64,000 bases of DNA from Mya arenaria (lineage: Eukaryota > Mollusca > Bivalvia > Myida > Myidae), in assembly GCF_026914265.1 (NCBI RefSeq), contig NC_069129.1:17593945-17657944 (forward strand), given 5' to 3'. The notes beneath the pieces are model-generated. The model did not search any database. It had not been told where the DNA came from and was given only the letters and a program-made list of their open reading frames with translations. Shown one piece after another: positions 1-64,000 of this stretch. The first letter of the stretch is position 1, and the number at the start of each line of letters is the position of its first letter. The position numbers and the translations under genes were made by a program.

Positions 1-9
1 CAGGTAAGT
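1..9 (+). other. Possible 5' splice donor at window edge
   Basis: The window opens with CAG followed by GTAAGT, a perfect consensus donor. If real, only the last three exon bases of an upstream plus-strand gene are visible. No following acceptor or exon was recognised in the next kilobases, so this is only a pattern match. Confidence 0.2.
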
Positions 10-369
10 CAATTTTGATCTCCGTTTTCTTTTTCACCACCGTCGGAATCTAAACATTCTGTACATTTTTGAAAAGCCCCATCCATAACCTTTGTAGTAA
101 TATACAACACTTGACACTTCTGTCGGAAATAAAAAAGAAATCGAGCAAATAATCATTCCTGTCAGTGCGATTTTCCCAGGTCGGAAAAGTTTATAGAACC
201 CAACGTAAACAGTGTGATCAGAGTCAAGATCATGCAACGGTGGCATATAGCGACTATTCATCGACTGTTTCAAACATATACCAACAAAGTTTGGTAAATG
301 CATCAATAAAAAAACAACCTTTCTTGTGTGTATCATCCAAACTCAGTGAAAACAACTTTACGCTAATTA

Positions 370-534
370 CTTTGTCAATATCGGCCATTTTTGTTTGCGA
401 GCGCCTAGCTGATGGCCTTAAAGTTATCCTTGTTTTCGATTGGTCGGGCCCAGCGAAAATCCACTCGAAAACAAGGTCAACTTCAATGCCATCAGCCAGG
501 CGCTCGCAAACAAAAATGGCCGATAAGACAAAGC
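370..534. repeat. Palindromic MITE (fold-back element)
   Basis: The two halves are inverted copies of each other: CTTTGTC and then TCGGCCATTTTTGTTTGCGA on the left reappear reverse-complemented at 499-534. Homology continues to the centre (TTGTTTTCGA on both arms). The whole piece can fold into one hairpin of about 75-bp arms, as non-autonomous DNA transposons do. The short open frames here are by-products. Confidence 0.7.
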
Positions 535-539
535 TCTTG

Positions 540-705
540 TTGGCGTTGTAACAGATGTCGTACGCAGTGGTGGTAGTTGTCGGCATTGTTATGGTTTTTT
601 TTTCCTTTTGGCTGTAATGTAAAGTTTTGGAGATTATCCCATTCGCCGTAATGTTAAATTTTGCTGACCCATACAATTTAAGTATTATTTGAAAGGATAG
701 TATTC
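540..705 (-). repeat. Dispersed repeat, copy 1 (second copy at 4300-4460)
   Basis: This stretch reverse-complemented matches 4300-4460: both contain ACTATCCTTT, AAATAATACT, GTATGGGTCAGC, an ACATTACGGC block and ACAATGCCGACAA, in the same order. The two copies are in opposite orientation. No coding content was seen. Confidence 0.6.
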
Positions 706-995
706 ACTAGCGGTTTCAGGGGGGGGGGGCGCTAACAGGCGTGCGCACCCCCCCCCACCCCCTAAAATCGTCCATTTCAATATAGGAGAAGAAAAGTAAT
801 AAAATACGCTCAAAATGCACCAATACGGACTAGAAATTGTTAAAATTTTCGAAGGAGGAGGACTCCCAAACCCCACTGCCAACTCTTTTAACCAAATAAA
901 TTTCGTTTCTGAGGGAGGGGCGCAAGTAAAAGGGGTTCGCCCCTAAGTTACGCACCCTCTAACGTCAAATCCTGGTCCGCCTCCTGGTATTTGCT
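700..995. repeat. Dispersed repeat with G/C homopolymers (related copy at 22890-23145)
   Basis: It starts near CACTAGCGG, runs into long G and C tracts, and ends in CCCTCTAACGTCAAATCCTGG followed by a CCGCCTCCTG end. The 22890-23145 segment has the same layout (CACTAGTGG, poly-C, TGAGGGAGTGGAGCA, CCCCTCTAACATCATCCTGG), and a fragment of the right end lies at 49888-49925. It is probably a MITE-type element. Confidence 0.55.
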
Positions 996-1019
996 GAGAA
1001 CAAACTTACAAAGAACATG

Positions 1020-1600
1020 AGTTATATAGGTCAAATGTGAAAAGGTTTTCCGTGTGATTACTCGACTATGCCTGCATATATGGCCCTCAAACTTGACTTG
1101 GAGGTTGGACCTGACCAGTAGATGTCCCCTATTGATTTTAGGGATCATCGGGTCAAAGGTCAAGGTCACAGTGACCTTAAATGCAAACTCGACAATTCCT
1201 TGACCTATGGTCATCAAATTTGACATGAAGGTTGGGCCTCACTACTAGATAATTCCTATTGATTTTAGGGGTATATTGTCAAAGGTCAAGGTCACAGTGA
1301 CCTTTTACGCGTAAAGGTTGACAGTGCTTCTCCGAGTGATTACTAAACAGTGCCTGGGCATATGGTCATCAAACTTAAAATGGAGGTTAGGCCAGGCCAG
1401 AAGATGATCCCTATTGGGTTTAAGGGGCCATCATGTCAAATGGCAGGTCACAGTGACCTTAAACGCAAAAAGCTTGTTTGGGTGATAACTAATCAATGCC
1501 TGCACCCATGGCCCTCAATCTTGACATTTGGTTTGGGCTGACCAGTAGATGACCCCTATGGATTTTAAGGTCATAGAGTTACAAGTCATATTGGTCATTA
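1020..1600. repeat. Diverged tandem repeat (about 4 units) carrying ERE-like palindromes
   Basis: Units of roughly 125-160 bp repeat the order: ATGGTCATCAAACTT-like, GGTTGGGCC-like, CCAGTAGATGACCCCTATTG-like, GATTTTAGGGGTCAT, then AAAGGTCAAGGTCA. Three units contain a perfect AGGTCACAGTGACCT (1163-1177, 1289-1303, 1445-1459). This resembles a repeat family I associate with bivalve genomes, from memory only. It is non-coding. Confidence 0.7.
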
Positions 1601-2074
1601 AAATTTACGTCATATTAACTTATTCCCTGCTGCTAAGAGGAAACATGTATATCTGCAAATATCAGTCATCATCTGAACATCTTAAAACTGTACCCGCTAT
1701 CTTCACACTTTGAGTGGTCATATTCTTAAAACTGCCTCAAAGGCATCCAATTTTAATGACAAATCAGCTGTCATTTCGGTCCATGCAAATTTCATTCAAT
1801 TGTCCAAATATTACTGACAACTTGGCGCTCGGGTGGGGGGGGGCATAATGTTTGATAAACATCCTTTTAGTTTTTTGTCCAGTACATGATCATTTAGTGC
1901 TCTGTCTTAGTTGACAAGGTTGCGCTGAAACAGTTTCATTGTTCATTTGACTATTTCTACCAATGTCCTTAATATTAACTATGTTTACAATAAGCTCTGT
2001 TGCGGTCGAAGGCAGATCGTTTATATGGGACGTGTGAAACATAAACATCATAAAGCTTAGCTGTATAGTTTAAT

Positions 2075-3640
2075 ATGGGTAGTATGATACTGGTCGTTTT
2101 ATTTGTGCCTGTTTTAACTTAGCGTTGTCGACTCAAAGGACTGTAACCGCGCCTAATTCGGGGACATTTACAGGTGTTACCGAGACAATTGCTATACCAC
2201 AGTCTTCAAGCAGCGATGTCAGGTATGCCAGTGTCACGAGGTTTCTCGGAGTGCCGTACGCAAAGCCGCCGACTGGGAACCTTCGTTTCGAGAAACCAGA
2301 GGCAAAAGACGTCATGGCGTCAGATTATTTATAGAATAATACATGGTTGACCATGGCTTTTGGTTGATAATTGCCCCAATGGAATGAATAATTGCCCGAA
2401 TTCGGCTATGAAGAAGTAATAGTGTAATGGTACCACAACATGTTTGCTATATTTTTTTAATTTACACATTATTTCACAAGTAAAGGCTTTTGGGTTCGTG
2501 TATTATTGAAAGGTAATTAATGAGATAGGAATACGGTTGATTGTATCGTTAAATACAATATTATAAAATAATACACTGATTTTTTGTTTGTGTATCGGAA
2601 CCCTGTGTTGAGATTTTTTTGGGATACTTTCAGAAACTTGAACAAATTTTTCAACTAGACGCATGTTCAGGTAAGAATTCTGGTTGCAAATGAAATAATG
2701 GAGGGTAATCTGCATGTTTGGCTGCATGTTTATGTTGCAACTTTTCGTTTGGGTACTTTTCTTGGCATGTTTTTCGTACTCAACACATTTTGATAAAATT
2801 GAAGTTGTTTCACTTTCCTCTATTTCGGCATTTCGAGATTTTCTGACATTTAAGTGCAGTAGGTCTTAGTTATTTTATGCTAGATAGTTGGTAGGAGTGA
2901 CCCCTTTGATAAATCTGAACAAAAAATATATATATTAGGTTAAATGTCATTAAATTTTGTACAGGTCAAATGACACCACACCAGGAGTTCATTCCCATCA
3001 AATCACTGTGGCCGATGTAAAACAGGTAATATTTGAAGAATGGCAAAAATACAGGCTTATTCTGAAAACACGTATGAAAAGGTTTTCTATTTTGATTTCC
3101 AGTCACTCGTTATTTTTCGCAGCTAATGCCATTCAAACCTATTTTGTTATTTCGCATCTATAAGACTTTCAGATACATGCTAATTATATGATTTCTCCTT
3201 CATTATTCCACAAAATCATGTTTTTAAATCCATTTGAAATCATTGACAAATGACGAAACATATGTATTATACAGGATAATACATGGTTGACCATGGCTTT
3301 TGGTTGATAATTGCCCCAGTGAAAATAATTGCCCTTGGGCAATTATTCCTTCCCCTGGGGCAATTATCAACCAAAAGCCATGGTCAACCATGTATTATTC
3401 TATAAATAATCAACCTGCCGCTCTGTCCGCACACGGTAGTCATGGACGGTTAAATGGTTTAACGTAAGCGAAGATTGCCTTTATCTTAACATATTCGTCC
3501 CCGGAAATAGTCCGTCAACCCTCTCTGCCCTCGTGTGAATCCACGGTGGCTCGTTTCACCACGGCGGCGCGTACTTCTATTCAGGCGATATTCTGTCCAC
3601 ATACGGAGATATTATAGTCGTCGTTGTTCAATACTGACGG
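2075..3640 (+). pseudogene. Carboxylesterase pseudogene A, split by a MITE
   Basis: The stretch from ATG 2075 to 2329 matches the first about 84 codons of the intact esterase at 15749-14197, including the GVPYAKPPTG block. A base is missing in the signal-peptide codons, so the open frame only starts near 2125. Homology breaks at 2330, where a 1.07-kb element sits, and resumes at about 3411. There it covers the segment of the PPLCPQ, EDCLYLN and HGG motifs, with several frameshifts, and it ends near 3640 before the nucleophile Ser. Upstream homology continues to about 1870, so the promoter region was duplicated too. The copy lies in opposite orientation to the intact gene. It cannot make an enzyme. 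Confidence 0.85.
2324..3410. mobile_element. Non-autonomous DNA element in esterase pseudogene A
   Basis: The ends are inverted repeats. The left end, from ATTATTTATAGAATAATACA onward, matches the reverse complement of the right end without mismatch for about 50 bp, then imperfectly for about 20 more. It interrupts esterase homology at SDY, which fixes it as an insertion. The right end is doubled: 3276-3336 is an inverted copy of 3340-3400, giving a hairpin of about 125 bp. The inside holds no recognisable transposase. Exact ends and target duplication are uncertain because the flanks are themselves palindromic; TA is one option. Confidence 0.8.
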
Positions 3641-5860
3641 AACACCACACATATCTTATATAATTAAAATTCCAGTATATTTAAGAAAAGTTAACTTATC
3701 GAAAAGATTATATATCCAAATGACTTGTCTTCACCTTTTTGACACTTTTTAACATCCAGTTTGATAAAAAAAAAAACACGCAATTATCGCAATAACAATA
3801 CCATACAGCCGAAAGTATAAATAATCAGGCATAAATTTAGCAATTCATAAGATGAGGAATGTCGACTATGAAGGTCACTCGCCAATTTCATCAGATATGT
3901 ATCATTTTTGTTATGCCCAATGTTCAAACACTGCTATAGCTCGTCTATTTTTCGGGAAAAACGGACAAGTTTGATAACCAACGCGTCTACGTCGTCTATG
4001 CGCATGAAAATATGCACATATATAGCAAGGGTTATAACTGTAGGATGTAAATACACGGTTTAACCTTAGTCATAACTTAAGATTGTTCCAGATATTCACA
4101 TGATACTGGGTACATGCGTTGTCGTGAAAGTACACACTGGTAAGGTATCCGGTGTACAATAAAGTGAGGGTTTTTTGCCCGGTGTATAACTTAAGATGAA
4201 AAGTATATTGCAAACGTTGATTTTTGTCCTTCGCGCCAAATTTTAGTTAAAATAAAGAACGAACAATCAAATTGCCATTGCTTTGTCAATTCTATAGATA
4301 TACTTTACATATTTGTAATCAGCATGTACTATCCTTTTAAATAATACTGAAATCGTATGGGTCAGCGGAATTTTACATTACGGCAAATGGCAGAAAATCC
4401 ACAACAATGCCGACAATAAGTACTACTGCGGTACGACATGTTTTATAACGCCAACAACAACCTTGCGGCCATTTATCATAATACAAACATTTCTTACAAC
4501 TACGCGTATTTCACCCACTTAAAAAATCACACTAGGCGCCCAGAAGGGCGCCGACTATATTTGATATTACTTTAGAAATATTCCAACTTAGGGACTAGTT
4601 CATAAAATGCAGAACAATGCTTTCAATAGTTTAGTGATAAAATATGAAGTTTTTGTATGTTTTTTAATACTTTACTCTTTAATTGATAATGAAACCATAA
4701 ATTATAATAGCCCTGCTTATCATTTTGAAATTTTTGATTTTAAATACCAATTCATTCATAACAACTCGGCCATCTCCGAGATAGATACAGGCCGAGGTGT
4801 TCCGATTGATATCAATAGATGAAGGTTACACGGTTCTATTACAATATCCGTTATGTTTGTAAACCTCCTACGCAGTAATCTCCCTTGGTGACGACAAAAA
4901 TGCCGAGTTTTGAAAATTTAACCTTGAGCTTAATTGTTTGTTTTGAAAATGTCACTCGAAAGAATGAACTTTAGATAATTCCCTCTTGATGTTTATTATT
5001 TTTATCCCCGTCCTAAATACTCATATGAGTGAAATGTGTTACAAAAATTTATACAAAATATAAAGCAAGAAATTCACATAACATGCCGGTACAAATAAAA
5101 GGTGAATTTTATGTTATTGAAATCTGTGTATGTATATTTTTGTTATAATTTAGTTTTAACTGGAGGATTAGCTTGGGAAAAAACCCAGAATATCTATAAT
5201 TCCGTGCTTAAACTATTGTAACAATATTATAATATTAACCATAATGTCCTTTAAGCATATGTACACCCAACATAAAAACAACTATTATCATTGAAATAAT
5301 AGCCATTTTTGGTTATCTGCATGCACGTTTTTCTTCTTATTTCATTGCGCCGACTTGATGCTATGCATCAACTTTTTTCTTGTGGAAGTTTAGGATAGGT
5401 CTCAATGTTGTACCATGGAGGATCACGTGATCAAAATGGACCAGCCAGCATTATTATTGTAAAATAAAACTAAAAAAATGTTTGATAAAAAAACTTTAAA
5501 AACAACCAATTGTATAAACTGATTAAAGAAAAATGAAACACCAAGATACCAAAAAACATTTGTCTTTTATCGTTATTACAAACCTTTGAGCACATTTAAT
5601 CGGTATTTAATAACTTGTTCTCAAACTAGTAGGCTACGGGTTTTTTATATTTTGGTTTACGTACCTTTGGACCCGATCCATCAAAGCTCAGGAAATCGTT
5701 TCGGAGGTAGTTTTTTTATTTAAAATAATCTGATTTTTAATAAATGGGTAAACTTGAAAAGTCAATGATCATTGATTAAAAATCTAGTATAATAATAATA
5801 ATAATGTATAACATATACCAACATATTAACATTCTTACACAGTGGTAGGTGTCAGAAAAG
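3641..5860. other. Gene-free AT-rich interval
   Basis: No esterase homology and no plausible exon were found. It contains the second copy of the 540-705 repeat at 4300-4460. Otherwise it is unremarkable AT-rich sequence with short spurious open frames. Confidence 0.5.
4300..4460 (+). repeat. Dispersed repeat, copy 2 (inverted relative to 540-705)
   Basis: It carries ACTATCCTTTTAAATAATAC, GTATGGGTCAGC, a TTACATTACGGC block and ACAATGCCGACAA in the same order as the reverse complement of 540-705. Confidence 0.6.
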
Positions 5861-6619
5861 TGGCCGGGCAAGTAGATCGCGTAGTAATTTCAATTTAGCA
5901 GTTAAACTTTATGACTTAACTTTGGAATCTTGATTGTTTGCAATAATACACTTCACTAGCAATCAATTTAAACTTAGATCTACAAATAAAAGCTAAAACA
6001 CTAACGTACGAGGACCTAAAGTCGTCGGTTTTTTTCGGTCTCGTTTTCTCTCGCGTGGATTCTTTAAAGTCTTTTTACCCGCCATTATGTGAAAGGTAAA
6101 GTATTTATCTTTAAAAATATGTCCACGTTATCAAATGTTTTTAAAAACACACTGAAAGAGACACGCAAAAGTGTTGCTTGTGGTTTCCGTTATTAAGATG
6201 TGCTTGGGCGACAAGTAAGGCCTGTTATCGGTATGTTAGGGCGAATGTCATTTGCATGCACGCTGCCATTTTTACGCCATTACACGTAACTCTTATTGAC
6301 AATGTAACATTTGTCTCCTTTAAAGGTAAAGAAAACCTTCAAAGATCTAATAAAATCAAGAAATTCTGAGTTGACGAGTTTGGGTAGAGGGTGACGACTT
6401 AAAGTTACATTATTTTTTTTAATTATTGTACATGGATTTTCATGCATTTGCAATAATATAAACATCCATAACGATTAATAATGATGTAATAATACTTATA
6501 TAATATAACGAAATAATTATTATTTCTGTAGTTTATTGATATTTATAGTACAAAGGTAAATTAAAGATATGGAAAATCGACCGTCTTAATTACGAAAATG
6601 TTCCGAAAAGTCAATGATA

Positions 6620-7880
6620 TCTGCATACAATGCAGTTAAGTCAGGCAGAATGAGCATCTCTGCGAGTGCCAAACAGTTTAACGTCCCAAGAATGACATTG
6701 TCTGATAGAAATAACAGTAAAGTTCCACTCAAAGCAAAAATGGGTGTGAAAGCAGCCCTCACTGATGATGAATAATCTGCACTTTGTAGCTACAAGTCAT
6801 ACATGGACAACCGCGGATTTCCTCTTTCCATCAAACAAGTATTAGGCTTCGCTTGGTGTATCGCTAAGGAGCACGGGAAATGCGATGTTTTCATTAAAAT
6901 TGGACCGTCCAGGGATCGGTGGAACGGCTTTAAAACCAGGCATCCTGATCTCTGGCTGCGCAGGCCTGACGCATTGGACAGGGGTCGGGCTAGTTTAGGC
7001 AGTGTACAAAAACCTTCGAGAGTACTTTAGCTTATTGAAAGATACACTTGATAGCAACAACATTTCAGACAAAACTGAGCGCATATATAATTGCGACGAA
7101 GCTGCCCTCTTTTTGAATAAGTCTGCAGGTCAAAAGGTAATTGTACCTACCCGAATGAAACATGCGCACTCCTTGTCAGTGGCGACAAACGAGCATATTT
7201 CTGTGCACTGTTGTGTAAATTCTGCTGGAAACGCTCATCCCCCAATGATCATTTTCACAAATACCCTTTCCGGAGGTGCATACCATCGCCAGGGACCGAT
7301 TAATGCTACCTACGCCTGCTCTGACAGCGGTTTTATGGATCAAATTATGTACTTCCAGTGGTTTAAAGGAACTTTCCTGCAATATGCATTACCTCAACGC
7401 CCGGTGCTATTAATCCAAGACGGTGCATCGTCCCATGTAAGCGTGCCTCTTATAAGGTCCGCAGTAGCAAACGATGTCATCTTGCTATGTCTGCCATCAA
7501 AAACAACACACATTACTCAGCCATTTGGATGTTGCTGTCTATCGCAAAATGAAAATTGAAACAGCAAAAGTTGTGAGTTAAACCAAAATGGTAAAATCCG
7601 ATCTTTGGATTTCAAAGAAACAGGTCAGTGCCATTTTCAAGGTCAGTTTTGAGGAAAAAAGTTTCTCCATGAATTGTATCACTGAGGGGTTCAGAAAATG
7701 TGGTATTTACCCGTTTGACCCAAATGCGGTGGACAAAACACTACCTCTACGGTCATCCACTGAAGTTGATCCACTTAAAAATAAAATGCTTGAATCAACT
7801 GCTGATATTCACCAAAATTCTCAATCCATGATGATCGTCTGTCGGCCCAACCAACCAAGTTCAGCGTGCCTCGTCAGCCC
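6620..7880 (+). pseudogene. pogo/Tigger-like DDE transposase pseudogene
   Basis: An N-terminal psq/CENP-B-like helix-turn-helix is readable from about 6620 (residues ISASAKQFNVPRMTLSDR). It is cut by an in-frame TAA at 6773-6775 and continues with a second DNA-binding segment (KQVLGFAWCIA, then WNGFKTRHPDLWLRRP). The frame shifts near 6990-7002 and the catalytic core follows: first Asp in YNCDEAAL, second Asp in LIQDGASSH, and LPSKTTHITQP. One extra T in the run at 7524-7526 turns the expected QPLDV third-Asp motif into QPFG. In the shifted frame the Asp returns, but TAA at 7579-7581 stops it. The domain then resumes (GFRKCGIYPFDPNAVDKT), which is typical of the end of a pogo DDE domain. It would have cut and joined the element's own ends. 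Confidence 0.85.
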
Positions 7881-8039
7881 GCCACAAACGTGTGTTATCA
7901 GTCCGCCACAAACAAGCGTCGACCGCCGTGACAAATCGTCCCCTGGTCAAGGCAGGGTTGATTCCACAGACCTTGTAAATGTGCTAATTGTACCTACGCC
8001 AACACAAAACTCGACGAAAAGGAGCAGACTTGGAAAATC

Positions 8040-8320
8040 AAAGATACTTTACAAGTTCTGAAGTACAGCAGGAACTCGAAGAGAAGGAAAAACAAAAGCA
8101 CGAACTTATAGAACAGAAAACAAAACGTAAACAACAAAGGGAAGAAAACGTGTTCAAAGGGAAACCGAAAAGTTGAAAAGAAAGGTCGAACTTGAAAAAA
8201 GAAAAGAAGTAAGAGAGAAACTGAAAGCCGAAAACAAAAGGGCTAAACAGGAGAGAGCTAAGCAAAAAGAAATGAAGACCAAAAACACACATTCCAAAAA
8301 TTACTTGAATTTTGAAATTT
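8040..8320 (+). pseudogene. Lys/Glu-rich coiled-coil segment of the transposon
   Basis: Two overlapping frames give a highly charged helix: EVQQELEEKEKQKHELIEQK from 8056, and after a frame change near 8165, KLKRKVELEKRKEVREKLKA. The continuity of the heptad-like charge pattern across the frame change suggests one original coiled coil joining the DDE domain to the downstream domain. It ends at a stop after FEI near 8320. No family could be named from composition alone. Confidence 0.5.
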
Positions 8321-8339
8321 AAATTAACTGCACTATTCC

Positions 8340-8690
8340 ATCTTATTTTCTTCAAGTGTACAATGAAGATGATGGTCATACGTAACGTGCAGGTCGTTGG
8401 GATGCACCATTATGGTCGAAAAGAACTGGACTTGTTGGGGACATATCGGGTTGCGCTGGAGCCGAACAATGCACATGACGCCACGGCAGTTGCTGTTTTT
8501 GACGGGCCAAGAAAATGTGGAAACTTAAAGAGAGATTTGTCAAAGGAGAACACGAAATAATAAGTGAAAACAAGGCAAAATCAAAATACTTCTTTCGCCC
8601 GCTAGAGGAATCAATTGTCCGTAATCGCCGGACTGGTCCGCAGCAAACGTGTGGCATAGCACTCAAATTGGACGACGGCTACTTATATTA
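8340..8690 (+). pseudogene. HIRAN-like domain ORF inside the transposon
   Basis: The frame reads VQVVGMHHYG, then LLGTYRVALEPNNAHDATAV, then AVFDGPRKCGNLKRD. This fits the HIRAN pattern: a VVG strand, a G at the second strand, an E-P-x-N-x-x-D-x-x-A-V core and a terminal GxLxR. A frame change just after LKRDLSK opens a continuation (GEHEIISENKAKSKYFFRPL, later RRTGPQQTCGIALKL) that looks like the same protein. HIRAN domains bind DNA ends in HLTF/Rad5-type remodellers. TTCTTCAAG at 8349-8357 resembles a splice acceptor, so it may have been a 3' exon of the transposase rather than a separate gene. The assignment is by eye. Confidence 0.55.
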
Positions 8691-9276
8691 AGTCAATTAT
8701 ATGCAAAGGCGTCAGAGCATGACTGTATCAATGTGAAAATTATGGATTTGAAGACGAAATCGTAGATGCTTTTAATGTTTTAAACAAGAAGTGTATATTA
8801 ATATAGCTTTTTGATTTTATAGTTTTAAATTGACCACTATTACTTGTACAAACACTATGTTAATTAAAATGTAAAGTTATTTGAATGAACTCATGGTTAA
8901 AGTATTATCAGCTCCTTGTTTCATATACTTACTGTAAACTTTAATCAGATGTTAATGAGATAAATATCATTGATGCATTAACTATATTTCAGTTAAAATG
9001 TTCATTTAAAAAAAAAAAAGACATTGACATGATGACTTTAGGATACACTGACGAGCTTAAGAGCTCACTCAAGACGGCTTTATGAGCCATGTGTCCAATA
9101 GTCGTCAGGTCATACCCTGCTGTATATAGAGCATGTTTGCTTGTTAAATAGTGGTGATTCAAAATGTGCGGGAAAGGTGCCTTTATGTTTAATAGAAAAG
9201 CCGGTTACCATATAATCAAAATGCATGCATACATTGTAATACTTACCGCAGAAAGTGACGACTTTAGGTCCTCGTA

Positions 9277-9400
9277 CGTTGCATGTATTTAATAATTTAA
9301 TTCAGAAGTTTACGAACTACTTCTACCGATACACCGGCATACACCCGAGGTTGTTTTCGATAGAAATGGCCGAGGAGTTCCAAATGGCTCGAGACAAGTT
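9277..9400. repeat. Right part of the MITE that received the pogo transposon
   Basis: Reverse-complemented, this stretch matches the left half of the MITE at 16792-17125 (GAAGTAGTTCG, GGCATACACCCGAGG-like, GGCCGAGGAGTTCC). The other half of the same host element lies left of the transposon at about 5865-6006 and matches 16900-17030 (AATCAATTTAAACTTAGATC, ACTACGCGATCTACTT in complement). The host copy's outer left end is missing. Confidence 0.75.
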
Positions 9401-9871
9401 GTTATATGAAAGACGATAAAATATCTTAACGTTTCGAGACAATAACCAGTTACAGAGTAGCCACTTCACTGAGAAAGAGTATTGAACGAGTCTGAAGAAG
9501 CATTTCCTAAGATGAGGACGAAGCCAATCAGATGGACCGTCAGTGACAGATACTAAAACAATGATACCAAAACAGAAATATAATTTTATGATATACTAAG
9601 TGTACAAAAGGAAACTGTAGAAATACACAATAGTGTTTCGTGTAACCCAAAATATAATAGCTAGCCATGATGTTGTTGCTGTTGTTGGTTTAAAATAGCG
9701 GCGTTTGCCCATTTTGTAAAATACTTTACTATTGGAGCAGCACTCAGAAGTTTTCAGAAATATCACTCGGCCAAGTTTGCTATAAACACAGAAACACATA
9801 CTATTTGTTAATGTAATAACTGTGTCCATTTTCATCTTCTTTTGCCGTTATTAGTAAGTATAAGATGTAGA

Positions 9872-12800
9872 TTATTGCGCCCAAAGCACACCAAATACGA
9901 CAGCAGTTAGTATAAGAGGGTATATGGGTCTGATGCTCCCTGCCGAGTCCATCCCGCCGCCACCTCCGTAACAGTTGCACTTTTCGCAGGTGCCTTCTGC
10001 CCCGAGTCGAATAAAGCAGGGGACGGTCTTTTCCCAGAAGTTCACACGTGATGGTGTGACGAGATGATGCTGGACAGTGTCTGACGTCGTTGTATTCGGG
10101 TTAAAACTGAAGAACGCTCCGCTAGAAGAACTGTATTCGGGCCACTCGTGCTGAGCACTTGCTGGATTAGGGTCTCTGAAAATTAAAATATTAACTTAAT
10201 CGAAGCGCCTCTTACATTGTCCTGCGTGTTTCGTAAAAAGTGTTCAACACTTCAGTCAAACCTTTTTCAGACATATGAAAGTAATTGTATATTATGTATC
10301 ATAGGCATATGCCAATTGGTTAATAGCTTGAGTGAACCTTTTTGAACTAAGTAATGCCTGCTTTTTTATGTTACAAAACATGGATCGACTACCTAGGTCT
10401 TAAGTTTCAGTAGTCAGTAATATTCCTCTGGACTGTGGTATTGACGTTATTTAAAGCTACACTCTCACAGATTGAACGTTTTGAAACCTTTTTTCATTGT
10501 TTTGTCTTGGAACGAGCCAATTTATGCGAAAATGCATGGAAACCAGTGATATTAAACTGCTGACAAAAATCAGATCGCAGATTTTCATATTTATGTTCAA
10601 AAATTGATGTTTTATGCATTTTTCTTAAACCGTTAGTAACGCTTTTAGCCATAAAACATTAATTTTCGAACTGAAACATGAAAATCTGCGATCTGATCTT
10701 TTGTCAGCAGTCTTATATTCCTAGATGCAGATATTTACGCAAAAATTGGGTCATTCCAAGACAAAAAATAAAAAAAAGTTGTCAAAACGGTAAATCTGCG
10801 AGAGTGCAGCTTTTAAGTGAGAAGTTGGCCAAGGACGAAAACACCCTTCAAGTGAAATAAGTGAAATAAGAAATTACGTTAGATTTGTAATTTATTGAAA
10901 AGTAATTACGGCATGATGTTACACAGAAACGGGACGAAACCCATATGTGCCGTTTGCCACGGTGACCATCTACCAACACTCAAAGCATTTTCGGAGTACC
11001 ATCTCGGGTTACTAGGGTGTTCTCACCAAACAAATCGAGTAACAACACTGCACGTGCATTAAATGACTTATTTACTCAAGTAAAATAACCCCACTACGCA
11101 TGCGTTCAATTACTTAACTACTCGAGTATAGTAACCCCACTACGCATGCGTTCAATTACTAACCTACTCGAGAATATTAAACCCCACTACGCATGCCTTT
11201 AATTACCTAACTATTCGAGTATAGTAACCCCACTACGCATGCGTTCAATTACTAAACTACTTGTATAGTAACCCCACTACGCATGCGTTCAATTACTAAA
11301 CTACTCGAGTATAGTAACCCCACTACGCATGCATTCAATTACTACCCCACTGCGCATGCCTACAATTACTAAACTACTCGAGTACAGTAACCCCACTAAA
11401 TTACTCGCGTTTAGTGACCCCACTTCGTTGTGAGTTTGCCACATGTCAAAACTATTCAAAAATGGTTGTTGTTGTTAAAACGACCCAAGTAAAAGTGACC
11501 ATATCGGTATGATCTGACATTTTCGGATGTTTATTAAAACTGGAGTTGTAGGAAATTAAAAGAGCATCAAGCTATGCATATATTGTTTACATATTTCAAT
11601 CTTTTCTATATAAATGCTTAGCCCCGCTTGACACAGGAAACAAAGGTAGACACTTTATACAAATACCCGTTTCACATCACGCAATGCAAAGGAAGACTAT
11701 AATAAGGCGGAGAGAGAACAATCGAGTGAAGAGGACAACATAACAAAAGCATGTATTAAATTGAGAAAGAAAGAATATTTATGTATGCATTGTTAACAGT
11801 GTGTGTATACTACGTGATAAATTGCGTCATAAATGCTACGTCGGAAGGCAATATTTTGCTTCTAATGAAGACTTTAAACAAAGCTAACTTCACTTTTTCT
11901 TCACCAATATAAATGAAACATAACGCCACTAACATAGCCCCACCTTAGCTCTTTTACCGGAGTATGATTGAGAGTTTAATTTCTTAAAACACTTTGACAA
12001 ACCTTATCACAATACGGCCGTCTGACGGAGCACTGTCAAAACATTATTTTGAAAACAGGTTTGTCGAAGTGTTTGATGAAACTAATCACCTATAAATTAA
12101 ACTCCGGCAATGGCACAAAGGTGGTGCTATTAAAGTGGTATAGACTGCCCTTTGTTATCCCCCGCCGAATCGAAAGTTTCGGGAAGGGGATATTGTTTTG
12201 GCGATGTCCGTCCGTCCGTCATTCTGCCCGTCCTTCCGGAACCATAGCTTGGTAGGCATTGATCAGAAAATGTTCAAACTTGGTCAGAATGTTCCCCTTG
12301 ATCAAATTGTAAAAGTGGGTCACATGGGGTCAAAATCTAGGTCACTAGGTCAAATCTTAGAAAGTCTTTGGAACAAACTAGAGGCATTATACATGGTCAA
12401 ATAGTCATGAAACTTAATCAAAAAATTCCTTGATGAACTTTTGGACGTTTATAAAACTGGGTCAAATATGATTGAAAATTAGGTCACCAGGTCAAATCTT
12501 AGAAAAATCTGGTCAGGAACCATAACGTTTTAATGATTGGTCAGATTATGTTTAAACTTGGTCAGGATGTACCGCTTGATGAAATATGGACCGCTTGTAA
12601 AAGTGGGTCACATGGGGTAAAAACTAGGTCACTACCTCAAATCTTAGAAAAATCTTTGGAACACATTAGAGGCATTATGTATGGTCTAATATTCATGAAA
12701 CGTGATCAGAATGTTTATCTTGATGTACTCTTGGCATGCTTAAAACTGGGTCACATGTGATAAAAAAAGAAAACTGGGTCACATTTGATAAAAAATTAGG

Positions 12801-15749
12801 TCACTAGGTCAAATCTTACAAAAATCTTGTCCGAAACCATTTCATGGTAGTGATTGGTCGGATTATGTTCATACATGTATGACTGAACACATGATAATAA
12901 TCTAAACAAACTCAAACTTATATCCAACGTTCATAACGGCCCATTTCTCTGCAGCCATATTACATGTTAATATAGGAATATTCCACCTACTTTTCATTTC
13001 CAATGCATGAATTTTGCCTAATCAGGCGGAGCATATCGATTCAACAAATTTGCTTGTTTCATTTAAAATGGTAAAGAAATAGTTAAGTTATCTTTGTTTA
13101 ATGTCTTCATTTCATGCAAAATATTGCCTTCCGATGTAGCATTTATGGCGCAATTTAGCACGTGGTATACACAAACTGGTTAATAGCAACTATATATGTT
13201 ACAACGATAGGTATTACTACTATAATCAGATGTTTATATGCGTATTAGTATAACATGTATAACCATTTTCTTCTTCATTTTGTATATTCATTTATTTTAT
13301 TGTATATTAAAATGTTCAATGGTCGGATATTGCTCAGGGATGCTTATCCTTTTTTCAGGCACCTCACACATCGCTGTTTTCTTCACTGATAAGGATTTTG
13401 AACAGTCATAAAAGTTCGTTTAAACGCTGAAAATACCCTTCACCAAAAATTTAACACTAAACGTACACAATAATGCATAACTTTAAGCATTAAACTATCC
13501 ATTATGATATAAATTTATACAATATGTTTGCATTTCAGCGATCAGCGAGTTCGGGTTGGGGATTTATAGACCTGATGAAGTGATATCGACAGACTTTATG
13601 ATATTTGAATATTTTACGATTGCGACAAAACGATCTGTACCGTTATTTTACCAGTAGTGTACATTACTTTTTCAATGTATTTGGATTTGCTGATGTTTCT
13701 TACTTGTACACCAATGTTCTGCAAGCAATAGCCCCCCTGCCCCCCCCCCCCCCCCCAGTAATAAAATACGCCCCAAGGTGTCGGCAACATGTTTATCTTG
13801 ACCAATACGCCCACTGTAATATGATGATGATGACGATTGGAGCTAATATCGTACACCATTAAACGATTATCTAATGATGCCGCCTTGTTTATGTAGACTT
13901 GACGAATTATAACACCACAATTTGCCAAAAGAATGTCGAACTGGTCGCAGACTTACTCTATATGTTGACATATCGACATATGAAGTTTAATACGTTCCGT
14001 CAGTTTGAAATCAATATAGCATGTTTTATTCTTTTTGTAGATAAAAATAAGTTGTCATATCCTCTCAATAAGTAAACTAGTCGACATTACTTCAGCAATA
14101 AGTCGTAACAAGTCGACATAAACTAATCAAGTTGATATTAAACACAGGGAGAAGATAAAAAGGTCACGTCCTCAGTAAATACCATAAAAAACATACCCCT
14201 TTTTTACGAACTCTGCCCACAGTGTCATCATGGCTTCAGACAAGGCCCTGTCTTTATCCGGAACAGGAACTGGTATCACAACGTTAGGCGATAAGCCTAG
14301 TAACACCTTCAGATTGTCGACAAACCCAAACACAAATCCAACATCGTCGCTATGTTTGGCCCCCTTTAGCCAGTATGGGCGGACGTCAATTACAGCGAAG
14401 TACGGTGTATAGTCGAATTCATAAAGAAATGTTCGCCCAGGAAATTCGCCGGAACTGTGGGCGTTAGCGACGATCATTGCAGGCACTCTGAATATCATGT
14501 CCGTTGCAAACTCAATTATTTTTCCACGAACAAGCACAGGGTCATCATCGGAGGCGCTGGAGGTTGAGTACTCACTGATGGCAGATGCAATAAAGGCTGC
14601 CGACGCGGTCTTAGTTGAGATTTGACTTAGGGACATTGGAAGTACAACTCGTTCAAAAAATATTTTTGATACGCCTTCATCTACGTTTATACCACTGTTA
14701 ATCAAAGCGGGTTGCCCAATTGTCTGAAACAATAAGTAACCATCAAGGCTTGTTGATCCTATAAGAAGATCAATGTCACGGAAATAAGGGGAAGTCTCCT
14801 GGGTTAAATTTTGAGGATCTTTTTCTATGAATGTTCCATCTACGACTGGGAGTAGGTCATCTATTTTCTCGGCAATGGACAGCAATTCATTCATTGGCTT
14901 TCCTTTCATACAAACATAAGCAGCGTCCATGCCACCTTTATTGCAGTTTGTCTCATAAGCAAACTTTTGAAACACTGTTTGCGGACTGCGCTGGAGTGCA
15001 AAGTTCAAACTTGAGACGGGCGTCCCACTTTGAGCGATAACTCTTCGAAAGTTGCCTTTATTCTGTTGAAACATTGCTTGGTATATGGCGCTTGCGGCGC
15101 CTGCAGACTGTCCACCGACGGTAATACGGGAGGGGTCCCCACCAAAGTCCGCGATATTTCGCTGCACCCACTTCAGTGCGAGACTCTGGTCCCAAAGCCC
15201 CATGTTCCCTGATCCCGATGAACCGTCACTAAGGAAGCCGAACACGTTTAGTCTGTATTGGACAACAACAACTATGATATCTCCGAATGTAGACAGGATA
15301 TCGCCTGAGTAGAAGTACGCGCCGCCGAAGTAAAACGAGCCGCCATGGATCCACACGAGTACAGAGATGTTTGACGGACTACTTCCAGGGACGAATATGT
15401 TAAGATAAAGGCAATCTTCGCTGACGTTAAACCATCGAACCGCAGAGTCCATGCCTACCGTTTGCGGACAGAGCGGCGGGTTGATTGTGGCGTCATAATC
15501 TGACCTCATCACGTCTTTTGCCTCTGGCCTCTTGAAACGAAGGTTCCCAGTCGGCGGCTTTGCGTACGGCACTCCGAGAAATCTCGTGACATTGACATAC
15601 CTGACATCGCTGCTTGAAGACCGTGGTATAGCAATTGGCTCGGTAATCCCTGTAAATGTCCCCGAATTAGGCGCGGTTACAGTCCTTTTTGTCGACAGTG
15701 CAATGCTAAAACAGAGCACAAATAAAACTACCTGTATCAGACTAGCCAT
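9872..15749 (-). CDS. Carboxylesterase/cholinesterase-like enzyme, GPI-anchored type
   Basis: Two coding exons, 15749-14197 and 10175-9872, together 1857 nt = 618 residues. The donor GG|GTATGT at 14197/14196 and the acceptor TTTTCAG|AGACCC at 10176/10175 join in phase, and the joined protein continues KKG-DPNPASAQHEWPEY, the usual end of the family. Residues 1-19 are a signal peptide. Visible motifs: disulfide pair C94-C113 with SEDCLYLN, oxyanion HGG 135-137, nucleophile S215 in GQSAG (family usually GESAG), disulfide C269-C280, acid D336 (usually Glu) and H466 in KHSDD. Residues 560-586 are Cys/Gly rich. The last 15 are hydrophobic, like a GPI-anchor signal, so the enzyme is probably tethered outside the cell and hydrolyses esters; the substrate is unknown. 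The 4-kb intron is full of repeats. Two dead paralogues flank it. Confidence 0.88.
10451..10816. repeat. TTAA-flanked fold-back MITE, copy 1
   Basis: TTAA (10451-10454) is followed by AGCTACACTCTCACAGATTG; the other end reads AATCTGCGAGAGTGCAGCTT and then TTAA (10813-10816). The halves are inverted copies along most of their length (CTGACAAAAATCAGATCGCA against the TGCGATCTGATCTTTTGTCA side). Sister copies are at 33630-33970 and 46498-46827. It lies just upstream (plus coordinates) of the last esterase exon, within the intron. Confidence 0.8.
11063..11428. repeat. 46-bp minisatellite in the esterase intron
   Basis: About seven head-to-tail units each contain AACCCCACTACGCATGCGTT followed by CAATTACTAAACTACTCGAG and TATAGT. 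Each unit carries two palindromes (ACGCATGCGT and CTCGAG). The outer units are more diverged than the inner ones. Confidence 0.85.
11807..11940 (+). repeat. Dispersed repeat arm, inverted pair with 13045-13180
   Basis: It shares ACGTGATAAATTGCGTCATA, TCGGAAGGCAATATTTTGC and ATGAAACATAAC-like blocks with the complement of 13045-13180, and with 17165-17330 inside esterase pseudogene B. The inverted pair brackets about 1.1 kb of other repeats. It may be the ends of one transposable element. Confidence 0.6.
11957..12109. repeat. Small fold-back element
   Basis: The left end CCGGAGTATGATTGAGAGTT and AAAACACTTTGACAAACCT return in inverted order on the right as AGGTTTGTCGAAGTGTTTGA and AAATTAAACTCCGG. 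The total is about 150 bp. Confidence 0.55.
12240..12860. repeat. Diverged repeat with DR2 nuclear-receptor-like half-sites
   Basis: Two larger units of about 290 bp repeat the order GATTGGTCAGA-like, ATGTTCAAACTTGGTCAG, TGATCAAAT-like, GTGGGTCACATGGGGT, CTAGGTCACTAGGTCAAATC and TTAGAAAAATCTTTGGAAC. AGGTCA-NN-AGGTCA direct repeats occur at 12339-12352, 12481-12494 and 12798-12811, with a degenerate one near 12625. It is non-coding and resembles a repeat common in bivalves, from memory. Confidence 0.65.
13045..13180 (-). repeat. Dispersed repeat arm (inverted relative to 11807-11940)
   Basis: The complement contains ATACCACGTGCTAAATTGCG, CATCGGAAGGCAATATTTTG and ATTAAACAAAGATAACTTAA, in line with 11807-11940 and 17165-17330. 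Confidence 0.6.
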
Positions 15750-15796
15750 ATTAAACTATGAATATATGCTTTACGCTGTTAAGTTGTATACGTCCC

Positions 15797-15814
15797 ATAT
15801 AAAAAAATATATAT
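15797..15814 (-). promoter_or_regulatory. TATA-like element upstream of the intact esterase
   Basis: The minus strand reads TATATATTTTTTTATA about 50-65 bp before the start codon. Pseudogene A keeps the surrounding upstream sequence (CAATAAGCTCTG, TATATGGGACGT) but has a shorter A/T run. The distance suits a TATA box with a short 5' leader, but there is no direct evidence of transcription start. Confidence 0.3.
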
Positions 15815-16379
15815 CTCAACTGCACCAGAGCTTATTGTAAAACTAGTTTAGATTAACGACAGTGATAGAAATGGGCATAATGAAAAATTAATCTGTTTCA
15901 GCGCATCCTTTCAACCGAGACAGAGCTCTAAATGTTCGTGTACTGGACAACTAACTTGAAATAGAGCTTTAAACAGGAAATTCAGTGATTAGAATACAAC
16001 CTACATGTTAAGCCAATGAAATTGCAGATAGGCAATCATTAATCACTTAATCATCAAAAATTCACCCTTCGCGGGTGTTTAAAGGTCCGCCCACTGCCAC
16101 TTATTCAATACACATTCCCATGAGTCAGAGATGTGGGTATCAGCCAATGCGGCTGTATTCTATGTCAGTTCGATGACCTGAAGTGATTTCTTAATGAATA
16201 ATAATGGGCGGAGTGAGAGTAGCAAAATAACTTTACGTCATCTAACTATTAGATAATATAAGTTGATTAGTCACACTAGCATTAATGGACTTTCTGCCTT
16301 CCTACACATGTGTAAACCCCATTTATGGCAGTTTCATCTATTTTTAGGAAGCATGTACATAGTCATCTAAGTAGAGCCA

Positions 16380-17660
16380 TCCACCATTAAGTCTATGTCA
16401 CAGATATAAGAGGTATCGTTGGTTAAGTTTAGAGGATCTTCCTTTAAACATGTTCCATCTACGACTGGATAAAGACCAATTTTCTCGGAAATGGACAGCA
16501 ACTCGCTCATTGACTTTCCTTTGATACAGACATCAGCAGCGCCCATGTCGCCTGTACTGCAGTTTGTCGCATTAGCAAACTTTGAAAACACCGTTTGCGG
16601 GCTGCGCTGGAGTGCAACGGTCTACTTTTTGACCGATAACTCATTGAAAATTGCATTGTTTCTGATTAAACATTCCCTGGTATATGGCCTATACTGTCCA
16701 CTAGCGGTTAAACGAGGGATCATCACCAAAGTCCGGGCGAGCCGTCACTGAGAAAGCCGAACATGTTCAGAATGAATTGGGCAACAACGTATTCGGAACT
16801 CCTCGGCCAGTTTGTCGAAAACTAGCTCGGATGTATGCCGGTACATGTATATCAGTTGAAGTAGTTCGTTTTTTAAGTATATCATTACTTAAATGTAGTG
16901 TTTGAGAGTTGTATTTATTGATCTAAGTTTAAATTGATTGCCAGTGAAGTGTCTTATTGCAAACATAATTGAGATTCCCAAGAGTTAAGACATAAAGTTT
17001 AACTGCTAAATAAAATCACTACGCGATCTACTTGAAGCGGACTTACACGTCCCTCTTTTGGGGTATGTAATCCGTTCAAATACATCCGAGGTAGTTTTCG
17101 ATAAAAATGACCGAGGAGCTCCGAATGGTAGACAGGATATCGCCTGAATAGTAGTCACTAGTCCATTGTCTGTATATACCACGTGATAAATTACGTCATA
17201 TATGATAAGTCAGAAGGCAATAATTTGCTTAAAATGAAGACTTAAAACAAAGATAACTTTTCTTTAAGTACACCATTTTGAATGAAACAAAGTGCAGTCT
17301 AAACCTGTTGAGCCACGCCTTTGTTTTATTACCGGAGTTTTGTCGGACTACTTCCGGGGACAAATGTGTTAAGATAAACTCAACCTGCGCTAACGTAAAA
17401 GTCCTGAGTCGCCCGGACAGAACGGCGAGTTGATTGCTGCGTCATAATCTAACGTCATCGCGTCGCTCGAAACGAAGGTATCCCATTCGGCGGTATTGCG
17501 TGCGGGACTCGAGAACCCTCGTGATGTTTGCATACTTGACTTCGTTGTTTGAATATTGTTGAATAACAACTGTCCCGGTATCCCCTGTTAATGACCACCA
17601 CCACCCCCCCCCCTCCCGAATAAGGCGCGGTGACAGTCCTGTTAGTCAACAATTATGCTA
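16380..17660 (-). pseudogene. Carboxylesterase pseudogene B
   Basis: Reading leftward, homology to the intact esterase covers the N-terminal part (17652-17340, with extra C-runs and frameshifts), a short block at 17126-17150, the VQYRLNVFGFLSD-equivalent region at 16748-16788, and residues about 258-334 in one open frame (16591-16370, SKFANATNCSTGDMGAADVC). About 90 bp equivalent to residues 178-208 are missing. The nucleophile region is damaged: the base series matching GQSAG no longer encodes Ser in frame. It is interrupted by a MITE (16792-17125) and by the 17165-17330 repeat. It lies just upstream of the intact gene in the same orientation, as a tandem duplicate would. Confidence 0.85.
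16792..17125. mobile_element. MITE in esterase pseudogene B (empty site for the pogo element)
   Basis: The ends are inverted repeats of about 50 bp: ATTCGGAACTCCTCGG with TCGAAAACTAGCTCGGATGT on the left, and the complement of ATTCGGAGCTCCTCGG with TCGAAAACTACCTCGGATGT on the right. It interrupts esterase homology. The same element, diverged, flanks the transposon at 6009-9274. The point corresponding to the transposon's target lies near 16895 (AAATGTAGTG). Confidence 0.8.
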
Positions 17661-17699
17661 AATACGCAGTTTAAGTTTTTACACGTCCCATGTAAAATA

Positions 17700-20600
17700 G
17701 ATCAGGGCTGGTATTGTATTCAGTATAGTGTGGAAACTCTGAAGGGACATTTGTAAGTAATTATTGGTTGATTAAAAAAAATATTATTTATATTCTGTAA
17801 TTTATGACTGATTAATTATATCTTATAACATTTTTCAATGTACTCTTTGAATGGCGGGAAATTTATTTGCGCATACGGCGCATTCGTTAACGGTACATAA
17901 CTGTTGAAAGAAGGTATTTACGTCGGACGTGAGCTCAATCGAGCCCATAATAAAAAAATACATTAAACTATAAATAAATAAACTTTGGTGTTTATGTTGG
18001 CGAATCATCCGACTTATTATAAATAAATTAATGTTCTGGCGAAGTGTTTTTGAAGCTTGGTACATGTAAATGTATGGTGGCATATAACTGCCGTAAGATA
18101 ACTTGTTAACGCTCGCGAATTGTTTCGTGTTAACCACTTAATTTTCGCGAAAATTATCTGGCTATCGTATTGTATTGCATGAAGATAAATTTACACTCAA
18201 TAACATGGAAAACAACAGAGAATCAGAAACTGCACAGTAACATCGTTTAATTTCATGCAATGGGAATTGGCCATGAGGTTTTCCAGCCCAGCATTAGTTA
18301 CGGGCCTTTCCCAAAGCGAAATGATTACGTTTTCACAAACCATCTATGACGTCATCATGTTAACGTCATTGGTGTCTTCTCGTAACGACGTCTCCATAAG
18401 CAACGCAATCAGTGAAAAGGGCCGATAGATCGGGAAAAGGGGTAAGTTTTGGCAAAAATGATAGTTTTACAAATTCACAGATAACGTTTCATGGCGCATT
18501 TGATCATTACGTTATTATGTAGCGCTCGATATTCATTTTTGGATATTTTTACATAATTCTCATCGTTATATTCATATTAATTTTCCCCTTTTTACAATAC
18601 ACTGATAAAGTTCTGAGGTCTACAAAGATGAAAGATTAATCAGGTGTTTATTGAAATCTTTTTATTTCATGTTTTGCAAGTCAAATCACCTTATCGAACT
18701 TAGATATATAGTTTGGTCAAATACTATACCTTCTGTATGTAATTTTTGGTTGGTTAAAATTATCAAGGGGTGGGGGATTTGTCCTACATCAAAATACAAC
18801 ATGTTTCTACTTTGATACTCACACTCTGAGATTAATCTGAAGTAGATCTGCGAGTCGAAAGTGTCGCCTGTTTGGAGTGCTCATCATTTTTCTAGTAAAT
18901 GTTCCCATGATCTTGACCTTTAAAATATTCGGGTCATCTACTGACCATTACCTTGACCTTTAAAATATTCGGGTCATCTTCTGACCATGACATTGACCTT
19001 TAAAATATTGGGGTCATCTACTGACCATGACCTTGCCCTTTAAAATGTTGGGGTCATCTTCTGACCATGACATTGACCTTTAAAATATTTGGGTCATCTA
19101 CTGACAATGACCTTGCCCTTTAAAATATTTGGGTCACCCACTGACTATGATCAATGTTCATACCAAGTTTGAAGACTCTGCACCAAGTCATTCAAAAGTA
19201 AATGATCAAAAATGCCTGTAATTATTCTAGTAAGTTAACCATCGCCATGACCTTGAACCTATTGGCCTCAAAATTAATCTTCTAACCATGACTAGTATTC
19301 ATACAAAAGTTGCAGTCTTTCAAATGTTTAATAATCACAAACGAAGCGGGCGAGATTGTTCTAGTCAAGGTCACCATTACATTGACCATTTAACTTCCGA
19401 AATGATCAGTGTGCACTCCCGAGTTTAAGACTCTATAATTGAAACTCGCTAGGTCGAATCCTGTTATCTCGATTTTCTGGTTATGTCGAACTCTTCAAAT
19501 GGTTTGGGTTTAGTTAGGCACATTTCGTAATAAGGTTACATCGATTGTTCGTTATCTCGAAGTATTTCCCGATGTTCCAACTACTTCGACATAACAAGTT
19601 TTGACTGTACATCAAGCTGTTCGAAAGTAATAAATTGGAATCGCTTGTGACAAAGCTATCCTTGTATATGCCATGCTCCGCAGACGACACAATTCAACAG
19701 AACTAAGAATCATTTCCCACTTCAATCTTTGGTACTGCAGCTATATTTCACTGCAACCATGTTCAAGGTAAACATCACATTAATGATTATGACGTGCCAT
19801 TCGGGTCAAAAATCGCTAGGACGAGAATAGAGGTGCACCTCTAAACAGAGGCGCAGTTGTATTAATGGCGAATCACACACTTACTTAAAACCAAGATGAA
19901 AACATGTTTCGCTTCCACTTTAAGGCTTCAAAGAATACATTGATTTTCAAGTTTTTATTCACTTAAACTTAGTTTTTGTACAAAACCCCATTTAGTTCTG
20001 ACCACAATGTCAGACCATTCCTTTCTTTATAAAACAGGTTTACAAATGTTTGGAATTATGCCAATTCTAAATAACAATGGCCATTCTGTCACTCATTCAT
20101 CGGACTTAAAATCAAATATTAAAAAAATCTCAACATCATAATGATACCATGGCTACATGTATACAATATGTCACTTTTTATTATAAAGTTTAAACAATAA
20201 AAAGCGTGCCTTTCAAAATAAAAGTTCATATTTAGACAGCCAAACTGTTTCAGTCCAACAATAAAATAATTGTGTTTCATAAAAAAAACATAGAATTTTG
20301 CACAGTCATGCATCAATAGAATTTTTTTATTTATATATTTTTTTCAGGCCGTTTTATGCAAAAATATATAACATAACTCCTTGCATTGATTGTTTTTGTC
20401 AGTGTTTTTTTCTGAATTTCTTGTATTAGTCATAATGAACATGGCTGAGTCTCACGCCCGTTATTCTGTTGCTTTGTTGACATTTCAGCACGTGACTCAC
20501 TCAATATTCTCAAACACTTATGTTTCAATGGTTTTATTGAACTCGGACAAAAAATGTCAAAAGCACTTATATGACTAAACAATTTTCCCATACAAGTTGC

Positions 20601-20990
20601 CAAAGTAAAAACATATACATGTAGAAACATTCTACACAATCATGATTTTAAACAGCAGATATAAAATAATCTTGAGTTCTCAACAAACTTACTCTTCTGC
20701 CTATTATTTTTATAACAATAAAATAAACATAACAGCCACATTGTCGCATACAAACTATTATTGTTATGAAGTTCTTTTTATGTACTTGCTGGGTTTATAT
20801 GACATGTAATTCCCACAGGGGCAAATTTACCCCACCTCCAGACATGGGGCTTAATTGCCCCCGAGGGAAAATGAACCATTTGGGATTTGCGTCTATATGC
20901 ACATATTTGTCTGTGTGGTAAAATTGTCTTTGAGGGCAAACATCATATAAACGCAACATGGTCCATCTAACATCCACAATACAGCACTAA
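17700..20990. other. Gene-free interval before POLR2C
   Basis: No exon was recognised. It holds the 40-bp tandem repeat at 18907-19150 and a MITE-like stretch at 19440-19610 with repeated TTATCTCGA/CTCGAAGTA motifs. Presumably it also includes the POLR2C 3'UTR just below 20996; no polyadenylation site could be fixed. Confidence 0.45.
18907..19150. repeat. 40-bp tandem repeat
   Basis: About six copies read TTGACCTTTAAAATATT, then CGGGTCATCTACTGACCAT. Each copy has TGACCT/GGGTCA half-sites in opposite orientation. Later copies diverge (TTGCCCTTTAAAAT). Confidence 0.8.
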
Positions 20991-20995
20991 CTCTC

Positions 20996-23900
20996 TCACA
21001 CAGCCAGCACATCACTCTGTATCTCATGGCTAAGCTGGGTCTGCAGGTTAGACAGTTTTTCTTTAAGTCTTGCAAGGGCTGAGAACACGATATTCTCTGG
21101 CTTCATGGAACCGCAGGACTCTACGTTGTAGAAATACTTGTTAGGGAAGCCTGTTGGGTCAAACGGCGCTTGATCTAAAATTGGAAAAATGTGTGTTCCA
21201 CTTGCTTTCAATCTTATCAACAATACTAGCGAAATTAAGTTTAGTTTATCTACTCAAATTTAAAGATTTCCAATCATTAATAAAAACGCTGACGTAGCAA
21301 TTTTAACTTGCTTTAAAACAGTATTCATTTAACCAAATAAGTACTGTGTAATTACTATGTTTAGGAGGGAGGAGGAAGCAAAATGACTTAATCGAACCTC
21401 TTTCCTTTTAAAATTTTAATAAAACACATTGTACATGTATTTCAAGAATGACATATTGTAAAGCTGAATTTGCGAGAAAAATACAAACGATTTTCATTGT
21501 CTCCTGTATATCTATTTCCATATCACCCTAGATCATTTAGAATATGTAACATTGTCACATGAAAGAAAAAGTGACAATTTTTGTGTGTATGTGAAGCATT
21601 GTGTCTCATAAGCTAGTAATCATGGGTTCTTTGATATACATGTACATCTTAAAAGTATCCCTCGTTTAATTATAATCATTGTGATTCTTCCTCGTTAACC
21701 AGGCTATCAGCAGTCAAGATAAGCACACGCCAACAACACCTGCACTGGTACAATGCTTCCTGGGCTTCATCAAATTCTGAATTTTAGATAGCAGTGCTGG
21801 TTGATTCTTTGGACTCGATGTCAGGGCTATTTATAATATATAACTCTATATAACAATAATAGTAATTGGAATACTATCGCGTGGGTTCGTGATCATGTTC
21901 TCTTCCATCCAACCAAATTGATAAATCTCATATTTATTGCAAACAATATACCTATTACAGCACTATTTTTCACAGAAGAAATCCCATGCATTTTCATGTT
22001 TAGGAAAACATATGAACTACCAGTAGATCACTCCAGTATAGTTGTCAAACTGTGTGCATTAATGTCTCCATTAAAAGTTGTCAGAACATGAGTACCACGT
22101 GGCAAATGTCAATGCTTGTCTGTTTTTTAAGTTGAGCAAGGGGAAAACTAGATAATTCATAAAGCAAGAGTACAGTACCTTTCTATATAATAATGTGGTT
22201 TGTATTGTCTGTTGCAACATATGTACCAAGTTTCTTTTGAATATCTTGCAGGGTTTTTGTATAATGCACAACTTCAATGACAACAACACCAAGGCTTTGA
22301 CGATACTTAACTTGTTTTTCTTTGAAAAACAGACTAGCTAAAAAGGATCTTACATTCATCTTCCTCGAGCTCGGAATATTCACTCTTGGGCCTGAAATAT
22401 ACACAAATTACAGATGTACACAAATGCATGAAACCATAAAACAACCATACTGTAATCTCACAACACAAAGATCAGATGAAAGGAGGAATCTGTCACTTTT
22501 AAAAAGATTAATTTTAACTTCAATATTCCCAGGGTTAGAGTATGTCATGGTTCGTCGACAATAATCTGGATCTTATTCAAGGAATAATTCCACATAAGTA
22601 AATTCATTCATCATTGAAACACACCTGTATTATTTCACTCACCATTCCTCAGGTTTGGGGTATGTTGTGTGGCGTAGAGCGTTATCTGGGTCGTACTCGA
22701 AGCAGACCCCTGTTGTGGGGTTCCACTTGGCATGCTCCTTCGCGAACCCCTTCCTGGCGAACGCCTTCACCTTCACCTCTTGACCCTTTCGCAACTTCAC
22801 AATCAAGATGTCTGCATGTAAAGCATTTTTTTGTTAGAAATCATCTCTTCAAATTTCTACACACTATTATGACACTTTGTCTATGACATATATATCTGAT
22901 CACTAGTGGATTAAAAGGGGGAGGGAGTGCACCCATAATGCCCCCCCCCCCCCTTAAATCACTCAAGTTTTTAATGGACCAATTCTGACTTGAATTATTA
23001 AAAAGAAAATTGGGGGAGTACCTGCAAACCTCCCTGCCAACATTTGAATCTATATTATATTCGGTTATGAGGGAGTGGAGCATGTCAAAAGGTTGTGCCC
23101 CTGCGTTATGTCCCCTCTAACATCATCCTGGATCCCCCCCTGCTGATTACTATGCATGATATGAATTTTGCAACAGCTCTTGTATTTTCTAATAATCATA
23201 ATAACTTGAATTACAGAACTATTTATCAAGTTATTTGCATAATTCATTTTTGAGATATGAGCTTCATTCTAAACTTTCCAAATAAAATAATATAACAAAT
23301 TAATAAATTAGGGGCCAAAATTTGATTTTATATTTAGTAGTCTAAATTATAATTTCCTAATAGTCGTAAACACTAGTGTGGAGAATTAAGTCAAATAAAT
23401 GAACAGCTTTTGAGATACATTGAATTACGAAATATCCTAACTTGACGGAAAAAAATTCACAAGACACTGATGCACACTGATGTACACACCAGCATGAATA
23501 GACTAGCATTTCTCATTTTTTGAATAGTCCAGCTAAAAGTCTGTCAACTAACCATCTGTGTCGTCATATTCACTTCCCTCTTCTTTGTTGCGTGACGTCA
23601 CCTGAATTAAAAATGTATGTTATATTGAATTAAAACTTGTTCAAATTAAAATGATTAAGGAAGAGCTTGTATATATTGCAGTATAATAAGGTGTCATTCT
23701 TGAACATATAGTGTTTTTTCACTTTAAAGGGAATGGTGGCGGGTCCTTTCATAGGAGAAAAATGGCATCGTTTTGGAAAAAGGGGAAAAAAACTAACATA
23801 ATTCTTCAGTACTATCAAGCTAAATTAATATAGTACAGGTATATTTGACATCAACTGTTTCTGCAATGCATCCTTAACTATCCTTTAACAGCACGTCACC

Positions 23901-26900
23901 TTAGTGCAAGAACTCAATATCTGCTTAAATATCTATATGCAGTTATTGAGTTATTGCACTAGGGTGACGACTGTCTGCAGCCCCCCAAACCAAGGTGTCC
24001 TGTGCTCTAACCCAGTACTTGCTGTCCATATCCCGCCCCCTAATCGCTTCAAATACAGGTATAATTAGCATCCTCTGTTTTTCTGCAATGCATCCTCATG
24101 TCTCTCTTTTCTTCCACAGTAGGATGTCCGCCCCTCTGGCTTTCAACCCACTGACAGGCTGTCCATATCAGGCCCCCTCTGCCATTAACACCCATTCCCT
24201 CCAGCATCTGTGCAGGCACACCATTGTCAACTGTGTTGGGCTCAAAAACATTCACAAGGTTGGTGTGTTTGGCTTCCCATGATACATGTACATGTCTGTT
24301 TGCAGGGTTAATCGCATACCATTTGGCTTCATAAGCTCATACTTCAAAAAACATTTTTTGCCCTAATTTTTCATTACAATTACTTTTTGCAAAAAACAAG
24401 TGCTTTCTATTATCCACCAGCTATCGGGGCTAGGGTATTTTGTACTATATTGTCAAGGACAGCTTTCAATAAGTAGCATTCGCGTAAGTTAATATCATTC
24501 TTATCATATGCATGCTCCTTATTGCACTGTTAAGCTCCGCCTACTTGGTTATCGTTCTAACATAGTAGTCAAGAGTTTTCTTTTCTCAAGCAGTGTGTAT
24601 GCTAACTAAGATGTTTAATACTTTCATCAAATTATCTGATAAAGGACATTTATTCCAAAGTTTTGCTTTTTTGGGGGATAGGTTGAACAACTGCCCCTTC
24701 CACCACGACTGAAAGGTCAGGTGTCCAGTTTAAGTCTGGTAGATTTCTTCATTGATGGAACCAGTCTATCCCCTCAGTCACAAGACACTGGACTTTACCC
24801 AGCCACCTGCATTCTTACGGGAGACCATCTCAACATTAGGGTCATACAACCAGGTGAGGGGTCTTCAAAAGCCTTTGGGATAGCAATTGTAAGACTTGTT
24901 AATACCCAAAACTTAACATTATATTAACTGTGGTCATAAAATGAAAAATAGAGTATATATTCAACAGTTTAACCAGTCACAACATTTGAACCAGTTATAC
25001 TAGTAACAACAGATTAACAGACACAATAGTTTAATAAATTACAACAATTAAACCAGTCACAGTTAAACCAGTCACAACAGTTAAACAAGTTACAACAGCT
25101 AAACCAGTCACAGCAATGTAATTAATTATTATTATAACAGTTAAACCAGTCACAGTTTAACTGGTAACAACAGTTAAATCTGCTAATTTAACCAGTTACA
25201 ACAGTTCAACCTGTCAAACCCCTTACAACAGTAAAACCATTCACAAGTTAAATCAGTTACACAGTTATACGACTATACTCCCAGCAAAACTATTGAAAAA
25301 GTGTCTTCTTACAGTTGTAAGCAGATCATGCACGAGAATTTTGAGTAATTCCACTAGCAGATACATTGTATTAAAAAAGACCATGATAACTATCTAATGT
25401 TAATCTTTTGGAAATAATATTTCTATTTATCTTTTAATAAATCTGTATTTATTTATTTATTAATGCATTTATTTGCTCACTAATATTTTCAATACACTTA
25501 TCGTTGTATAATCATATACAGTTTCTCGTTTTTCCTTCAAAAGTGTCCTCTTACAGACGTTAGAAACCACTTCACTAGGACAGACACCAATTTTATCTTG
25601 GCTTGGCCTCAGACAAAATTGGTGTTCGTCCTAGCAAAACCGCTTCTTACATCTGTAGGAGGACACTTTTGAAGAAAAACTGGTACTGTATCTATAACTT
25701 AAACCCATTACAACATTTTAGCCTGTCATAACAGTTAAATCAGTCACACAGTTGAACCAATAACAACAGTCAAATCTGTCAAGAGTTGTGAAAGTTAAAC
25801 CGGTCACAACAACTAAATTAATGAAAAGAATAAAATGTCATGGACCATTAAACATGGACTAAGATTCAATAGATTATATTATTAAACAACTTAACTCATT
25901 AATTATTGAGGACATGCATTATTGATTTTAAGTATCATGTCACTAGTATACATGACTATGCAAGTCTTTTATTATATTAGTAGACTTTTGTTATGGCATT
26001 CCATCTTGAATTTGTAAATTATTTTAATTTTAAACAGGTCAAACTCCACCAGAGAGCGAAAACATTTTTGCACGATTTGAAGAAGACAACCACTGGATTT
26101 TAGTGGAGACTCAAATCGAATCCCTCAGAGATGTCTTGCTGAAAAGCAAGGAGACCAATATGCCTGTACAAGAAACCATCATATGGAAAGCCTTGTCCAG
26201 CTTAGTTTCTTACATCAAGTCCAATGACGTTCAACCAAATGCTCATTTGTCTACTGATTGTATCAAAATTTCTGGTAGCAAGTATTACATAGAAATCTTG
26301 GATGGAACTCAGAATGACATGCCAGTTGATGCAACAGCCAATGCCACATATGAGGCACCAGAAGTTTTAACAAATGAAGATCCTGATACCAGGGCCCTTG
26401 TTTGGTCAATTGGCTGTATTGCATATGAAGCACTGGCCCTGGAACCAGCATATTATGACCCAACTGGCACCAATCCATTTGCCGCATACCAGAATGTAAT
26501 GGCAGGAGTTATTCCCCCTATGCCAACAAATGGGAGTACAGAGTTGCAGGACTTGATTTCTAAGTGTCTGGTGGCCAATAAAGACAACAGAATCACCCTA
26601 GATGACCTTCAAACCCTTCTAAGCAGCCACTTGTAGTACATCTTTATTTATCTGTGAGAATGATTTAAACTTGTAGAACAATACTACTTATCTGTGATAT
26701 AAATTACTGTGATGATTTATTTTAATACTTTTTACACATTTTTCATTGTTGACAAGATTTTATAATATATTTCTAGTGCAAATAAATGGAAATAGATACG
26801 CTAACTGTCACTTTCTTTACTGTGTATGACCCTTTATGATAAAGAACATGGACAGGTTTGAACAAGTGAAGTGGGGCTGATATTGGAATTCTTTCTTTAA

Positions 26901-29900
26901 AATAGTTTGTAAAGCCTATGGGACAATTTTGAGCCCATCACAGTTCACATGACATCTTCCTTCTAGTTAATGTTCATTACATTCAATTTAAAAACATAGA
27001 CACATTTTTCAAATGGTTTAACCTACCGGTACAATTTTTGGATTGCTGGAGATGAGGTCGGCGCTGGTTACGTGACGTGTGACATCATCCTGGCATTTCA
27101 CGTCCATGGTAAACTCGACAGAGCAGTCTGGGCAGAAATCCTCACATGTACAGTCCTGGGAGAAAATGAAGTGTATAATTTAACAAACATGTTATCCCCT
27201 TCGTAGCAATGCATACTATTGAAAAAAAATGCCTTAGTCTTATAATATCAAGATACATGCATTATTTCTAACCTACCACTCAGATTCATCAATTATTTAT
27301 CTCCACCCTCAACGATGGAAATACATAATATAATAAATATTACTTAAGTAATACTACAGTAAAACTGCAATCTCTCGAGGATTTTGGGACCCGAGCTAAA
27401 ATCTCAAGTGATCTGATGTTTGTAAAGCGACCCAAGTTTCCATTTTAATGGTCAGGATTAAGCCTCGACCTTGACCAATCCACAGTTCTCAAACGATCGC
27501 CTGTTCAAATGATTGCAGTTTAACTGTAAAGTTAAGGTAGGCAAATGTACTGATAATTCAGACAACAGCTACCATTTTTTCCCATTCAACAACTAAAATA
27601 TCTTGACAAGAGTACAGCACAGCAAATGCCTGTCTGCTGTAAATGAGGCATTCCACAACTAGTATTAAAACCAGAATTATGGGCTTTGATGTGCATTTGG
27701 ATATTATCTCTGGCAACATTAGTACCATTTCATACTTTTTTTCAAGTAATGGTCAAGGTTAAAGATTTTGCATAACAACAACACCAATGACCCCAGGCTT
27801 TGACAACTTATACCTTTCCAATTACCTCTTTCATTAAAAAAACAGCTGAGCTAAAAAGCACTGATTTAAACAAAGCCAGATTATTTCGACAATTGTATTC
27901 ATACAGTAATTAATGCATACCTACAATTTACTGATAAACATTACCCTAGAGTACTGCATCCTGTCGACCACATCATCACTGGTGAGGGGAATCAGTCCAA
28001 TTCGATGGGAAATAAACTCGTCAAACAGCACAGTTGAGTTGGCCTCAATCTGAACCCAGTCTATAGCTGAAGTTATTACAAAAATAGAACATTTGTGCAG
28101 GATTTTTTTTATAGTATACTGTAACAATATCTAACTTACACTACTTCAATAGTAAAATCAAAATCCTCATAATATGAAAGATCTACACAAAGCAAAACTA
28201 GATGGTTGTTTTTGTAATGAAAAAACTGATGTCTCTCAAATATGCACATTATCGCAATATGTTGAATATAGATATATGATTTTTGACCTCCAAGTGTGAC
28301 GTCATCTTAATAGAGTGAACATTTGTGGCAAGTAATTTCAAAATCCTTTAAGCGGTTCAAGAGAAATGGAGCCGACACAAGATAAAATAATATGACCTTT
28401 GATCTCTAAGAGTGACCTTGACCTTGAATCCAACTAATTGTGACATGCCCTATGCACAGCACCGCAATATGGTGAACATTTGTGATAAGTTATTTCAACA
28501 TCCTTCAAGCAGTTCAAGAGATATGAGAGGACAAAAAATGTATTTGTATGATCTTTGACCTCTGAGTGTGACCTTGAGCTTAAACAGTGCTCCATACGTC
28601 CTCTCAATATGGTGATTATTTGTGGGGAGTAGTTTCAAAATCATTCCAGGAGTTCAAGAAGAATGTGGAAGACATCAAATCATCTCAATATGGTGAATTT
28701 TTGTGCTAAGTTATTTTAAAACCTTTCAAGTAGTTCAAGAGATATGTAGCAGACACAAAATATAGTCATATTATTGCCATATGACATTCCACCTTTAAGT
28801 GTGCCTTTGACTTTTAACAGAGATGGTTGTAACATGCCTTGTCTCAATATGGTGAACAGTTGTGGAACAAGTGATTTCAAAATCCTTCGTGAGATTGACC
28901 TTTGACCTTATCTAAGAGTGACCTTGACCTTGAACCAAGCTGGTTGTAACATGCACTCTACATATCATCTCAATATGGTGAACATTTGTGGTGCGTTTCT
29001 AAAATCCTTCCAAGGGCTTCAAGAGATATGGAGTGGATACAAAATGTAGTCATGTGACCTGCAAACGACATTAAATATAGTCATATTATAGCCAAATGAC
29101 ATTTGACTTGTAAATGTGACCATGAACTTGAACTGAGCTGGTTCTTACATGTACATGATTTATGCACATCATCTCATTATGGCGAACGGTTTTGGGCAGT
29201 TATTTCAAAATCCTTCAAGCGGTTGAAGAGGTATGGAGTGGACACAATTTGTGACAGAAAAATTGATGCAAGGACAGAAAGACATCTCAAACAAAAACAA
29301 TGTGTCTCCCCATTTAGTGAGGGTAGACATAATTTATTCAATTAGCCATTTTTTTTCTTAAATTTGTCAAGAAATATATTTATTCTATTATTTGAGTATT
29401 CTTAAAGTCACATGTAATAGTATCACATGTTTTTGTTTTTCAGCTTTATATCAGTTTATAATGTCCAGATTGTATTAAGCATAGAGTTTTTACCCATTGT
29501 TGGTACTTCTGCAATACAGACTCTCCTCAGAGCATTCGCAACACTGAAATTTAAACAAAAACATTTATAAATGTTATGAACTGCTGCAAATGAAATATAA
29601 ACAGACAAGCATCATGTTTAGTGGCATCATTGTGCTCTGTCAATTTGTGAAGGTGTGAAAAAACTCCTTCTACCTTACGGCCGCTGTCTTACTATACCAA
29701 TAGGCCAAACTGTTGCGATGACAGTGTTGTTTGTCCCATTATACCATGTGTTTGAAATACTTGGCAGAAGGTGTTGAGAATATTTAAGTACAATATACGG
29801 CATATACAATTCGCGAAATGACAAATAAATTGAGGGGTTTGAGGAGAGCAACATCATGAAGACATAATGAAACTGTTCTTTGTTGATTACTTCATTAATA

Positions 29901-31718
29901 CAGTATTGCAATTAACTATATATGTGTGCTTTATACCGCTTGTACCATTGTTATTTCAATATCTTATCATTTATTTACACATGCTATACTATTAAATATA
30001 ATACTATAAAGAAATAGAAATCAAAAACGTTCCTGCTGCACCATCATGTCAAGTTAAATGTAATGTCTGTACGTATGCACAATTTCTTGCAACTGATATC
30101 AACACATCCTTATATTTATAGAAACATTTAACTTTCTAAGTGTACCCATAAATATCAATATTATGCATAGTTAAGTTTTTTGTTCCTATGGTTTTAGCCA
30201 CATTTTCAAAAGGACAGGAATCTGCAGGAAAGGGAGAAAAGGGTTGTGCTTTTATATTGAAAATATGTTCGGTTTCAACTGCTAAATGCGTATGGATTCA
30301 GGACTTTAAATTGACGCACAGAAATTGTAAATGACCCATCACCCGAAATTGACGACCCGAAATTGACGCATAATAAATTTGTAGCAAGTGTCATTTTTGG
30401 AAGAATTTCTGAGTAAGAGTCAATAATATTTGAAAAGCGCCGCAAGGCACGATCTCCATGTTTGTTTAATCAATTAAAGTCAAGAGCAATTAACATCTGA
30501 AGCGACAAGTGATTATGGATCTAAAATTAGACCAGTAACCTTGCCAACTAGCAGTGGTCAAACTCAATGCTGTGATAATTTCAACCGTTTTATAAATTAA
30601 CAGATACTTTCGGCATTTCGCTAAAAGTATGATGCTTGCTTACTTCCTGACAATTTTGATAAAAGTGAAAGAAGAACTGTTAGACATAAATCGCTGTCAG
30701 TGTACAATTCAGTTCTTTTATTGCTATGCCATTTATGAAAATTTATGAAAAAAACAATGTTGCAATACAACCAATAGGTGCATTTTTTTTTCTTCCGGAA
30801 AACGTGAAAGAGAAACTGAAAGTAAAAGCAAGAAAGGTGTCATTGCAACTTGCACAATTGCTGGTGCATATTGGATTTTGACAAAGATGCATTTGTTACA
30901 TGATATAAAGTAAATGCAGAATTCCTGTTTCACTGACCATGCAGTAAACAAATAATATGGTAATCAGAGTCAGATTATATATTTCTAAGTTTTGACTCTC
31001 GGAATTTTTTAACCACTTAAGAGAAGGAAATAAGACAACAAGGTATTCTACTTAAGTCATATTGATCCTTTTGGTCTAACTCTTGCTTGAGATTTTTCAA
31101 TAATGAAAAGTGAATCTTATACAGCAAGTCTTTATTAAACACCTGAATGTTTTTTTCAACTGAAGTTTTGGTAACAATTTGAAGAAGTATAAATAATTAT
31201 GTACCTTGCAATGCCATTGAAATAATATGTACAAAGAAAGACCAGAAAATAACAAAAAAAACAGGACCATGACTCTTGGAAGTCATATTTTGTCTCTTAA
31301 AATTCAGACCTCAGGAGTCAATAATTCTTGGGTTTCAGACCATGTTCAACACGCTGATGAATTATAGTCATATTATTAATAATAAAAACAAACTTTTGTA
31401 TTATCTTGACAATTTCTTTCAATGAAGGCAGGAGGGTGCACATACTGGTCTCCATGAAAGAAAAAGGCTGATTCCGAAAAAGGCTGATTTCAAAAAAGGG
31501 CAGGCTTCAGTATCCTTCCAAAATTGTTTAGCTAAAACCCTATGTTAGTATTGACAAATATTGTTCATGAAATTTTAGTCGCGAAAACATATTACGAAAA
31601 GGAATATATGCGATAAATACGGTTCATAATACCTCAAATCGGTGTCTTCTAGGACAAATTTTATATTTTCATCAGACACCTGGCTGATTTGCACTGTCGG
31701 TTGGTTTGCGTACGGCAT
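20996..31718 (-). CDS. POLR2C: RNA polymerase II subunit RPB3 (POLR2C)
   Basis: Eight coding exons join in phase into 273 residues: 31718-31633, 29543-29494, 28066-27945, 27155-27027, 23601-23553, 22811-22643, 22391-22354 and 21174-20996, all with GT..AG borders. Human POLR2C has 275 residues. The N-terminus [13 protein letters not shown], the alpha-like dimerisation blocks ([35 protein letters not shown]) and the C-terminal helix [13 protein letters not shown] are diagnostic. The zinc site CxCx3Cx2C is intact at C88, C90, C94 and C97. RPB3 pairs with RPB11 and forms the assembly platform of Pol II in the nucleus. Another gene lies on the opposite strand within intron 4 (23602-27026). The start codon faces RPRD1 across about 2.4 kb. 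Identity is certain from sequence similarity. Confidence 0.98.
22890..23145. repeat. Dispersed repeat with poly-C (related to 700-995)
   Basis: It lies in POLR2C intron 5. It shares the CACTAG start, the C tract, the GAGGGAGTGGAG block and the CCCCTCTAACATCATCCTGG end with the copy at 700-995. Confidence 0.55.
23894..23969. repeat. 76-bp inverted repeat (hairpin)
   Basis: CGTCACCTTAGTGCAA and GAACTCAATATCTGC on the left are mirrored by GCAGTTATTGAGTT and TTGCACTAGGGTGACG on the right, with a loop of about 16 bp. It lies 150 bp before the first coding exon of the nested kinase-like gene, inside POLR2C intron 4. Confidence 0.7.
24124..26636 (+). CDS. Protein-kinase-like (probable pseudokinase), nested in POLR2C intron 4
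   Basis: Three coding exons join in phase: 24124-24258 (acceptor before 24120, so a 5'UTR intron is likely), 24682-24853 and 26038-26636, giving 301 residues. The N-terminal about 105 residues are unrecognised. From about residue 110 it reads as a kinase hinge and C-lobe: [15 protein letters not shown], then [14 protein letters not shown], an APE-like YEAPEVL, and [14 protein letters not shown], where kinases have an Asp before [20 protein letters not shown] ends the C-lobe. No HRD loop ([11 protein letters not shown] instead) and no DFG (ILDGT) are present, so catalysis is unlikely; a KIND-type non-catalytic C-lobe is the alternative. AATAAA lies at 26781. It is antisense to POLR2C and wholly inside its intron. 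Start choice rests on the first ATG after the acceptor. Confidence 0.75.
24950..25270. repeat. Degenerate short tandem repeat in the kinase-like gene's intron 2
   Basis: Many imperfect copies of CAGTTAAACCAGTCACAA are spaced about 15-20 bp apart. A smaller block of the same motif recurs at 25690-25830 after the MITE. Confidence 0.7.
25519..25687. repeat. Fold-back MITE in the kinase-like gene's intron 2
   Basis: The left arm CTTCAAAAGTGTCCTC, TTACAGACGT, CACTAGGACAGACACCAATT is mirrored on the right by AATTGGTGTTCGTCCTAG, ACATCTGTAGGAGGACACTT. The total is about 170 bp. A fragment of the arm (AGTGTCTTCTTACAGTTGTA) also occurs near 25300. Confidence 0.75.
26781..26786 (+). terminator. Polyadenylation signal of the nested kinase-like gene
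   Basis: AATAAA occurs 145 bp after the stop codon at 26634-26636, in the AT-rich trailer and still before POLR2C exon 4. Position and strand fit the nested gene. Confidence 0.5.
27355..27545. repeat. MITE-like repeat in POLR2C intron 3
   Basis: The ends ACAGTAAAACTGCAATCTCT and TGATTGCAGTTTAACTGTAA are inverted copies. The internal block CCTCGACCTTGACCAATCC recurs at 49755-49775 (CGACCTCGACCAATCCGC), where a partial relative ends in ACTGTAAAAC. Confidence 0.6.
28250..29240. repeat. Diverged tandem repeat in POLR2C intron 2
   Basis: About seven units of irregular length (80-210 bp) share TCAATATGGTGAACATTTGT, TATTTCAAAATCCTTCAAGC, GGTTCAAGAGATATGGAG and TGACCTTTGACCTCT-like blocks. Unit starts are near 28254, 28465, 28605, 28684, 28841, 28970 and 29175. 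It is non-coding. Confidence 0.75.
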
Positions 31719-34167
31719 TTTGATATATTATTATTATTATCAAACAATTGTTTTACAAATTTCAACTTCCGGTTTTACGGGACAAGCAATTATTTAAAAG
31801 TTTATTGCTTATAACGTATTGACCAGAAACGGTTCAAGAAAGACATCACTTTGCCCCTTTGATTTTGCAGTGAAATCATTTTTTTTAAACTTTCTTTTTT
31901 TTTGAGTTTTATATTGAAACAATTTACCCCAAAATACATAATCATTATTATTTTTGCATATTACAAAACAATCCCTTACTAACATGATACTGTAATTATT
32001 CCTCATAGAAATATATCTGTACAAAACATTTGGCAGTTAACATTTTATTGACGTTTCGGTCTATTTCGGATATTGTTTGGATTATTTTGGTAAGGACTAC
32101 ATTGTCGGTGCCGGTTGCTCTCCATACATCGGATGTACATGGCTTAAATGTAAATGGCTTAAAACTATTATTTTTTTTAAATTCAATACAATATCCAGAC
32201 AACCACGTTAATTTAAAATAAAATATGAGACAGCATGTTATTTGCGGGCCCCAATATCACGAAAGTACACAAGTCATTTCTCAATTTCGAACTCAAATAA
32301 AAAAAATACGCATAAAAGCATTACATGATTCAAAATACTAATGTTTTACTCTTTTTAAAAGCGCATTCTCGTGTGCTTTTTGCTGAATAACATTAATTAT
32401 TGCTCAATATTCTAAAGATGTTTTCATTGTATAATATAAAATAGTTATAGCCACACCCAAGAATATTTGGGAAAACATTCAATCTGCATTTTGACACACT
32501 GAAACAACACAAAACATGTAATTATTTATCTGGCAAATGCATATAAATTAGTTCTTCGTAAGTGTTTCTTTAAGCTTAAAGTTAGAAGGGAACATAAAGT
32601 CAATATGATTGTTCAGGATTGTATTCCAAATTTAATTGAAATAATTTTCTCCATGGTTTATGCTTTACTTGAAAGGTGGTTTATATAGTAATAAGTTCTG
32701 CCTCACTATCACTTTTTACTTTCAATCGGCGTTTTTAAATAACACAACAGTATAGGAAGGTGTGTCGCACATAGCATAATTGTTATAACTGCAAAGGTCA
32801 CTGTCTTACTTAATGAAGCCAGGAAATGGATTTCATAGGAATAAATGGTGTACCTATATAATAAGATGTTGTAATTGCTTTGTCGCATTCAATCATATTT
32901 TGATCAAACAGTATTGTAGAGGAACAGAACAAAACGGAACAGAATGTGTATTTAAATTAAGCATACACAGCCCCTCGTTATGAACACAAATTGTATTGTA
33001 GAGCAATAAGGAGAGGTGTGTCACGCATAACAGTGTACTCTCAACGCTAAGGCCAATATCACAGTGATCAATGGAGCCAGATACGGATTTTATAATAACA
33101 ATTCCTAGATTAGTTGTAATTTTACAAAGAAATGTGAGTCAAGTAATGTTTTAATGAATGGAGAAGTGTCCCAACTTTAAATTAGGTTAATATGTCATTT
33201 ACAACCATTAAATTTATAGATTAAAAATGGTTATCATTTTATTATTATTTTCAATTATCATCTTAACGGTAATGTAACAATGAATGTACATGTGTATACT
33301 GCGAAGTACGTACCTGTACATAACTTCTGGGAACAGATATCTAGCCAAGTTTTCGTCCTTTTGTTCAACCGTGCATGCCATGAAATATAACCTCAAGTTT
33401 ACATACATACATGTTTAAAGAATTTCTCTAAATATAAATTAATTTGAAACAATATATACCATGATGGTAATGGTTCATGTAGCCACGGACCTATATAGGC
33501 CCGTGATGTTACAGGATGCACTGTGCAAATGAACGGAATTGAATAAATTCTAATATACTGCAGTAGTGATAAATAATTTATTTTTTTATATTGAGAGGGA
33601 ATAAAATCGGCCTGAGTTATATTTACATTTTAATGCTGCACTCTCACAGATTGAACGTTTAGACAACTTTTTTGTCTTAAAACGAGCCTATTTATGCGAA
33701 AATGCATGGAAACCAGTGATATAAGACTGCTGACAAAAATCAGATCGCAGATTTCCATATTTCAGTACAAAAATTGATGCTTTATGCATTTTTCTTAAAG
33801 CGGTAGTAACGCGTTAAGTTATAAAACATTAATTAACGGAAATATGCCAATCTGCGATCTCTTTTTTTGTCATCAGTCTAGTTTGCTGATAGTTACGCAA
33901 AAATTGGCTCATTCCAAGACAAAAAATAAAACAGTTGTCAAAACGGTAAATCTGTGAGAGTGCAGCTTATAAAATGGTACCGATTATTCAATACTCTTCA
34001 CAAATGTTGGGACATTATAGAAGATGCAATATTGGGTCCCTAATAACACTAAATTTGTACATGTACCACGTGTACATTGTGTTATGCGACCGATTTTCAA
34101 ACCGGCCGTTTTGGCTAACGATAGGGAGAAGTTATTGCTGGCAAAGTCTTGCAAAACGACAACAAAC
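31719..34167. promoter_or_regulatory. Shared upstream region of POLR2C and RPRD1
   Basis: The two start codons diverge across this 2.4-kb interval, which therefore must hold both promoters. No CpG-rich block or clear core promoter was recognised. A TTAA fold-back MITE (33630-33970) occupies the RPRD1-proximal part, less than 200 bp from the RPRD1 ATG. The rest is AT-rich and unremarkable. Confidence 0.5.
33630..33970. repeat. TTAA fold-back MITE, copy 2
   Basis: The left end TTAATGCTGCACTCTCACAG and the right end CTGTGAGAGTGCAGCTTAT are inverted. The internal CTGACAAAAATCAGATCGCA is mirrored by TGCGATCTCTTTTTTTGTCA. The left TTAA is intact; the right flank reads TTATAA. Confidence 0.75.
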
Positions 34168-37100
34168 ATGTCGTCGTTTTCAGAAAACAACTTATCAAAG
34201 AAATTTAATGAGTTAAACGGTACTCAGCAGAGTATTCAAACACTATCGTTGTGGCTGATTCACCACAGAAAGCATTCCAAGACGATCGTTCTGGTTTGGT
34301 TGAAAGAATTGAAAAAAGGTTTGTGATTTTCTTTTTCTGATATTGACCCAGTTTTCGACACTGTTCCATATGTGAAAGTGCAATGCAATACTTTTTCTCG
34401 TGAGTTTATGTATTTATATTATTTACTTATTTGTAGCTACACCTCCACGGAAACTGATTTACGTATACTTGGCCAATGATGTTATCCAAAACAGTAAGAA
34501 AAAGGGAAATGAATTCAACAAGGATTTTGGCACACACCTTGCAGAGGCTTTTGCAAGTGCATACAAGTATGGATATAGTATTTCATTATCAACATTAAAC
34601 AATTATTCTTATTAACAAATAAAAAAATTGTTTGTTAAAATGTAGTAAAAGCAGTGGGAAGCCATGTTGTTTTAATATGTTCACTGTTCAATATGTTTGT
34701 TTTGAACTCATATTTATGTAATATGCTGCTGCTATTTGTTTAAAAATATTGGTGAATTTATGCACATAAGATGTTTACTTTATGGAGTAGTCTAAACAAT
34801 TTCGGGCCCATCTTACCAAATCACGCATCAAATGATATTTTTATTGAATTTTTATTGAATCACTATTTCTGACTAGTTGTACTATGGATTTTAAAAGTAA
34901 AAGCAAGCTAAAGATTTAACTGAATTTGTGAAAAATATCATGTTTAGGATGCTAGCATGGATAGGACGCAGGCAAAAAAAATAGTTGAAAAAAAACGGGT
35001 AAAAACCCTTAATATATAAGATAGGACACAGCGGAAAAATGTCAAAATCGGAGCCGAAAAATTGAGGTTAGTAAAGTAATTAAACATATATTGAAGTAAA
35101 AAAAAAATGTATATAAGGCATATTTCGATAAATGTCTTGTGTATTTCGATAATTATCTTCATATTTCGTTAATTTAACATTTTGGTAATTTAGTGTACAC
35201 AACAATGATATAAGTCTTGACATTTTGAGAACATTCACACATATTATGAGACTTTTACAAATGCTGTAATAGCACGCCTTCTGACTGACTGTCAACCGTT
35301 GCAATAGTTCCGACATGCCTTCTGAATGACAGTCAACCGTTGCAAAACTGTGTATCGTCAAAACTGATGATTGTTTTGATAAGGCTTGTCGCTGCATGGA
35401 ATAAAGCATGTCAGGCATAATTAATGCGAGTCGGTAATTATCCTTGCCAGCGGAAGGCACGTCAGGTAAAGTGCAAACAAACAACCATACGGTATTACCA
35501 TCGCAATACTTCGTTTTATTGATGTTTTTCTAATGACAGACAGCGGGTGTTTTTCACACCTTCGCACATTTGAAAAGATTTGATAGTGACAATAATGCTA
35601 CTTTGCGTTATGCACATTCCTTTATGAATTTTTTAAAACAGTAACATACAACAAAATGTTTTATAAAATATCGAAACATTAAAATCATGAACAACGATTA
35701 ATTGATATTTACCTCCTTTCCCGATTTTCCGTTGCCGTTATAACTCAATCCAGTTAAATGCTGACTAACATTGAGTTTTTGTGAGTAGCGTCCCTTTTGT
35801 AAAAAAGTAAACACTCATGTTTGTTTTCAATTTTTTTATCATTAAATCATTTTAAAGTAAACATTCAATATATTTCTGCGTGATTTTACCTGTCAGTTGT
35901 TCTCTTCGGTGACTCAGTACAGATACTTGCTAATACCACGTTCTTCCCTGGTCCGACATTTTCGACCTGAAATGGACTTGGAAAAAAACAGAGGAAATTC
36001 TAATAGCATAGAAAAGACGCAGGCAATTTTTAAGACGAGAATTGGGGGTAAAAAATGCGTCCTATGCATGATATAATACGGTACTTAACTGAAAGGTAAA
36101 CTATTTTGTAGTAGCTCAATGAAAGATAGCTCCGTACACTTTATTTTAGGGATTTTTTTATTTATAAAGGCTGTGCCATAACTTAACTAAATCTTTCAAC
36201 ACACTATTATTTGGTCTTTCCATATCTTTCAGAGATGCTGGGGAGAAACAGCGAGGCTCCCTGGACCGTATACTCAATATCTGGGAGGATAGAGGGGTCT
36301 ATACCAAGGACTTCATGAAGAATCTCAGGCAGGAATTAGGTATGAAATGATGATAACAAGAAATGTCGTAGCAACACAAATTCAGACCATATATGGAGGG
36401 GTCATCCAATTTATATGGAACATTGTTAAACTTACAGAATGTAAGGATAACATGTTTGGCCAATCATGATTTTAAAAGTACATTTAGTGTTACTGTGTAT
36501 AAATTATCACTGAAGTTTCAAAATATGACAAAAGCCTTGAGCTAAGCAAATAAATAATTTAAAATCTTTTTGAAAACTTCTCAAAATCTCCAAAGTTTGT
36601 GTTTGTATGACTTTTGCTGACCCCTTTAAAAAAATACTCTTCCAGTTTTGTCATTGTAAGAAATCTATTTTCAATTTTAACGCAATTGGTGGAGTATCTC
36701 GTTTCATAGCGTTAATTTGAAGATCTGTTTTGGGAAAATTCAACTGATGTCTATTAAATAATGAAACTTATTATTTTATCTTAAATGGTAGGATCATATG
36801 ATATATTTAGTTAACATTAGATGTATTGACCATGTGCTGAAATTTTGATAAAAGTTTTGAGGTTAAGCTCACTTTTTTAAGTTCTGCTGTTCTGCTGTGT
36901 ATTGAAACAATACTGTCTTGTTAAGACAGAGAAATACAAATGATCTCTGAATCTTTTTAATAATTTTTTTCATATAAACAAAATAATGCTATAGTAATTG
37001 GCTTTTATCATAAACTATGCCTATTTGTAATGAAAAACACTAGAGATACAAACTAATATTCAAATATTCAATCAAACCTTTGGCATTCAAATGTCTAAAT

Positions 37101-40100
37101 TCTTTCATATAAGAGCGTCATTTCAGCATATGGTATGTGTACTTTTCTGCCTTAAAGGACAAAGAGCATCTGCTGGAAATACCCAGACTTCTGTAAGCAT
37201 AGCAGATGTTTTGACCCCAAAGCCACCTTCACAGTCCCCTGCTAAACGCCCGTCCCAACAGAACCAGTCGATATCCGAGTTCCTGGCTAAGAAACGTAAG
37301 ATTGGGAAGGATGATGCAGATCAGGTGACTCTTAAGCAGGAAATCAACGGACTAACAACGGAAGAACTCGGACATTATGATGTAAGCTCCTTTCTGATAG
37401 ATTCATTAAACATAAGTTATTTTTACTATATATATATATAGTGAATGTATCTAATTCTTAAACTTATTAGCTTGTACATGTAATGAGAGTGTTCTTGAAC
37501 ATTTCAGCTTGTACATGTATTGAGAGTGTTCTTGAACATTTCAGCTTGTACATGTATTGAGAGTGTTCTTGAACATTTCAGCTTGTACATGTAATGAGAG
37601 TGTTCTTGAACATTTTAGCTTGTACATGTAATGAGAGTGTTCTTGAACATTTTAGCTTGTACATGTATTGAGAGTGTTCTTGAACATTTTAGCTTGTACA
37701 TGTATTGAGAGTGTTCTTGAACATTTTAGCTTGTACATGTATTGAGAGTGTTCTTGAACATTTTAGCTTGTACATGTATTGAGAGTGTTCTTGAACATTT
37801 TAGCTTGTACATGTATTGAGAGTGTTCTTGAACATTTTAGCTTGTACATGTATTGAGAGTGTTCTTGAACATTTTAGCTTGTACATGTAATGAGAGTGTT
37901 CTTGAACATTTCAGCTTGTACATGTAATGAGAGTGTTCTTGAACATTTTAGCTTGTACATGTATTGAGAGTGTTCTTGAACATTTTAGCTTGTACATGTA
38001 TTGAGAGTGTTCTTGAACATTTTAGCTTGTACATGTATTGAGAGTGTTCTTGAACATTTTAGCTTGTACATGTATTGAGAGTGTTCTTGAACATTTCAGC
38101 TTGTACATGTAATGAGAGTGTTCTTGAACATTTTAGCTTGTACATGTAATGAGAGTGTTCTTGAACATTTTAGCTTGTACATGTATTGAGAGTGTTCTTG
38201 AACATTTCAGCTTGTACATGTATTGAGAGTGTTCTTGAACATTTTAGCTTGTACATGTATTGAGAGTGTTCTTGAACATTTTAGCTTGTACATGTATTGA
38301 GAGTGTTCTTGAACATTTTAGCTTGTACATGTATTGAGAGTGTTCTTGAACATTTTAGCTTGTACATGTATTGAGAGTGTTCTTGAACATTTTAGCTTAT
38401 ACATGTATTGAGAGTGTTCTTGAACATTTTAGCTTATACATGTATTGAGAGTGTTCTTGAACATTTTAGCTTATACATGTATTGAGAGTGTTCTTGAACA
38501 TTTTAGCTTATACATGTATTGAGAGTGTTCTTGAACATTTTAGCTTCTACATGTATTGAGAGTGTTCTTGAACATTTTAGCTTGTACATGTATTGAGAGT
38601 GTTCTTGAACATTTTAGCTTGTACATGTAATGAGAGTGTTCTTAAACATTTTAGCTTACATACATTTATTGTAATGAGAGTGTTCTTACATAATAGAGTT
38701 ATAAAACATGTAATAATTTTCTAAAATAAACTTCAACTAACAACAACAAATTTTTTATTTTGATATCACTAGTGTTAACATGACATGTATCTACAACTAC
38801 ACAGCTTTCATGTTGAAAGTGCTGAAAAGATGCAGTGTATATGACACTTTCCTGTATTTTACAGACAGAAGCACTGATTAAGCGGCTCTCATCCCTGGAA
38901 AGTTCAGCGTCATGTGATGCAGCTATCAGAGAAAAAATTGCGAAGCTTCCCCCAGAGGTTTCAGATATTTCCCAGTTGGCAAAACTGCATGGTAGGAAGG
39001 ACTTGAGTTTGTTATCTGACTGTTGTTGGAGTAAAAACCTCAAAATAAGATTTTTTCAAATCTGTGTTCATTCTATAAAGGATTTATAAACAAGTTTTCT
39101 AAATTTGATAAAAACAAACTCTTATTAAAAAAATTATTGAATGACCACGAAAGGGGTATATTATTTATATTATAATTACTATTAAAATTAAAATAATCAA
39201 ACTCAAAAAACATAAAACTTTGCATTAAGCGCTCATTTTACAACACTTTTCATATATTATGTCTTGTCAAGTTATGACACCAGTTATATATATCAATAAC
39301 ATGTCTTGATGTTATTTTTTTATGGTGATGTCATTTATAACATAATTGAAAACACTATCTTGCAAAATTTCTTATTCAATTCTTTTTAAATTCTGTTTCA
39401 GACAAGGAATCTGCAAGGAGGTTGTCAGATATTGTAGACAGTGCATGTTCAATGCTGACTGATTACAACAAGCGCCTGTCCACCGAGATGGAGGAACGAA
39501 GGAATCTCGCCAAGATGCTCCGGGCCTTCGTTCTCGCACAATCAGAGCAGCTACATCATGCAGAGAAACGGTTACAGGTGAGAGTGTAATGTTGTTTTTG
39601 TAAATGGCGTATTTTCTTAATTCAGGGAAAACTAATAAGTCGCAAGATGTGAATTCACGGATGTGAAAAATGAGGATTGCAAGCTTGCATTTTCAGACTT
39701 GTACATTTGTGAGTTTTTTATTGCAGGTCTCTTACATGAAAGTGACACTCTTATTCAAAATCAATACAAACACGTGTATAACAAACAAAAATTTTGAATG
39801 GTAAACCTTTTAACTACTTACTAAATAATGCATTTTTGAAAAATATTAATTACTGATAACATTGTAACAGTGTATTTAATTGCTGAAAACGCAAAAAATA
39901 AATAAAAGATTGATGAATGCTAAAAGATTTACTGTGATCTACTATTGTTTAATGAGGTAGAAATAACGTGTTTTCTGCACTTTTCATTCAAATTAAACTT
40001 GGTATCCTTCATAACAACCATTGTTTTCCACACTTATTTATCCTTTTTGATATACTACAACAATTTTATTAATTTTGGTAAATCTTATTTGGGAGTAAGA

Positions 40101-41156
40101 GTCCCTCTTTAAAAACAGCAAGAAGAACCTTTTAATGGAAATAAATAGCCTCGAAAATGATTTCATTTATATATTTAAGAGGGGTTTTAGTCCCTTATCC
40201 CTGCTTTGCTTTAAGTGATTTCGAGAGAGGTCTAAGTCCCTTTACCCAGCTTTGGGTCTGAAATCCTAATACACAGCCCCAAATTTCTCGAAACTTCTTA
40301 AGTCCCTTATAGTCCCTTATAACAGGATTAAGCTAAACTCACTGTTTTTGTTGTTCCATAATGTGCGTTATATTTACTTCTTTAAGATTTTTTTGAAATT
40401 ATATAAGAAAAATCTGGACACTAGTTAGAAGAAACCATTTTTCATTTATCAAAACGCATTATTAGTATGTATTTTGGCTAATTGAAATAAGCGACTTAAG
40501 CCTGTTAAGCTTAAGAAGTTTTGAGAAATTGGGGCCAGGATATTTGATCTGTTACCATTCTTGGTTAAAAAATGGGTTGTATTAGGGGTCAAGCTGTTAA
40601 GTTTTAGAACTTTAAACAAAAGAACAAGTGTTTAATCAAATGAAATCTAACTCCGAACTCCATAAAAATATTATCCAAAAATCCCTTAGTGCATGTGTTG
40701 CTGCTCACCAAATATTTCAATTGAGTTCCATTAATGGATTTTTCGTAACAATGGTTGCATTTCTCATGACAGCTAATTTTGTATTAAATATGGTCTATTA
40801 TATAAAAAAAATACAAGACAGTTTAATGGTCACAAAGCAAGACGATTGGATTTCCTGCATTAACCCACTAAATACCTATATATTACCGCTTTCCCTCATA
40901 ACGTACATACAATGTGTAGTTACATTCTTTATGTAAAAGAAATATGCTTTATGTAATGCTTTAAAATTTAATTGCATGATTGATGTAAAATAAATCTGTT
41001 ATAATTGAACAGGAGTACAAGAACAAGCTGGCAAAGGTGAACGTGGTTCGTCACGAGCTCAAGTCTCACATCCAAAACCTTCCCGACATCGCCCGACTGC
41101 CTGACCCTATGGGTGGGCTAGCCCCACTCCCCCAGGTCAATGATCTCTTCAACTGA
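34168..41156 (+). CDS. RPRD1B: RPRD1A/B orthologue (CID-domain Pol II CTD-binding protein)
   Basis: Seven coding exons join in phase into 352 residues: 34168-34318, 34437-34566, 36233-36339, 37158-37381, 38865-38991, 39402-39577 and 41013-41156. Human RPRD1B has 326. Exons 1-3 (residues 1-129) form the CTD-interacting domain: QQSIQTLSLWLIHHRKHSKT, VYLANDVIQNSKKKGNEF, and SLDRILNIWEDRGVY. Exon 4 is a linker longer than in human, with AKKRKIGKDD as a likely nuclear signal. Exons 5-7 are the coiled-coil dimerisation region (LSSLESSASCDAAIREKIAK, EERRNLAKMLRAF) and end in GGLAPLPQVNDLF, like human GGLAPLPSAGDLF. RPRD1 proteins bind the phosphorylated Pol II CTD and recruit the phosphatase RPAP2. 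The gene probably stands for both vertebrate paralogues. Intron 4 contains a large minisatellite. No single polyadenylation site could be chosen. Confidence 0.97.
37469..38694. repeat. 37-bp minisatellite in RPRD1 intron 4
   Basis: About 33 head-to-tail units consist of CTTGTACATGTATTGAGAG plus TGTTCTTGAACATTTTAG. Units vary at a few positions: TATTG/TAATG, TTTTAG/TTTCAG, and CTTGTAC/CTTATAC. The CTTATAC form occurs in four adjacent units (about 38395-38515), showing local homogenisation. Every unit ends in TAG or CAG after a T-rich run. The last unit degenerates near 38660. Confidence 0.95.
39715..40115 (+). repeat. About 400-bp dispersed repeat, copy 1 (RPRD1 intron 6)
   Basis: Shared blocks in order: GTGACACTCTTATTCAAAAT, CAATACAAACACGTGTATAA, AACTACTTACTAAATAATGC, GATTTACTGTGATCTACTAT, AGGTAGAAATAACGTGTTTT, CATTGTTTTCCACACTTATT and GGGAGTAAGAGTCCCTCTTT. 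The two ends are short, imperfect inverted repeats, like a MITE. Other copies are at 55265-55600, 62150-62530 and 63450-63790. Confidence 0.75.
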
Positions 41157-43340
41157 CACTGCCTCAATATTTCAGGTAACCTCTTGTTCTTTTTGAGGCC
41201 TCAAAGATGCTTTCATTTGCCCCATTATAGGGATACTGGAAACGAGACCCACATTTAGAGCCATCCCCATGGATCCTTTTCTAAGATCTCTTACCAGTTT
41301 TTTTTTCCTATTATGGCGTAAAGAAATAAAGTTAATGTGAGCTTCAGAATGATATTTGTATGCATATACTAGAATTACTTTAGATCTCTTAACAATAATA
41401 AAAAATGAGTAAATTTTATAATAGATAACTGATTTTGGGGACACTTGTTGATTGGTCAGTTTGAATTTGAAAAAATTGAAAACCATGTTGTGATTGATTA
41501 AATCAAACTAAGTGGGCCTGAGTAACTGTTTTGAAGTGAATATAAACCTTTTGTGGGACAGTTTCACCTGACAGTGACATTTATTGTAACAATGTTATAA
41601 TTGATTATGCATTTTGTTACAGTGAATTTTATGAGCGAGTACAAATACTTCCTGTGTCATCCATCGAATGGTGCAATGGGATCAAAAAGGGAGGAAACTA
41701 GTCAAGAGACTTTTGTGCTATTCCACTCTGCGGATTGCCTCCCTTTGACCAGTGAAAAGTCAGTCACTTTAATAGTCGCTTTGTGATACATGTCAATTAA
41801 TTATATGTATATTATGAATTTTAACATGTTGAAGCATTTTGAATGTATTTGTATGATATTAAAACAACAACAAGGTATGGCAATAGCCATGTTGTCATTG
41901 AAGGGATTGTCAGCGTTCAGAAACCTTTGCTATACCTCAAAAAACATTAGTCAACATCATTTCACTGTCTTAAATAATTGTTCAGTTATGCAGCATTTTT
42001 TACTGAAAAAACAGATTAGTGTTGGTATCAGCGTACAGTGCTTGTTTTATTTTCTGCTGCAAACAGTAATTATTTCATTTTGAGCAAATTGTTTGTACAG
42101 ATTTTGCTAAACATTCCATATGGCAGAAGTGTATATTTGAAAACCATTACCATTTTCATTTTTCACATGTTGTGCTACCTTCAGGACGTTCGTAAAGTGA
42201 AGTTTTGAAGCATTTTACCCCTTTTGTGGTTACATTTCCTTGATTCTTGAATCTAAATGAATTGTTTGAATACATTTGTGTAGAGATGACATATAATGAT
42301 GTTGAAGTTGCAAATTATTTTACTTTTTGTTGAAATAGCAGTAAAATAATGTAGCAATTATTAACTATTTGTGAGACTTCCATATTTCATAGAAATCTTC
42401 CAAAATTGATAGCAAAGATATTCATACTTCCAGTTTTAAATTCTTAATGGAATCCCAGCCACTTTTTAAAAATGTTTTAGCTGTACACACATATATAATC
42501 ACAAGGTGAAGGCGGTGTTTGTGTGCTGTAACCCTTTCTTCTTCTTATATTATTATTCATACTTTTTAAGGGACTCACAGATTTTCTGTTGGCAACACTT
42601 TTTTTAAACTTTGTAATGATTGAAATCAGTTATTTTTCTGACTTTTAAGAACAAACATAAAAGAAATTAATTCTTAGTAGTATTTACTTGGTTTACCTTT
42701 GCTTGTAGGCAAAATAGATCATCTTCTGTTACATTTTAAAATGATAATTGACAACAGAGTTATATTTTGAACTTCTAATGATGTATCATTGTCACAGCGT
42801 TTGTTTATGCGGCCCTTCAAAGCATGAAATAATCCCTTCAAGATATGAACATTCCTTTAGATTTATGTTAGCCATCATATCACGGAGTTTATACTTTTAT
42901 AGATTAATTTAATATTTTTCTTTTTATTAAAGTGTCTTTAAACAAAAATTTATATGTACCAGTTAAGGTACATCAAGCTGAAAAGGTTAAACAAAATAAG
43001 ATGGTAGGCAATTAAGACTTGTCATTTCTGATATGGAATCATGAAAATTGTTTTGTATTTTTATAATGTTTAACACACTTGTTTTTTGTATGAATATTTT
43101 TTACAGTTCCAATGGTTAGTGTTGGTGTATAGTTTTCATCTCTTATTTCTGGTTTTATACATTTTATGCATTTGTGTATTGAGACTGTGTGTTTCACTAT
43201 GCATTGTTGTGATGAACACTTATTGATGTCTGGTTCAAATGGCCCTTTTTGTGCCAGAATGACTTGAAATGCTTTAAAGCACACATCCATATAATTATAT
43301 TATTAACACTTGCAGTATTAGGAGTTCTTTTAAAGAAATA
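41157..43340. other. RPRD1 3' flank, probably including a long 3'UTR
   Basis: No further coding exon was recognised. The AT-rich sequence follows the stop codon directly and ATTAAA-type signals occur (for example near 42926), but none can be chosen with confidence. Short open frames here lack any recognisable domain. Confidence 0.4.
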
Positions 43341-43347
43341 GTTGAGT

Positions 43348-43744
43348 TTAAATGGACTAGACACAAGATGGTCCCAAAATATGCATAAATAGTATTTCCT
43401 CATAACAAGCCTAGAAAGATGAATACGAGTTAGTTTGAGACCAATAATACATCATTTTATATGATTAAAATAATAATTTGTGGTGTATATTTAGCATGTG
43501 AAAGTCACCTGATTAGTACAGATGTATATACCAAGCTATTTTTAAATTTACTTGTGTTCACATGGTAGACAAACCTAGTAAATTTTGAATTGAAAAATAT
43601 GCAAAAATCATGAAAGATTCATGTGTCGTAGATGATATGATATATTAGTTAGTAAGACTCAATTCGTTGTACACAACTTAATGTATAGTTTTGACAATTT
43701 TCTCTTTTTTGGCAATGGTATCATCTGGTGTCTAGTCCCTTTAA
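43348..43744. repeat. MITE with TTTAAA(T/G)GGACTAGACAC ends
   Basis: The left end TTTAAATGGACTAGACACAA, GATGGTCCCA and the right end TGGTATCATCTGGTGTCTAG, TCCCTTTAAT are inverted repeats of about 30 bp around 340 bp of AT-rich sequence. Confidence 0.7.
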
Positions 43745-44094
43745 TTAAGATGCAGGCATATTTGTAGCACCATGAGGTGTATTCAAGATAATATTCTGTC
43801 ACATTTTTGGTGGATTGTTCATAACTTTGTTAAAGTTGACAATGTTAATTGAACTTTTAAATGTTAACTACCTTATAAGTTGTGATTTGCAGTATTTCTT
43901 AGATTTGATACAAGTATTTCAGTTGTGATTTATTTAAATATTTCCTTACATCATTAAATATTTCAACAAAGTTAACAAATACGTTGTAAACTTTAACAGA
44001 GTTTTGAACAGTTAACCTATTAAAGTTACTGTTTGAATGACATTCATTGGCTGAATGTGCCATAGTTTGCTTCATGTGGTAGATATATCGCTGA

Positions 44095-44247
44095 TAATTG
44101 TTTGTTTTAGTGTAAGATCATAATATATTTTACCCAGTGAACACTAAAAAGATATATTTCACGAGTGGCATAGCTAGAGTGAAATATTCACTTTTGGTAT
44201 TAACAAGGTGAAATATATTGCTATCTTACACTGAAATAAACAATGCC
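44095..44247. repeat. Small fold-back MITE
   Basis: ATTGTTTGTTTTAGTGTAAG and ATAATATATTTTACC on the left are mirrored by GGTGAAATATATTGCTATCT and TACACTGAAATAAACAATG on the right. The total is about 150 bp. Confidence 0.65.
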
Positions 44248-44249
44248 TA

Positions 44250-45760
44250 AAATTGGGGTTAAAAGTCGTCTTATTAAACTTTTTTAGAAAGTACGTGCCT
44301 ATTTGTATGCGCATGTCACATCAATCCGGAAATGACGTTGTTGAAATGAGTCCTAGTCCTATGCAAGCTGACGTTTGATTTGGAACTGACAGGTGGCTAA
44401 AATTTCAATTAATTTGATATTTTCAATGTTTCATACAGTAAATTGCGAACCTTTTTTCATTGATAGATCTCTATTAACCACCAAAAAGCATATAATAAAT
44501 CATTTTCTTTGCAAATGATGTACACTGGAACAGTATGTTCACCAATGTTACTTCGTTAATTTTTTTCTTTATTTTGAATTAAATTGTTCCATTAAATGCT
44601 CTGACAGCTAAATAATTGTCTTGTTACAATGTGCCTTCAGTGTAGAATATATGATATGAGTTTCATTTTTGTTTTTGAGAAGTTGTGTTTTATTGGACTT
44701 GGAATAAGTCTTAAGTTTGTAAGGATAAATGTCCCTCTGTGGATTCTGGATGCACCCATACTCAAAATTGTTATATGATTGTTATGTATTTGTATATATT
44801 AAATGATGCAACAAAAGTATGTGTTATTTAGTGTTATCAAAAGGTTGCAGAATTATAATTTAAAAGATCCATATTGCGATCGACAAAGGGGCCGTATTTA
44901 TTGTAATTATTATCCTTCAATACGACTCAGTGATTCAATACCTGCTATTGGTCAATTGAATCATCAACTGTCCAATCAAAATACTCCGATTCTAAAACTC
45001 AGACTAGATCTGCGTGAGTTATTGAAATTACCCTAGGGTTATACAGTGTAATTGCACCAGTGGGGAAATACGTAATTCAAGAAAAGTACCTGGGGTTCGA
45101 TGAAATATTTTAGCCGTTAATTGAAATGATCTTTGTGTCACATTTGCGTTATTTATATATAAATATATATATGCGAAACTTGAACTGTAGCCAATATAGC
45201 ACATGCAATAAATCTACGTGTTGCCTTTTGTGACGTCCCTGCAGAGTCAAGACAATTGATATTTGAAGTTACGATTAAGATCGTTGATTGAAACGAGCCC
45301 CGGGATCGGAGTCAAGCCATAATACAGCCAACCTGTATGCTTGTACTGTGAAACAAAAAGGATACATAGATGTGTGGCTCACTGGTTCGTTCCTAAAAGT
45401 ACATTTTGGAGGTTAACAGCTCCCGCATTTTGATTGCTTAACGAATCAAAGACTTGCCGCAAATCTCATTTCTGTCCTTATCATTTTCAGAAACCCTTAA
45501 AAACAGTAGATAAGTGGTGGGAACACTGATCTTGATATACTTGTAGAGAAAAAACCCAAAGGGGTCCATTTCCAGCTGTCAATTCTCTATTCATTATTTT
45601 GCACACATGAAAGAACACTTTAAAATGACATGTATATTTGCACGTGTATTCCATGCATTTTGCTAGAAATGTGTCATTCGGTGTATTGATCCGCTGTTCC
45701 TAGGCCGGTAGTTGACATTTCAGGTTTTCCCGGTCCTATCTTAATATCACAATGTTTCCC
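44250..45760. other. Gene-free interval
   Basis: AT-rich sequence without recognisable exon, repeat array or conserved motif cluster. The open frame at 44803-45036 has no domain. Confidence 0.4.
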
Positions 45761-45828
45761 TCTCATACAGTCGCTGTGATTAGCGATATCTAAGATCGCC
45801 CTCCAGATATCAGGGACCGCAGTCTCGG

Positions 45829-45954
45829 TTATCTCCCTCTTCATCGGGTTATCTCCATTTTTTATCAGAGGGCCGATTTATCTCCCCTAATATCGCTCTG
45901 CAATCCAGCGTTTGTGCGTTATTGAATGAGACTGCCATGGAAACGAGATTATCT
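45829..45954. promoter_or_regulatory. GATA-motif cluster 1
   Basis: Five WGATAR sites read as TTATCT/TTATCA lie at 45829, 45849, 45862, 45878 and 45949, all in the same orientation. Further near-matches occur just upstream (GCGATATCT, AGATATCAG). It may be a cis-regulatory module; no experimental evidence is available. Confidence 0.4.
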
Positions 45955-46497
45955 CAATATTGATTCGACATTTTTATCATAAAAAGTAAATCGAATTAAA
46001 ATAGTTCAGTGTGAGTTGCAAGTAGAACTGTCACGACTCCTGTCTGCCCATGAATTGCTGTTTGTATTAAATATATCTGATTCAATCATGTATTTGAAAG
46101 AATCGTGTTCAAATCCAGTGATATTTAACCACAGGATACCCTTTCTCTTTATATCTAGTTCAAATGAATTGTTGCGAACACGTATCACTTCAGACCAGAA
46201 GATTTATTTACTGTTTCAAAATTATCATATATGATTACAAGTGGTTTCGTTTTTAATCTTATTATTTTGCTTCTTAAAATAAAAGTTAAGCAGAGAAATA
46301 ATTTGCCCACACATAGAAACATTCCCTCAAGTGATCATGAAAACAGATGTATCTGAAATAATCGAAGTTCTTTGCACTGAATGAAGAAGTTGTCGCTAAT
46401 CCAACCCTTCCCCCAACCTCTTGCATTCTATGTCGCTACAAACAGCTTGTTTGTTAAACGAAACAAAAACATGACCATTATAAAAACGCATGCGTTG

Positions 46498-46827
46498 TTA
46501 AAGCTGCACTCTCACAGATTTACCATTTTTACAACTGTTTTATTTTTATACCAATGAAATAGGATTGCTGACAAAAAATCAGATCGTCATAACTCGATTT
46601 TCATAGTTCCGTTCGAAAATTAATGTTTTATGGCCTTAACCGTTACGGTTTAAGAAAAATGCATAAAACATCAATTTTTGAACATATATATAAAAATCTG
46701 CGATCTAATTTTTTGTCAGCAGTATTATTTAACTGGATTCAATGGATTTTCGTAAAACATTGGCTCGTTCCAAGACAAAAAATAAATAAGTTGTCAAACG
46801 TTCAATCTGTGAGAGTGCGACTTTTAA
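46498..46827. repeat. TTAA fold-back MITE, copy 3
   Basis: It is bounded by TTAA on both sides (46498-46501 and 46824-46827). The left end AGCTGCACTCTCACAGATTT and the right end CAATCTGTGAGAGTGCGACT are inverted, with the same internal CTGACAAAAAATCAGATCGT motif as the other copies. The double TTAA supports a TTAA target-site duplication. Confidence 0.8.
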
Positions 46828-46914
46828 CAGACACCTATGAAAAAAAATAGTAGGTAATGGGTACATAAATATCATATCAGAACAAAGTAGAAAACTGTCC
46901 CGTTTTTTTAGACC

Positions 46915-47199
46915 TTATCTCAGTACAAGAACTCTTATAAACGATATTATATTATTGCCACACGCGTGTCCGACACTGCCGCGATTATAATATGATTATG
47001 ATTGATCAGCCAACGCAATTTAAGCCTTGACAGCCCCCCTTTCATCCGCTTGTTTCGGTGATATCTGGGCTTGCACCTAAAACAATGCTTAATAAAGCCC
47101 AAGAAAGATATACCCCAGATAACGAAGTTAGTTATGATCTCGTTTCGCGTGTAATTTTCTTTTCTAATTTCCTTCTTATCAGATTATCAGCACAGATAA
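46915..47199. promoter_or_regulatory. GATA-motif cluster 2
   Basis: WGATAR sites occur at 46915 (TTATCT), 47118 (AGATAA), 47176 and 47184 (TTATCA twice within 14 bp) and 47194 (AGATAA). The tight triplet at 47176-47199 is the most striking part. Confidence 0.35.
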
Positions 47200-47629
47200 C
47201 ATTCTTAAGCCCTTACTTTTTGGCATGCCATATTATAATATAATACAGCACTGGGCCGATCGCTCTCCGCGCGGCGAAATGAGTTGGCGATTTGACCATC
47301 AGATAATGTCTAACCCGGCTGACGGGAAACCTGAGTTACTGTCCCTGAGTTCGACAATCGTAACTTCTCGGTCATCTCCGGCATGCTTAGTATATATATA
47401 TTCCGTAAAAAAACAACCATGTTCCGAGTTGATTCGCAGCAAGTGGAGTTAGCTTACTCACTGAGTGGACTTCAAATGCTATTGCATGAAAATGACTTTT
47501 CCTATGTTTGCAGTGTAGTTGCAAAAAAAAACAACATTTGCTGTAAATCAAACCTACGTGTATATGGTGATGAAGCCCAGACTGCAATCTTTATATATTC
47601 TCTCCACTTGACAGACGCGTAGCTGCCTA

Positions 47630-48895
47630 TACACAAATACGCGGCCGAATCCACATGATTCTGACTAAAAAAATCCCAAAATCAGCCAAAGTTGCAGTAT
47701 GAATACTTGACTAGATGATCCTAAAACTGTCCATTTTCCAGTACCAAATAAAGCACCTCAGAACGCTCAGAATGCACCAGATTGCACCATCAAATTTCCG
47801 AGGGGCATGCCCACGGACAACACTAGCACACTTATGAATCCACATGAATAGAGGGCTGGCAACGCCCTTGTTAGCGTATCACGTTTCATTACTAGTAATA
47901 TATTGAACAACCAAGCGGATTTAACAGCCAGTTATATCCCTTTATTTGTGTCTATGAATAGTTTGGAATGTTATATGGAGCAGATAACCCGAAATAATGT
48001 AACGCATATTCCCTATTATCTCCCTTCGTTTAAAAAAAATGGAGGAACAATGTCCCGAAAAATTATATAACGATTGTGTAGCTATGTATGCTTAAATCTC
48101 TTGTTTGTAGATGATTGAATTACCCTTTTAGACCTTAACTGACAGTGACAGACTAACTACAGGGTCAGAGAACTTTCTTTGCCTGTTTTCGTCTCAGAAA
48201 TTACAAGCTACTGTCACAATAAATTGATATAATCATATATCAAATCATCAATATGTAACTAAAGATATTATGCACGGTTTGTCACCATCTCATGATGGCG
48301 GTCAGCAGGACGAAGTTTCTCAGGACGAACTTTCTAAGAAAATATCTAAGTGAAACAACTTCTGTAATAAACATCGTATCATCGCCATAAAAGTTGGTCT
48401 CATCGATTTTGAATTAATCAAAGAACCATACATCACAGAGCAGATTTCAAGATAGCGATAAAGATTAGCGAATGTAATAAACGTCTATGAAATAAATACC
48501 AACTTTTGGTCTCGAATTATGAATGCATAAATATTACATGAGCCCATATCGCTGGAAATTGGTTATTCATTGCCGATCTATACAATCTATTTTATCAGAA
48601 ACCAGTGATAAAGAAAAACAATATCGATTTCCATTGTCTTTATGGTATTATATCGGCGATTAGAATAATAACTGCTGGAGATACGGAGAACAAATAGCAT
48701 CCTCATATCACTCTTGGACAGCTACCCTGCCCGCCCGACATCGATCTCGGACCTTTGTTCACGTGTCACTGAATATAAAGAAAACAAGAGCAACACAATC
48801 CGCCACAAACGCGCGTCTGATTTTTTTTTTAGTTTTCTTGTCAAAATGAGTATTATTAAACAATTGTTGGTTTATATTAATTTATTTTAGCTCGA
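47630..48895. other. Gene-free interval
   Basis: No exon was recognised. Scattered GATAA/ATATCG-type motifs occur at 48010-48020, 48330-48480 and 48590-48670, less dense than in the named clusters. Confidence 0.35.
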
Positions 48896-48899
48896 TTGT

Positions 48900-49065
48900 G
48901 ACGAAAGCTGATAGGTTATAGAATCACTCTCGAGTCTGTTTTCTGGGCAGAAACCAGTACTGTGTCCTTTTTGAGAGGCTATGAGAAAGTACCCCTGGTG
49001 GGGATCGAACCCACAAACTCTTGGGTGAGAGGCGGACACCTATACCACTAGACCACTCTCACCGC
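48900..49065 (-). repeat. tRNA-derived SINE
   Basis: On the minus strand the head has a Pol III A box (TGGTCTAGTGG, 49055-49045) and B box (GGTTCGATCC, 49011-49002) with a perfect T-arm stem GTGGG/CCCAC. The acceptor and anticodon stems do not pair, so it is not a working tRNA. The body contains AGTACTGGTTTCTGCCCAG, shared with the SINE at 60190-60560. Confidence 0.7.
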
Positions 49066-49099
49066 TTAAAAACAAAACAATTGTTAAAGCTGAGTTATG

Positions 49100-50480
49100 G
49101 GTCTTGCAACACATGCGCTTTTTGGTTTCGGAAATTTTATGTTCACTGAGTTTAATTCGGTTATATTTTATGGTGCTTGGGTTATCACCCAGGATAAAGT
49201 GTATGCACGCCTACGCCGACGGTGACGACGGCATCAATGCTATCAAATTATATGATCGTGTTTCTCCGACAGTCAGACAAGTAATAAGCCATGCTTCTGG
49301 GACCTTATGGTCCATTTAACTATGAACTGCCCAAACTTTCAAGTTAGGTTTTCATATACAAACAAGATTGAGCATAAATTGAAAACAAACGAAAAATTTA
49401 TCTTTTTCTGGAACGTTCTTGATCAAGGAACTTGCAATGAATCCATACTGTACCCAAGATCGCCAAGACTGTAAGACACGGTAGCCATTGTGCTTGGAAG
49501 GCACGATGTCAAATGGTTTTCTTTTTAATTTGGTTGCTTTATTACTACAACTTTTTCTTTCGGCTGTGATTGTAAATTTTACAACTTGCGAATATTTTAA
49601 AACCTTTCAATTATTTGTTTATTTTAGAACACGAGTATTCATAAGTTTTGTGTGTATGATTTGTGTATTTGGCACCGGTGCTGGAGTGCTCGACTGATAT
49701 AAGTTTGGAAGTAAATATGAAAAGAGACGGAATAAAGGTCGGTACCTAGCCACGACCTCGACCAATCCGCATTTCTCGAGTTATCGCATGCTCGAGTTAC
49801 CCAAGTTATACTGTAAAACGCACTCGCTTCTCATCACATTTCAGGCTATATGGGAATGGACGCAATTGTGAAAAGTATTACTCCTTAGACCCCCTCTAAC
49901 GTAATTTCCTGGGACCGCTCCTGCGCACGATTCTAATGCTGTATCAACTAGTTTCACAATTGTTAAAAATACATCATGTTAATCTTAAAACTAACATATA
50001 ACTCAATCTGGTCGTTTAAAGAATATATACGAGATAATAACGGCGTTCTAACATGGTTACATTGACTAGACATAGACATAAGCAGTTCCGACATTAGAAG
50101 ATTCATTTGGCTGCTCCGAGTTAAATGCCGCAGTCCAAACCCCTGTTGTATTACGGGACTAGGGCTTTCTGAAACTTGCAAGTTATTACTATATTCAGCT
50201 GAAGGCATTTGCCTTTACTATTAAAAACGATTTATATTACAGTTCCTGTAATCTCAGTAATTAATAAAGTTATATAATAGGCGAATCACTTATTTGAATA
50301 CTTTCTTCTGAAACCATATAAAGTGAACTGTAAAATCCATAATCAGACTTCTTTTCTGAGTACTGTCATTAATCACAAATTAATTTATACATGTATTGAC
50401 CGCTGATCATTGTCATCTTTATAGCCAGGCAAGCATATACATTATTCATATAGCTCCTCTGTCCGTGTATCCAGGCCGGT
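49100..50480. other. Gene-free interval with repeat fragments
   Basis: It includes a fragment related to the 27355 repeat (about 49735-49818) and a fragment of the 700-995 family end (49888-49925). No exon was recognised; the open frames at 49104 and 49488 have no domain. Confidence 0.4.
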
Positions 50481-50482
50481 TT

Positions 50483-50962
50483 TTATCTGACCTGTAATCA
50501 GCAACTGTTATCACACCTCTTATCATTACACTTATCTTATCAAAACAGAGTTTGATGTTATCTTTGAAATTGCTGGTTCGATCGTCCACAGATTCAAAAA
50601 TATGCTATAATATTTTTAGATTCCTGTACAATATCGTCCATTTTTGTGCAATGATGGTTGAATAGATGTATAGGAAAGGCAACCAAAAGCAATTCCATTT
50701 AATTTCACAGCAATTATATCCTCATATCAATCAAAAGTCACTCCACGAGAACAGCTACATTAAAGGACATTTGAGTTTTGTTGTTTTATCTGATAAATAT
50801 TAACCAGCGAAATCAATAGCTTGTGCAGAATTAATCAGTTATCAGGATTGATAATCGCTAACAGATGGTGATACGAATTCCAGATAGCATCGATTTGCTG
50901 GTCCTCAATCGCCAACAAAATTGCGGTTGTCTCCCTTAGTTAAACTATCGGACCTTTTATCT
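50483..50962. promoter_or_regulatory. GATA-motif cluster 3 (densest)
   Basis: Six WGATAR sites fall in 81 bp (TTATCT/TTATCA at 50483, 50508, 50520, 50532, 50537 and 50558). Five more follow at 50786, 50791, 50839, 50849 and 50957, some as back-to-back opposed pairs (TTATCTGATAA). The orientation in the first block is uniform. It is a strong candidate enhancer for a GATA factor. Confidence 0.45.
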
Positions 50963-53960
50963 TCTACCAACATTATGATTGGGACCAAGCGGTTTACCGG
51001 AGGTGACCGAGTAGTTACTCTTCGACTGGGCAATCTATACGATACCGTTAAATATGTTTTCTAGTTTATAACCGTGATTTTTATTGTCTGCATAACTTTA
51101 TATATATACATAATGACCATTATTTGAAGCGTCATACAAGAAAGAGTGTTCGTATCTTCAATATTATTTCATATAACATGTGAAAATATGCAAAGTCAGT
51201 GAAATGTGATTCGTTAATGGACATTTTTTGATAATCAGGTTGGAAAGTGTCCGCTAACATTCAAATTGCCGTCCGACGAAAATGAACATGCAGGTGCAAA
51301 TGTGCCAATCTTTTACTAATTGGAACCTATTTTGTAATGAAATACCCTACTTGCACCAGATATTCTGGTCAATCATTTCAATAATTATTTTTTCCTATCA
51401 AAATTCGATCTCAATTGGCATTGTATTTGTTAAATTGTAGGCTTTAATTGCAAGAGTATTTCTAATTTCCACACTAAACAAGCCGCGCTATTATTCCAAT
51501 TCAACACCTCATATCAAATGTAATATCTACGAACAAGGTTGACAATTTTGATATCACATCTAATATCAAACTAATATGCTATGGAAGGCATTATTGAAGC
51601 ATTGTTTCCCCATTACATTACTGGGGACCATAATAATGGAGTCGCGTACCGACCCTCGCGACCTCAGATAAGCATGATAATACGTGATGAATGGCGAAGA
51701 TTATTTACTAAGATAAGATACGATCTAATCGCGAAGTTTGATAAGCCAAAACCTGAAAACTCTGTACGTCCAATCACGGGAACTGAAACTCTAATTGCAG
51801 ACGATAACGCGAGCGTATTTTCAACTTCAGTGGTGTATTGATCGTTATACACTTCACTCAGTGAGAGCCATTGTCACTATTATCATGGTAGTCATATCAT
51901 ATACAGAGAGCATAGCGGTTGAAAGTGAGTTCGACAATGTAAAAATGTAAATAAACTGGAAAACAAAACTTATATGCGACAAATCGTGGACATAAATGGA
52001 TGAATTTGATCGGCGACTTTCAGTTTTAGTTTTGGAATTGCAGGAGGTCATGGCGCAACCCACAGCGGGGTCACTGCACATAGAGTACGGGTCAGATATC
52101 TAGAACCGGGGATTTTAACTTGATACTAAAGCGAACAATGTCCCGAAGGAAGCAATCCAATCCGAAGCCATTAAAAAGTAAGTGAAATAAGTGGAATAAG
52201 TGAATTTGTTACGGATTACAATGCTATTATAGGAAATACTTATCCATGGTGTTCAAAGGATTTATTATTTCTGGGGGCTGAGAGAAGTGGCTTGTGTGTG
52301 TGTGTGGGTGTGGGGGGGTGTAACTTGTTAAGTTGTTAGTGGTACTTATTTTATGCAATTGTCCATCGTATCAGCTAATGTTATCACGATGGCATTTGTA
52401 GCATTTCCGAGCTGAAATTGACTCTCATTCCATTCGCATTTTTTGTTGTAGTGTGGGTTTACATGGCCTATTGTGTTTTAAAAAGTTATGCTTTATAGCC
52501 TATTGTGCTTTGAATATTTATACTTTTATAGCATAACATTTAATGTAGATATTATTTATAGTTCCTTAATCACATTTTAATTGAAAACATTACAGTATCA
52601 GAATCACGGACTTATAGTTATACTTCGACAGAGTCGTTTGGTATGTAAGAGAGTTTATATACTATCACACAAGTATTCTGAAATAGTACTTGACTATTTG
52701 AACACAATTATGTCACAGCTTATTATTACGCACAGTTCTTCATAGCATTTAATCTTTTTTTTAATTTATCGTATTTCATAAGAAAGGTTTTCTATGCATA
52801 TTTGAGGTGACATCAAAAGATGATAATAGATCTTAATCAAAATGACAACACAAGTGACAAAGAGCAAGTACTTCTTAACACATATTTTACCATGTATACA
52901 TTAAAGGCTTTGAACTAAGTAGCTTAAAAAACAATCCAACATTAAGATCGTAAGTAAATAAAGATCCCAGGAGGGGGTTGATATGTACAATTCTTTGTTG
53001 CTATGACCACACAAACATTTGGAGTCTTCTCTGAGATGGTATGAGATATGAGCCTGGACCTCGCGATAACCCGTTCGTCCTCTACCCTCGTTATCTTGTC
53101 TCCGACCTTACTTAATCTCCATCTCACGTACAAGATAAAGATAAAGGGGGGTTGGAGACGTACTTTTTAAATAGATTAAACTTGTGACATCCGTGGTTTA
53201 GGTGCTGCAGAAATATGCGTGCATATTATTATCCTCATTTTAGCAATTTTTAGACTTAGTGTTTATTATACATGTTGGTAGTTGATTTCTTAAATTCCAA
53301 ATTCCATTATTTATGCTGATCTTATGGTCATTGTATTTACCTTACTCACCAATGTGATCATGCGTGCACACTGATCGAGTATATATTGCTTATTTCGTGG
53401 AACTAATTCCAAGAACTTAATATTATCTGTTCCAAGAGAACTAGCCTTTGAACTGTTATTGTGTATGCAAGAATGGAGATCATGCAATTGGTGTTCTACA
53501 GAGACATGCATGACTGTAATTTCAAAAATCCTGGACTCGTTTTTAATCTTGTCGATTTAATCGTAAATTGAAAATATCATAGTGTAATATTTTCATTAAT
53601 TTGCTACATATTTGTGTAAAGTTGACTACAGCCTGTATTAAGATTAACACAAAGTTGATTAAATTTTAAAAACAATTAACTTGTTGACATTTGTGACGTT
53701 TCTACAGATTGACGATAAATGTAGTTAAGCCTTTGATCCTTTACTATAAACGGACGCCTGTGCTGTATGCTATAATACAAAATACTAACTACAAGTATAT
53801 GACTGCCCGTGGAATATATCTAATGTTTGTTTAATTGATAAAATATCTCAAAATATGAAAGTTATTTGAGAATGTTCTATACATTCTCGTACACCAGAGC
53901 GATGATGCTATGCGTTAGATTTAATATAATCAAACCTCTGATGAAGGAGAATGGGTATAT
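50963..53960. other. Gene-free interval
   Basis: No exon was recognised. It contains a short TG/GGGTG-rich microsatellite (about 52293-52322) and a loose group of GATA sites at 53070-53150 (GCGATAACCC, GTTATCTTG, AAGATAAAGATAAAG). Confidence 0.4.
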
Positions 53961-54002
53961 ACAGTTTATCTTAATTCAACTGATAACCGTCTGTCATAAT
54001 AA

Positions 54003-55060
54003 TACAGGTGAAAACATATACATAATACAGTTGAATACATATAATCAATAGAGGTAAATAATATAAACAATACAGGTACATACATATAAACAATACAGGT
54101 GGATACATATAAACAATAGAGGTAAATACATATAAACAATACAGGTACATACATATAAACAATACAGGTGGATACATATAAACAATAGAGGTAAATACAT
54201 ATAAACAATACAGGTGGATACATATAAACAATACAGGTGGATACATATAAACAATAGAGGTAAATACATATAAACAATACAGGTACATACATATAAACAA
54301 TAGAGGTAAATACATATAAACAATAGAGGTAAATACATATAAACAATACAGGTACATACATATAAACAATAGAGGTGGATACATATAAACAATACAGGTA
54401 AATACATATAAACAATACAGGTACATACATATAAACAATAGAGGTAAATACATATAAACAATACAGGTGGATACATATAAACAATACAGGTGGATACATA
54501 TAAACAATACAGGTGGATACATATAAACAATACAGGTGGATACATATAAACAATACAGGTAAATACATATAAACAATACAGGTGGATACATATAAACAAT
54601 AGAGGTAAATACATATAAACAATACAGGTGGATACATATAAACAATACAGGTGGATACATATAAACAATAGAGGTAAATACATATAAACAATACAGGTAC
54701 ATACATATAAACAATAGAGGTGGATACATATAAACAATACAGGTAAATACATATAAACAATACAGGTACATACATATAAACAATAGAGGTAAATACATAT
54801 AAACAATACAGGTGGATACATATAAACAATACAGGTGGATACATATAAACAATACAGGTGGATACATATAAACAATAGAGGTAAATACATATAAACAATA
54901 CAGGTGGATACATATAAACAATACAGGTAAATACATATAAACAATACAGGTGGATACATATAAACAATAGAGGTAAATACATATAAACAATACAGGTGGA
55001 TACATATAAACAATACAGGTAAATACATATAAACAAAACAGATGAATTTATGTAATCAAT
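54003..55060. repeat. 23-bp minisatellite, about 45 units, with higher-order structure
   Basis: The unit is ATACATATAAACAATACAGG plus three variable bases (TGG, TAA or TAC), with an AGAGG/ACAGG alternation. A block of about 13-14 units (order aa, ac, gag-gg, aa, ac, gag-aa, then three or four gg units) occurs twice, around 54300-54570 and 54610-54880, so larger segments were duplicated. All three minus-strand frames stay open for about 1 kb because no stop occurs in any phase of the unit; the predicted LFICIHLYCLYV-type repeats are not protein. Confidence 0.95.
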
Positions 55061-55264
55061 ACAGATTAAATAAATATGAACAATGTGTCGTCCGCGTAAG
55101 GACCCAGTGTTCATTCGTGTGTTTCGTTGGAATTGGATAATCCATCACTATCTATCTATTTGTTTATAACTGTGTCTAATTATAACCGAAGGTCATTCAT
55201 AATAAATAAGAGCTGATCTAACTGATATTGCATACTGTGAGCTATGTCGTAATTTAGAATGATC

Positions 55265-55600
55265 ATTTAGAATGAACCTTTAACTACTAAATAAATAATG
55301 CATTTATGGAAAATAATAATTACTGACACATGTAACAAGATTGTAACCGTGTAATTAATTGCAGAAAGCGCAAAAATATTAAATGATTGGTGAATGCTAA
55401 AAGATTCACTGTGGGCTACTATAGTCTCATAAGGTAGAAATACCATGTTTTATGAGCAAATAAAACTCGGTTTCCTTCATAAGAACCATTGTTTTCGACA
55501 TTTTTTCATCCTTGTTTTGAATATTAAACAATATCATTAATTGTGCTAGATCTGATATGGTAGTAAGAAAAAGAGTGCATCTTTAAATTATGCAAAATAC
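55265..55600 (+). repeat. About 400-bp dispersed repeat, copy 2
   Basis: It has the same order of blocks as 39715-40115: TTTAACTACTAAATAAATAA, GTAACCGTGTAATTAATTGC, AGATTCACTGTGGGCTACTA, GGTAGAAATACCATGTTTTA and CATTGTTTTCGACATTTTTT. The 5' end is shorter than in copy 1. Confidence 0.7.
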
Positions 55601-55733
55601 CTTTTAAGTGATTAGAGAAAGAAAATATTATGGTAATTAAATCATAAGTCGTTCAAAGATATAGTTCTCAATTCTGCAAGCGTCCAACACATATCAGAGG
55701 TCTGAGCCCTTGGTATAGCGGCTATCCATCTTG

Positions 55734-55945
55734 AGATAACGTTATCGCAGTAATTGTCCCTGATACTTAATTTTATGGTTGTCATATATCATATCTGTGG
55801 GCTTATCCCTGCCATAACTTTCCTATCTCCAACTCCTTATCCAGCATAATTTATATCGCCAGTTTCTTATCCATGTGTAATTTAGGCCGTGAGATAACTG
55901 CCGGTGTTTTATGGGGGAAGTCTTTTGTTCACGTTATCTGTAGAA
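55734..55945. promoter_or_regulatory. GATA-motif cluster 4
   Basis: Seven GATAA/TTATC cores lie in 206 bp (55734, 55742, 55803, 55837, 55867, 55892 and 55934), plus CTATCT at 55823. Several are GGATAA/CGATAA rather than strict WGATAR. Both orientations are present. Confidence 0.4.
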
Positions 55946-56134
55946 ACCCAATACCTCGGACTCAACCCAGGGACTCACTCGGAGACTGGAATCCATGGAA
56001 ATAATAATGGAAATCATCGAAAAAACATTTTATTCCTATATGCAGGATTTGACCAAAGGTGGCAGTATCAGTAATATATACTATAAAATTATATGTATCA
56101 TTTCTGACTAATACTGTCTCCTATGGGTCTGGGG

Positions 56135-56410
56135 CCATGATGACAGACAGTCTCAAGTCTGAGTCAAGACTTAGTCTCATAAAAGCTTCTTTTTTGCGGA
56201 ACAAAATCATATTTTTGACATCTTTAAGAAAATATATGCAAATAATAGTAAAACATTCAAATCGTGATATAACTAAGCAAAGTTAAGCATCAGTGCTTTT
56301 CTAGAAGGAAAAGTACAATGAAAAGAAGATTTGCAATTTTGAGTCTCGAGCCTGAATTCAGGCTTGAGACTGTAGACTTGAGACTGTAGAATTTAAGACT
56401 GTAGACTTGA
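56135..56410. repeat. Short palindromes and AGTCTCAAGTCT-type repeats
   Basis: A near-perfect 30-bp palindrome lies at 56342-56371 (AGTCTCGAGCCTGAA against TTCAGGCTTGAGACT). It is followed by repeats of GAGACTGTAGACTT, and the related AGTCTCAAGTCTGAGTCAAG occurs at 56149-56168. The ends could be the arms of a decayed MITE. Confidence 0.5.
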
Positions 56411-57093
56411 GACTGTTCGTATTCACTGTCGAAATATCTTAAGTCCCTAAGCTAAGATCATTACCTTAATTGCGTTATAAATTGAGTAGTTTTCTCGTTT
56501 GAAAGAGTAACGAGACTTTTAAAAAAGTGTCTGAATAAAATATGGTTCTTAAACCTATGTTAAAGACTGATGATGATATTTCGAAAACTCGGGACATGAT
56601 CAGAAGCACGTAAGGATCACTTGAGCTTGCACACAGGCAATGAAAGTTAAGACATTTGTTTTTACCATAAATAAGGTTTTGCTATATCAAAAGTTATTAT
56701 GTAAGGCGGCGACTGTTTACATATTGTCCCGGTTGTTATGGTCTGTGTACGCTTAATATCATATTTTCAACATAAGTAATCAAAAATCGCTTTTATCTCT
56801 TAAAAGATATATGCATACTGAATAGCATTAATTTATCGGCGCTGGATAAATTACAATACCGAGAAGATAATTTCAGTATTTAAAACTGGCTTCGTTTGTC
56901 GACTGTATTTTTCTTATCAGGGATTTGATAATCACATGCCTTATATGACCAGAATCAGAAAATTTATTCTGCCCACATTTGGTCAAGTGAAAATCTGTTT
57001 ATCTTTAGGTTCATGGCATGTCATAAATCATCGAAGAATGTGACAAAATTTTATCATTTTATGTGGCCCTCGACTTTATAGGTTTTGCTCGAG

Positions 57094-57374
57094 TTATCGC
57101 CCATATCTCGTATGAGTATTTACACAACAGATAAGACAAACGTTTAGACGACCAAGGCTCTCTCTTGACAGTGATAGCGAATCTTAACACCTTATCAGAC
57201 ACGCATAGAGTATTACACGTTGTAGGTCAGTGTTGGAGGCCTGTTAACAAATATGCTCATTCCCGGTACCCGGATACCTCGATATACACTTACACTTGTG
57301 GTGTGTGTCGCTAAATCCCGGCGCCCGGTGCCCAGGATACGCTGATAGATACAGTCTGATAGGAGACCTTATCA
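57094..57374. promoter_or_regulatory. GATA-motif cluster 5
   Basis: WGATAR sites occur at 57129 (AGATAA), 57172 (TGATAG), 57192 (TTATCA), 57343 and 57357 (TGATAG) and 57369 (TTATCA), with TTATCG at 57094. The last three fall within 32 bp. Confidence 0.4.
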
Positions 57375-57554
57375 GATTGTGACTAACCCAAAATTCCAGT
57401 TTTGTCATAGATACTGTGTAAATGATTACAGTGACTTTTAGTTTTAACGCCCCTCACTTCAAAATTATAGTTAATTCATATATTCATCTATATCTTTTTC
57501 TTTCGGATAAAAGCATCGGAACAAGTAAATAATTATTATTATTCACAAAAAAAT

Positions 57555-57720
57555 GTTTATTCGATAGTTCTAGTCGGCAACAGTCCTAGTACATGTCATT
57601 CGGAATCAGCCCTAGAGCATAACAGTCGGGGACAGTCTTAGTGCATGGCATTTGGCTTTAGTCCTAGTGTATGACAGTGGGGAACAGTTCTATCGCATCC
57701 CGGAGGTCAATAGTCTTTGA
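57555..57720. repeat. Degenerate tandem repeat, about 33-36 bp
   Basis: Four to five imperfect copies of the order GTCGGCAACAGTCCTAGTAC, ATGACA-like occur (also GTCGGGGACAGTCTTAGTGC and GTGGGGAACAGTTCTATCGC). Nearby, a 23-bp unit GCCTCACTGCTATATAACAT is duplicated in tandem at 57800-57845. Confidence 0.6.
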
Positions 57721-58744
57721 ACATGACAGTAGACAGCTTACTCTATTTCGATTGAAGTAAACAATATGTGGGCTATGTTTTATTTGATATTTATTTTGCC
57801 TCACTGCTATATAACATATTTGCCTCACTGCTATATAACATATAGTTAAATCGCCAGGGCAATATAGTTTCGACAATCACCCGACACTATCATCCTCTGT
57901 GTTACTGTTTCCCTCTGACGTCATGTGAGATTTTGTTTGGTATAAATATTTTTTATAATAATCATGTTCTCCTCTGTCGACAGTATTCACCTTAGGTTGG
58001 AAATATGCACTGTCACCCTTAAGGCACTCAATATCTATATATAATACAAATGTATACTGTATTTGAAATAAATTTTACAAAACAATTCTCACAATAGCTG
58101 TTTTAAACCTTCAGTAGGTCTGATAGGCGTTATCTTGTGGGTAAAACACTTTTGCAACAAACCATTTGGAGATTATAAATCATCGAAAGCAACTCGTTTT
58201 CAAGTTTTTGTTTTATAAACATGGCACTCGCTCATTTGTATACAGTTTATACAGTTGCTATATCTCAGGTTCTATCTTTTATCAGATATCTCAATATTGT
58301 ATATCAATACTTTCTTACAGCTGTTAAGGTATTTGCATAAAGTCAGTTTAATATGTAGTCTAGTGTTTTATTTCAAAAACAATTATTTTTTCAATGTACG
58401 AAACTGAAGACACATGTACATGTTCACCCACGTGTACCCTAGCACGTGTTCAATACATTTTCCATGAAATCGTTTACATGTAGATTTCTATTCCGTTTTT
58501 TAGTAAACCCGTAATATAATAATTGTTGTTTCCATACAAATGGATAATTATGTAAAATTGTATCTAAAAATGAAATAAACTATATCAAAAAAGTCATTGA
58601 TATTTTCTACAGATTTTTCGTTTAAATGGTGTTAAGTAGCTAACAACATTTAATTTAAGGAAATAATAACAAAAATATTACATATAAGGTTCTTGAAAAA
58701 GCAAACATGTAATTATACAGTTTAGTATTGTATAGTTGGCTGTC

Positions 58745-59585
58745 TAGTAAAGCTGGTCTCCAAGCTACCCGAGCCGCCAGGCTACCCGAGCCTCTTAGCT
58801 ATCCGCGCCTCCATTTAAGCTACGTATGCCTTCAGTCTGCCTGGGCCTCCTAGCTACCCGGACCTCCTAGATATTCGGGGATAGCTAGGCCTTGGAAGCT
58901 AAGAGGCCCAGGTACCCAGGAGATCCGGGCAGCTAGGAGGCCCGGGTAGTTAGAAGGCCCGGGTAGCCAGAAGGCATGAGTAGCTCGGATGCCCAGGTAA
59001 CAAGGAGGCCCGGATAGCTAGGAGCCTAGCTTCCACTGCCTTCTACCTTCCCGGGTCTCCAAGCTTTCCGGGTCTCCAAGCTTTCCGGGCCTCCTAGCTA
59101 CCCAGGCCTCCTAGCCAACCGGGCTTCCTAGCTACCCGGGCCTCCTAGCTAATTGGGCCTCCAAGCTACCCGGGCCTCCAAGCTACCCGAACTCCTAGCT
59201 ACCCGGGCCTCCAAGCTTCCCGGGCCTCTTAGCCACTCTGGCCTCCTAGCTACCCGGGCCTCCTAGCTAACCGGGCCACCAAGCTACCCGGGTCTCCTAC
59301 CTACCCGAACCTCTTAGCCACCCTGGCCCCATAGCTACCCTGACCTCCTAACTACCCGGGTCTCCTACATACCCTGGCCTCTTAGCTACCCTGGCCTCCT
59401 ACCTACCCGGGCCTCTAAGCCACCCTGGCCTCCAAGCTACCCTGACCTCCTACCTACCCCGGCCTTTTAGCCACCCAGGCATCCTAGCTACCCGGGCCTC
59501 CTACGTAACCGGGCTTTTAGCTACCCGGGCCTCCAAGCTACCCGGGCCTCTTAGCTAACCGGGCCTCCAAGCTACCCGGGCGTAT
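58745..59585. repeat. GC-rich 16-17-bp array with an inverted central block
   Basis: The unit is about CTACCCGGGCCTCCTAG. In 58755-58870 and 59040-59585 the units read in this orientation. In 58872-59035 they read as the complement (AGGAGGCCCGGGTAG). The array sits in AT-rich surroundings and is an obvious composition island. Many units carry CCCGGG and AGCT palindromes. Confidence 0.9.
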
Positions 59586-59599
59586 CTTTGGCTTATCGG

Positions 59600-60185
59600 A
59601 ATGATAAGCATTTGTGACAGGGCCAAGATGGTCACTGAAGATAGTTGACGACGCTGGCCACGTTCACCGGTCACTGGCCATTGTTCAAAAGCCGGATATT
59701 AAGAGATGTAATCTTATATATTGATGCTATCAGGAGGGTCGGGATCATTATTGTTTCATGTAATTTCTACTTTCTCATTATTGTTGAAGAATGTTTAATC
59801 TTTCAACTTCAACGTTTATTGGTCTCGTATGTTTTAACTTTTAAGGATATTTAGGAATGTAATCCATAAATGATGCTATCATGGGTCTGGGTGCATATTT
59901 GTGTTCCATGTAATTCCCACTTTTCAGTTCTGTAATTTTCCGGAGCTGGTTAATCATGTTTGATCTTCAACGTGTAGTGGTAAATAGCCCGTACATGCTT
60001 TAATATCGGACATTCAGAGATGTTATCCATTACTGATGTCATCATGAAGAACGGGAGTGATTTGTGTTCCATGTTATGTCCACATTGCAGTTTTATAACT
60101 GTGTTAAAGTTGTTCAATGTTTCAACTCAACGTGAATTATAGGTGTCGCTGTATCGTTACCTATTTAGGTGTTGAGAAGGTGTAA
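59600..60185. other. Repeated GTTCCATGTAAT-type segment
   Basis: Three loosely similar units of about 160 bp (from about 59690, 59845 and 60000) share TAAGAGATGTAATC-like, TGATGCTATCA, GTTCCATGTAATTTC-like, GTTCAATCTTTCAAC-like and CAACGTTTATTGGT-like blocks. It may be part of a SINE-associated tandem repeat. No coding content. Confidence 0.45.
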
Positions 60186-60189
60186 AAGA

Positions 60190-60560
60190 GCTCCAGTCTG
60201 CCCGGTTAGCTCAATCGGTAGAGCGTTGGGCTCTGAATCGGACAATTCGGGTTCGATTCCCGGGCGGACCAGGTCACTTCTGTTGTGATTGGTTATGAAA
60301 TCCTTTCTACGCACTGTACCACTGCCCCTGGTATGTACAGAAGTTGTCAGTTCCTTGCAGAGGTGAAGGCACCTAGTACTGGTTCTGCCCAGGATAGGTG
60401 TGCGGTGGTTGAACTGTCACTCTGGGACCCTTCAATGTGCTCACGCCGGGACCCGGAGTATAAACTACTAACACCACCAAAAGTGCTCCAGTAGCACAGT
60501 CTGTAGAGCACATGCCCTGATAGCGAGGGGTCCCGGGTTCAAGCCCCGGTCTGGCTTCTC
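60190..60560 (+). repeat. Composite tRNA-derived SINE (two tRNA-like parts)
   Basis: The head at 60200-60271 has an A box (TTAGCTCAATCGGTAGAGC) and a B box with T-arm (TCGGGTTCGATTCCCGG), but acceptor and anticodon stems mispair. The body holds AGTACTGGTTCTGCCCAGG, nearly the same motif as in the SINE at 48900-49065. A second tRNA-like part follows at 60487-60557 (AGTAGCACAGTCTGTAGAGC, GGGTTCAAGCCCCGG). Neither part is likely to be a functional tRNA. Confidence 0.7.
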
Positions 60561-60897
60561 ACCCTGTGACATATGCTTTAATGACAAACATACATGGATG
60601 TACACCGCTATTGATGTGATCAGGAGGGTATTGATGGTATCACAGATTAACAATGTTTGACCTAACGGTTATTGTTTGCAAGTGTGTGCTAGTGTTTTCC
60701 TGTCATACCTAATTGTCGAGTGTTTTGATTGACCTTTGAGTACTTAGAAACACTTCTTTCGTCGCTCCATGCGTGTTTTAAATCGCTGTTTCCACGAGAG
60801 TTTCATTTGTATAGTTTGTGCTTTGCGGTGTTAGTTTTAATGGTATAATAGAGATGATATACTGTATATATGTAAGGTAATAGTGTTTCGAGTTGAA

Positions 60898-61125
60898 CCC
60901 GACCCCTTCCCCCTTTGATCCCATCCCCCTCCGACCCCGGGCCATCCCCCTCCGATCCTACCCGTCCCGTTTTGGTAAGCAAGATTAAAAAGCTTCTCGA
61001 ATTTCTTAAGGCGAATCAGTATGTGTAAACAAACAGGATCATTTGGAATGAAGAAATCCGGAAAATAATTGAGAAGGTGTTGGTTCGAGGGGCTGGGGGA
61101 GTGGGGGCGGGGGATGGGGGGGGGA
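60898..61125. other. C-rich tract facing a G-quadruplex-type tract
   Basis: 60898-60970 carries many CCCC runs (CCCCTTCCCCC, CATCCCCCTCCGACCCC). 61089-61124 carries five runs of four or more G with short loops, a strict G-quadruplex pattern. They are about 115 bp apart, so the top strand has i-motif and G4 potential, or the two could pair. Confidence 0.5.
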
Positions 61126-61227
61126 TACTTTAAGGTATAGCTAAGCCTTATTTTTGAAAACGAGTTTCCATATATGTATATGAAAGTGGACTGATCAGCG
61201 TGACAGATTTAAGTCATATCTAGGCGT

Positions 61228-61407
61228 TATCTCTGTCAAGTGATTTCCACAAGATGCGAGCACGGGTCTGCCATAAGCATTCCTGGGCATCCATACACCC
61301 AAAGATATATCCATAAACAAGCCAGATAGCTAAGATAACCCAAAGAGCCCGGGCTCTTTGATTGGAGCACCGTGTGACTGTATCTGGGCTTATCATCCCT
61401 TAGATAA
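61228..61407. promoter_or_regulatory. GATA-motif cluster 6 with a 20-bp palindrome
   Basis: WGATAR sites occur at 61228 (TTATCT), 61324 (AGATAG), 61333 (AGATAA), 61390 (TTATCA) and 61402 (AGATAA). Between them lies the perfect palindrome CAAAGAGCCCGGGCTCTTTG at 61341-61360. The palindrome starts three bases after a GATA site. Confidence 0.4.
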
Positions 61408-61429
61408 GATATAGGGTGGGGGAACGCAT

Positions 61430-62145
61430 TCTGATGTAGGTCTGGTGCCTTTTTGGGTTTTCTTAAATGTTGGCCATTTATGCAACTGAACTATGAGAAA
61501 TATGCGCTGCCAGATAAACATTTAGTGCATCAGATATGCAAATGAGTACTCAAGTCCATTCGCCGCCTTTTACTGTTTCTTCTTCCACAGGTTTTCATAC
61601 CTTTAATATAATACACTTCAAAGCTACTCTTTTCATACATATTGTTTTGAATTTTCGAAGACAATCATGACATAATTTTACTGGAGAAGGCTGTAACTGG
61701 TGTTGGCATTACTCGTGGTCCAATCCCTTTGCATGCTGGATTTTATAATGTCGGTCTTAATATTGTGTTGAAATTTGCATTGATATTGTCATTGTGAAAT
61801 GTGTTCTCATGCAATAAAAAAATTATTAAATTAAAAAAAAGAGATAATTTTAGGTGGTCTGTTTTGTAACAAAAAATGTAGAGTTATTGTCAACCCTGGT
61901 GCCGTCATTGGCATCGCTATGTAAAGAGTCAGCACTAACTAATGAAAACGTTCGTGCATTCATATTCTTGTTGCAACTAGCAATTCGCAAATGTAGCGAG
62001 GTCCATAACTCTGGATTTTATAATAGTTGTGTTACGCCCCTTGTTCTACTGAGAGAAAAAAAGACGAGCGTTGGCGACCACTGAGCGGCCATCTTGTAAT
62101 AACAATAATAATGACAGGAAAATATCTGATATTACCAGTGTCCTC
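61430..62145. other. Gene-free interval
   Basis: No exon with splice signals and recognisable coding content was seen. The open frame at 61854-62084 has no domain. Confidence 0.35.
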
Positions 62146-62149
62146 TAGC

Positions 62150-62530
62150 TTTCTACTCCAAAATCAGATTTACCATAATTAATACAATTGTTTTGAAATT
62201 CCAAAAAGGATGAATAAATGTCGAAAACAATGGTTCTTATGAGGGATACCGGGTTTAATTTGAACGAAATGAGCATAAAACACGGTATTTCTACCTTATG
62301 AGACTATAGTAGACCACAGTAAATCTTTTGGCATTCACCAATCATTTAATATGTTTGCGCTGTCTGCCATCAAATACACGGTTACAATCTTGTTATCAGT
62401 ATCAAACTAGTATTTTCATGCATTATGCATTATTTAGTAAGTAGTTCAGGGTTTATCAGTCAAAATTGATGTTCGTTATACATGTGTTTGTATTGATTTT
62501 GAATAAGAGTGTGACTTTGAGATAAATTGT
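62150..62530 (-). repeat. About 400-bp dispersed repeat, copy 3
   Basis: The complement of this stretch carries the shared blocks: CACTCTTATTCAAAATCAAT, GTAACCGTGTATTTGATGGC, ATTTACTGTGGTCTACTATA, GGTAGAAATACCGTGTTTTA and CCATTGTTTTCGACATTTAT. It is the most complete copy with the least decay. Confidence 0.75.
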
Positions 62531-63449
62531 ATGCTCACTATGATGGTTCAGACCTTGTACAACGCACATATTTGTATTGAAATTATTACAATTTCTCACC
62601 ATTTGTTAATGATTAAACATGCGATTAAAATCAGCTCCGTCTGTTGGTAGGAAAGATTTGAACATCGTTTCAACGTTCATTACCACAGCCGCTGATAAAT
62701 ACAGTGATGTTGCAAAATGGGACCAAATTAGGAGACTTCATTTTATCAAAAATCAACCAGGATTTTAGGCGACATCTCTATATCTGAAGCTTTATCTTAA
62801 TCTGTAAATTACTACTTTCACTTCCATAAAACATCAAACAAAATATTTGAAAATAGTGAGTCTCAAGCCTATGAAAGAATCAATTTGATAAGCGTTGTTC
62901 ATTTAAAGCAGAAGCGATATCGACCAATCAGATCTTTGGAATTCTTTTAAATCTTTTATGTCATTGGTTGGGGCAATTCATAAGTTTGCATATGCATCGT
63001 GTATACTCTAAAAAAACTTAAACACTTATATTCTATTTTTTAAAACATAGCAATGCCTACCTATTTTGGTTCCAATATTATGTTGTCGCCATTCATGTAA
63101 TGCACCACTCAATTGTAACCACCCGAATGCCCCTGCAACCCAGGTAAGGCCCATTCCCTGGCATTTTGGCGCAAAGACAAAACCACCACATCCACCCGGC
63201 ACTGCTATAATTCCGGGCTTCAACTATTACAAAACATGATTTGTGTTCAGATTTTTTTTTTTATTAACTTTACTTTTTTACCTTTTTATTTAAACAAAAA
63301 GAAGTATGAAAAGTCATGCATACAATACAGTAAATATAAGCAAATAAAATAAACAACAAATGAACAATGAAAAGCGGTACTCCATTAATGGCTACGTGGC
63401 CATAAATTCTGCAGTTGAAGATGCCTGCTTACTTCCAAATAAGATTGAA

Positions 63450-63790
63450 CACAATTAATACAATTGTTTTAATATACCAAAAAGGTTGAATAAATGTCGA
63501 AATAAATGGTAATTATGAAGGATATCGAGTTTAATTTGAAATAAAAGTGCAGGAAACACGGTATTTCTACCTTATGAAACGATAGTAGATCGCAGTAAAT
63601 ATTTTAGTACTCACCAATCATTTAATATTTTTGTGTTTTCAGCTCAGTAAAAAATACACGGTTGCAATCTTGTTTTCAGTAATTAATATGTTCCATGAAT
63701 GCATTATTAAGGAAGTAGTTAAAGGTTTATCACTAAAATTTATGTGTGTTATACATGTGTATGTACATGTGTATGTATTGAATTTGGGTA
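63450..63790 (-). repeat. About 400-bp dispersed repeat, copy 4
   Basis: The complement carries GACACTCTTACCCAAATTCA, CTGAAAACAAGATTGCAACC, TTTACTGCGATCTACTATCG and GGTAGAAATACCGTGTTTCC, like the other three copies. Confidence 0.7.
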
Positions 63791-64000
63791 AGAGTGTCAA
63801 AAATAATTTCGCTAATATTTTTTTTAATTTGGCATCAACCTATATTGTTCCCCTTTAAAAACAACCGAACTGAAAAGTTGAATACACTTTGATGGTTAGT
63901 GATCTACTTACTTTTGGGTAAGTGGCCTGAAATGGCTGACAATCGTGTTTTGGTACTGTTACTCGAAGTCCTCAAAAGATAGGATCTCGTTGAAAATAAA

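Follow-up and report, generated by a model that had tools for sequence, protein, structure and literature searches.

A 64,000-nucleotide stretch of Mya arenaria DNA (the window) contains a decayed DNA transposon of the pogo superfamily, and this element has a HIRAN-like module as cargo of its own. This conclusion is supported by the anatomy of the element, by inheritance of the module together with it, by recurrence of the module at two more distant loci of the same genome (L057 and L024) and in Mactra, and by codon conservation between these lineages. The copy in the window is dead; its active ancestors would have encoded HIRAN 3′ of the transposase, and this HIRAN would have bound 3′-OH overhangs at the transposon ends, a reading to which we give a slightly better than even chance. 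Descriptions of animal cut-and-paste transposons of this kind usually mention little besides the transposase. A conserved cargo domain that binds DNA ends like that of HLTF would connect such an element with the biology of replication forks or break ends, and would give a direct test of how animal transposons set the time and place of their jumps, or of how their ends are protected.

The sequence-only reading that preceded this analysis knew of no described pogo element with this layout. In agreement, open-access full-text search listings for HIRAN combined with transposon, transposase, Tigger or pogo returned no pogo or other transposase element with HIRAN; subscription papers and Repbase lay outside this scope. 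The word HIRAN was likewise absent from the main text of two pogo surveys (PMC7325037 and PMC7386202), and a HIRAN domain is mentioned in a paper on polyvalent proteins from the mobile elements of bacteria (PMC5512222).

Anatomy and family placement of the element

The element occupied positions 6009-9274 of the + strand (3.27 kb). It was bounded by perfect 18-bp terminal inverted repeats (TIRs) at 6009-6026 (+ strand) and 9257-9274 (- strand), with TA immediately outside at 6007-6008 and 9275-9276; a repeat tool extended the complementary arms to 6003-6031 and 9252-9280 (29 nt, 93%). Between the ends, an HTH_psq domain, a DDE_1 domain, a Lys/Glu coil and the HIRAN-like segment followed one another on the + strand. 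Thus, the perfect ends and TA flanks that had been read from the letters were confirmed, as were the DDE remnant, coil and HIRAN segment, which all lay on one strand, and the element is dead here as had been stated, because its frames are broken many times. An internal copy of the terminal motif at 6386-6405 (+ strand, 80% to 9250-9269) is a probable subterminal transposase-binding repeat, and the 3′ non-coding part at 8766-9256 (+ strand) held more terminal-motif-like repeats at about 9032-9110.

Pfam searches located the HTH_psq DNA-binding domain of the transposase at 6590-6775 (match 6590-6772, E 2.9e-6) and the DDE_1 catalytic domain at 6999-7559 (match 6999-7556, E 3.4e-13), both on the + strand. 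The first and second Asp of DDE_1 were present in the window, and the frame was broken just ahead of the third. A second DNA-binding segment at 6776-7030 (+ strand) corresponded to HTH_Tnp_Tc5 in the related protein P0001 (P numbers denote related proteins, and L numbers loci of the same genome from DNA and DDE searches), and a Pfam search of the window piece 6776-7027 gave no match. Reading frames and copies delimited the C-terminal part of the transposase, with a GFRKCGIYPFDPNA motif and a linker, to 7582-8061 (+ strand), and the Lys/Glu-rich coiled coil lay between DDE and HIRAN at 8131-8322 (+ strand). P0001 had both HTH_psq and HTH_Tnp_Tc5 together with a spacing of 35 between the second and third catalytic residues. 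This DD35D spacing was found in all 26 relatives in which the pattern was measurable (41 scanned).

These features placed the element in the pogo superfamily, with which it shares TA flanks, HTH_psq, DDE_1 and, through its relatives, HTH_Tnp_Tc5 and DD35D. Its TIR is also below 40 bp, the usual range of pogo families; the HIRAN module is extra here. Within the superfamily, the Fot/Fot-like signature is HTH_psq and/or HTH_Tnp_Tc5 with DD35D (Gao et al. 2020, PMC7386202), and that of Tigger is CENP-B_N plus HTH_Tnp_Tc5, or HTH_Tnp_Tc5 alone (PMC7386202). CENP-B_N stayed below its cut-off in the window (E 0.21) and in the related copy L009 (E 0.0012, 18.9 versus 21.2 bits), whereas HTH_psq exceeded its cut-off in both, a combination that speaks against Tigger without excluding it. 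Therefore, of the earlier label pogo/Tigger-like, the pogo part held on the evidence of TIRs, TA and DDE_1, and the Tigger part gave way to a domain set that suits Fot/Fot-like better, a placement made by domain set rather than by a tree with named references. The TIR here (18 bp perfect, or 29 nt at 93%) is nevertheless shorter than those of Fot and Fot-like elements, which are mostly 40-60 bp (PMC7386202).

Identity and inheritance of the HIRAN-like segment

The HIRAN open reading frame, with an ATG at 8363, ran to 8765 on the + strand and was spread over three frames (8309-8560, 8503-8691 and 8625-8765). The Pfam HIRAN model (PF08797) matched window positions 8309-8557 with 22.1 bits (E 1.4e-4) and the shorter piece 8309-8535 with 17.9 bits, and it matched the genomic copies L011 and L012 with 20.6 and 22.8 bits and a predicted protein of Mactra antiquata (P0079) with 22.4 bits. 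Hence the HIRAN-type segment reported inside the element does receive a HIRAN score, though all pieces, even the best at 22.8 bits, remained below the curated cut-off of 24.7 bits. The second half in the window (8503-8688) had no Pfam match. Since the tail of the frame matched P0079 in L009, L013, L015 and L057, the HIRAN frame probably extends to about 8765, past the 8690 given earlier.

Among solved structures, the P0079 domain as query returned five sequences at E values up to 10, all five HLTF (best E 0.008). These five also headed the matches of a nine-row profile (E 0.04-0.08), with two unrelated entries ranked below them, and the window HIRAN piece alone retrieved nothing relevant. EPNNA-D of the transposon aligned with DPNNPYD of HLTF. 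Numbered by our count on the alignment of the P0079 domain to HLTF, the pocket residues among nine rows (with L017 and L018 identical, and L014 and L015 gapped there and not counted) were retained as follows: Asn91 in eight, Asn90 in six, both in five, Asp94 in seven and Tyr93 in five. Asn91 was also present in L024 and P0079. In HLTF, double mutation of Asn90 and Asn91 abolished HIRAN function (PMC4666394; PMC11237066). The transposon segment and HLTF HIRAN appear as the same domain by Pfam, below cut-off, and by the match to HLTF structures, with Asn91 and Asp94 common to HLTF and most transposon copies. They differ in that the transposon domain has His at the Tyr72 position and another C-terminal half (RTGPQQTC...), and that HLTF HIRAN sits with SNF2 and RING domains, whereas the transposon HIRAN lies beside a transposase; the window itself also has His at Tyr93. 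The AlphaFold model of P0079 was unreliable over HIRAN (pLDDT about 33-68) and too weak for a fold search. We regard the segment as a HIRAN domain that has diverged.

By DNA search, ten further genomic places were seen to carry the HIRAN segment, and all ten were retrieved. A transposase piece lay upstream of HIRAN on the same strand in nine of them. Within each of the ten, the divergence of HIRAN from the window was similar to that of the other retained parts of the element, several copies having lost some parts; L009, for example, gave identities of.92,.91,.88 and.89 over HIRAN, transposase and non-coding parts. Equal divergence of the parts is predicted by a shared history and not by a late insertion. 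Accordingly, insertion of an unrelated HIRAN segment into the window copy was rejected, since other copies had HIRAN in the corresponding position and their divergence matched. The ten places represent fewer independent events, because some copies duplicate one insertion: L014 and L015, and likewise L011 and L013, had the same right flanks, and L017 and L018, which matched alike, are probably duplicates of one insertion. The right-end motif was recovered within 3 mismatches in 7 of the 10 fetched copies, L010 standing at 3 mismatches; it was followed by TA in the window, L012 and L014, and TA was absent after it in L009, L011, L013 and L015. Near its right end, L011 carried four repeats of a 42-bp subterminal unit starting GACGACTTTAGG (L011:5162-5330), possibly extra transposase-binding sites.

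The ten copies were retrieved through HIRAN itself, and so the share of HIRAN-bearing copies among them is biased. Copies from the DDE search were also considered. Among the copies examined (L041, L045 and others being left out), sequence 3′ of the coil was kept with HIRAN in the window, L009, L012, L014, L015 and L017/L018, and without it in L061, a decayed copy with the coil, the 3′ piece and about 820 bp of unrelated sequence where HIRAN was expected. In L062-L064, recognisable homology stopped ahead of the coil. Intact copies lacking the segment, named beforehand as the sign of an unrelated nested insertion, were not seen; the one copy without HIRAN, L061, is itself decayed. Across six nearby copies, non-majority letters were nearly even over codon positions 1, 2 and 3 (.105/.095/.121), suggesting that these copies decayed in a near-neutral manner.

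HIRAN in other transposase lineages and another species

The DDE search of the genome gave 140 matches, two of which led to HIRAN in more distant elements. At L057, a reverse-strand locus with a DDE 58% identical, the C-terminal half of HIRAN and the tail lay 3′ of the coil, and the N-terminal half was not found. At L024 (DDE 59% identical), HIRAN followed the left end and preceded the transposase, so that its position was 5′ instead of 3′. No second copy of this HIRAN DNA was found; the more diverged element at L024:4979-9166 also had terminal motifs in tandem. L058 and L059, the tree neighbours of L057 and L024, both had internal deletions and showed no convincing HIRAN. A protein search yielded 104 relatives, among which the closest bearing organism names came from Mytilus (P0011 and P0026) and HIRAN occurred in P0079 only. 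This Mactra antiquata protein, a partial gene model, combines a partial DDE_1, the coil and HIRAN in one prediction. It was 53% identical to the window over 101 aa, and its end coincided with the end of the L009 HIRAN frame. When the decayed HIRAN of the window was the query of a protein search, 79 candidates were obtained, none at E 0.01, and its silence says little because P0079 was missed too; with P0079 HIRAN as query, P0079 alone among 34 candidates was found at E 0.01.

In a tree of 67 fragments, the window, L057 and L024 fell in different branches. The window and L009 grouped with L028 (support.83), L057 with L058 and P0008 (.97), and L024 with L059, P0004 and P0006 (.93), where P0079, represented by 49 residues only, also joined (.78). 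Between these lineages, HIRAN identities at codon positions 1, 2 and 3 were.59/.59/.31 (L009 versus L057) and.51/.67/.42 (window versus L024), the weakest comparison being the second half of L009 versus L024 (.42/.47/.33); the corresponding DDE values were.66/.84/.30 and.68/.84/.28. Because positions 1 and 2 were kept better than position 3, we conclude that selection acted on a translated HIRAN during the active life of the elements.

These data also bear on the possibility that the HIRAN of the window copy stems from a nested, unrelated insertion, or is a chance resemblance. The score below the curated cut-off, the absence of HIRAN from L061 and the long relatives whose reading ends before HIRAN would fit it, but the shared position and matching divergence in other copies, HIRAN in other transposase lineages and another species, and the codon-level constraint all count against it. 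The copy, lineage and codon results already contradict this possibility, which we regard as extremely improbable.

Other additions after the coil were seen among the relatives. A C-terminal GDGNC-type motif, presumably OTU/vertnin-like, followed the coil in 8 of the 104 (P0012, P0014, P0015, P0017, P0023, P0024, P0025 and P0029), and Pfam gave no match to the motif in P0012, P0014 and P0029; P0037 had a PHD finger added to the same kind of transposase. These relatives share the transposase and coil with the element and likewise have extra sequence after the coil, but the addition is not HIRAN. Since the GDGNC-type motif and the PHD finger both stand after the coil, repeated gain of 3′ modules may be a feature of this transposase clade.

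Expression and proposed role of HIRAN

In the six long relatives that were read (P0001-P0005 and P0007), the transposase open reading frame ended at or just after the coil. Most aligned copies of the window family had a stop between coil and HIRAN, and a direct in-frame fusion was rejected for this family, given that stop and the different frames of coil and HIRAN. L011 alone read through the coil into HIRAN, probably by chance. Just before the HIRAN start, a pyrimidine tract ending in AG (8330-8356, + strand) was present in most aligned copies and looks like a 3′ splice site; by eye, no splice donor matching the acceptor phase was seen in the aligned window-family copies. The Mactra model, in which coil and HIRAN are fused, supports fusion as far as an incomplete prediction can. 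HIRAN may have been joined to the transposase by alternative splicing of a 3′ exon, as the Mactra model would suggest, or may have been made from a second open reading frame.

Excision of the Tc1/mariner type leaves 3′ overhangs of 2-3 nt. The HIRAN of the transposon would have bound such short single-stranded 3′-OH overhangs at the transposon ends and donor flanks. Through this binding, the transposase complex could have stayed on the ends, or insertion and repair could have been steered. HLTF HIRAN binds the 3′-OH at a single-stranded DNA end (PMC11237066), and a single dinucleotide is accommodated in its pocket (PMC4666394). In our view, a grip on the 3′ ends of excision is the most likely role of the transposon HIRAN.

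Alternatively, HIRAN might steer the transposase to replication forks or other 3′-recessed DNA, as a eukaryotic counterpart of TnsE of Tn7 that replaces the PCNA-binding motif of pogo/Tigger. Binding to PCNA is described for pogo transposase, and TnsE binds both the clamp and 3′ ends that are recessed (PMC5371812). Consistent with such a replacement, the PIP-box pattern was found in none of 12 proteins (P0001-P0011 and P0079, some partial), but a missing loose motif proves little; among the 41 relatives scanned, the loose pattern was present in three (P0018, P0023 and P0027). TnsE serves as an analogy only: both proteins are encoded by their elements, and TnsE recognises 3′ ends as HIRAN is proposed to do, whereas TnsE belongs to a bacterial, multi-protein system. 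We consider this fork-directed role unlikely. A broader proposal is an animal pogo lineage with its own 3′-end-recognition module in place of a PCNA tether, whose transposase, fused to or partnered with HIRAN, would sense forks or excision overhangs as an independently evolved counterpart of the TnsE type; we hold it tentatively, as possible yet less than probable.

HIRAN could also have been a stand-alone decoy for HLTF, a host translocase, which would then have been unable to strip the transposase from the cleaved ends. At Cas9 breaks, isolated HIRAN had a dominant-negative effect on the resection that depends on HLTF, and it inhibited the removal of Cas9 (PMC11237066). The ATG of its own at 8363 and the position of HIRAN ahead of the transposase in L024 would suit a free protein, and the one genomic HIRAN match over the cut-off, at L019, resembles HLTF by our reading. 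On the other hand, the Mactra model shows a fusion and not a HIRAN on its own, and the literature cited here describes no action of HLTF on transposase complexes. A decoy role therefore seems doubtful to us, and end binding remains the reading that we favor. L019 was the sole match over the HIRAN cut-off among five in the genome search; its matched stretch contains a stop.

Elsewhere in the window, a long open frame on the - strand (14172-15755) encoded a carboxylesterase-family protein (PF00135, 3e-110). Three tandem arrays were also present, at 37455-38657 (37-bp unit, 32.5 copies, 98% matches), 54001-55084 (23-bp unit, 47 copies) and 59038-59581 (17-bp unit, 32 copies).
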